In this document: positions 1 to 33,000 of the stretch, in pieces
Layout: each line of letters begins with the position of its first letter
How positions within the stretch are numbered: the first letter of the stretch is position 1
Assembly: GCA_011053145.1 (NCBI GenBank)
Contig: DRLC01000308.1
Location: 1-33,000 of the forward strand
DNA from: Planctomycetota bacterium
GTDB lineage: Bacteria; Planctomycetota; UBA1135; GCA-002686595
Reading direction: 5' to 3'
DNA: 33,000 bases
Made by a program: the position numbers and the translations under genes
Notes under the pieces: model-generated
Told to the model about the DNA's origin: nothing
Databases searched by the model: none
What the model saw: the letters and a program-made list of their open reading frames with translations, nothing else

Positions 1-923
1 CGACCCACAGCGTGGGCGTGACCGGGCTCGCGCTGCTCGCGTTCCTCGGCGACGGCAACACGACGAGCAAGGGCCCCTACAAGGCCGTGGTGTCGAAGGG
101 CGTCGCATGGCTGCGCAGCCAACAGGACCTCGACACGGGCCTGATCGGCGAGGACACCAGCCACGAGTTCATCTACGACCACGCGATCGCGACCCTCGCG
201 GTCTGCGAGGCCTACTACTTCAGCAAGAGCCCGATCTACAAGGGCGTCGCACAGCGCGCGATCAACTACATCATGCGCGCCCAGGCCCCGTACTCCGGTT
301 GGCGTTACGACGTCCCTTCCTCGGGCGACAGCGACACGTCGGTCACCGGCTGGATGATCTTCGCCCTGACCAGTGCCCAGGAAGCCGGACTCACCGTCGA
401 CCCCGCCGCCCTCGAAGGCGGCCTCGCCTGGATCGATGAGGCGACGGACGTCCGCTCCGGTCGCGTCGGGTACGACTCGCGCGGCTCCCTCTCCTCCCGG
501 ACGCCCGCGAACGAGAAGTTCCCGCGCAAGTACGGCGAGGCGATGACCGCGGTGGGCCTGCTCTGCCGGGTGTTCCTGCACCAGGATCGATCGACCGAAC
601 TCGAGGGGGTCAAGATCCTCGAGAAGCACGCCGAACTGCTCACGAAGACCCTCCCCAAGTGGGAGGAGCTCGGGTGCGACATGTACTACTGGTACTACGG
701 CACCTACGCGATGTTCCAGATCGGGGGAGACGGCTGGAAGAAGTGGAACAAGGCGATGAAAACCGCCGTGCTCGAGCACCAATCCACCGAGGGCGACGAG
801 AAGGGATCCTGGGACCCGGTCGGGCCATGGGGCTACTCCGGCGGCCGGGTCTACTCGACCGCGCTGATGACCCTCTGCATCGAGGTCTACTTCCGCTACG
901 GCAACGTGCTCGGAGCGAGGTGA
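1..923 (+). CDS. Squalene-cyclase-type repeat protein, copy 1 (5' end outside the window)
   Basis: This is the C-terminal part (about 306 residues) of a protein whose beginning lies upstream of the window; the reading frame is open from base 3. It matches the C-terminal domain of the next gene almost residue for residue, with about 15 substitutions. It carries the alpha-helical repeats of the prenyltransferase/squalene oxidase superfamily fold, for example VAWLRSQQ and GGLAWIDEAT. In planctomycetes such domains sit at the end of TonB-like membrane proteins, so the fold does not imply terpene chemistry and the function is unknown. The offset between the two copies is a constant 1813 bases through the gene end, showing a tandem duplication. 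The gene is followed by a half-palindrome and a full long palindrome. Confidence 0.85.
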   Translation, partial: THSVGVTGLALLAFLGDGNTTSKGPYKAVVSKGVAWLRSQQDLDTGLIGEDTSHEFIYDHAIATLAVCEAYYFSKSPIYKGVAQRAINYIMRAQAPYSGWRYDVPSSGDSDTSVTGWMIFALTSAQEAGLTVDPAALEGGLAWIDEATDVRSGRVGYDSRGSLSSRTPANEKFPRKYGEAMTAVGLLCRVFLHQDRSTELEGVKILEKHAELLTKTLPKWEELGCDMYYWYYGTYAMFQIGGDGWKKWNKAMKTAVLEHQSTEGDEKGSWDPVGPWGYSGGRVYSTALMTLCIEVYFRYGNVLGAR

Positions 924-927
924 CTCG

Positions 928-971
928 GATCGCCCCCGGGTAATGCCCGGTTTCGGCACCCGGCTCGAAGG
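928..971. repeat. Degenerate left half of the long palindrome family
   Basis: These 44 bases align with the left arm of the palindrome at 2741-2786, with roughly ten differences. They sit at exactly the same 1813-base offset as the duplicated genes. The matching right arm is missing here, and a second, complete palindrome starts at its last base. It looks like the remnant of the original 3' hairpin of copy 1. Confidence 0.6.
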
Positions 972-1057
972 ATCCCCCCAGGTGGACGCCCTGTTTCAGC
1001 GCCCGGTTCGGCAAAGCCAACCCGGGCGCTGAAACAGGGCGTCCACCTGGGGGGATC
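971..1057. repeat. Long perfect palindrome (36-bp arms) after copy 1
   Basis: Bases 971-1006 are the exact reverse complement of 1022-1057. Inside the 15-base loop, GGC/GCC can pair further around AAA. It is 77% identical (37 of 48 bases) over its first half to the hairpin at 2741-2827. There is no T-tract on either side, so it is not a classical intrinsic terminator. It may act as a transcript-end or RNA-stability hairpin, or be a dispersed palindromic element. Confidence 0.85.
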
Positions 1058-1191
1058 TGCGTCACCTCGCCCCCACCACCGGGTACCTACCCGCGACCGA
1101 GGGCGTACCCCCTTCCCCTTCGGTTCGAAGCGTGCGCGTGTCGCCACGCTCCGCGCCAGACCGTCCGTCCTGTCCCCTGCTCGCACCGACG

Positions 1192-2736
1192 ATGGACCGA
1201 CCCGTAGTTCCGATCGAGTCCAGCCTTCCGAAGCCCTGGGAGGAGGAGCACAGCTTCAACGACGTGCTCTACGACTGGATGACCCGGGCCCCGTGGTTCG
1301 CGATCTCCGCCGCGGCCCACCTGCTCGTCTACTTCATCCTCTCCGCGGTCCCGTGGGCCAAGTTCGGCTCCGAGAAGGGCAAGACCTTCGAGGCCAAGAT
1401 CGAGCAGGCTCCCGAGGAGATCCCCGAGGAGCCCGAAGAGGAGATCGAGGAAGAGATCGTCGAGGATCCCGTCGACGAGCCCGTCCTCCAGGACGCCGAG
1501 GTCGTCGAACAGGAGCAGGAGGACTTCCAGGAGGCCGAGGGCGACCCCGACTTCCTCTCCGACTCGAACTTCGAGCAGGAATCCTTCAACGACGTCATCG
1601 GGATCGGCGGTGGCGCGGGCGGCAAGTTCGGTCAGCGCGGGCTCGGCCACAAGGGGCTCAAGGCGCGCGGTGGCTCGGGCATCGAGCAGAACCTCGCCGA
1701 CGCCCTCGAGTGGCTGAAGGCCCACCAAGCGCCGGATGGACACTGGGACGCCGAGGGATTCAGCGCCGAGTGCGGCAAGATCGGAAGCGGGGTCTGCGGT
1801 GGTCCCGGCAACCCGACCCACAGCGTGGGCGTGACCGGGCTCGCGCTGCTCGCGTTCCTCGGCGACGGCAACACGACGAGCAAGGGCCCCTACAAGGCCG
1901 TGGTGTCGAAGGGCGTCGCATGGCTGCGCAGCCAACAGGACCTCGACACGGGTCTGATCGGCGAGGACACCAGCCACGAGTTCATCTACGACCACGCGAT
2001 CGCGACCCTCGCGGTCTGCGAGGCCTACTACTTCAGCAAGAGCCCGATCTACAAGGGCGTCGCACAGCGTGCGATCAACTACATCGCCCGCGCTCAGAAC
2101 CCCTACTCGGGATGGCGGTATGACGTCCCTCCCTCGAACGACAGCGACACCTCGGTCACCGGCTGGATGATCTTCGCCCTGACCAGCGCCCAGGAGGCCG
2201 GACTCACCGTCGATCCCGCCGCCCTCGAAGGCGGCCTCGCCTGGATCGATGACGCCACCGACACGACGACCGGTCGCGTCGGCTACCAGACCCGCGGATC
2301 CCTCTCTTCCCGGACGCCCGCGAACGAGAAGTTCCCGCGCAAGTACGGAGAAGCGATGACCGCGGTGGGCCTGCTCTGCCGGGTGTTCCTGCACCAGGAT
2401 CGATCGACCGAACTCGAGGGGGTCAAGATCCTCGAGAAGCACGCCGAACTGCTCACGAAGACCCTCCCCAGGTGGGAGGAGTACGGGTGCGACATGTACT
2501 ACTGGTACTACGGCACCTACGCGATGTTCCAGATCGGGGGAGACGGCTGGAAGAAGTGGAACAGGGCGATGAAAGAAGCCGTGCTCGAGCACCAATCCAC
2601 CGAGGGCGACGAGAAGGGGTCCTGGGACCCGGTCGGGCCATGGGGCTTTTCAGGGGGCCGGGTCTACTCGACCGCGCTGATGACCCTCTGCATCGAGGTC
2701 TACTTCCGGTACGGGAACGTGCTCGGAGCGAGGTGA
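1192..2736 (+). CDS. TonB-like membrane protein with squalene-cyclase-type repeat domain, copy 2
   Basis: This is a complete protein of 514 residues. Residues 1-34 are cytoplasmic and 35-55 form one membrane helix (PWFAISAAAHLLVYFILSAV). Residues 62-125 are a strongly acidic, proline-containing linker and about 138-165 are glycine-rich. The rest is an alpha-alpha repeat domain of the prenyltransferase/squalene oxidase fold. The N-terminal layout recalls TonB-type proteins, so an envelope-spanning scaffold role is possible, but this is inference. I chose the ATG at 1192; a GTG at 1132 in frame would add 20 low-complexity residues. Neither start has a clear Shine-Dalgarno sequence. No cyclase DXDD motif is evident, so enzymatic activity is not claimed. 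Confidence 0.85.
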   Translation: MDRPVVPIESSLPKPWEEEHSFNDVLYDWMTRAPWFAISAAAHLLVYFILSAVPWAKFGSEKGKTFEAKIEQAPEEIPEEPEEEIEEEIVEDPVDEPVLQDAEVVEQEQEDFQEAEGDPDFLSDSNFEQESFNDVIGIGGGAGGKFGQRGLGHKGLKARGGSGIEQNLADALEWLKAHQAPDGHWDAEGFSAECGKIGSGVCGGPGNPTHSVGVTGLALLAFLGDGNTTSKGPYKAVVSKGVAWLRSQQDLDTGLIGEDTSHEFIYDHAIATLAVCEAYYFSKSPIYKGVAQRAINYIARAQNPYSGWRYDVPPSNDSDTSVTGWMIFALTSAQEAGLTVDPAALEGGLAWIDDATDTTTGRVGYQTRGSLSSRTPANEKFPRKYGEAMTAVGLLCRVFLHQDRSTELEGVKILEKHAELLTKTLPRWEEYGCDMYYWYYGTYAMFQIGGDGWKKWNRAMKEAVLEHQSTEGDEKGSWDPVGPWGFSGGRVYSTALMTLCIEVYFRYGNVLGAR

Positions 2737-2740
2737 CGCC

Positions 2741-2827
2741 GATCTCCCCTGGGTGATGGCCGGTTTCAGTGCCCGGTCTGGCAAGGCCAGACCGGGCACT
2801 GAGACCGGCCATCACCCAGGGGAGATC
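2741..2827. terminator. 87-nt palindrome between convergent genes (42-bp arms, 3-nt loop)
   Basis: Bases 2741-2782 pair with 2786-2827 around an AAG loop. The only imperfection is one T opposite G, which is still a wobble pair in RNA. It lies between the stop of copy 2 and the end of rpsT on the other strand, so it could end transcription from both sides. Neither flank has a T-tract, so Rho-independent termination is unproven. It is related to 971-1057, with paired substitutions that preserve the stem. Confidence 0.65.
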
Positions 2828-2839
2828 CGTCCGAGGTCG

Positions 2840-3091
2840 TTACTTCGCCGCAGCCGTCCGCGACATCCGGGACTTGTACCGCGCCGCGGTGTTGTCGTGG
2901 ATGATGTTCTTCTTGGCCGCCTTGTCGATGCGCTTCATCGCCATCGGAAGGGCTTTCTCGGCCTCTTCAGCGGTCTCCGCCTTGAGCACCTTCTTCATCG
3001 CGGTGCGCATCGAGGTCCGTGTGACCTTGTTCTCGGCGGCGCGCTTCTCGTTCTGGCGGACGCGCTTCTTGGCTTGTTTGTTGTTCGGCAT
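2840..3091 (-). CDS. rpsT: 30S ribosomal protein S20
   Basis: This 83-residue basic protein has the S20 pattern: MPNNKQAKKRVRQNEKR at the N-terminus, then SMRTAMKKV, and the C-terminal IHDNTAARYKSRMSR. S20 binds 16S rRNA early in small-subunit assembly. The length is normal for the family. The ATG lies 5 bases after the stop of the upstream TPR gene, and an AGGA overlapping that stop codon (TAGGAACC before ATG) is a plausible ribosome site. The two genes are therefore probably co-transcribed. Confidence 0.97.
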   Translation of the reverse strand: MPNNKQAKKRVRQNEKRAAENKVTRTSMRTAMKKVLKAETAEEAEKALPMAMKRIDKAAKKNIIHDNTAARYKSRMSRTAAAK

Positions 3092-3096
3092 GGTTC

Positions 3097-4425
3097 CTAC
3101 AGCGACCCCATCTTGGTCGCAACGTCTCGGTACTTGATGTCCACTTCGTAGATCTGGAGGTAGCGCGCACGCGCCTCCTCCCGGTTCCCCTCCCGCTCGG
3201 CGATCGTGCCGAGATGGTAGAGGATTTCCTTCGCGCGCTCATCGATGCCGTTCCGGCCCTCGAGAGCGTGTTCGTATTCCTTGCGGGCGAGGTCGAGGAT
3301 GCCCTTCTCCTCGAAGCACTTCCCGAGGAGGAAGAGGGCGTCGGCGGCGACGCGCGGCTCGCTCCGGCACCGTTGCAGCTCGGCCAGGGCGTCGTCCGTC
3401 CGTCCGGCGCGCATCAGCTTGCGCGCCAGCGTGAGGCGCAGGTCCGCCTCCCCGGGACGCAGGTCGACGCGTCGCTTCCAATCGGTCACCTCGCGCTCCA
3501 CGAGCTCCGCTTCGAGCTTCGAGGCTTCCTCGGTCCGTCCTTCCCGATCCGCCTTCGCGATCCGGCGCTTCTGGACCTTGCTCTCGAGGTCGCCGACGCG
3601 GCACGCCAGCTCGAACGAATCCCGACGGTACTCGAGGGCGCGCTCGGCGAGCTCCAGGGCCGCCTCGAGATCCTTGCGCTTCTCATGAACCCGGCTCAGC
3701 TCGAGCATGAGGTCGGGGTTCGAGGGATCCTCGGCAAACGCGTTCTCGAGCCGCTCGAGTTCGGCCTCGAGTTCCTCCTCGGAGAGGTGCATGCGCTTCG
3801 CCCGCTCCTGAACCGCCGCCTCGGCCCCTCCCTTCATCAGGTCTCGGCTGTGCGAGACCGAGTCGGACGAAGAACGCTCCAGCGCGAGATGCGCGGACAG
3901 GTTCTTGCGCGCCTTGAGCGCCTCTTGGTCACGCGGGTCCGCGGCGAGCGCTCGCTCGAAGTACTCGAGGGCGCGCTCGGGCTCCCCGGTGCGCTGCATC
4001 ATCAACCCCGCGCTCTTCAGCGCGGCCGCATTGCGCGGCGCGATCTCGGCGGTGAACTCGTACACGGCGCGCGCCGAGTGGAAGTGCTCCGCCTGCTCGA
4101 GGGACTGGCCGAGCAAGAGGTTCGCCTCCTCGTCGAGAGGGTTGGTCGCCAGGTAGTCCTCGAGCGCTTTCGCTCCGGCGTCGAACTTCCCGAGCTTGAG
4201 GCAGGCCTTCGCTCGGCTGAGCGGGATGGCTCCGGACACGGCTCGCAGGAACTTGCCGCCCTTCTTCGACTCGTGGCGCTTGCGCAACGCCACGCGCAGC
4301 CCGGCCCGAGCTTCCCCGAGGTCGGGATCGAGGTCGACGAGTTGACGGAAGAGTTCCACGGCGTAGTCGAAGTTGCGCCGGCGGAGAGCCTCCTCGGCCT
4401 TCTGGATGTGCTTCGAAAAATCCAC
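3097..4425 (-). CDS. Tetratricopeptide repeat protein
   Basis: This is a 442-residue soluble protein made almost entirely of TPR-like helical pairs. Clear examples are YAVELFRQLVDLDPDLGEA near the N-terminus, RALEYFERALAADPRDQEAL near residue 150, and ARKEYEHALEGRNGIDERA near the end. A charged, probably coiled-coil stretch rich in E and K lies in the middle. I chose the GTG at 4423-4425 (VDFSKHIQKAEEALRRRNF). It opens a fold-like segment typical of planctomycete TPR proteins, whereas the frame upstream to 4587 is low-complexity and runs toward the divergent def start. There is no obvious Shine-Dalgarno sequence. The partner is unknown; co-transcription with rpsT is likely. Confidence 0.85.
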   Translation of the reverse strand: MDFSKHIQKAEEALRRRNFDYAVELFRQLVDLDPDLGEARAGLRVALRKRHESKKGGKFLRAVSGAIPLSRAKACLKLGKFDAGAKALEDYLATNPLDEEANLLLGQSLEQAEHFHSARAVYEFTAEIAPRNAAALKSAGLMMQRTGEPERALEYFERALAADPRDQEALKARKNLSAHLALERSSSDSVSHSRDLMKGGAEAAVQERAKRMHLSEEELEAELERLENAFAEDPSNPDLMLELSRVHEKRKDLEAALELAERALEYRRDSFELACRVGDLESKVQKRRIAKADREGRTEEASKLEAELVEREVTDWKRRVDLRPGEADLRLTLARKLMRAGRTDDALAELQRCRSEPRVAADALFLLGKCFEEKGILDLARKEYEHALEGRNGIDERAKEILYHLGTIAEREGNREEARARYLQIYEVDIKYRDVATKMGSL

Positions 4426-4610
4426 TCGGGGGGCGGTGCTTCGGCCCGAATCGGGCCCCTCGCTCCGGATTTGAGGGCGGAAGAGCGTAGCGGGGAGGCT
4501 CCGAACCGTCAATCCGGTGGCCCCGGCGGCGGAGCCGGGAGCCGTGCTTTTGGTATGGTGCTGGGCTCCCCCGATCCCCCGGCGCACGCCCCGGGCCAGA
4601 CGATCCTCCC

Positions 4611-5153
4611 ATGAGCGAAGACGCCCCCCAGCTCGACCTGCGGGTCACCCTCTACCCAGAACCCGTCCTGCGGCGCCGCGCTGAGCCCTACGAGGCCTTC
4701 GACGAGGCCCTGGCCGCGCTCGTGCAGTCCATGTTCGAGCGCATGTACGCCTCCAAGGGGGTCGGCCTCGCCGCCCCCCAGGTCGGGGTCGGGAAGCGCC
4801 TCCTGGTCGCGAACCACACCGGGGAGAGCGAGGACGAGCTCGTGCTCGTCAACCCGACCCTGAAGGAGACCTTCGGGACGAAGACCACGTTCGAGGAGGG
4901 CTGCCTGTCCTTCCCGGGGATCTACGCCGAGGTCGTGCGGCCGGAGAGCTGCACGGTGGAGGCCTTCGACGTCGAGGGCAACGCGAAGACCTACACCTTC
5001 CACGGCTTCCAGAGCCGCGTGATCCAGCACGAGTACGACCACCTCGAGGGCGTGCTGCTCGTCGATCGCATGTCGCCGGCGGACAAGCAGCGTCACAAGG
5101 GAGCGCTGGGGGAACTCGTCGAGGCCTATCGTCGTGCCCGCGCGCGGGCCTGA
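4611..5153 (+). CDS. def: Peptide deformylase
   Basis: This 180-residue enzyme removes the formyl group from the N-terminal methionine of new proteins. All three family motifs are present: GVGLAAPQ at residues 50-57, EGCLS at 96-100 (metal ligand Cys98), and QHEYDH at 139-144 (His140 and His144 metal ligands, Glu141 catalytic). It is divergent from the TPR gene, so the 185-base gap at 4426-4610 should hold both promoters. The downstream ribF begins 31 bases after the stop. Confidence 0.97.
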   Translation: MSEDAPQLDLRVTLYPEPVLRRRAEPYEAFDEALAALVQSMFERMYASKGVGLAAPQVGVGKRLLVANHTGESEDELVLVNPTLKETFGTKTTFEEGCLSFPGIYAEVVRPESCTVEAFDVEGNAKTYTFHGFQSRVIQHEYDHLEGVLLVDRMSPADKQRHKGALGELVEAYRRARARA

Positions 5154-5184
5154 CCCACACGATCCCCACCACCGGCACGCAGCC

Positions 5185-6129
5185 GTGATCGTCACCCGGG
5201 AAATCGAGGAGCTGACGCCCGCTCCCGGGGGGGCCGTGGTCTCGATCGGCGTCTTCGATGGGGTCCATCGCGGCCACCAGGCCATCCTGGCCCGCAACGT
5301 CGCTACCGCCCGGGAGCTGGCCGCCCGCTCGACCGTCGTCACCTTCCGTCGCCACCCCAAGCGCCTGCTCCTGGGCCGCGGCCCGCGCACGCTGACGACG
5401 CTGGACCACCGCCTCGAGCTCTTCCGACGGGCCGGGATCGAGCATGCGGTCGCGCTGACGTTCGACGAGAGCCTTAGGGACATGGAGGCGGAGGAGTTCG
5501 CCCAGCGAATCTGCGTCGAGGGGCTCGGGGTGCGGCGGTTCGTGCTCGGCTTCGACAGCAAGTTCGGCCGCGGTCGCCGGGGTGGAGCCCAGCTCCTGCG
5601 ATCCAGCGGGTTCGAGGTGGAAGTGGTCCCGAAGGTGGTCGTGGACGGCCGCGCGGTCTCCTCCACCGCGATCCGGGAGTCCGTGGAACTCGGGGACCTC
5701 GCTTCCGCGGAACGGATGCTCGGACGCGAGGTGGCGGTCTTCGGGCGTGTGGTCCACGGCCAGAACCTGGGGCACGAGCTGGGCTTCCCGACCGCGAACC
5801 TCGACCTCGCCCATGAGCTGCACCCTCCGCCGGGGGTCTGGGCCACGCGGGCGAGGCTCCCCGGCCGCTTCGGCGAACGGATCCTCCCCGGCGTCACGAA
5901 CATCGGCTTCCGCCCCACGGTCTCCGAAGAGCCGCCCGAGCTCCCGGAGGTCGAGGTCCACCTCTTCGACCTCGACGAAGACCTCTATGGGGAATGGATG
6001 GAGCTCTCGTTCGTGGCCCGCATCCGGGGCGAAAAGCGCTTCGACGGGCTGGAGTCGCTGACCGCCCAGATCCGAAGGGACGTGGAGATGGCCCGCGCGA
6101 TCCTCGCTCGCCCCCCAAAAAGTCACTAG
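5185..6129 (+). CDS. ribF: Bifunctional riboflavin kinase / FAD synthetase
   Basis: The 314-residue protein would convert riboflavin to FMN and then to FAD. The N-terminal nucleotidyltransferase half has GVFDGVHRGH at residues 22-31 and FGRGRRGG. The C-terminal kinase half has GHELGFPTANL and GVTNIGFRPTV. I chose the GTG at 5185 because it gives the normal RibF length and does not overlap def. A GTG at 5134 in frame would add 17 His/Pro-rich residues inside the def 3' end. It is probably expressed with def. Confidence 0.95.
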   Translation: MIVTREIEELTPAPGGAVVSIGVFDGVHRGHQAILARNVATARELAARSTVVTFRRHPKRLLLGRGPRTLTTLDHRLELFRRAGIEHAVALTFDESLRDMEAEEFAQRICVEGLGVRRFVLGFDSKFGRGRRGGAQLLRSSGFEVEVVPKVVVDGRAVSSTAIRESVELGDLASAERMLGREVAVFGRVVHGQNLGHELGFPTANLDLAHELHPPPGVWATRARLPGRFGERILPGVTNIGFRPTVSEEPPELPEVEVHLFDLDEDLYGEWMELSFVARIRGEKRFDGLESLTAQIRRDVEMARAILARPPKSH

Positions 6130-6156
6130 AAGCCGCCCGGGACCCGCCGTGGACGG

Positions 6157-6186
6157 TTGACGGCGAGCCGGGGGGGACGGCACACT
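6157..6186 (+). promoter_or_regulatory. Possible sigma-70-type promoter for tRNA-Phe
   Basis: TTGACG at 6157-6162 matches five of six -35 consensus bases. An 18-base spacer leads to CACACT at 6181-6186, which keeps A2 and T6 of the -10 box. The predicted start would fall about six bases before the tRNA. The -10 match is weak (three of six), so the call rests mainly on the -35 box and position. Confidence 0.35.
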
Positions 6187-6198
6187 CCGCGCCCCCGC

Positions 6199-6274
6199 GG
6201 GCAGGTAGCTCAGTTGGTAGAGCACTTGACTGAAAATCAAGGGGTCGCCGGTTCAAGTCCGGCCCTGCCCACCA
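6199..6274 (+). tRNA. tRNA-Phe (anticodon GAA)
   Basis: The acceptor stem GGGCAGG pairs with CCTGCCC. The D-loop AGCTCAGTTGGTAGAGC is canonical. The anticodon stem-loop is CTTGA-CTGAAAA-TCAAG, giving anticodon GAA. The T-arm is GCCGGTTCAAGTCCGGC. The discriminator base is A and the CCA end is encoded at 6272-6274. The total is 76 nt. It lies between ribF and a DUF971 gene that begins 21 bases after it, so read-through into that gene is possible. Confidence 0.97.
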
Positions 6275-6295
6275 TCCCCCGCCGAGGCGCCGCCA

Positions 6296-6601
6296 GTGAC
6301 CTCCACCACGCCGCGCACGATCACCAAGAGCGATCCGACCCAGCTTCGGATCGAATGGCAGGACGGGCATGAAACCGTGTTTCGGGCGGTCGAGCTCCGC
6401 CGCCTGTGCCCCTGCGCGCGGTGCATCGACGAGATCACCGGTCGCGCCCTGCTCGATCCGGCGACGGTGCCGGAGGATCTGACCCAGACCGACGTGCAGC
6501 TCGTCGGTCGCTACGCGATCTCGGTGCGCTTCTCCGACGGGCACGACACCGGGATCTACCCCTATCCCATGCTGAGGGAGCACGATCCGGCCGCCTCCTG
6601 A
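6296..6601 (+). CDS. DUF971 family protein
   Basis: This 101-residue protein matches the DUF971 / gamma-butyrobetaine-hydroxylase-like N-terminal domain. It has LRIEWQDGHETVF, then LRRLCPCARCIDE with a CPCARC cysteine cluster, and ends with VRFSDGHDTGIYPYPMLRE. The family is small and often linked to iron-sulfur protein maturation, but its biochemical role is not settled. The GTG start at 6296 is supported by GAGG at 6284-6287, eight bases upstream. It is followed after 20 bases by arfB. Confidence 0.9.
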   Translation: MTSTTPRTITKSDPTQLRIEWQDGHETVFRAVELRRLCPCARCIDEITGRALLDPATVPEDLTQTDVQLVGRYAISVRFSDGHDTGIYPYPMLREHDPAAS

Positions 6602-6621
6602 GGCGCTCGGCGATCCGTGCG

Positions 6622-7059
6622 ATGACGCGCTCCGAGCCCCTGCGGGTGAACGGCCGACTCTCGATCCCCGCCTCGGAGCTCTCGATGAGCTACGCGCGCT
6701 CCGGCGGCCCCGGGGGCCAGAACGTCAATAAGGTAGAGACCAAGGTCGTCCTGCGATTCTCCGTGGCCGAGAGCCGCGCCCTCGGGGAACGGCGCCGGGC
6801 GATGCTCCTAGCACGCCTGGCGAACCGCATCACCTCGGGGGGCGACCTCGTGATCCATGCTTCGCGGTATCGCGAGCGGGCACGCAACGAGGAAGATGCA
6901 CGCGAACGGCTCGCGGCGATCCTACGGGAAGCGCTCCGCCCGCGCCCCACCCGGCGCCCCACCGGTCCGACCCGCGCCTCGAAACGCCGACGGCGAGAGG
7001 GCAAGGAGCGCCGCGCCGCCACCAAGCGACTCCGCAGACCCCCGAAGACGGATGACTGA
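6622..7059 (+). CDS. arfB: Alternative ribosome-rescue factor ArfB (peptidyl-tRNA hydrolase)
   Basis: This 145-residue protein has the class I release-factor catalytic motif SGGPGGQNVNKVETKV, with the GGQ at residues 31-33. It lacks the codon-recognition domains of a full release factor. The C-terminus is a basic tail (SKRRRREGKERRAATKRLRR) like the ArfB tail that enters the empty mRNA channel of stalled ribosomes. It should therefore release nascent chains on non-stop complexes. The ATG at 6622 follows the DUF971 stop by 20 bases, and its stop overlaps the next start. A longer in-frame version is a shadow of the DUF971 gene. Confidence 0.92.
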   Translation: MTRSEPLRVNGRLSIPASELSMSYARSGGPGGQNVNKVETKVVLRFSVAESRALGERRRAMLLARLANRITSGGDLVIHASRYRERARNEEDARERLAAILREALRPRPTRRPTGPTRASKRRRREGKERRAATKRLRRPPKTDD

Positions 7060-7510
7060 GGATCGACGAAACCTACGGGAGGCCGTACTCGAGGCGATCG
7101 AAGCCCTGGAAACCCTCGAGAAGGGGCGGGGACGGCCCAATCGCTACCACGCCAGAGCCCTACTCCTGCCCCTCGGGGAGCTCCTGCTCTCGGAGGGCGC
7201 GAGCACCCTGGACGATCTCATGGAGAGGACGAGGGCCGTGACCGACGCCCTCGGGGAATCCTGGCGCGAGGCGGCGCTCGGGGAACTCGCCCTCGCGGCG
7301 GCGGAGCACATCCACGCGGCCGACCCCCGCTACCTGGGGCTCGAGAACTACGATTTCGCCTACACGTTTCGGGCGCGGGAGCGCCTGGAGGCGCGCCTCG
7401 CAGCGGCTGGGGAACTCGACCTCAGCCTGCCTCCCGGGCTCCAGAATGAGGTCCGCGCGGCGGACGAGCGACTCGAACCCCACCTGGGTCGGCCCCCCGG
7501 CACGAATTAG
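7052..7510 (+). CDS. Hypothetical protein, 152 residues
   Basis: I do not recognise this family. The ATG at 7052 overlaps the end of arfB by 8 bases, which indicates translational coupling. The protein is soluble, with no signal peptide or membrane segment. It is rich in Leu, Ala, Glu and Arg and mostly helical in appearance, for example LREAVLEAIEALETLEKG and ERLEARLAAAGELDL. A more distinctive central stretch reads DPRYLGLENYDFAYTFRARE. No catalytic motif stands out. The context suggests co-expression with ribosome rescue but gives no function. Confidence 0.75.
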   Translation: MTEDRRNLREAVLEAIEALETLEKGRGRPNRYHARALLLPLGELLLSEGASTLDDLMERTRAVTDALGESWREAALGELALAAAEHIHAADPRYLGLENYDFAYTFRARERLEARLAAAGELDLSLPPGLQNEVRAADERLEPHLGRPPGTN

Positions 7511-7816
7511 GCCTTCCTAGACATCTCCGGGACGACGGCCATAGGGAGGCGCTATCCGGCCCTAGCGTGGCGTTCCCGCCAAGACCAGCAGGAACGCCTC
7601 ATTCTTCCGAGGATTCTTCGTGCCTGCGGATTGCATCCATTCACGATCCCCGAACAAGAAAGGCTTCAAAAAAAAGGACCTGAAAAGCGGTTGGCAATCG
7701 AGAGGAAAGTCCGCCAACCTCTTCCCCCGTGGAGCCGGATCTCTATCCTCTCCGCGCAAACCAGGATCCCCATTCCTAGGAAACTGTCTCTCTCTCATTC
7801 CGGAGTGAATGTACTC
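7511..7816. other. 306-base intergenic region before the first porin
   Basis: I find no convincing gene here. It is visibly less GC-rich than its surroundings, with an A8 run near 7667-7674 and pyrimidine-rich stretches near 7785-7797. It holds one imperfect terminator-like hairpin (listed separately). The first porin's promoter is probably here, but I could not fix a good -35/-10 pair. GGAG at 7802-7805 lies 11 bases before the porin ATG. Confidence 0.6.
7569..7598 (+). terminator. Weak terminator-like hairpin
   Basis: GGCGTTCC at 7569-7576 pairs with GGAACGCC at 7591-7598 around a 14-base loop, followed by the pyrimidine-rich TCATTCTTCC. It lies 59 bases after the stop of the 152-residue protein. 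The stem is only 8 bp and there is no true T-tract. Confidence 0.35.
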
Positions 7817-8905
7817 ATGAACAAGTTCGTTTCGACGGCCCTCGGCCTCGTCGTGGTCGGCTCGATCGGTGCTGCCGATCCGGGCGACGGCGGCTGGCTC
7901 GGGCTGGACAGCGAGATCAACGATCTCGCGTCTTCCCTCGCGCCCGCCCAAGGCGGCGCCAATTTCGCGGTCCTGACCCGGACCGCACTCGGTTACTCCA
8001 CGGACGACATCGCCACAGGCGGCGGTGCCAACACCTTCGGGTTCGACCTGAACGACATCGACCTCGCCTTCTGGGGCGGCGCCGGTGACTTCACCTACCG
8101 TGTCAGCTTCGACCTGGACGGCGGCTCCGCCAACCTGGAAGACGCCTTCGCCCAGTGGGCGTGCGGTGACTACGCCAACGTGCAGTTCGGGCAGTTCAAG
8201 CCCCACGTCCTGCGCAGCGGCTGGGTCGACCCCGAGAAGCAGCTCTTCATCGATCGGACCGTCCTCGGTTCGACCTATGACCGCTGGGACGCTGGCGCCC
8301 GTGTCTTCGGCGAAACGGAAGGCATTGGCTGGTCCCTCTCGGCCCAGAACGGTGCCACCGGGATCAGTGCGAGTCACCTCTGGGTGCTCGGGTTCTTCTA
8401 CAACTTCGGTGCCGGTGCCGGCATGTGGGAAGGTGCCCGTGGTGGCAATGACGAGCTCAACGCGACGCTCGGCATTTCCTTCACGAACGAGTCGGGTGCC
8501 ACGCCCGGCCCGTCGGACAACCAGTCCACGATGATCGAGTTCAACGGCAACATGGGCCAGTTCGGCTTCGGCGTTGAATGGGCGGACATCGACAACGATG
8601 ACTCCGGCAGCCCCGCGAGCGACTTCGGTATCGACGGCGTCGCCGGCAACCTCGGCATCATGGGCGACACCAGCCCGTACGCGCTGACCGGCAGCTACCT
8701 CGTGACCCCGGACGTCGAGCTCGGCGTCCGCTACGAGGACCTGGACGACAACGACAGCACCACGCTCCTCACGCTCGGTGCCAGCTACTATCGCAGCGGC
8801 AACATGGCCAAGTGGCAGGCGCAGATCACGGACGTGTCCGCTGATTCCCCCGCCGTCGACGGCAGCTACTGGCAGGTCGGCCTCACGGTCGGCGCCAGCC
8901 GCTAG
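7817..8905 (+). CDS. Outer-membrane porin-like protein, paralogue 1 (phosphate-selective porin O/P type)
   Basis: The 362-residue protein starts with a signal peptide (MNKFVSTALGLVVVGSIGAA). It continues with alternating, aromatic- and glycine-rich strands typical of a beta-barrel. Features shared with phosphate-selective porin O/P-like proteins include NDIDLAFWGG, TYRVSFDLDG, the VQFGQFKPHVLRSGW segment, FIDRTVLG and LGASYYRSGN. Many Asp residues in late loops (DNDDSGSPASD) could bind cations. It probably forms a diffusion channel in the outer membrane; the substrate is unknown. The C-terminus is GLTVGASR, with no terminal Phe or Trp. The ATG at 7817 immediately precedes the signal peptide. 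Confidence 0.85.
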   Translation: MNKFVSTALGLVVVGSIGAADPGDGGWLGLDSEINDLASSLAPAQGGANFAVLTRTALGYSTDDIATGGGANTFGFDLNDIDLAFWGGAGDFTYRVSFDLDGGSANLEDAFAQWACGDYANVQFGQFKPHVLRSGWVDPEKQLFIDRTVLGSTYDRWDAGARVFGETEGIGWSLSAQNGATGISASHLWVLGFFYNFGAGAGMWEGARGGNDELNATLGISFTNESGATPGPSDNQSTMIEFNGNMGQFGFGVEWADIDNDDSGSPASDFGIDGVAGNLGIMGDTSPYALTGSYLVTPDVELGVRYEDLDDNDSTTLLTLGASYYRSGNMAKWQAQITDVSADSPAVDGSYWQVGLTVGASR

Positions 8906-8921
8906 ATCCAGCAACGGGGAA

Positions 8922-8969
8922 CCCCGCGCGCGCCGCGGGGCCACCCCTACCGCCGCGCGCGTCGCGGCG
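8922..8969 (+). other. Two short GC hairpins upstream of the terminator
   Basis: CCCCGCG (8922-8928) pairs with CGCGGGG (8934-8940). CGCCGCG (8951-8957) pairs with CGCGGCG (8963-8969). Both have 5-base loops. With the terminator at 8982 they form three hairpins in a row after a gene likely to be highly expressed. They may protect the mRNA 3' end or strengthen termination. Confidence 0.5.
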
Positions 8970-8981
8970 CGACCCGATCGG

Positions 8982-9018
8982 AAAGCCCCGTGCGCGTCAC
9001 GGGGCTTTCTTCTTTTTT
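8982..9018 (+). terminator. Intrinsic terminator of porin 1
   Basis: AAAGCCCCGTG at 8982-8992 pairs perfectly with CACGGGGCTTT at 8998-9008 around CGCGT. The run TTCTTCTTTTTT follows directly. This is a textbook Rho-independent terminator, so the two porin genes are separate transcription units. Confidence 0.92.
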
Positions 9019-9192
9019 GGGCCTCCAGAACCGCTGGAAGCCCCCCCTGGGTCACCTCACGGGAGTGAGATTGGAAACTGCTCCCCCAATCTGCCAGGCT
9101 TCATTCCCGCGGGTGGGACCGATGCCCCACGCCGCTTCCAATCGAACCTCCATCCCTGGGTTCCCCATTTCTCTATTCCGGAGCGCACGCCC

Positions 9193-10287
9193 ATGAAGAG
9201 ACTCGTTTCGACGCCCCTCGGCATCGTCCTGATCAGCTCGATCGGAGCCGCCGGTCCCGGTGACGGCACCTGGCTCGATCTCGACAGCGAGATCAGCGAT
9301 CTCGCCGCTTCCCTCTCGCCCACCCAGGGCGGCGGAAACTTCGCGGTCCTGACCCGCTCGGCCCTCGGATACTCCGAGGACGACGTCGCCACCGGCGGCG
9401 GTCCGAACGTCTTCGGGTTCGACCTCAACGACATCGATGTCGCCTTCTGGGGCGGCTCGGGCGGGTTCACCTACCGGGTCGGCTTCGATCTCGACAGCGG
9501 ATCCGCGAGCCTGGAGGACGCGTACGCCCAGTGGGCATGCGGCGAATCCGCGAGCGTGCGGATCGGCAACTTCAAGCCGCACGTCCTCCGCAGCGGCTGG
9601 ATCGACCCGGAGGGCCAGCTCTTCATCGACCGCACCGTCCTCGGGTCCACCTACGACCTGTGGGACGCCGGCGCCCAGGTCTTCGGGCAGACGGACAACC
9701 TCGGTTGGTCGGTCTCAGCCCAGAACGGCACGACCGGCGTGCATTCGAGCCACCTGTGGGTGCTCGGGGTCTGGTGGGACATCGGCGCGGGTGCCGGAAT
9801 CTGGGAGGGAGCTCGCGGAGGCAATGGCGAGCTCAACGCCACCCTGGGAATCTCGATCACGAACGAGAGCGGAAGGACCGCCGGCCCCTCCGACAACACC
9901 TCGGCCCTGCTCGAGTTCAACGGCAACTACGGCAAGTTCGGTTTCGGCATCGAACTCGCCGACATCGACAAGGATGACGGTGGAAGCGTGTCTTCCGACT
10001 TCGGCATCCATGACGTGAACCTCGAGCACCCGATCATGGGCGATTCGAACCCGTATTCGGTGACCCTTAGCTATCTCGTGACCCCGGACGTCGAGGTCGG
10101 CGTACGCCGCGAGGTCTGGGATGACTCCGACGGGGACGACACGAATGCCTGGACCCTCGGTGCGAACTACTACCGCAGCGGCAACAACGCCAAGTGGCAG
10201 GCCCAGTTCACCAGCACGGACGACAGCTCCCACGGGGACGACGGCGCCTATTGGCAGGTCGGCCTGACGGTCGGAGCCAGCCGCTGA
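9193..10287 (+). CDS. Outer-membrane porin-like protein, paralogue 2 (phosphate-selective porin O/P type)
   Basis: This 364-residue protein is a close paralogue of the preceding porin along its whole length. It shares the signal peptide pattern (MKRLVSTPLGIVLISSIGAA), FGFDLNDIDVAFWGG, FKPHVLRSGW, FIDRTVLGSTYD, SHLWVLG and the same ending YWQVGLTVGASR. Differences cluster in probable loops, such as the DDSDGDDTNA and DDSSHGDDGA segments, which are more acidic here. GGAG at 9180-9183 lies nine bases before the ATG, and the TTCCGGAG context is shared with paralogue 1. A hairpin follows the stop, so it is probably monocistronic. Confidence 0.85.
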   Translation: MKRLVSTPLGIVLISSIGAAGPGDGTWLDLDSEISDLAASLSPTQGGGNFAVLTRSALGYSEDDVATGGGPNVFGFDLNDIDVAFWGGSGGFTYRVGFDLDSGSASLEDAYAQWACGESASVRIGNFKPHVLRSGWIDPEGQLFIDRTVLGSTYDLWDAGAQVFGQTDNLGWSVSAQNGTTGVHSSHLWVLGVWWDIGAGAGIWEGARGGNGELNATLGISITNESGRTAGPSDNTSALLEFNGNYGKFGFGIELADIDKDDGGSVSSDFGIHDVNLEHPIMGDSNPYSVTLSYLVTPDVEVGVRREVWDDSDGDDTNAWTLGANYYRSGNNAKWQAQFTSTDDSSHGDDGAYWQVGLTVGASR

Positions 10288-10328
10288 TCCGAGCTCCTCA
10301 CCACACGCGGCGCGCCGCCGAGTGAACC

Positions 10329-10357
10329 GAGAGCCCCGTGGCCGCCACGGGGCTCTC
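10329..10357 (+). terminator. Terminator hairpin of porin 2
   Basis: A perfect 13-bp stem joins GAGAGCCCCGTGG (10329-10341) to CCACGGGGCTCTC (10345-10357) with a 3-base loop. Its core GCCCCGTG...CACGGGGC is the same as in the porin 1 terminator. The following TCCGCTTCG is a poor T-tract. Confidence 0.75.
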
Positions 10358-10385
10358 TCCGCTTCGAGAGCGCCGTCGGTGCGGG

Positions 10386-10895
10386 TCAGTGCTCCGGTTC
10401 CGGCGCGTCCGCCGTGCCCCCAGGCCTCATCTCCCGGCCCATCACCGCCTTTTCGCCGTACAGCAGGCGTTCCTCGATCTGACGGTCGAAGCGAGGGTGA
10501 CGCGGCGTGGGATCGAATCCCCGGTGCTCCGCCCGGCAGCGGTAACAGAGCACCACCTCGGGAGCGACCCGCATCAGGATCGCGTCGAGGAGAGCCGCCA
10601 CCGCTAGGGAGATGTAGCTCGTGAACGGGGCGAGGAGCGCCGCCAGCACGACGATCGCGATCCCGAGGGGGCGCGGGAAGTCCTTCTGGGTGTAGAGCTC
10701 CGGGTGTCCGCAGGCGAGGCAGCCCCTGAGGCCACCGCCGGGCTCGAGACGGTCCCAGTGCAGTCGCGGGCCCAGCGGGGGATCCCCGGCCTCCCTCAGC
10801 TGCTCGACCGTGGGGGCTGAGACCTGGACCCCCCCGCTCGCCGCACCGGCGTCGTTCGCCTGGCCGGGAACGCGCAGCGAGACCCCAGGAGCCAT
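10386..10895 (-). CDS. Membrane protein with split zinc-ribbon cysteines
   Basis: I do not recognise the family of this 169-residue protein. Two CxxC pairs (GCLACGHPELY and LCYRCRAEHRGF) flank a hydrophobic stretch of about 40 residues (IAIVVLAALLAPF, then SLAVAALLDAILM). That stretch could form a helical hairpin in the membrane, bringing the two cysteine pairs together on the cytoplasmic side as one zinc ribbon. The N-terminal 55 residues are polar and the C-terminus is rich in Arg and Glu. The ATG shares one base with the stop of the upstream polytopic membrane protein (TGATG), so the two are translationally coupled and may form a complex. Confidence 0.75.
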   Translation of the reverse strand: MAPGVSLRVPGQANDAGAASGGVQVSAPTVEQLREAGDPPLGPRLHWDRLEPGGGLRGCLACGHPELYTQKDFPRPLGIAIVVLAALLAPFTSYISLAVAALLDAILMRVAPEVVLCYRCRAEHRGFDPTPRHPRFDRQIEERLLYGEKAVMGREMRPGGTADAPEPEH

Positions 10896-11680
10896 CAGAG
10901 CGGGACCCCGTAGGTGTCCTGGAGCGAGACCGAGACGGCCGTGCCGATCAGGACGAGGACGGTCGAGGCATAGAGGATCCCGGTCGCGGAGCGCGTGTTT
11001 TGGTACCGCAGGGAACTCTGGGCCATCGCGGCGAAGAGCAGCGGAACGGCGAGTCCCACCGCCAGGCGCGTCCCGAGATAGAACAGCCCCGTGGCCCCGA
11101 AGAGCGGTGTGTTCGCCGCTTCGAGCCTTCCCTGGAAGAGCAGGCAGGTGGTCCCCACGAGCGCGGCGGAGAGCACCATCGAGACGATCGTCACGAGGTT
11201 GAGCCGTCCGAGGTGGCGGATCGGGAGCTTGGGCACGGTCAGATACCAGTGCCCGAGCACCATCGCGAGCCCCACGCTGCCCGCCACGGTCCCGGTGGCG
11301 AGGGCGGTCGCGGTGGCGACGGTGAGCTCGATCGGGGAGGCGGCCGCGCCGCTCTCGCGGATCAAGACCCCCACGCCGGCCGCGGTTCCGACGAGGGCCA
11401 GCCCCAGCGCAACGGCCCAGCGTGGGCCTCGAACCGGGCCCGAGTAGACCGGATAGGTGATCACCGCGAGGAGTCCGAGGACCACCGCCGCGTCGTCGAT
11501 CCCGCGCGCATGGGTCCCGATCGGAACCGCGAGGGCGACTCCGACGCAGACCAGGGCGCTCGTCCCCATCACCCGATAGAAGAGCACGCCGACCGGTGCC
11601 TTGGGCACGAAGGCGAGGGCCAGGAGCACACCGAAGGCGAGCTCCAGGCAGAACTGCATCAGAAGATCGCTCCAGACCAT
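10895..11680 (-). CDS. Polytopic membrane protein with GHWYLTVP motif
   Basis: This 261-residue, strongly hydrophobic protein has about seven or eight predicted membrane helices. The N-terminus is FCLELAFGVLLALAFVP and the last helix is ILYASTVLVLIGTAVSVSL. A polar, aromatic motif GHWYLTVPKLPI lies near the middle, just before LVTIVSMVLSAALVG. The His and Trp inside an otherwise apolar protein hint at a cofactor- or substrate-binding site, but I cannot assign a family. The downstream zinc-ribbon protein is translationally coupled to it. Its start is divergent from the SDR gene, with 81 bases between. Confidence 0.75.
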   Translation of the reverse strand: MVWSDLLMQFCLELAFGVLLALAFVPKAPVGVLFYRVMGTSALVCVGVALAVPIGTHARGIDDAAVVLGLLAVITYPVYSGPVRGPRWAVALGLALVGTAAGVGVLIRESGAAASPIELTVATATALATGTVAGSVGLAMVLGHWYLTVPKLPIRHLGRLNLVTIVSMVLSAALVGTTCLLFQGRLEAANTPLFGATGLFYLGTRLAVGLAVPLLFAAMAQSSLRYQNTRSATGILYASTVLVLIGTAVSVSLQDTYGVPL

Positions 11681-11761
11681 TGGGAACCGGGGGTTGTCGG
11701 GGGGTGACTCCCGAGGATTCTACCGTCGCCCGGCTCCCGGCCTGCCCTTATCCTCGCCCCC

Positions 11762-12514
11762 ATGCCGGAATCCAGCGGAGAGTCGGGGCGGCGCGTGCTC
11801 GTCACGGGAGCGGGGCGCGGGATCGGTCGCGCAATCGCGCTCGCCTTCGCGGTTCCGGGGGCGCGGATCGTCGTGGCAGCCCGGACCGCGTCCGAGATCG
11901 CGTCCGTCGCGGAGGAGATCGAGGCGGCCGGGGCACGGGCCCTCCCCGTCCGGATGGACGTCACCGATCTCGCCTCGGTGGAGCACGGCATGGCCCTCGC
12001 GCTGGAGTTCACGGGTGGCGCCTTCGACCTCGTCGTGAACAACGCTGGAGCCTTCACGGTCGTGCCGTTCGAGGAGATGTCCCCGGCCACCTGGTACCGG
12101 CTCCTCGCCGTGAACCTGAACGGCCCGTTCCACGTGTCCCTCCTCGCGCTGGAGGGACTCGCCCGCGGCCAGCGAGCGCACCTCGTGAATGTCTCCTCGG
12201 TGGCCGGTCGGATGCCGTTCGAGGGGAGCAGCGCCTATTGTGCGACGAAGTACGGGCTCCGCGGGCTCAGCGACGTCCTGCGCCTCGAGTGGAAGGAGCG
12301 GGGCATCCGCGTGTCCACGCTCTATCCCGGTGCCACCGACACGACGATCTTCGACGACGTGCCGGGGGAATGGGACCGCTCGCAGATGGACCGCCCCGAG
12401 GACGTGGCTGCCGTCGTCCACGCCGCGCACTTCGCCCCTGACGGCGTGGATGTCGCGGACCTCGACGTCCCCGAGCCTCGCCTCACCCCGGACTCGCGCC
12501 CTACGAGCGACTGA
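11762..12514 (+). CDS. Short-chain dehydrogenase/reductase
   Basis: The 250-residue Rossmann-fold oxidoreductase has the cofactor motif TGAGRGIG near the N-terminus. It also has NNAG near residue 94, NVSS as the catalytic Ser region, and YCATK with Tyr159 and Lys163. The Arg in AARTAS after the second strand favours NADP(H). The substrate cannot be read from the sequence; SDRs reduce many ketones. The gene overlaps the 3' end of folE by 14 bases in convergent orientation. Because sepiapterin reductase is also an SDR, a pterin role is conceivable, but overall it resembles general SDRs of the ketoacyl-reductase type. Confidence 0.9.
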
Positions 12515-13061
12515 AGCTGCGCACGAGTCCGAGGAACTCGTTGCGCGTCTTCGCTTCGCTGCGGAACGCACCGAGCAGGCACGAGGTCATCGCCGCGGAG
12601 TTCTGCTTCTGCACGCCGCGCATCATCATGCAAAGGTGCGAGGCATGGGCGACGACGCCGACGCCGCGCGGCTGCAGGACGTCGTCGATCGCCGCGGCGA
12701 TCTGCTGGGTGAACCGCTCTTGCACCTGCAATCGGCGTGCAAAGACATCCACGATGCGCGGGATCTTCGACAATCCGATGATCTTTCCCGAGGGGATATA
12801 AGCGACGTGCACCCGTCCGTAAAACGGCAAGAGGTGGTGCTCACAGAGGCTGTAGAACTCGATGTCCTTCACGAGCACCATCTCGGAGCAGTCCTCCTCG
12901 AAGACTCCCTCACCGACGACGTCCTCGACACACATCGAGTACCCGGAGGTCAGTTCGCTCAGGCTGCGCGCCACGCGGTCGGGGGTTCGCAGGAGGCCTT
13001 CGCGATCTGGATCCTCGCCGATGTTCGAGATCAGATTCCGGACGAGTTCTTCGGTCTTCAT
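12501..13061 (-). CDS. folE: GTP cyclohydrolase I
   Basis: The 186-residue enzyme converts GTP to 7,8-dihydroneopterin triphosphate, the entry point for folate, biopterin and queuosine-type pterins. The zinc site is visible as Cys73 and His76 in [10 protein letters not shown] and Cys144 in SHLCMMMRG. Family signatures [20 protein letters not shown] and QERFTQQIA are intact. The ATG overlaps the stop of the upstream PTPS-type gene in an ATGA, so the two are translationally coupled. Confidence 0.97.
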
Positions 13062-13501
13062 GCGGTCGGGGTGCTGGGGCCGGCCTGGACTTCGACCCAG
13101 TTACCACGGCTCTCACGGAGCCGAATGCGCGAGAGTCGCGCCTCGCCGAAGGAGGCAATCGGTTCCTCGAGTTCCTTCCAGATCGCGAGGGCGATGTTCT
13201 CCGCGGTGGGGATGATCCCCTCGAGGAACGGGACGTCGTGGTTCAGATGCTTGTGGTCGAGGCGCGGAAGCAGCTCTTCGCGCATCAATCGCATCAGGTC
13301 GGTCAGGTTCATGACCATCCCGGAGGCCGGGACCGGACCGCGCACGAAGACCTCGAGCTCGTAGTTGTGGCCGTGACCGTTCGGGTTGTTGCAGAGCCCG
13401 TAGAGGGCGCGGTTCTCTTCGTCCGACAGAGCGGGATCGTGCAGCCTGTGGCTGGCGCTGAACTCCTCGCTGTGGGCGATCTCGACGATGGGCTCGGGCA
13501 T
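13058..13501 (-). CDS. 6-pyruvoyl-tetrahydropterin / 6-carboxytetrahydropterin synthase family enzyme
   Basis: This 147-residue T-fold enzyme acts on 7,8-dihydroneopterin triphosphate. Zinc-binding histidines are His18 (SASHRL) and His43/His45 (NGHGHNY). The catalytic cysteine is Cys37, and the LDHKHLN segment (Asp82, His83) completes the expected active site, with Glu130 in LRES near the end. The spacing is C-X5-HGH, as in the 6-pyruvoyl-tetrahydropterin synthase (PTPS-II) type, rather than the C-X3-HGH of typical QueD. It could make 6-pyruvoyl-tetrahydropterin or still serve queuosine synthesis, so I leave the symbol blank. It is first in an operon with folE. Confidence 0.9.
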
Positions 13502-13646
13502 GGTGGGGACGACCGCCGGGCCGGCGGCCGAGGGCGCGAAACCCTACCGTCTGGATGCGATTCGGGCCACTGCGACCCGCTCCTCGGGTACGCTTGGGTG
13601 CGCGAAGCCCCCCCTCCACCGTGACCCGATTGGCGCCCCAGAGGCG

Positions 13647-13856
13647 ATGTCCATCCGAAAGATCTGGATCGAAGAAGGCTGCATCTCCTGCAACCTGTGC
13701 GAGGACACGGTCTCGGAGGTCTTCCAGGTGCGTGCGGGGGACACGTCCCGCGTGCGCAAGGGCTACATCAGGCTGCTCTCCGACCCCGCGATCGTCGAGA
13801 GGGTCCACGAAGCCGCCGAGTCCTGTCCGGTCGAGGTCATCATCGTCGAGGAGTAG
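13647..13856 (+). CDS. Small single-cluster ferredoxin
   Basis: The 69-residue protein has one iron-sulfur cluster site: Cys12, Cys15 and Cys18 (GCISCNLCED) plus Cys60 in ESCPVEVI. This is the CxxCxxC...CP pattern of a [4Fe-4S] ferredoxin. There is no second CxxCxxCxxxC motif, so it is a monocluster electron carrier in the cytoplasm. It is acidic at the C-terminus (IIVEE). The ATG at 13647 directly precedes the domain; a longer upstream frame has no ferredoxin character. It is divergent from the pterin operon and its redox partner is not in the window. Confidence 0.9.
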   Translation: MSIRKIWIEEGCISCNLCEDTVSEVFQVRAGDTSRVRKGYIRLLSDPAIVERVHEAAESCPVEVIIVEE

Positions 13857-14048
13857 AAGCTCGCCCTGAGCACGCTCCACGGGCTCCTATGCCGCCCAGG
13901 CGCCGCGAGGGAAGCCGCTGATGGCTGGGGCCTTGGAGGCCTGCTGGAGAGCCTCCGAGGCGATTCGATCCGGGCAACAGCACCGAACGCGGTTCCTCCG
14001 ATTTCTTTTTTCCGCTCGGAGGGCCGGGTCGATTCGGCTCATCGTCTC

Positions 14049-14053
14049 GGAGG
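14049..14053 (+). promoter_or_regulatory. Strong Shine-Dalgarno GGAGG for the DUF2203 gene
   Basis: GGAGG lies eight bases before the ATG at 14062. It is one of the few clear Shine-Dalgarno sites in the window and decides between the adjacent ATGs at 14062 and 14065. Confidence 0.7.
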
Positions 14054-14061
14054 CAACCGAA

Positions 14062-14391
14062 ATGATGACCAAGCACCACTATCGACGCGACCAACTCCAG
14101 TCGCTCCTCCCGCTCCTCCGTTCGATCACTCGCGAGATCGAGGAACGCAGCGCGGCACTCACCGAACTCGAGGAAAACCTCGAAGCCCTCTCCGGCAACC
14201 CGGACGAGACCCGTGAGGTCGTGGCGCAAATTGCCACGCACCGCCGCCAACTGCGCCTCGCCCAACGCGAACTCGAACGCCTCGGCTGCTCCATCGTGGG
14301 CACGACCCCGCTGACCGTGCGGATCCCCGGTCGCATCGACGGATCCGACCGCAGCTTCGTCTGGCAGCGCGGTAATCCCATCGCCTACTGA
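14062..14391 (+). CDS. DUF2203 family protein
   Basis: This 109-residue protein fits DUF2203: an N-terminal helix with LQSLLPLLRSITREIEER, a second amphipathic helical region, and a C-terminal half with ERLGCSIVGTTPLTVRIPGR and SFVWQRG. In this family the last part usually contains a segment describing reduction or cofactor contact, but no function is established. It is probably helical and cytoplasmic. It has its own strong ribosome site and a strong terminator behind it, so it may be a single-gene unit. The 205 bases before it hold no gene I can support. Confidence 0.8.
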   Translation: MMTKHHYRRDQLQSLLPLLRSITREIEERSAALTELEENLEALSGNPDETREVVAQIATHRRQLRLAQRELERLGCSIVGTTPLTVRIPGRIDGSDRSFVWQRGNPIAY

Positions 14392-14414
14392 CTCCGAACA
14401 TCACCTTCCTAGCG

Positions 14415-14459
14415 CGGGCCCCCGCGACCTCTTCCGGGTCGCGGGGGCCCGGGTGTTTT
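14415..14459 (+). terminator. Intrinsic terminator of the DUF2203 gene
   Basis: A 15-bp perfect stem joins 14415-14429 (CGGGCCCCCGCGACC) to 14437-14451 with a 7-base loop, followed by GGTGTTTT. It is very GC-rich with a short T-run. Confidence 0.85.
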
Positions 14460-14512
14460 CCCGAACAGACCCCGGAGTACCGCGCCGAATCCATGTTTCG
14501 TAGGGTGAGCGG

Positions 14513-15844
14513 ATGGATGTCCCTTCCCCTGACGAGCGGCCCCACCGCACGAACCGCAGCGATAGCGGCCCGCTTCTCTTCGTGCTCGGACTCGTGATCG
14601 GCCTGCTCGCCGCCGTGCTCCTCGACCGCTTCACCTCGGGGGTCGCGGACCCCGACATCGAGCTGGTTCGGCAGGTACGCAACCTCGCCATGCGGGACTT
14701 CGTGCGCGATGTGGATCCCGAGGAACTCGTCGACAACGCGCTTCGAGGAATGCTCGGCGGTCTCGACGAGTACTCGGACTTCTACGGCCCCGAGGAGGTC
14801 GGAACCGTCAGCCGCGAGACGAGCGGGACCTTCCGCGGCATCGGCGTCGTCTTTCGCCAGCCCACCAGCGAGGGACAGGTCCTGTTCCCGTTTCCGGGCT
14901 CTCCAGCCGCGAGGGCCGGGGTCCGGGTCGGAGATCGGATCATCGAGGTGGACGGAAGGCCCCTCGCGGAGATGGAACCCGGAGGGCTGCAGGAGGCTTT
15001 GCAGAACCCCGAAGCAGAGGATGGGAGCGTGCGCGTTCTGATGCGCTCCCTCGACGATACGGAGCGTGAGCTCTCGATCCACCCCGAACCGCTGCTCGAC
15101 CCGACTGTCCGCCACGCCCACATGATCGATCGCGAACGCGGCATCGGATACATCGCCATCCTCGCATTCAGCCACCGAACACCCGACGAATTCGATACGG
15201 CGGTCGCTGAACTGCGCCGGCAGGGACTGAAGCGTCTCGTGCTGGACCTGCGAGGCAACCCGGGGGGCATCCTCGAGGCCGCCGTGCGAATCGCGAACCG
15301 CTTCCTCTCCGCGGGGACGATCGTGTCGACGCGATCCCGAAAGGAAACCGAGAAGACCGTCGCCGACCCGACGGAAGCAACCGACACGGATCTCGAACTC
15401 GTCGTGCTGGTGGATGGTTCGTCGGCGAGTGCGAGCGAGGTTCTTTCGGGTGCGCTGCAGGACCACGCAGCCGCAGCCCTCGTCGGAACTCCGACCTATG
15501 GGAAGGGGACGGTCCAGACGCTGCACGAGATCACGAACGGGCGCGGGATCGTGAAGCTGACGACGGCCAACTACTTCACGCCCTCCGGCCGCGCCATCCG
15601 TCGCTATCCGGATGGGGATGGTCCCTCGGGAATCGCACCGGACGAAGAAGTGGAACTCGACGCCAAGACCGCCTCGAAAGTGCACGGCTTCCTGCGCAGC
15701 TACTCTCCACCCCCCGCCCTACGCAGTGAAATCGAAGCCTGGGAGAAGCGCGAAGGCGTGGAACTCTTCGCCCGCGCGCCGGACGACGCGCAGCTCGAGG
15801 CGGCACTCTCGCTCTTCGGGGGCGGCGCGAACGATGACGAGTGA
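14513..15844 (+). CDS. Membrane-anchored S41 family C-terminal processing peptidase
   Basis: The 443-residue serine protease has a short cytoplasmic tail, one N-terminal membrane helix (LLFVLGLVIGLLAAVLL, residues 21-37), a PDZ domain around GSPAARAGVRVGDRIIEVDG, and the S41 catalytic domain. The Ser-Lys dyad is clear: Ser306 in SSASASE and Lys331 in TYGKGTVQ, 25 residues apart as in Tsp/CtpA. The domain should face the periplasm and process or degrade envelope proteins. The ATG at 14513 has AGGG some 9 bases upstream. Its end overlaps tsaD by 11 bases, so the genes are coupled. Confidence 0.95.
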   Translation: MDVPSPDERPHRTNRSDSGPLLFVLGLVIGLLAAVLLDRFTSGVADPDIELVRQVRNLAMRDFVRDVDPEELVDNALRGMLGGLDEYSDFYGPEEVGTVSRETSGTFRGIGVVFRQPTSEGQVLFPFPGSPAARAGVRVGDRIIEVDGRPLAEMEPGGLQEALQNPEAEDGSVRVLMRSLDDTERELSIHPEPLLDPTVRHAHMIDRERGIGYIAILAFSHRTPDEFDTAVAELRRQGLKRLVLDLRGNPGGILEAAVRIANRFLSAGTIVSTRSRKETEKTVADPTEATDTDLELVVLVDGSSASASEVLSGALQDHAAAALVGTPTYGKGTVQTLHEITNGRGIVKLTTANYFTPSGRAIRRYPDGDGPSGIAPDEEVELDAKTASKVHGFLRSYSPPPALRSEIEAWEKREGVELFARAPDDAQLEAALSLFGGGANDDE

Positions 15845-16862
15845 GAAGACCCCCCGGCTGATCCTCGGGATCGAGAGCTCCTGCGACGAAACCGCGGCCG
15901 CCGTGGTTCGTTCCGGCCGGGAGATCCTCTCCTCGGTCGTGCACAGCCAGATTCCGCTCCACGCCCCCTTCGGCGGCGTGGTTCCCGAGGTCGCCGGGCG
16001 CTCGCACCTCGAGGAGATCCTCCCCGTGATCGGCCGGGCCCTCGATGAAGCCGGGCTCGGCCTCGGAGACATCGAAGGCATCGCGGTCACGAACCGCCCC
16101 GGATTGATCGGCTCTCTCCTCGTCGGGCTCTCGACCGCGAAGGGAATCGCGTTCGCACGGGGACTCCCCCTCGTCGGCGTGCACCACATCGAGGCCCACG
16201 CGTATGCGGCGACGATGGAACAACCGGTGGATTTCCCCGCCCTGGTGCTGGTCGTCTCCGGTGGGCACACGGCGCTGTACCGCATGGATTCGCCGCTCTC
16301 CTTGTCGCCGGTCGCACAGACCCTCGACGATGCGGCGGGTGAGGCGTTCGACAAGGTGGCCGGGATGCTCGGCCTCGGATACCCGGGTGGACCCGCGATC
16401 TCGGAGCTCGCTCTCGAGGGGCGGCGGGACGCAATCCGTTTCCCGCGCTACCGCTCGCGGGATGGGAGCCCCGGCTTCTCCTTCAGCGGGCTCAAGACGG
16501 CGGTGCTCTACCACCTGCGCGGTCAGGACGCCCTACGGCCGACACCGCCCCCCGAGGAGATCGAGCGCCCCGAGGACGTGGCCGCATCGTTCGAGGAGGC
16601 CGCCGTGGACACGCTGGTCCACCAGAGCCTCCTGGCAGCCGAACGCGAGGGGCTCGAGACGGTGCTGGTGGCCGGAGGTGTGGCCTGCAATCGGCGCCTG
16701 CGCGAGCGCATGGACGAGGAGGCCGGCCGCCGCGGCCTGGACGTCCACTTCCCCTCCCCCGCGTACTGCACCGACAACGCCGCCATGATCGCCGGGCTCG
16801 GCTGGCACAGGCTGGCCGCCGGCGAACGAGACGGGCTCGACCTCGACGCCTACGCCCGCTGA
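15834..16862 (+). CDS. tsaD: tRNA N6-threonylcarbamoyladenosine transferase TsaD
   Basis: The 342-residue ASKHA-fold enzyme transfers the threonylcarbamoyl group to A37 of ANN-decoding tRNAs, working with TsaB and TsaE. Signature segments are GIESSCDETAAAVV at residue 12 onward, the metal-binding His118 and His122 in HHIEAH, VVSGGHTAL, EAFDKVAGMLGLGYPGGP, FSFSGLKTAVL and CTDNAAMIAGLG. The usual TxGPGL is TNRPGL here, a conservative family variation. The ATG at 15834 lies inside the protease 3' end. TsaB and TsaE are not in this window. Confidence 0.97.
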   Translation: MTSEKTPRLILGIESSCDETAAAVVRSGREILSSVVHSQIPLHAPFGGVVPEVAGRSHLEEILPVIGRALDEAGLGLGDIEGIAVTNRPGLIGSLLVGLSTAKGIAFARGLPLVGVHHIEAHAYAATMEQPVDFPALVLVVSGGHTALYRMDSPLSLSPVAQTLDDAAGEAFDKVAGMLGLGYPGGPAISELALEGRRDAIRFPRYRSRDGSPGFSFSGLKTAVLYHLRGQDALRPTPPPEEIERPEDVAASFEEAAVDTLVHQSLLAAEREGLETVLVAGGVACNRRLRERMDEEAGRRGLDVHFPSPAYCTDNAAMIAGLGWHRLAAGERDGLDLDAYAR

Positions 16863-16908
16863 CGGCTATCCTCCCGGGGCTCCCGGCCACCGGCGGGAGT
16901 CCGCCGAC

Positions 16909-17694
16909 GTGGATCGACTGCACCTGAGAGAACTCCTGGACGGGGTCCGGACCGGAAGCGTCGATGTCGAGGAGGGCCTCCGCCGCCTCGCATCGATGCC
17001 CTTCGAGGACGTGGACGTCGCCCGCATCGACACGCACCGCGACCTGCGCTGCGGCTTCGGCGAAGTCGTCTTCGGCCAGGGCAAGACGCAGGACGAGGTG
17101 GTGCGCATCTCTCGGGCCATCCTCGAACGCGACGAGCGTCTCCTCGTGACGCGCATCGATGCCGATTGCGCCAAGGCACTCGCCACCGCGTTTCCGCGCG
17201 GCGAGCACCATGAACGCGCGCGCTGCTTCACGGTCGGACTTCCGCCGCATGGAGGGGGGAAGGGCGACGTGCTGATCCTCACCGCCGGAACCTCGGACGC
17301 CCCGGTCGCCGAAGAGGCCGAGATCACGGCGCGCATGATGGGCGCCCGTACGGAGTTGCTCCGCGACATGGGGGTAGCCGGGGTCCACCGCGCGCTCGCG
17401 GAGGTCGAGCGGCTGCGCGCGGCCACCGCGCTCGTGGTCGTCGCCGGCATGGAGGGAGCGCTCGCGAGCCTCGTCGGCGGCCTCGTCTCCGCCCCGGTCA
17501 TCGCCGTCCCCACCTCGGTCGGCTATGGCTCGAGCTTCGGCGGCCTCGCAGCCCTGCTCGCGATGCTCAACTCCTGTGCGGCCGGCGTCACGGTCGTGAA
17601 CATCGACAACGGATTCGGGGCCGGTGCCGCCGCGGCCCGAATGAATCGCGTCCGCACCGAATCCTCCGACCCATTTCCCTGCACCACCCCATGA
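16909..17694 (+). CDS. larB: Nickel-pincer cofactor biosynthesis protein LarB
   Basis: The 261-residue protein matches LarB, which carboxylates and hydrolyses nicotinic acid adenine dinucleotide in the first step of the nickel-pincer nucleotide pathway. The PurE-like C-terminal domain is evident: VLILTAGTSDAPVAEEAEIT, LVVVAGMEGALASLVGGL and VPTSVGYGSSFGG. The region MLNSCAAGVTVVNIDNGFGAG contains Cys223, at the position of the family's reactive cysteine. The start is GTG at 16909. The stop overlaps the carA start as ATGA. LarC and LarE are not in the window. Confidence 0.93.
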   Translation: MDRLHLRELLDGVRTGSVDVEEGLRRLASMPFEDVDVARIDTHRDLRCGFGEVVFGQGKTQDEVVRISRAILERDERLLVTRIDADCAKALATAFPRGEHHERARCFTVGLPPHGGGKGDVLILTAGTSDAPVAEEAEITARMMGARTELLRDMGVAGVHRALAEVERLRAATALVVVAGMEGALASLVGGLVSAPVIAVPTSVGYGSSFGGLAALLAMLNSCAAGVTVVNIDNGFGAGAAAARMNRVRTESSDPFPCTTP

Positions 17695-18812
17695 GCGACT
17701 CCGACCGCGCAACCCTGGCCCTCGAGAACGGCTGGACCCTCACCGGAAGGTCCGTCGGTGCCGAGGGCGAGAGCGGAGGCGACCTCGTCTTCCACACCGG
17801 CATGAGCGGCTACCACGAGATCCTCACGGATCCGTCGTACTCGGGACAGGCCGTGATCATGACCTACCCGCTGATCGGCAACTACGGCGTCGCGGCGGAG
17901 GACGCCGAGAGCGACGGGGCCTGGCCCGAGGCCTTCATCGTGCGGGAAATGGCCTCCCGTCATTCCAATCACCGGGCGACGAGTTCCCTGCCCGAATGGC
18001 TGCGCGAGAACGGCATCGTCGCCATCGAAGGTGTCGACACCAGACGGTTGACGAGGCTCGTGCGCACGGCGGGGAGCCTACGCTGCATCGTCTCGACGGT
18101 CGACCACGACGCCGATTCGCTGGTCGACAAGGCCCGACGCGCCGCATCCACCGACGGGCGCGACCTCGCCAGCACGGTCAGTTGCCGCGCACCCTACACC
18201 TTCGAAGAGGGCTATCAGGACTCCTACCCCGCCCACACCAGGGCTTCCAGCGCCGAGAAGAAGCGCCTCGTGGTCTTCGACCTCGGCGTGAAGCGCAACA
18301 TCCTGAGGAGCCTCGTCCACGTCGGCTTCGACGTCACCGTCGTCCCCTCCTCCACTTCCGCGGAGGATGCGCTCGCTCACGATCCCGATGCGGTCTTCTT
18401 CTCGAACGGTCCGGGAGATCCCGCGGCCGTCACCGCGACGATCGACGCCGCATCCGACCTGGTTGGAAAGCGCCCGATCTTCGGCATCTGCCTCGGCCAC
18501 CAGATCCTCTCGATCGTGCTCGGCGCGAAGACGGCCAAGATGCCCTTCGGACACCACGGCGCGAACCACCCGGTACGCGACCTCCTGACCGGTCGGGTCG
18601 AGATCACGTCCCAGAACCACTCCTTCGCGGTCGTCTCCGAATCCCTCCCCGACAGCCTCGAGCTGACGCACATCAACCTCAACGACGGGACGGTCGAGGG
18701 GATGCGCCACCGCACCGAGGCGATCCAGACCGTCCAATACCATCCCGAAGCCGCGCCGGGCCCTCTCGACTCGAACCATCTCTTCGAGCGCTTCCGCTCG
18801 AGCCTGGACTGA
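17691..18812 (+). CDS. carA: Carbamoyl-phosphate synthase small (glutaminase) subunit
   Basis: The 373-residue subunit hydrolyses glutamine and passes ammonia to CarB for carbamoyl phosphate, used in pyrimidine and arginine synthesis. The N-terminal domain has FHTGMSGYHEILTDPSYSGQ. The class I glutamine amidotransferase triad is Cys267 (FGICLGHQ), His351 and Glu353 (HPEAAPGP), matching the spacing of the Escherichia coli enzyme. It overlaps larB by 4 bases (ATGA). carB does not follow; the next gene is the LpxR-like protein. Confidence 0.97.
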   Translation: MSDSDRATLALENGWTLTGRSVGAEGESGGDLVFHTGMSGYHEILTDPSYSGQAVIMTYPLIGNYGVAAEDAESDGAWPEAFIVREMASRHSNHRATSSLPEWLRENGIVAIEGVDTRRLTRLVRTAGSLRCIVSTVDHDADSLVDKARRAASTDGRDLASTVSCRAPYTFEEGYQDSYPAHTRASSAEKKRLVVFDLGVKRNILRSLVHVGFDVTVVPSSTSAEDALAHDPDAVFFSNGPGDPAAVTATIDAASDLVGKRPIFGICLGHQILSIVLGAKTAKMPFGHHGANHPVRDLLTGRVEITSQNHSFAVVSESLPDSLELTHINLNDGTVEGMRHRTEAIQTVQYHPEAAPGPLDSNHLFERFRSSLD

Positions 18813-18816
18813 ACCC

Positions 18817-19824
18817 ATGGAACATGGGCTGGGCCGTGTCGGCGTCGGGCTCGTGCTGCTCCTCGCCGGTTCCTGTCAGAGCGCTCCCGAGCCGGGCGTC
18901 TACACGTTCGTTTTCGAGAACGATGTCTTCGCCCATGTGGACAGCAACTACACGAATGGGGTCGGGCTGTCCTGGGTGTCTCCGGTGACCGCTCCTTCCG
19001 GCGACGGAACCTTTCTGGAGCGGATCGTCGACCGGGCCTCGTTCCTTCCCGGGGTGGGAAGCCCCGACCGGGAGCACCATGTGGGCTTTCTCTTCGCGCA
19101 GGAGATGTTCACGCCCGACGACATCACGATCCCCAATCCCCCGCGCACCGATCGTCCCTACGCCGGAGTCCTCCTCTTGGACACTTCCGTCTTCGCGCGC
19201 GACGAGGACTCGATGCACACCTGGACGCTCAAGCTGGGCGTCGTCGGCCCGCCCGCCCTCGCGGAGGAAACCCAGACGATCGTCCATCGGTGGATCGGCT
19301 CGAACAAACCGGAGGGATGGGACCACCAGCTCCACACCGAGCCCCTGGTGAACCTGAACTACGCCTACGACCGTCGGATCGTCGAGACCGAGGTTCTGGG
19401 CCTCGAGTTCGACCTGACCTCGAACGTCGGGGGAGCGTTCGGCAACTACGCGATCTTCGCGAACACCGGAGTCGCCCTGCGCTGGGGTCGCAACCTGACC
19501 GACAGCTATGGAACGCAGTCCCTTCGGGCCGGGACCCAAAGCAACTCGGTGGTCTTGACACCTCCCGCGAAGCCGTTTGGCTGGAACCTCTTCGTCGGCA
19601 CCCAGGGGTTCCTTGCCGGACGCTTCCTCCCCCAGGACGGCAACACCTTCATCGACAGCCGCGGAGTCGACACGGAGACGCTGGTCGGTTCGGCGAGCTT
19701 CGGCTTCGTGGTGAACTACAAACGCGTCCTGATGACGGTCTCCTTCACCGCCTTCAGCGATACGTTCGAAGGCCAGAAGCAGGCGATGGAATACGGTTCG
19801 TTCCTCCTGACCTGGTCGCCCTGA
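18817..19824 (+). CDS. LpxR-family outer-membrane lipid A deacylase-like protein (DUF2219)
   Basis: The 335-residue protein has an N-terminal signal sequence ending near GSC at residue 20, either a signal peptidase I site or a weak lipobox (LAGSC). Mature LpxR-type signatures follow: FVFENDVFAHVDSNYTNG (Asn35, Asp36), DRPYAGVLLLD, and the GWDHQLHTEP segment with Gln, His and Glu where the LpxR active site lies. The remainder alternates in beta-barrel fashion and ends MEYGSFLLTWSP. In Salmonella LpxR removes the 3'-acyloxyacyl group of lipid A. Here the substrate is an inference. It starts 4 bases after carA and ends 31 bases before the end of convergent priA. Confidence 0.87.
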   Translation: MEHGLGRVGVGLVLLLAGSCQSAPEPGVYTFVFENDVFAHVDSNYTNGVGLSWVSPVTAPSGDGTFLERIVDRASFLPGVGSPDREHHVGFLFAQEMFTPDDITIPNPPRTDRPYAGVLLLDTSVFARDEDSMHTWTLKLGVVGPPALAEETQTIVHRWIGSNKPEGWDHQLHTEPLVNLNYAYDRRIVETEVLGLEFDLTSNVGGAFGNYAIFANTGVALRWGRNLTDSYGTQSLRAGTQSNSVVLTPPAKPFGWNLFVGTQGFLAGRFLPQDGNTFIDSRGVDTETLVGSASFGFVVNYKRVLMTVSFTAFSDTFEGQKQAMEYGSFLLTWSP

Positions 19825-19855
19825 TCGGAACGCGGGTACGAGGCGCCCGCCCCCC

Positions 19856-22156
19856 TCAAAGCATCGAGACCGGATCCACGTCCACCTTGACCCGTACCCG
19901 GGACTCGGTCGCGGCTCGGTCGGCGAGCCAGCGGACGACGTCTCCGAAGCCCTCGTCATCGAGCCTGGCCTTGAGCAGGAGGTGCACGCGGTGGCGGCCG
20001 CGCAGGAGCGAGAGCGGAGCTGGAGCGGGGCCGAGGATCGAGAGGCCGCGGGCCTCGGCGAGGACACCGAGTTCACGACCGACGAGGTCGGCGAGTTCCT
20101 CGACCCGCTCCAGCGACTCGTCCTCGAAGACGATGCGCACGAGACGTCCGTGGGGCGGGTAGCCGAGTTCCGCACGCAGCCGGGACTCGCCCTGGGCGAA
20201 GCGCGTGAAGTCCGCCTTCGAACCGAGCTGGATCGCGGGATGTTCCGGGGAACGCGTCTGCACGACGATCCGGCCGGGGCGCTCCCCGCGCCCCGCTCGG
20301 CCGGAGACCTGGGCGATGAGTTGGAAGGTGCGCTCCGCGGAACGAAAGTCCGGTAGGTGCAGAGCAGGGTCGGCCGAGACGATCCCGACCAGAGTCACGC
20401 GCGGAAAATCGAGCCCCTTCGCGATCATCTGGGTCCCGACGAGCACGTCGACCTCATGGCGCTCGAAGGCACCCAGGACCTCTTCGTAGTCCGCGCGACG
20501 ACGCATCGTGTCCGAGTCCATACGGCGCACGCGCACCTCGGGAAAGAGCTTCTGGAGCACGCTTTCCACGCGTTCGCTCCCCATTCCGAGGAAGCGCAGT
20601 CCCGGGCGCGAGCAGATCGGGCAGGCCGGTGGCACCGGCTTCTCCTCACAGCAGCCGTGGCAGACCAGTCGTTCGATCCGGCGGTGGAAGGTGAGGCCCA
20701 CGTCGCAGTGCTCGCAGCGCAGGGTCTCCTTGCAGCCCGGGCAATAGAGCACGGGCACGTAGCCGCGCCGGTTCAAGAACAGGATCGCCTGCTCCCCCGC
20801 GGCGATCGTTTCCTCGAGGAGTTGCACGAGCAGGCGTGAGAAGAGCGGATCGGCGCCACGGCTCCCGCGCTCTCCGCGCATGTCGACCACGTGCACCTTC
20901 GGCTCCGTGCCGCCGCCGACGCGCTCCGGAAGCGAAAGGCGCTTGTACTCCCCTGCTCCCGCTTTGGTCCAGCTCTCGAGGGACGGCGTCGCCGAACCGA
21001 GCACGCACACCGCGCCCGCGCGCCGCGCCCGCTCGACCGCCACGTCCCGCGCGTGGTAGCGAGGCGTCGTCTCCTGCTTGAAGGAAGGCTCGTGCTCCTC
21101 ATCCACGACGACGATTCCGAGATCCGCCACGGGTGCGAAGATCGCCGAGCGTGCACCGACCACGACCCGCACCTCGCCGCGTTTGAGCCGTTTCCAGCTC
21201 TCGAGCCGCTGTGCGTCGGTGAGTCCGCTGTGCAGGACGCACACGTCGCCGAAGCGCGAACGAAACCAAGCCACGGTCTGGGGCGTGAGCGCGATCTCCG
21301 GCACGAGCAGGATCGCGGAGCGCCCCCGGGCGAGTGCCTCCTCGATCCCGCGCAGGTAGACCTCGGTCTTGCCGCTCCCGGTCACGCCTTCGAGCAAGAA
21401 GGTGCGATGCTCGCGCGCCTCGATGCGGGCGCGGATGTGCTCGATGGCCGCGTTCTGGCGTGCGGAGAGCTTCGCGGGGCGCGCCCGCTCAGCGGCGGAG
21501 GAGACCGGCTCTTCCACGTCCGCGTCCACGGATTCGATGCGCACGAGTCCCTGGCGCTCCAGGGTTCGGGCGGGGGACTCGGAAAGGTTCAGCCGCCTCA
21601 ACGCATCGCGCAGCTCGATCGGCTCGCCGAGCTCCATCAGGAAGCGCAGCAGGCGGTGGCGTTTCGGGGCGGCATCCGAGAGCTTCGCGAGTTCCGCCGG
21701 ATCGATCCCCTCCACGGCCGCGATGCGCCGAACCTTCTTCGTGCCGCGTTCGCGCTTGAGCGACGCCGGGAGGGCGGCCCCTAGGGTCTCGCCCCAGGAC
21801 GCTCCCCAGCGGTCGGCGATCCAGTGCGTGAGCTCGAGCAGCTCCGCATCGAAGACGGGCTCGTCGCCGAGCAGGTCCAGGACCGGCTGGATCCGGCCGG
21901 ATGGGACCGAACACTCGTCCTCGAGGCCGACGACGACGCCGACGTGCCGGCGTCCCGCGAAGCGCACGGCGACCCGGCACCCGACACGGATCCGCTCCTC
22001 GAGCGGGTCGGGAATGCGGTAGGTGAACTCACGCCGAATCGGTCTCTGCACGGCCACGCGACAGAACGCTCCCCGGACCGGCTCGGCCGGTTCGTCGGCC
22101 TCGGCCGATCCGAGATCGAAGAGCGTCTCGGCCTGGGGTCGCGCGCGCGGGGTCAC
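19856..22156 (-). CDS. priA: Primosomal protein N' (replication restart helicase PriA)
   Basis: The 766-residue protein is full length for PriA. After a DNA-binding N-terminal region (VQRPIRREFTYRIPDPL) come the helicase motifs: Walker A GVTGSGKTEVY with Lys263 and the DEEH box at 352-355. The zinc-binding insert contains eight cysteines (YCPGCKETLRCEHC, VCHGCC, CPIC). The helicase C-terminal motifs include GTQMIAKGLDFP and QVSGRAGRG. PriA reloads the replisome at collapsed forks. The start is GTG, 6 bases after the mazG-like stop, so it is the last gene of the long minus-strand operon. Confidence 0.97.
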   Translation of the reverse strand: MTPRARPQAETLFDLGSAEADEPAEPVRGAFCRVAVQRPIRREFTYRIPDPLEERIRVGCRVAVRFAGRRHVGVVVGLEDECSVPSGRIQPVLDLLGDEPVFDAELLELTHWIADRWGASWGETLGAALPASLKRERGTKKVRRIAAVEGIDPAELAKLSDAAPKRHRLLRFLMELGEPIELRDALRRLNLSESPARTLERQGLVRIESVDADVEEPVSSAAERARPAKLSARQNAAIEHIRARIEAREHRTFLLEGVTGSGKTEVYLRGIEEALARGRSAILLVPEIALTPQTVAWFRSRFGDVCVLHSGLTDAQRLESWKRLKRGEVRVVVGARSAIFAPVADLGIVVVDEEHEPSFKQETTPRYHARDVAVERARRAGAVCVLGSATPSLESWTKAGAGEYKRLSLPERVGGGTEPKVHVVDMRGERGSRGADPLFSRLLVQLLEETIAAGEQAILFLNRRGYVPVLYCPGCKETLRCEHCDVGLTFHRRIERLVCHGCCEEKPVPPACPICSRPGLRFLGMGSERVESVLQKLFPEVRVRRMDSDTMRRRADYEEVLGAFERHEVDVLVGTQMIAKGLDFPRVTLVGIVSADPALHLPDFRSAERTFQLIAQVSGRAGRGERPGRIVVQTRSPEHPAIQLGSKADFTRFAQGESRLRAELGYPPHGRLVRIVFEDESLERVEELADLVGRELGVLAEARGLSILGPAPAPLSLLRGRHRVHLLLKARLDDEGFGDVVRWLADRAATESRVRVKVDVDPVSML

Positions 22157-22162
22157 TTCGGA

Positions 22163-22447
22163 TCAGCCGCAGGCACAGGGGGTCTTTTCGCATCGCGGAC
22201 AGCCCGCTTGGTACTTCTTTCGCGCCGCCTCCTCGAGGTCGATCCCCGCGATCGAAGCCAGGGTCGAGAGCCACGCCAGGACGTCGGCGAACTCGCCCTC
22301 GAGCTCCTCGGTCTGCCCGCGGCGCAAGGCGCGGGTCAGCTCCCCCACTTCCTCGCAGAACCACATGTGGGTCCCGGCGAGGCCGCGTGCGTTGTCCTTC
22401 TCGAAGTAGATCGCCTCGATCAGGCGCTGGAATTCGTCGATATGCAT
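22163..22447 (-). CDS. MazG-like nucleotide pyrophosphohydrolase with cysteine tail
   Basis: This 94-residue protein has the all-alpha NTP pyrophosphatase metal site EEVGE (helix 1) and EGEFADVLAWL (helix 2), where acidic residues bind magnesium. It is a single MazG domain, not the duplicated MazG of enterobacteria. The C-terminus adds a CPRCEKTPCAC cluster that could bind zinc. It probably hydrolyses a nucleoside triphosphate to the monophosphate; the target is unknown. It lies 11 bases downstream of the SpoIIE-like gene and 6 bases upstream of priA. Confidence 0.9.
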   Translation of the reverse strand: MHIDEFQRLIEAIYFEKDNARGLAGTHMWFCEEVGELTRALRRGQTEELEGEFADVLAWLSTLASIAGIDLEEAARKKYQAGCPRCEKTPCACG

Positions 22448-22458
22448 GGGGAAAGAGA

Positions 22459-23823
22459 TCAGGGCTCGCGGCGGACGGTGACGAGCGAGATGTCACGGTC
22501 GAGACCATCGGGACCCGCGAAGGTTTCCAGGTCGCGCCGCAGACTCTTCAGGAAGTCCGTGGTCTCGAGCTCGCCGTGCTTGAGCACGCGCGCATAGAAC
22601 GCCTTCTCGCCGAGTTCCCGACCCTCCGGGTTGTGCAATTCTACCGGCCCCGCGTTCGAGAGCAGGAAGCGATCCCCGGGCTCGATCGGCGTCTCGACGA
22701 GCTGGATGCTGCGATCGAACACCGGGCCCTTGTCGAAGCCGAGAGCGATCCCCTCGGGGTGGACGACCCGGATCGCCCCCTCGGTGGCATCGAAGCGCAG
22801 GAGCGGCACGCGGTGACCAGCGCACAGGACCTGGGCGCGACCGACCGCTGGATCGAGGAGGGCATAAAGGGCCGTCACGTACATCCCGGGCCGGATGTCG
22901 CCGTGGAGCCAGCGGTTGACCCTTCGGAAGGCTTCGACCGGGTCTTCGCAGCGCTCGAGTTCTCCGCGCAGGTACGACCGAGCGGTTGCGCCCACGAGCG
23001 CGGCGGGGATGCCGTTCCCGCTGACGCCGCACACCAGGAGACCCAGCGTCCCGTCCGCGCGTTCGATGAAGTCGTGGAAGTCGCCACCGAAGTCCGGTCC
23101 CGCGAGGAACGCCGCGCCCACGTCGAAGCCGTCGAGCATCGGGGTCGCGAGCGGGAGCAGGGCCTCACGGACCCCGGCCGCGACCTCGCGCTCGCGCTTT
23201 CGGATCGAAAGCTCCACCTCGGCTCGCCGCGCCTCCTCGAGATCCGCACTCATGCGGTCGATCGAACGCGCCAGGAGTTCGATCTCCCCTTCGCCGCGCC
23301 CCGTCGTCCTTCGCTTGAGCTCCCCCTTCGCGATCCGCCGGACGTCCTCGATCAGAGCGAGAACGGGCTTGGTCACCTTCCCCGCGACCCAGTAAGACAC
23401 GGCCGCTCCGACGAGCACGACGACGGTCAGAACAGCGACGAGTAGGCGCAGGAGGTCCGAAGCACCGGTCTCGGTATCCGGGACCCACAGCTCGGCCTTC
23501 CCGAGCGGATCCTCGGCATCCCCATAGGTGTAGACGGTCCCCTTCTTCCCGTCGCGGTAGGTGAACTCCTGGATGCGTACGCCGCTCCTGTGGAGGAACC
23601 CCCCGGGCTTCTTCCGGGTCGGGGGAACGTCGCGGCTGAAGCGCACGGCCTCGCTGAAGGCGGTGGTCATGCGGTTCTCGCTGATGCGCGACAGACCGCT
23701 GTAGAGGAGCCCACCCGTGATCCCGAGCACCACGGTCAGCGCGATCGTCATCGACAGCGCGAAGCGCGCCCCGAGCCCGAGCCCCTTCAACCGCAGGTCG
23801 CCGTCGGAGCGTTGCCGGCTCAT
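22459..23823 (-). CDS. HAMP / SpoIIE-type PP2C phosphatase-like membrane protein, probably inactive
   Basis: The 454-residue protein has membrane helix 1 at about residues 22-42, an extracytoplasmic sensor of about 80 residues, helix 2 at about 124-146, a HAMP segment, a short coiled coil, and a SpoIIE/RsbU-type domain from about 215. The domain's GGDF motif is present (Asp248) and a late Asp444 (RDISLV) is kept. The aspartate of GDVSG is Gly266 (VCGVSGNG), and the aspartate of the TDG motif is Ala391 (SNAGPVELHN). Two of four canonical metal ligands are therefore missing. It may be a pseudophosphatase that binds rather than dephosphorylates. It overlaps pgpA by 4 bases. Confidence 0.88.
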   Translation of the reverse strand: MSRQRSDGDLRLKGLGLGARFALSMTIALTVVLGITGGLLYSGLSRISENRMTTAFSEAVRFSRDVPPTRKKPGGFLHRSGVRIQEFTYRDGKKGTVYTYGDAEDPLGKAELWVPDTETGASDLLRLLVAVLTVVVLVGAAVSYWVAGKVTKPVLALIEDVRRIAKGELKRRTTGRGEGEIELLARSIDRMSADLEEARRAEVELSIRKREREVAAGVREALLPLATPMLDGFDVGAAFLAGPDFGGDFHDFIERADGTLGLLVCGVSGNGIPAALVGATARSYLRGELERCEDPVEAFRRVNRWLHGDIRPGMYVTALYALLDPAVGRAQVLCAGHRVPLLRFDATEGAIRVVHPEGIALGFDKGPVFDRSIQLVETPIEPGDRFLLSNAGPVELHNPEGRELGEKAFYARVLKHGELETTDFLKSLRRDLETFAGPDGLDRDISLVTVRREP

Positions 23824-24311
23824 ACCGCGTGCACCCAGGCCCCGGGCTCGAGCACGAAGAATCGCAAGAGGGTCATCACGAGGAGCCCATAGACCCCGGC
23901 GACGACGTCGTCGAGGAGGATTCCGTCCCCACCCCCGATCGCTTCGAAGCGCTTCACGGGCGGAGGCTTTGCGATGTCGAAGAAGCGGAACACGAGGAAA
24001 GCCACGACGAGCGCGGTCAGGCTAGGGGGACGTACCCAGAGGATCGTGACGAGGTAACCGATCACCTCATCCACGACGAAGAAGCCGGGATCCTTGCCTC
24101 CCGCGTACGCCTCGGCCCATTCTCCGAGGGAGCGCCCGATGGCGTAGAGCAGGGTACAGGCCACGAGGACCGCAACCGGGAAGCTCCAACCCGCCTGCAC
24201 GAAGAGCCATGCGAGCAGAACCCCGCCGAGGGTTCCGAAGGTCCCGGGGGCCACGGGGGCGAGCCCGAGGAATCCGAAGGTCACGAAACCGAGTTTGAGG
24301 ATCCGGGCCAT
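23820..24311 (-). CDS. pgpA: Phosphatidylglycerophosphatase A
   Basis: The 163-residue membrane enzyme dephosphorylates phosphatidylglycerol phosphate, the step after PgsA. Characteristic segments are APVAPGTFGTLGG at residues 18-30, DPGFFVVDEVIGYLV in the middle, and FFDIAKPPPVKRFE followed by GGDGILLDDVVAGVYG. Several hydrophobic helices alternate with these. I chose the ATG at 24311, which lies 4 bases after the pgsA stop. An in-frame start at 24365 would overlap pgsA and add 18 unrelated residues. It is coupled to the next gene by an ATGA overlap. Confidence 0.95.
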   Translation of the reverse strand: MARILKLGFVTFGFLGLAPVAPGTFGTLGGVLLAWLFVQAGWSFPVAVLVACTLLYAIGRSLGEWAEAYAGGKDPGFFVVDEVIGYLVTILWVRPPSLTALVVAFLVFRFFDIAKPPPVKRFEAIGGGDGILLDDVVAGVYGLLVMTLLRFFVLEPGAWVHAV

Positions 24312-24315
24312 CGGC

Positions 24316-24954
24316 TCATTCCCCTCCCCGGTCGGCGCCGAGGATGCGAGCGGTTCGGCGCACATAGGAGATGCCCGACCCGAGGGTCGCGACGACGGTC
24401 ACCCAGACGAAGAGGTGTCCGAGAAACTCGAGCGGGCCGCGCAGGACATCCGGCCACGGAAAGGAGAACAAGCCGAGCACGATCCCGATCGCGATGCACT
24501 GCACGATCATCTTCACCTTGCCGAACCAGTCCGCTGGAAACTCGAGTCCGAGACTCTCGATGTAGCCACGGATGCCGGTCACCAGGAACTCGCGCGCGAC
24601 GACAACGACGACGACCCAAGCGGGAAACCACTCGCGGGACCACGGCAGCACGGCGAGGAAGACCATCGTCCCGATCACCATGACCTTGTCGACGAAGGGA
24701 TCCGCGATGCGACCGAACGCGGTCACGTGGTTTCCGCGTCGGGCGAGGTAGCCGTCGAGGAAATCAGAGGCCGCGATCAGGAGGAAGAGCCAGAAGGCGG
24801 CCTGCACGACGGCCGAGGGGCCGGGCCCCTCGATCTCCCCGAAGAGGGCCAGGAGCAGGAACAAGAGCAGGGAGCCCGCGAATCGCATCGCGGTGATGCG
24901 GTTCGGCCAGTACTTGAAGATCCCGTCCCTCCTGTCCTTCGCGGCCACGCCCAT
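24316..24954 (-). CDS. pgsA: CDP-diacylglycerol--glycerol-3-phosphate 3-phosphatidyltransferase
   Basis: The 212-residue integral membrane enzyme makes phosphatidylglycerol phosphate. The CDP-alcohol phosphotransferase signature is complete: Asp64, Asp67-Gly68, Ala71-Arg72, Gly81, Asp85 and Asp89. Several membrane helices follow, and a basic C-terminus ends in RRTARILGADRGGE. The ATG at 24954 (MGVAAKDRRDG) precedes the usual cytoplasmic N-terminus WPNRITAMR; a longer frame upstream is low-complexity and antisense to rimO. It lies 82 bases after rimO and 4 bases before pgpA, so synthesis and dephosphorylation of the lipid are encoded together. Confidence 0.95.
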   Translation of the reverse strand: MGVAAKDRRDGIFKYWPNRITAMRFAGSLLLFLLLALFGEIEGPGPSAVVQAAFWLFLLIAASDFLDGYLARRGNHVTAFGRIADPFVDKVMVIGTMVFLAVLPWSREWFPAWVVVVVVAREFLVTGIRGYIESLGLEFPADWFGKVKMIVQCIAIGIVLGLFSFPWPDVLRGPLEFLGHLFVWVTVVATLGSGISYVRRTARILGADRGGE

Positions 24955-25036
24955 GGCGGGTGAGGATACTCGGGGCCGCGCGGCTGCCGGAGCGAAATCG
25001 GGTCGCCGCGCGGGCTCGAGGCCCGGCGGCGGGGAG

Positions 25037-26392
25037 TCACTCGGCGAAGAGAGCGAACCCGTCCTCGGCGCCCGCCGCACCGTGCACGCGGACCTGGATG
25101 CGCTCTCCAACCTGCACCCCGGACGCCCGCTCACCCGAGACCACGACGAGCGGGTCCACCTCGGGGGCGTCCCGGTCGGTCCGACCCACGAGGCGCCGGG
25201 CACCCTCCCCCGCGGTGTGGACCTCGTCCACGAGGACCTCGATCTCCTCGTCGACGCGAGCCTCCTGGGAGGCCGTGATCACGCGGTCTCGCTCGGCGAG
25301 GACGGCGGCAACCCGCTCGGCCGCGTCGGTCTCGGAGACCGCCCCGCCGAGCTCGAAAGCCGGCGTGCCCTCCTCGTTCGAATACGCAAACACCCCCATG
25401 CGACCGAGCCCGTAGGTCCGGACGAAGGAGACCAGCTCCTCCACGTCGGCGTCGGTCTCGCCGGGAAAGCCGACGAGCAGGGTCGTGCGCAGCGTGATTC
25501 CGGGAACCTCCTCGCGCAGGCGATCGAGAGTGCGACGCACCTGGTCACCGCTCCCGGCGCGCCCCATCGCACGCAGGACCGGCGTGGCGGCATGCTGAAC
25601 GGGAATGTCCAGGTAAGGCAGCACGCGCTCGTGGTCCCGTAGGAGTGCGGTCAGCGCCCAGGGAAAGCGATTCGGGTACGCGTACATCACGCGCAGACGG
25701 TGGTCGCCGGGGAGATCGGCGAGGGCCTCCACCAGGTGCGGGAGCTCCAGTCCGAGATCCCTCCCCCACGCGGTCGAGTCCTCGGCGACCAGAACGAGCT
25801 CGCGCACCCCCGCGTCGATCAGCTCTCGTGCCTCTTCCTCGAGGACCGCCACGCTCTTCGATCGGTGCGGGCCGCGGATCGACGGGATCGCGCAGAACGT
25901 ACAGGCGTGATCGCAGCCATGGGAGATGCGCAGGTACGCGTAGGAACCCGGGGTCGCTAGGAGGCGCGCCCCCTCACCGCCGGGCTCGCGCAACCCGCTC
26001 GCGGCGAGGTAGCGCGGAACGCGAGCCCCAGCCCCCAGTTCGCGTACCGAGCGTGCCAGCTCGCGGTAGTCGGAAATCTCCGCGAAGAGGTCCACCTCAG
26101 GGAAGCGCTCCTCGAGATCGTGCTGGAAGCGCTGGACGAGGCAGCCGGCGACGACCACCGCGCGAAGCGCACCGCGCCGCTTGCGTTCCAAGAGCGAGTC
26201 GATCGCTTCCTCCGACTCCTTGCGCGCCGGCCCGATGAAAGAGCAGGTGTTGAGGACGGCAACGTCGGCTCCCTCGAGATCCCCGGCGACACGGCACCCC
26301 TCCTCGGCCATGCGCGCGAGGATCAGCTCGGAATCGATCAGGTTCCTGGCACACCCGAGATGAACGAGGGTGACGGTGACGGGTGCGCTCAC
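25037..26392 (-). CDS. rimO: Ribosomal protein S12 methylthiotransferase RimO
   Basis: The 451-residue radical SAM enzyme methylthiolates an aspartate of ribosomal protein S12. The N-terminal UPF0004 domain supplies Cys14, Cys50 and Cys84 for one iron-sulfur cluster. The radical SAM cluster is bound by Cys160, Cys164 and Cys167 (GCDHACTFCAIP). YLDIPVQHAATPVLRAMGR and LLVGFPGETDADVEEL are typical of RimO rather than MiaB. A TRAM domain forms the C-terminus. The start is GTG. It lies 33 bases after the motorless FtsK-like gene. Confidence 0.95.
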   Translation of the reverse strand: MSAPVTVTLVHLGCARNLIDSELILARMAEEGCRVAGDLEGADVAVLNTCSFIGPARKESEEAIDSLLERKRRGALRAVVVAGCLVQRFQHDLEERFPEVDLFAEISDYRELARSVRELGAGARVPRYLAASGLREPGGEGARLLATPGSYAYLRISHGCDHACTFCAIPSIRGPHRSKSVAVLEEEARELIDAGVRELVLVAEDSTAWGRDLGLELPHLVEALADLPGDHRLRVMYAYPNRFPWALTALLRDHERVLPYLDIPVQHAATPVLRAMGRAGSGDQVRRTLDRLREEVPGITLRTTLLVGFPGETDADVEELVSFVRTYGLGRMGVFAYSNEEGTPAFELGGAVSETDAAERVAAVLAERDRVITASQEARVDEEIEVLVDEVHTAGEGARRLVGRTDRDAPEVDPLVVVSGERASGVQVGERIQVRVHGAAGAEDGFALFAE

Positions 26393-26425
26393 GGGTGGGG
26401 TCGGCGAGAGGGAAACGCGTGCCGT

Positions 26426-28336
26426 TCAGGAAGTCTGAAGAACTTCCGACTCGAGTTCGCGCCACTCCTCCATCGTGAGGAGGATCTCCCGGTTCCGGCC
26501 TCCGATGTAGGGACCGATCAGGCCGAGCTCCTGGAGGTGATCGAGGAGTTCGCACGCCTCGTCGAAGTCGATCGTGAAGCGGCGTTGGAGCATCGAAACC
26601 GCGACCCGATTCTCCTCGAGGATCAGGAGTCCGGCCTCGAAGATGCGAGCGCGAACGGGGTCGGAGGCCTGCGGGGCCGAAGCGGGCTCGGGCTCGGGGG
26701 CGGGCGCCTCGGCCTTCACGGGAACCAACGTGTCCGAGGCATCTGCGGCGGTCTCTTCTCGATCCGCGGTGGCGGCCGCCTCGGCATCCGAGGAGGAGAG
26801 GGCGTCGAAGAGCCCCATCTGCTCGACGCCCGTGGGGCGCGGGACGTCCCGCTCCTCGAGCTCTGCGTCCGGCTCCTCTTCGGGCTCGACCTCCTCCTCA
26901 TACTCCTCTTCGTCTTCCTCCTCTTCCTCGAGTTCGGCGGCCAACTCCTCTTCCGGCTCGGCCTCCTCCTCGTACTCCTCTTCGGCTTCTTCCTCTTCCT
27001 CGAGTTCGGCAGCCAACTCCTCTTCAGGCTCGGCTTCCTCCTCGTACTCCTCTTCGGCTTCTTCCTCTTCCTCGAGTTCGGCAGCCAACTCCTCTTCAGG
27101 CTCGGCCTCCTCCTCGTACTCCTCTTCGGCTTCTTCCTCTTCCTCGAGTTCGGCAGCCAACTCCTCTTCGGGCTCGGCCTCCTCCTCGTACTCCTCTTCG
27201 GCTTCTTCCTCTTCCTCGAGTTTGGCAGCCAACTCCTCTTCGGGCTCGGCCTCCTCCTCGTACTCCTCTTCGTCTTCCTCCTCTTCCTCGAGTTCGGCGG
27301 CCAACTCCTCGTCGGGCTCGACCTCCTCCTCGTACTCCTCTTCGTCTTCCTCCTCTTCCTCGAGTTCGGCGGCCAACTCCTCGTCGGGCTCGACCTCCTC
27401 CTCGCACTCCTCGTCCTCTTCCTCGAACTCGGCGGACTCCCAGGCGGGAGCGGGGGGAATGAGAACGCCGTGTTCCGGCTCCCCGAGTCGGGAGGGTTCC
27501 GGGAGGTTCGAGGCGACCGCGGGGGCATCGGCCTCCTCTTCCGTCGCCTCCTCGACCGACTCCCATTCGGGAGCCAGATCCGGCTCAGCGAGTTCCGCAA
27601 CTACGGGCTCGGGTTCGGTCTCCCGATCGAGTTCCGGTCCTCCATCGGAAGCGGCATCGCCTCCGCGCTCTGGATCGACTTCGAGGGGCTGTGCACCGGC
27701 GGGAACTCCGCCGTGGGTCCGCACGTCCGCAGCGGGCACCGGTGCGCTCGGGGCGGGGGTCGCGGGGGGCGGCTCCGGCTGCAAGGCCATCGCTTCCGCT
27801 GCGGAAACCCCGTCCGATGAGACGCGACGCGGCGGAACGAGAGCACTCGGGACCAAGGGGTCGGGGGAGACGGATCGGACGTTGCCACCCCAGACGCCGA
27901 TCACCGTGCCGATCAGCAGCGCGGCCCCGACGATCAGGCCCAGAATCCATCCCGCGGTTCCACCGAGCAGGGACGGCAGGATGCCGCCGATCTTGCCGCC
28001 CGTGTCGGGAAAGATCCCACCGAGGATCAGGGACACCCCGATCGCGAGGCCGATGATTCCCAGCGCGTGACGCGCCGAGGGAATCGCATCGGGGCGCAGG
28101 AAGAGTGCCAATCCAAGCCCCGCGACACCGAGCGCCAGGACGAGACCGGGTGCCGACCCGATCGCGTTGACGAGCCAGCTCACGGGCATCGTCACCGGGC
28201 TCTGGGAGACCTGCCCGCGAAGATGCAGGAAGATCGAAACAGCGGCAAAACCGAAGAGCCCAAACAGGATCAATCCGAGGATGTCCTGGCTCGGGGACTT
28301 GCGGTCGTTTTCGGAGTCAGAGGTGCGGTTACTCAT
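26426..28336 (-). CDS. Motorless FtsK-like membrane protein (TM helices, acidic repeats, gamma domain)
   Basis: This 636-residue protein has four hydrophobic segments at about residues 18-39, 52-80, 90-109 and 116-150. A Pro/Glu-rich linker then contains seven 24-residue acidic repeats. Residues 559-624 form a winged helix like FtsK gamma: SMLQRRFTIDFDEACELLDH, then GLIGPYIGGRNREIL. The layout is that of FtsK without the alpha/beta ATPase, and there is no Walker A or B motif. In the recognition helix, GYTRASRLID of the neighbouring FtsK corresponds to DFDEACELLD here, replacing the key basic residue with Glu. The gene overlaps the end of ftsK by 8 bases. A role as an FtsK partner, or in binding a recombinase, is inference. 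Confidence 0.85.
   Translation of the reverse strand: MSNRTSDSENDRKSPSQDILGLILFGLFGFAAVSIFLHLRGQVSQSPVTMPVSWLVNAIGSAPGLVLALGVAGLGLALFLRPDAIPSARHALGIIGLAIGVSLILGGIFPDTGGKIGGILPSLLGGTAGWILGLIVGAALLIGTVIGVWGGNVRSVSPDPLVPSALVPPRRVSSDGVSAAEAMALQPEPPPATPAPSAPVPAADVRTHGGVPAGAQPLEVDPERGGDAASDGGPELDRETEPEPVVAELAEPDLAPEWESVEEATEEEADAPAVASNLPEPSRLGEPEHGVLIPPAPAWESAEFEEEDEECEEEVEPDEELAAELEEEEEDEEEYEEEVEPDEELAAELEEEEEDEEEYEEEAEPEEELAAKLEEEEEAEEEYEEEAEPEEELAAELEEEEEAEEEYEEEAEPEEELAAELEEEEEAEEEYEEEAEPEEELAAELEEEEEAEEEYEEEAEPEEELAAELEEEEEDEEEYEEEVEPEEEPDAELEERDVPRPTGVEQMGLFDALSSSDAEAAATADREETAADASDTLVPVKAEAPAPEPEPASAPQASDPVRARIFEAGLLILEENRVAVSMLQRRFTIDFDEACELLDHLQELGLIGPYIGGRNREILLTMEEWRELESEVLQTS
26852..27403 (-). 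repeat. 72-bp in-frame tandem repeats (7 full copies plus one partial)
   Basis: Seven 72-base units fill 26900-27403, followed by a 48-base partial unit to 26852. Each encodes a 24-residue motif of the form EEEAEPEEELAAELEEEEEAEEEY. Copies 1-2 share Val/Asp variants, copies 3-6 are nearly identical, copy 3 has Lys for Glu, and copy 7 reverts to Asp. The copies differ by few synonymous changes, which suggests expansion by slippage or unequal crossing-over. Confidence 0.93.
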
Positions 28337-30899
28337 GGTTGGCGCCTTCGATTGCAGCCTGATTCTCTTCCCAATCCTCCAGGCTCATCAGCACTTCACG
28401 GGCCTTGCTGCCCTTGTGTTCCCCGACGATACCTTCCGCGGTCGTGATGTCGATGAGGCGGGAAGCTCGCGTGTAGCCGATGCCCAGCGCGCGCTGCAGC
28501 AAAGAGGCCGATCCGCGGCGCGACTTGAGGATCACGCGAACCGCCTCGTCGAACAGCTCGTCCTGGTCCGCCCCCCCCTTGACTTGGCCCGCCTGGGGGG
28601 TGCCCGTGGCCGCCTGGGCCAGCTCCTGACTGAAGTTCGGAGCCGATTCCTGGGACACGAAGTCCACGATCGCCTGGATCTCGCTGTCCTCGATGAGCGC
28701 TCCCTGGACCCTGCGGATCAGCGAGGACTGCGGGGGGTTGTAGAGCATGTCGCCCTGCCCCAGCAGCTTCTCCGCGCCCATCGTGTCGAGGATCACGCGG
28801 CTGTCGACCTTGCTCGCGACCTGGAACGCGATCCGCGTCGGCAGGTTGCCCTTGAGGACGCCGGTGATCACGTCGGTGGAGGGACGTTGGGTCGCGACGA
28901 TCACGTGGATGCCGACCGCGCGCGACTTCTGCGCCAGGCGCGTGATCGACTGCTCGGCCTCCTTCTTGGAGGTCATCATGAGATCTGCCATCTCGTCGAT
29001 GACGATCACGATGTAGGGGACGTGGCGCGGGGTGCGCACCTCGTTGAACTCTTCCCCCATCTTCTTGCGGAGCCCTTCTTCACCGAGCTTGTTGTAGCCC
29101 GCGATGTTGCGCACGCCGGCCTTGCGGAAGAGCTCGTAGCGGCCCTCCATCTTCTCGCAGGCCCAGAGCAGAACGTTCGTCGCCTGGCGCATGTCGCTCA
29201 CGACCGGCAGCATCAGGTGCGGCACGTTCGAGAACATCTGCATCTCGACCATCTTCGGGTCGACGAGGATGAGCTGGACGTCGTGGGGCGAGCGCGTCAG
29301 CAGCAGGCTCGCGAGAATCGTGTTGATGCAGACCGACTTGCCCGATCCGGTGGTTCCGGCGATCAGGAGGTGCGGCATGCGGGCGAGGTCCTCGATGATC
29401 GCGTTGCCCTCGGCGTCCATCCCGAGGAAGAGCGGGAGCGCGGCGAAGCTCTTGTCGTAGGCCCGCTGGCTGACGAGTTCTGAAATACGCACCGTGCGAC
29501 GCTTCTCGTTCGGCACCTCGATCCCGATCGTCGCGCGGCCCGGGATCGGCGCGATGATGCGCACGCTCTTCGCCCGCAACGCGGCGGCAATTTCCTGGCT
29601 GAGCTGGGTGACCTTGTTCATCCGGGTCCCCTGCTCCACCTCGAGCTCGAACATCGTCACGGCCGGGCCGACCTGGGCTCCGACCACCTGGGCACTGACG
29701 TTGAATGCGCTGAGGGCGTTCTCGAGCCGAGAGGCCTGGTTCTCGATCGCGCCGACATCATCCGCGCCGGCCTGGTGCGGCGGTGAGAGGAGATCCATCG
29801 GCGGCAGCTTCCAGGGCCCCGGCGGCGGTGTCGGAGGCTCGAAGGGCATGGTCGCCTGGGCCGCGGCGCGCACGGGCTTGCGCGGCTTCTTCGCCGCGGG
29901 CTCGGGGACGACCTCTTCGTCCTCGGGCTCCTCGTCGGGCTCCTCCTCGTACTCCTCGTCGTCGTCTTCCTCGTCCTCCTCGTACTCTTCCTCTTCGTCC
30001 CAGAGCTCTTCTTCGTCTTCCTCCTCCTCGTCGTCCTCTTCCTCCTCGTCGAAGAGTTCGGGCTCGGGCTTCTTCTTCGCCGCCTTTTTCGGAGTCGACT
30101 TCGACGGAGCGGCCTTCGGCTTCTCCTCCCCGATGTCCCCTCCTCGCAGGAAGTTCCAGAGTCCCGCGACGAGCCGCCCCAGCCAGGCGAACACCGCGCC
30201 GACGGTGCTCTCGCGCTCCGCACGCTCCTCTCGCCACTCGCGGAATGCAGCGAATGCCGGGTAGAAGGCCATCTCGGTCGCCAACATGAACGAGATCAGC
30301 GCGGCGAGGGAGCACAGGATCCACAGCCCCGGACCGCCGAGCTTCTCGACCAGAAGCGGCGGCACGCGGTCGCCGTTCACGCCGGGACCGGCGAGCTCGA
30401 GAGCCAGGTAACCGCCCGGCCCGTAGTCGAGGTTCAACCCGTAACGCCCACCGAACGCGAGCTCCAGGAGGAACGAGCTCGAGAGCAGGAAGAGCGCGCC
30501 GCCGAGCAACCGAACGAGGGGCAGGTGAACGTGCTTGCGCGCCACGAGCACGACGCCCCAGGCCGTCGCGAGGAACACGAGGAAGTACCCCGCCCAGCCC
30601 ATCGCCGCATAGACCCAGAACGCGAGGTAGCGCCCGGCCTCGCCTCCCCAGTTGCCGCCCGGGGCCTCGCCCCCGGATTCGGAGCGCGGCCCGAAGGATA
30701 CGAGCGACAGGAACAGCCAGGCCGCAAAGCCCAAGAGCGCGAGCCCCTTGATCTCCTGGAAGTGCTCGGAGGTCTCCTCCGAACGCTCCTCTCCGTCCCC
30801 GAACACCGCGAAGAGGCCGCGCAGCCGCTCGCCGAGGCTCGGTCCCTTCTTCCGCTTGGAGCGGGATCCGCCGCGCTTCTTCCTCTTCTTCTTCGCCAT
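28329..30899 (-). CDS. ftsK: DNA translocase FtsK
   Basis: The 856-residue protein has a very basic N-terminus (MAKKKRKKRGGSRSKRKKG), about four or five membrane helices in residues 45-250, an acidic linker (about 280-340), and then the motor. Walker A is GTTGSGKS at about 512-519 and Walker B is IVIVIDEMADLM near 633. ATQRPSTDVITGVLKGNLP is also typical. The gamma winged helix at about 775-850 contains SASLLQRALGIGYTRASRLID, where Thr replaces the usual Asn of GYNRA. FtsK pumps chromosome termini through the closing septum and activates Xer recombination at dif. It is the first gene of a long operon. Confidence 0.97.
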   Translation of the reverse strand: MAKKKRKKRGGSRSKRKKGPSLGERLRGLFAVFGDGEERSEETSEHFQEIKGLALLGFAAWLFLSLVSFGPRSESGGEAPGGNWGGEAGRYLAFWVYAAMGWAGYFLVFLATAWGVVLVARKHVHLPLVRLLGGALFLLSSSFLLELAFGGRYGLNLDYGPGGYLALELAGPGVNGDRVPPLLVEKLGGPGLWILCSLAALISFMLATEMAFYPAFAAFREWREERAERESTVGAVFAWLGRLVAGLWNFLRGGDIGEEKPKAAPSKSTPKKAAKKKPEPELFDEEEEDDEEEEDEEELWDEEEEYEEDEEDDDEEYEEEPDEEPEDEEVVPEPAAKKPRKPVRAAAQATMPFEPPTPPPGPWKLPPMDLLSPPHQAGADDVGAIENQASRLENALSAFNVSAQVVGAQVGPAVTMFELEVEQGTRMNKVTQLSQEIAAALRAKSVRIIAPIPGRATIGIEVPNEKRRTVRISELVSQRAYDKSFAALPLFLGMDAEGNAIIEDLARMPHLLIAGTTGSGKSVCINTILASLLLTRSPHDVQLILVDPKMVEMQMFSNVPHLMLPVVSDMRQATNVLLWACEKMEGRYELFRKAGVRNIAGYNKLGEEGLRKKMGEEFNEVRTPRHVPYIVIVIDEMADLMMTSKKEAEQSITRLAQKSRAVGIHVIVATQRPSTDVITGVLKGNLPTRIAFQVASKVDSRVILDTMGAEKLLGQGDMLYNPPQSSLIRRVQGALIEDSEIQAIVDFVSQESAPNFSQELAQAATGTPQAGQVKGGADQDELFDEAVRVILKSRRGSASLLQRALGIGYTRASRLIDITTAEGIVGEHKGSKAREVLMSLEDWEENQAAIEGANHE

Positions 30900-31228
30900 G
30901 GTGCTCGAGACCCACCCGGCCGAAGCCGCGCGGCCCCTTCATTCCAGCAACATCGGCCCCCCGAAGGAACCGAAGAGGCCGACTCCCGCCGAATCCGGGA
31001 CGCCGAAACGCCCAATCGAGCCGGACACGCCCCCCCATCGGCCCGGAGGCTTCCGCAGCGGGCGCACGCGAGCCCGTCCTCGACACCAAGCTCACCCGCC
31101 CGGAGACCGCCCGGCACCGGGATGCCTACGGGATCCTTCCAGACCCCCGATCGTGACCGCGAAGCGGTCCACCGAACGGGGCCGAGGCCTGCTCCAGAGC
31201 GAAGAGACCTTCGCGCCCTCCTACGCCG
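30900..31228. other. 329-base intergenic region upstream of ftsK
   Basis: No gene is supported here; open frames on both strands are arginine- and proline-rich shadows. It should contain the ftsK promoter on the minus strand, but I cannot identify one with confidence. A small hairpin (GACCGC-GAA-GCGGTC, 31155-31169) lies about 60 bases past the stop of the small membrane protein and has no T-tract. Confidence 0.6.
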
Positions 31229-31801
31229 TCAGGACTTGACCTGGGGAAGAAGCTCGTCGGAGAGTTCGAGTGGGTCGTAACTTCCGGGGCGGTTCTTCGC
31301 GAGGTAACTCCACATGCGGAGAACCCCGACCGCCAGGAGCAGGAGGCAATCGAACAGAAGCCAACCGTTGTCCTTCACCAATCCGTAGTACGCACCGAAA
31401 AGGGCTCCCACGCCGCCGATCAAGCAGAGGACCAGGGTCAGCGTGTAGCCGAAGTGGGACATGCCCCGCGTGTAGCGCACGGAGGGGTTCGCCGCGGCGA
31501 GGGCCCGGTGGAGCTCGCGGAGGAACGGAACGTAGATCGCGCTGCGATCCTCGAAGGCTGCCAGCCCCTTGAAGTGCGTGTTCGTCAGCTTGAGCTTCTG
31601 CTTTGCCCTTCCGCGCAGCACCGTGCGGTGCAGGTTGCGCTGGTAGCGCGTCGGGACAAACTTGAGTTCGACGCGCTCGACGTCCGCGAAATCGAACCCG
31701 CCGCACTCGCCGCCGGAGTCCGTCCACTCCACGCAGCGCGGAGAGAGCGTGTACCTACGCTCCTTCTGGAACAAGTCGCGGCGCTGGCAGTACTCGGTCA
31801 C
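31229..31801 (-). CDS. Small membrane protein with possible PH-like N-terminal domain
   Basis: I do not recognise a named family for this 190-residue protein. Residues 1-110 are soluble and beta-rich in appearance (RYTLSPRCVEWTDSGGECGG, DFADVERVELKFVPTRYQRN, AIYVPFLRELHRALAAANP), recalling membrane-associated PH-like domains. Two hydrophobic helices follow: TLTLVLCLIGGVGALFGAYY and WLLFDCLLLLAVGVLRMWSY. The C-terminus is short and polar. The start is GTG at 31801. It stands alone between coaB and ftsK on the minus strand. Function is unknown. Confidence 0.75.
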   Translation of the reverse strand: MTEYCQRRDLFQKERRYTLSPRCVEWTDSGGECGGFDFADVERVELKFVPTRYQRNLHRTVLRGRAKQKLKLTNTHFKGLAAFEDRSAIYVPFLRELHRALAAANPSVRYTRGMSHFGYTLTLVLCLIGGVGALFGAYYGLVKDNGWLLFDCLLLLAVGVLRMWSYLAKNRPGSYDPLELSDELLPQVKS

Positions 31802-31913
31802 GGGATAAGGAGAGGAACTCGCTCGAGCTCCGTTCCTACTGTTCTACGAAACCCTGGTTTGCGGGCAAGCGGGCAAGGGGATGGACGTGGACCGCGGGAC
31901 GCAGCGCCCACGG

Positions 31914-32579
31914 TCACCGACGTGGAACCGGGAAACGTCCGGCATCAGGACGCGCGAGTCGGACGAGGCGCTTCGCGATCGACCGCTTCGTGCGGTCTTC
32001 GAGGCGTAGACTGGATCCGTCCCGACCCAGAATCGTGACGGTGGAACGGTCGGCGCGCAGGGCCGAGGCGTCGTTCAGGACGATGAAGTCGGCGCCCTTG
32101 GCCTCGAGCTTGCGACGAGCGCGGGCGAGGCCACGGCCCGTTTCGAGGGCGAAGGCGACGACGAGCCGTTCTCCCTTGCGACGCGCCACGGTGGCGACGA
32201 GATCGGGATTGCGCACGAGCTCGATCGTCGCTCGCTCGGCTCCACCGTCCTTGGCACGCCACTTGGACCGCAGACGCCGGGCGGGCCGCCAATCCGCGAC
32301 CGCGGCAGCCATGAAGAGCGCATCGGCCTGCGCGAACTCCTCCCGCAGCGCGGCGAGCATCTCCCGCGCACTCGTCACGTCCACACGCCGAACACCGGGC
32401 GGCGTGGGGAGGTGGACCGGACCCGCGATCAAGACGACCTCGTCTCCCCGATCGGCCGCGGCGCGCGCGATCTCGAAGCCCATCTTCCCGCTCGACTCGT
32501 TGCCGAGGAAGCGTACGGGGTCGATGTGCTCGAAGGTGGGTCCGGCGGTGACGACGACGCGGCGCTGGGCGCGTGCCAT
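31914..32579 (-). CDS. coaB: Phosphopantothenate--cysteine ligase domain protein (separate CoaB)
   Basis: This 221-residue protein corresponds to the CoaB half of the usual CoaBC fusion. It couples 4'-phosphopantothenate with cysteine using a nucleotide triphosphate, in coenzyme A synthesis. The dinucleotide-like start VVVTAGPTFEHIDPVRFLGN and NESSGKMGFEIARAA is typical, followed by AAAVADWRP, ELVRNPDLVATVA, VAFALETG and FIVLND. It starts with ATG 4 bases after the stop of the CoaC-type gene, so the two enzymes are made as separate, coupled chains. Confidence 0.93.
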   Translation of the reverse strand: MARAQRRVVVTAGPTFEHIDPVRFLGNESSGKMGFEIARAAADRGDEVVLIAGPVHLPTPPGVRRVDVTSAREMLAALREEFAQADALFMAAAVADWRPARRLRSKWRAKDGGAERATIELVRNPDLVATVARRKGERLVVAFALETGRGLARARRKLEAKGADFIVLNDASALRADRSTVTILGRDGSSLRLEDRTKRSIAKRLVRLARPDAGRFPVPRR

Positions 32580-32583
32580 GGGC

Positions 32584-33000
32584 TCAGCCTCCGAGCGTGT
32601 CGGAGAGGGCCTCGAGGATTGCCGCGGGCTCCATCATCCGGCCCTTGCCCTCGTCGCCACAGGCGAGGTGCCCCGCGACGGGTTCGAGGATTCGCCAGCC
32701 GTCGGCGCGCAGCGTCTCCGCATTGCGCTGGACGACCGGCGCCGCCCACATCTGCGGATTCATGGCCGGCACGAGCACGCGCGGCGCGCCGGCCGGATAG
32801 GCGAGCGCCAGCGTCGAGAGCAGGTCGCCTGCGAGCCCGAGAGCAAGTCTGGCGACGAGGTCCGCCGTCGCGGGAGCGACGAGCAGGAGTTCTCCCCATC
32901 CGGCCAGTTCGATGTGGTCCATCGCGCCGCGGCGCTCGGGGCCGAACTCGGTGCAGGCGGCGGGCTCGCCGGTCAAGGCCTCGAAGAGCTGCGGCGAAAC
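32584..33000 (-). CDS. coaC: Phosphopantothenoylcysteine decarboxylase (separate CoaC), N-terminus outside the window
   Basis: The visible 138 residues are the C-terminal part of a flavin-dependent decarboxylase that turns 4'-phosphopantothenoylcysteine into 4'-phosphopantetheine. VSPQLFEALTGEP, GELLLVAPATADLVARLA, the PAMNPQMW motif and the substrate clamp GHLACGDEGKGRM (with its conserved Cys) are all present. The frame is open to the window edge, so the start lies beyond base 33000. It ends in a stop instead of continuing into the CoaB domain. Confidence 0.93.
   Translation of the reverse strand, partial: VSPQLFEALTGEPAACTEFGPERRGAMDHIELAGWGELLLVAPATADLVARLALGLAGDLLSTLALAYPAGAPRVLVPAMNPQMWAAPVVQRNAETLRADGWRILEPVAGHLACGDEGKGRMMEPAAILEALSDTLGG

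Follow-up and report, generated by a model that had tools for sequence, protein, structure and literature searches.

The window, a 33,000-nucleotide stretch of Planctomycetota DNA that was analysed as a whole, carries on its minus strand a run of genes in the order ftsK, a gene for an FtsK-gamma protein, rimO, pgsA, pgpA, X, a mazG-like gene and priA (Table 1). The start of X and the stop of pgpA overlap by 4 nt (ATGA). A preliminary description of this DNA had located X between phospholipid synthesis and priA, and this position next to pgsA-pgpA was confirmed, with the mazG-like gene intervening before priA. Protein X has two hydrophobic stretches that flank a small extracytoplasmic part, followed by a HAMP domain and a degenerate PPM/SpoIIE domain. 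The match to PF07228 scored 97.1 bits against a cut-off of 25 (E 1.7e-27), which places X in this family, and the PPM fold starts near residue 225, before the start of the Pfam match. The predicted arrangement of two helices, HAMP and degenerate PPM domain agrees with the earlier suggestion that X may be a pseudophosphatase with a membrane sensor.

Table 1. Features of the X locus, with positions in the window. SpoIIE and SiaA residues are the aligned equivalents.
Feature	Position	Strand	Basis
LpxR-type outer-membrane protein match	18817..19824	+	PF09982, E 9.7e-87
priA	19856..22156	-	Pfam; order conserved in relatives
mazG-like gene, 94 aa	22163..22447	-	PF03819, E 2.8e-10
Protein X, predicted HAMP-SpoIIE/PPM pseudophosphatase, 454 aa	22459..23823	-	ORF with ATG start; Pfam
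Degenerate PPM/SpoIIE domain of X, residues 257-452 (Pfam match)	22468..23055	-	PF07228; fold match 201-454
Arg443 (CGT) in place of the metal Asp of the DD motif (SpoIIE D795, SiaA D653)	22495..22497	-	Codon and alignment
Ala391 (GCG) in place of the TDG Asp (SpoIIE D746, SiaA D600)	22651..22653	-	Codon and alignment
Residue 338 of X (AGHK/AGHR position)	22810..22812	-	
Cys334 of X	22822..22824	-	
Gly266 (GGC) in place of the M1/M2-bridging Asp (SpoIIE D628, SiaA D474)	23026..23028	-	Codon and alignment
Cys265 of X	23029..23031	-	
Asp248 (GAC), retained GGD ligand (SpoIIE D610, SiaA D457)	23080..23082	-	Codon and alignment
HAMP domain of X, residues 145-197	23233..23391	-	PF00672, E 1.9e-8
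Transmembrane helix 2 of X, about residues 119-150	23374..23469	-	Kyte-Doolittle; AF2 model helix 120-165
Transmembrane helix 1 of X, about residues 15-44	23692..23781	-	Kyte-Doolittle; AF2 model helix 17-65
pgpA, phosphatidylglycerophosphatase A	23820..24365	-	PF04608
pgsA-type CDP-alcohol phosphatidyltransferase	24316..24963	-	PF01066
rimO-type radical SAM methylthiotransferase	25037..26392	-	PF04055, PF00919, TRAM_2
FtsK-gamma protein, 636 aa	26426..28336	-	FtsK_gamma, E 6.4e-12
72-nt tandem repeat in the FtsK-gamma gene	26873..27424		7.7 copies, 95% match
ftsK	28329..30899	-	

Some features of the surrounding genes were also recorded. The mazG-like protein ends in a C-terminal tail rich in cysteine (CPRCEKTPCACG). 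The FtsK-gamma protein, whose gene adjoins that of the true FtsK, has FtsK_gamma as its sole Pfam match, with no match to the motor domain, and the tandem repeat in its gene encodes an acidic Glu-rich repeat. The gene for the LpxR-type protein faces the priA end of the operon.

The metal ligands of X were assigned by comparison with two characterized phosphatases. PMC3517971 and PMC5468089 give Asp628, Asp746 and Asp795 as the M1 ligands of SpoIIE, and Asp610, Asp628 and the carbonyl of Gly629 as its putative M2 ligands; for SiaA, the conserved aspartates named in PMC7647112 are D457, D474, D600 and D653. A profile alignment places the latter in GGD, at the Asp of GVVDC, in TDG and at the first Asp of DDIT, respectively. 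In X, GDVSG reads CGVSG and TDG reads NAG (Asn390-Ala391-Gly392, AAC-GCG-GGG). These two substitutions, to Gly266 and Ala391, had been noted before and are real, as read directly from the codons. The preliminary description had, however, counted only two lost aspartates and regarded Asp444 as the surviving last metal ligand, which is wrong. When X is aligned by profile with SiaA (PDB 6k4e), Asp444 (GAC) pairs with the second Asp of the DD motif and the ligand pairs with Arg443. Because the metal ligand in this motif is the first Asp, three of the four ligands are gone in X, and the third loss had been missed. X thus has no equivalents of the SpoIIE M1 ligands; of the M2 set Asp248 is kept but the aspartate at position 266 is lost.

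We then compared X with its relatives. Its own genome and 60 relatives were searched; each of the 61 contained a match, and the best match was used from 55 of them. The omitted six were the f6 genomes (G041, G045, G049, G052, G055 and G058), in which the best matches were weak (2.0e-14 to 6.5e-25). The TDG Asp was absent at 55 of the 55 loci first compared, the window locus included, although two of these (L052 and L054) are partial and stop short of the first two motifs; the consistency of this loss led us to reject a pseudogene or sequencing error as its cause. A contig scan added 80 loci of Planctomycetota-type or unclassified-bacterium origin, with some contigs overlapping the first set, and such loci were present in the complete genomes Pla163, Pla86 and Poly30. 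Four of the 80 (L131, L133, L137 and L139) have all four aspartates, and the sequence GIALGFDKGP is common to them and the dead ones. A phylum search covered 294 genomes, 212 of which gave E <= 1e-40, and revealed many further loci with all four aspartates. Fifty-five phylum loci and five class loci were fetched; six of the former proved to belong to the pseudophosphatase group (L205, L209-L212 and L214), and L205, nearly identical to L136, was omitted. After removal of near-identical sequences, the final set comprised 102 pseudophosphatase sequences, 55 canonical sequences and 5 paralogues, where the canonical 55 may include some paralogues; neither a kinase or STAS gene nor an upstream marker accompanies L215, L216, L217 or L221.

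All four ligands are kept in 55 of 55 canonical sequences. The TDG Asp, also present in 55/55 of these, is found in 0/102 pseudophosphatase sequences, so the losses exceed chance. Asp occurs at the position equivalent to 443 in 2/102 versus 55/55; seventeen different residues are seen there among the 102, including Glu in eight. Position 444 is Asp in 94/102, and both aspartates of the DD motif are present in the 55 canonical sequences. Asp248 is retained in 85/102. Position 266 is Asp in 41/102 and Glu in 27/102, and is non-acidic in 32 of the 100 pseudophosphatase sequences that have a residue there. The recurrence of the losses in orthologues, which the preliminary description had suggested checking, was therefore observed. 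That description had also named as its refutation an alignment in which other acidic residues fill both metal positions, and none was found. A misalignment that hides a substitute acid was rejected, since Asp or Glu is present at position 443 in 10/102 and at position 391 in 1/102, and no sequence restores both.

Phylogenetic analysis was used to determine how often the site was lost. The motif columns were excluded from both trees. In a tree of 91 sequences (50 pseudophosphatases), the pseudophosphatases fell on one side of one branch, corresponding to one change (SH-aLRT 97). In a more careful tree of 55 sequences (30 pseudophosphatases), from which the long branches L055, L215 and L221 were omitted, they formed a clade with bootstrap 100 and SH-aLRT 97, and a single change was obtained in 100% of 200 bootstrap trees. 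Rooting on canonical SpoIIE paralogues makes the direction of this change a loss. Independent losses in many lineages were rejected because the trees need one change. The history of the M2 aspartate at position 266 is patchier: the residue is Gly, His, Ser, Ala or Thr in early-branching pseudophosphatases, Asp or Glu in most members of the family to which the window belongs, and Gly in X and its nearest relative (L002). The sequence record indicates that the metal site was lost once, long ago, in one large Planctomycetota branch, together with both adjacent partner genes that are described below.

The domain without its ligands has been maintained by purifying selection. From 15 close pairs of pseudophosphatases, dN/dS over the last 250 residues could be computed for 14 and ranged from 0.02 to 0.31 (Nei-Gojobori). 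Thirteen positions are at least 90% conserved in canonical sequences and less than 50% conserved in pseudophosphatases, and nine of them (266, 270, 389, 390, 391, 395, 441, 443 and 445) fall within or beside the three lost motifs. In both groups alike, 32 positions stay at least 85% conserved. The N-terminal sensor is poorly conserved. An AF2 model of X built from 51 sequences (mean pLDDT 90.3, with the PPM part mostly at 92-98) predicts a complete PPM fold, and fold matches agree. The best was SiaA-PP2C (Z 27.2, rmsd 2.7, 241 residues aligned), followed by Rv1364c (Z 27.1), SpoIIE (5ucg, Z 23.9) and RssB (Z 23.2), with Foldseek in agreement; the model of a canonical orthologue was weaker (pLDDT 77.8, 16 sequences). 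Catalytic residues have been released and the scaffold kept, the pattern that a pseudoenzyme, but not a decaying gene, should show. X combines a PPM fold under selection with loss of the metal ligands, as a pseudophosphatase does. The freely varying catalytic residues and the strong divergence of some members (L055, branch 2.66) would also fit slow decay of a gene that is carried along in a housekeeping operon while losing its function. We consider this highly improbable given the dN/dS values over the dead domain, the 32 positions conserved in both groups and the absence of internal stops from the ORFs at 55 loci from 61 genomes. The earlier statement that X is not a decaying pseudogene was borne out by the same dN/dS values, the intact predicted fold and the conserved scaffold. 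Catalytic death and retention of X are well supported by these sequence comparisons.

The gene neighborhoods of the two groups differ. Both lie downstream of rimO-pgsA-pgpA; pgsA, pgpA or rimO was detected upstream in 73/75 pseudophosphatase loci and in at least 28/42 canonical loci, the latter being a lower bound because window proteins were the queries. At canonical loci the next genes encode an RsbW-type ATPase (PF13581) and a STAS protein (PF01740). Profiles built from this canonical kinase and STAS protein were used to scan up to 3 kb downstream on the same strand, for which four canonical and three pseudophosphatase loci were too short. STAS was found in 41/51 canonical loci, the kinase in 32/51 and either in 42/51, compared with neither in any of 99 pseudophosphatase loci, which lack the partner-switching module at this site. 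Instead, mazG or priA was downstream in 74/77 pseudophosphatase loci versus 0/42 canonical loci, and mazG alone was the downstream neighbor in 83/99 versus 0/54. Whole-genome searches for the partners in 48 chosen genomes (36 of the pseudophosphatase clade and 12 canonical) gave a similar result. The best E values for the operon STAS were 3.7e-28 or lower in 12/12 canonical genomes, and none was below 4.8e-10 in the 36 pseudophosphatase-clade genomes, six of which had no match. For the operon kinase, E values were 1.2e-16 or lower in 12/12 canonical genomes and no match was found in 22/36 of the pseudophosphatase clade, but the separation is incomplete, as one genome of this clade (G169) reached 2.1e-17. 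Since the co-loss of the partners is one event on the tree, the association was given no p-value.

The preliminary description had suggested that X sequesters an anti-sigma-factor antagonist. As a general role this was not supported and sequestration of STAS proteins was rejected: no kinase or STAS gene lies beside X in the 99 loci, and four relatives (G028, G038, G040 and G054, all incomplete assemblies) keep X without any PF01740 match. Within the window's own genome such sequestration is possible. The dead domain would keep its docking surface and hold a phosphorylated anti-sigma-factor antagonist encoded elsewhere, in competition with the active-looking GAF-SpoIIE protein beside the sole STAS protein. 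That genome has exactly two SpoIIE domains, the dead one of X and that of a GAF-SpoIIE protein in which the four aspartates are all present, as well as one STAS match and one free-standing kinase-like match (at C14). Some PF01740 match is present in 57/61 genomes, and, according to PMC11418112, SpoIIE and RsbU dock their substrates through loops on the surface, apart from the metal ligands. We nevertheless regard a decoy function as distinctly unlikely, in view of the four relatives just mentioned, the six of 36 pseudophosphatase-clade genomes that have no operon-STAS match, and the character of the STAS protein in the window's genome, whose similarity to the operon STAS is weak (E 4.6e-4, 22% identity) and which has its own neighboring phosphatase. 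This STAS match (L056, G000:C381:2400-7500) is in a longer protein that is encoded divergently from the complete GAF-SpoIIE. A STAS match near a SpoIIE match on the same contig is also seen in several relatives, G032:C11 and G011:C17 among them.

Residues that persist or have newly appeared around the former active site were considered next. Asp248 occurs together with Asp or Glu at position 266 in 57/102 pseudophosphatase sequences, and many relatives of X could still hold one M2 metal; in these 57, such a metal along with some odd catalysis is conceivable. The additional loss of Asp266 in the window's lineage makes even a lone M2 metal unlikely there. Two cysteines that adjoin former active-site motifs in X, Cys265 and Cys334, occur together in 55/102 pseudophosphatases versus 0/55 canonical sequences and may form a remodeled metal or redox site. 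Taken with Asp248, Asp/Glu266 and His337, they raise the idea of an altered enzyme that has retained or regained a metal or thiol site of a different kind and either catalyzes some other reaction or, like PHLPP2, binds zinc. According to PMC12002173, PHLPP2 is a pseudophosphatase that contains a single zinc ion, and TAB1 carries one manganese in the M2 site. We give this idea little credence, because Asp266 is missing in X, a non-acidic residue occupies position 266 in about a third of the pseudophosphatases, and the cysteines are not strictly paired (Cys265 accompanies Ser334 in 13 sequences). A more speculative reading is that X was rewired to housekeeping functions of its present operon: after one-step conversion in a whole deep branch of the Planctomycetota, with the kinase and STAS protein discarded, the HAMP-gated dead domain would bind and control the MazG-like protein or PgsA-PgpA phospholipid synthesis, perhaps via a recast Cys265/Cys334 metal or thiol center. 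We view this as unlikely overall, and an obligate pairing of X with MazG is weakened by the 16 of 99 pseudophosphatase loci that have no mazG next door.

The reading that we favor, at a probability of about two in three, is that X is an ancient pseudophosphatase derived from the RsbU-like enzyme of a partner-switching operon and now serves as a HAMP-gated binding or adaptor module. X probably acts by binding something instead of by catalysis, and by analogy adaptor action is the likeliest mechanism. The ancestral Planctomycetota operon would have had the order rimO-pgsA-pgpA-phosphatase-kinase-STAS. The canonical loci retain this gene content and intact motifs, and the ancestral membrane-bound HAMP phosphatase would have dephosphorylated the adjacent STAS protein. 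In one lineage the M1 site (the TDG and first DD aspartates) was lost once along with the operon kinase and STAS protein, and mazG and priA, as the gene order suggests, came to lie downstream in the same lineage. The dead protein may now be retained as a signal-output module. In this family, helices alpha1 and alpha2 switch the PPM domain in response to a coiled linker from the sensor, and in E. coli RssB this switch outlives catalysis and serves an adaptor role, as reported in PMC12143880. By analogy with RssB, a periplasmic or membrane signal could pass in X through HAMP and the coiled linker to the switch helices, which would bind or release a partner in place of positioning metals.

RssB, a pseudo-phosphatase adaptor for sigma-S degradation, is also similar to X in having a PPM-fold domain without catalysis that originated from an active phosphatase whose relatives adjoin an rsbV-type gene (PMC12143880). 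However, RssB carries a response-receiver domain and its PPM domain is truncated at the C terminus, whereas X has a full-length domain and a HAMP membrane anchor, and point substitutions account for its inactivation throughout a wide clade. SiaA of the P. aeruginosa SiaABC pathway shares with X the two membrane helices, HAMP and PPM domain (PMC7647112), but is a Mg-binding enzyme with all four aspartates that dephosphorylates SiaC; X has the architecture of this SiaA-like HAMP-PP2C class and not its four catalytic aspartates, and no STAS or kinase gene lies alongside. B. subtilis SpoIIE and RsbU are of the same Pfam family and fold, and canonical orthologues of X sit in an RsbU-RsbW-RsbV-like gene set; X differs from SpoIIE in its M1 site, as described above. 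PHLPP2 and TAB1 resemble the X group in that M1 was lost in an ancient conserved lineage and the M2 ligands are kept in many members (PMC12002173), but their domain architectures and hosts are unrelated, and the zinc or manganese binding known for them is not known for X.

The PPM pseudophosphatases already known are the eukaryotic PHLPP2 and TAB1 and the truncated bacterial RssB, and a search of the open-access literature found no paper on a Planctomycetota PPM pseudophosphatase. X adds a full-length, membrane-bound bacterial case that appears to stem from a single ancient event and whose catalytically complete orthologues occupy the same position in the genome. The record of the change is clear, the kinase and STAS protein having been lost with catalysis and mazG and priA having come in, and it offers a natural experiment in which a phosphatase switch turned non-catalytic. 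For PF07228 genes in these bacteria, the ligands should be checked before annotation as phosphatases. One further difference was seen in the AGHN motif, which has Asn in 52/55 canonical sequences and reads AGHK or AGHR in 84/102 pseudophosphatases, so that this conserved motif has gained a positive charge.
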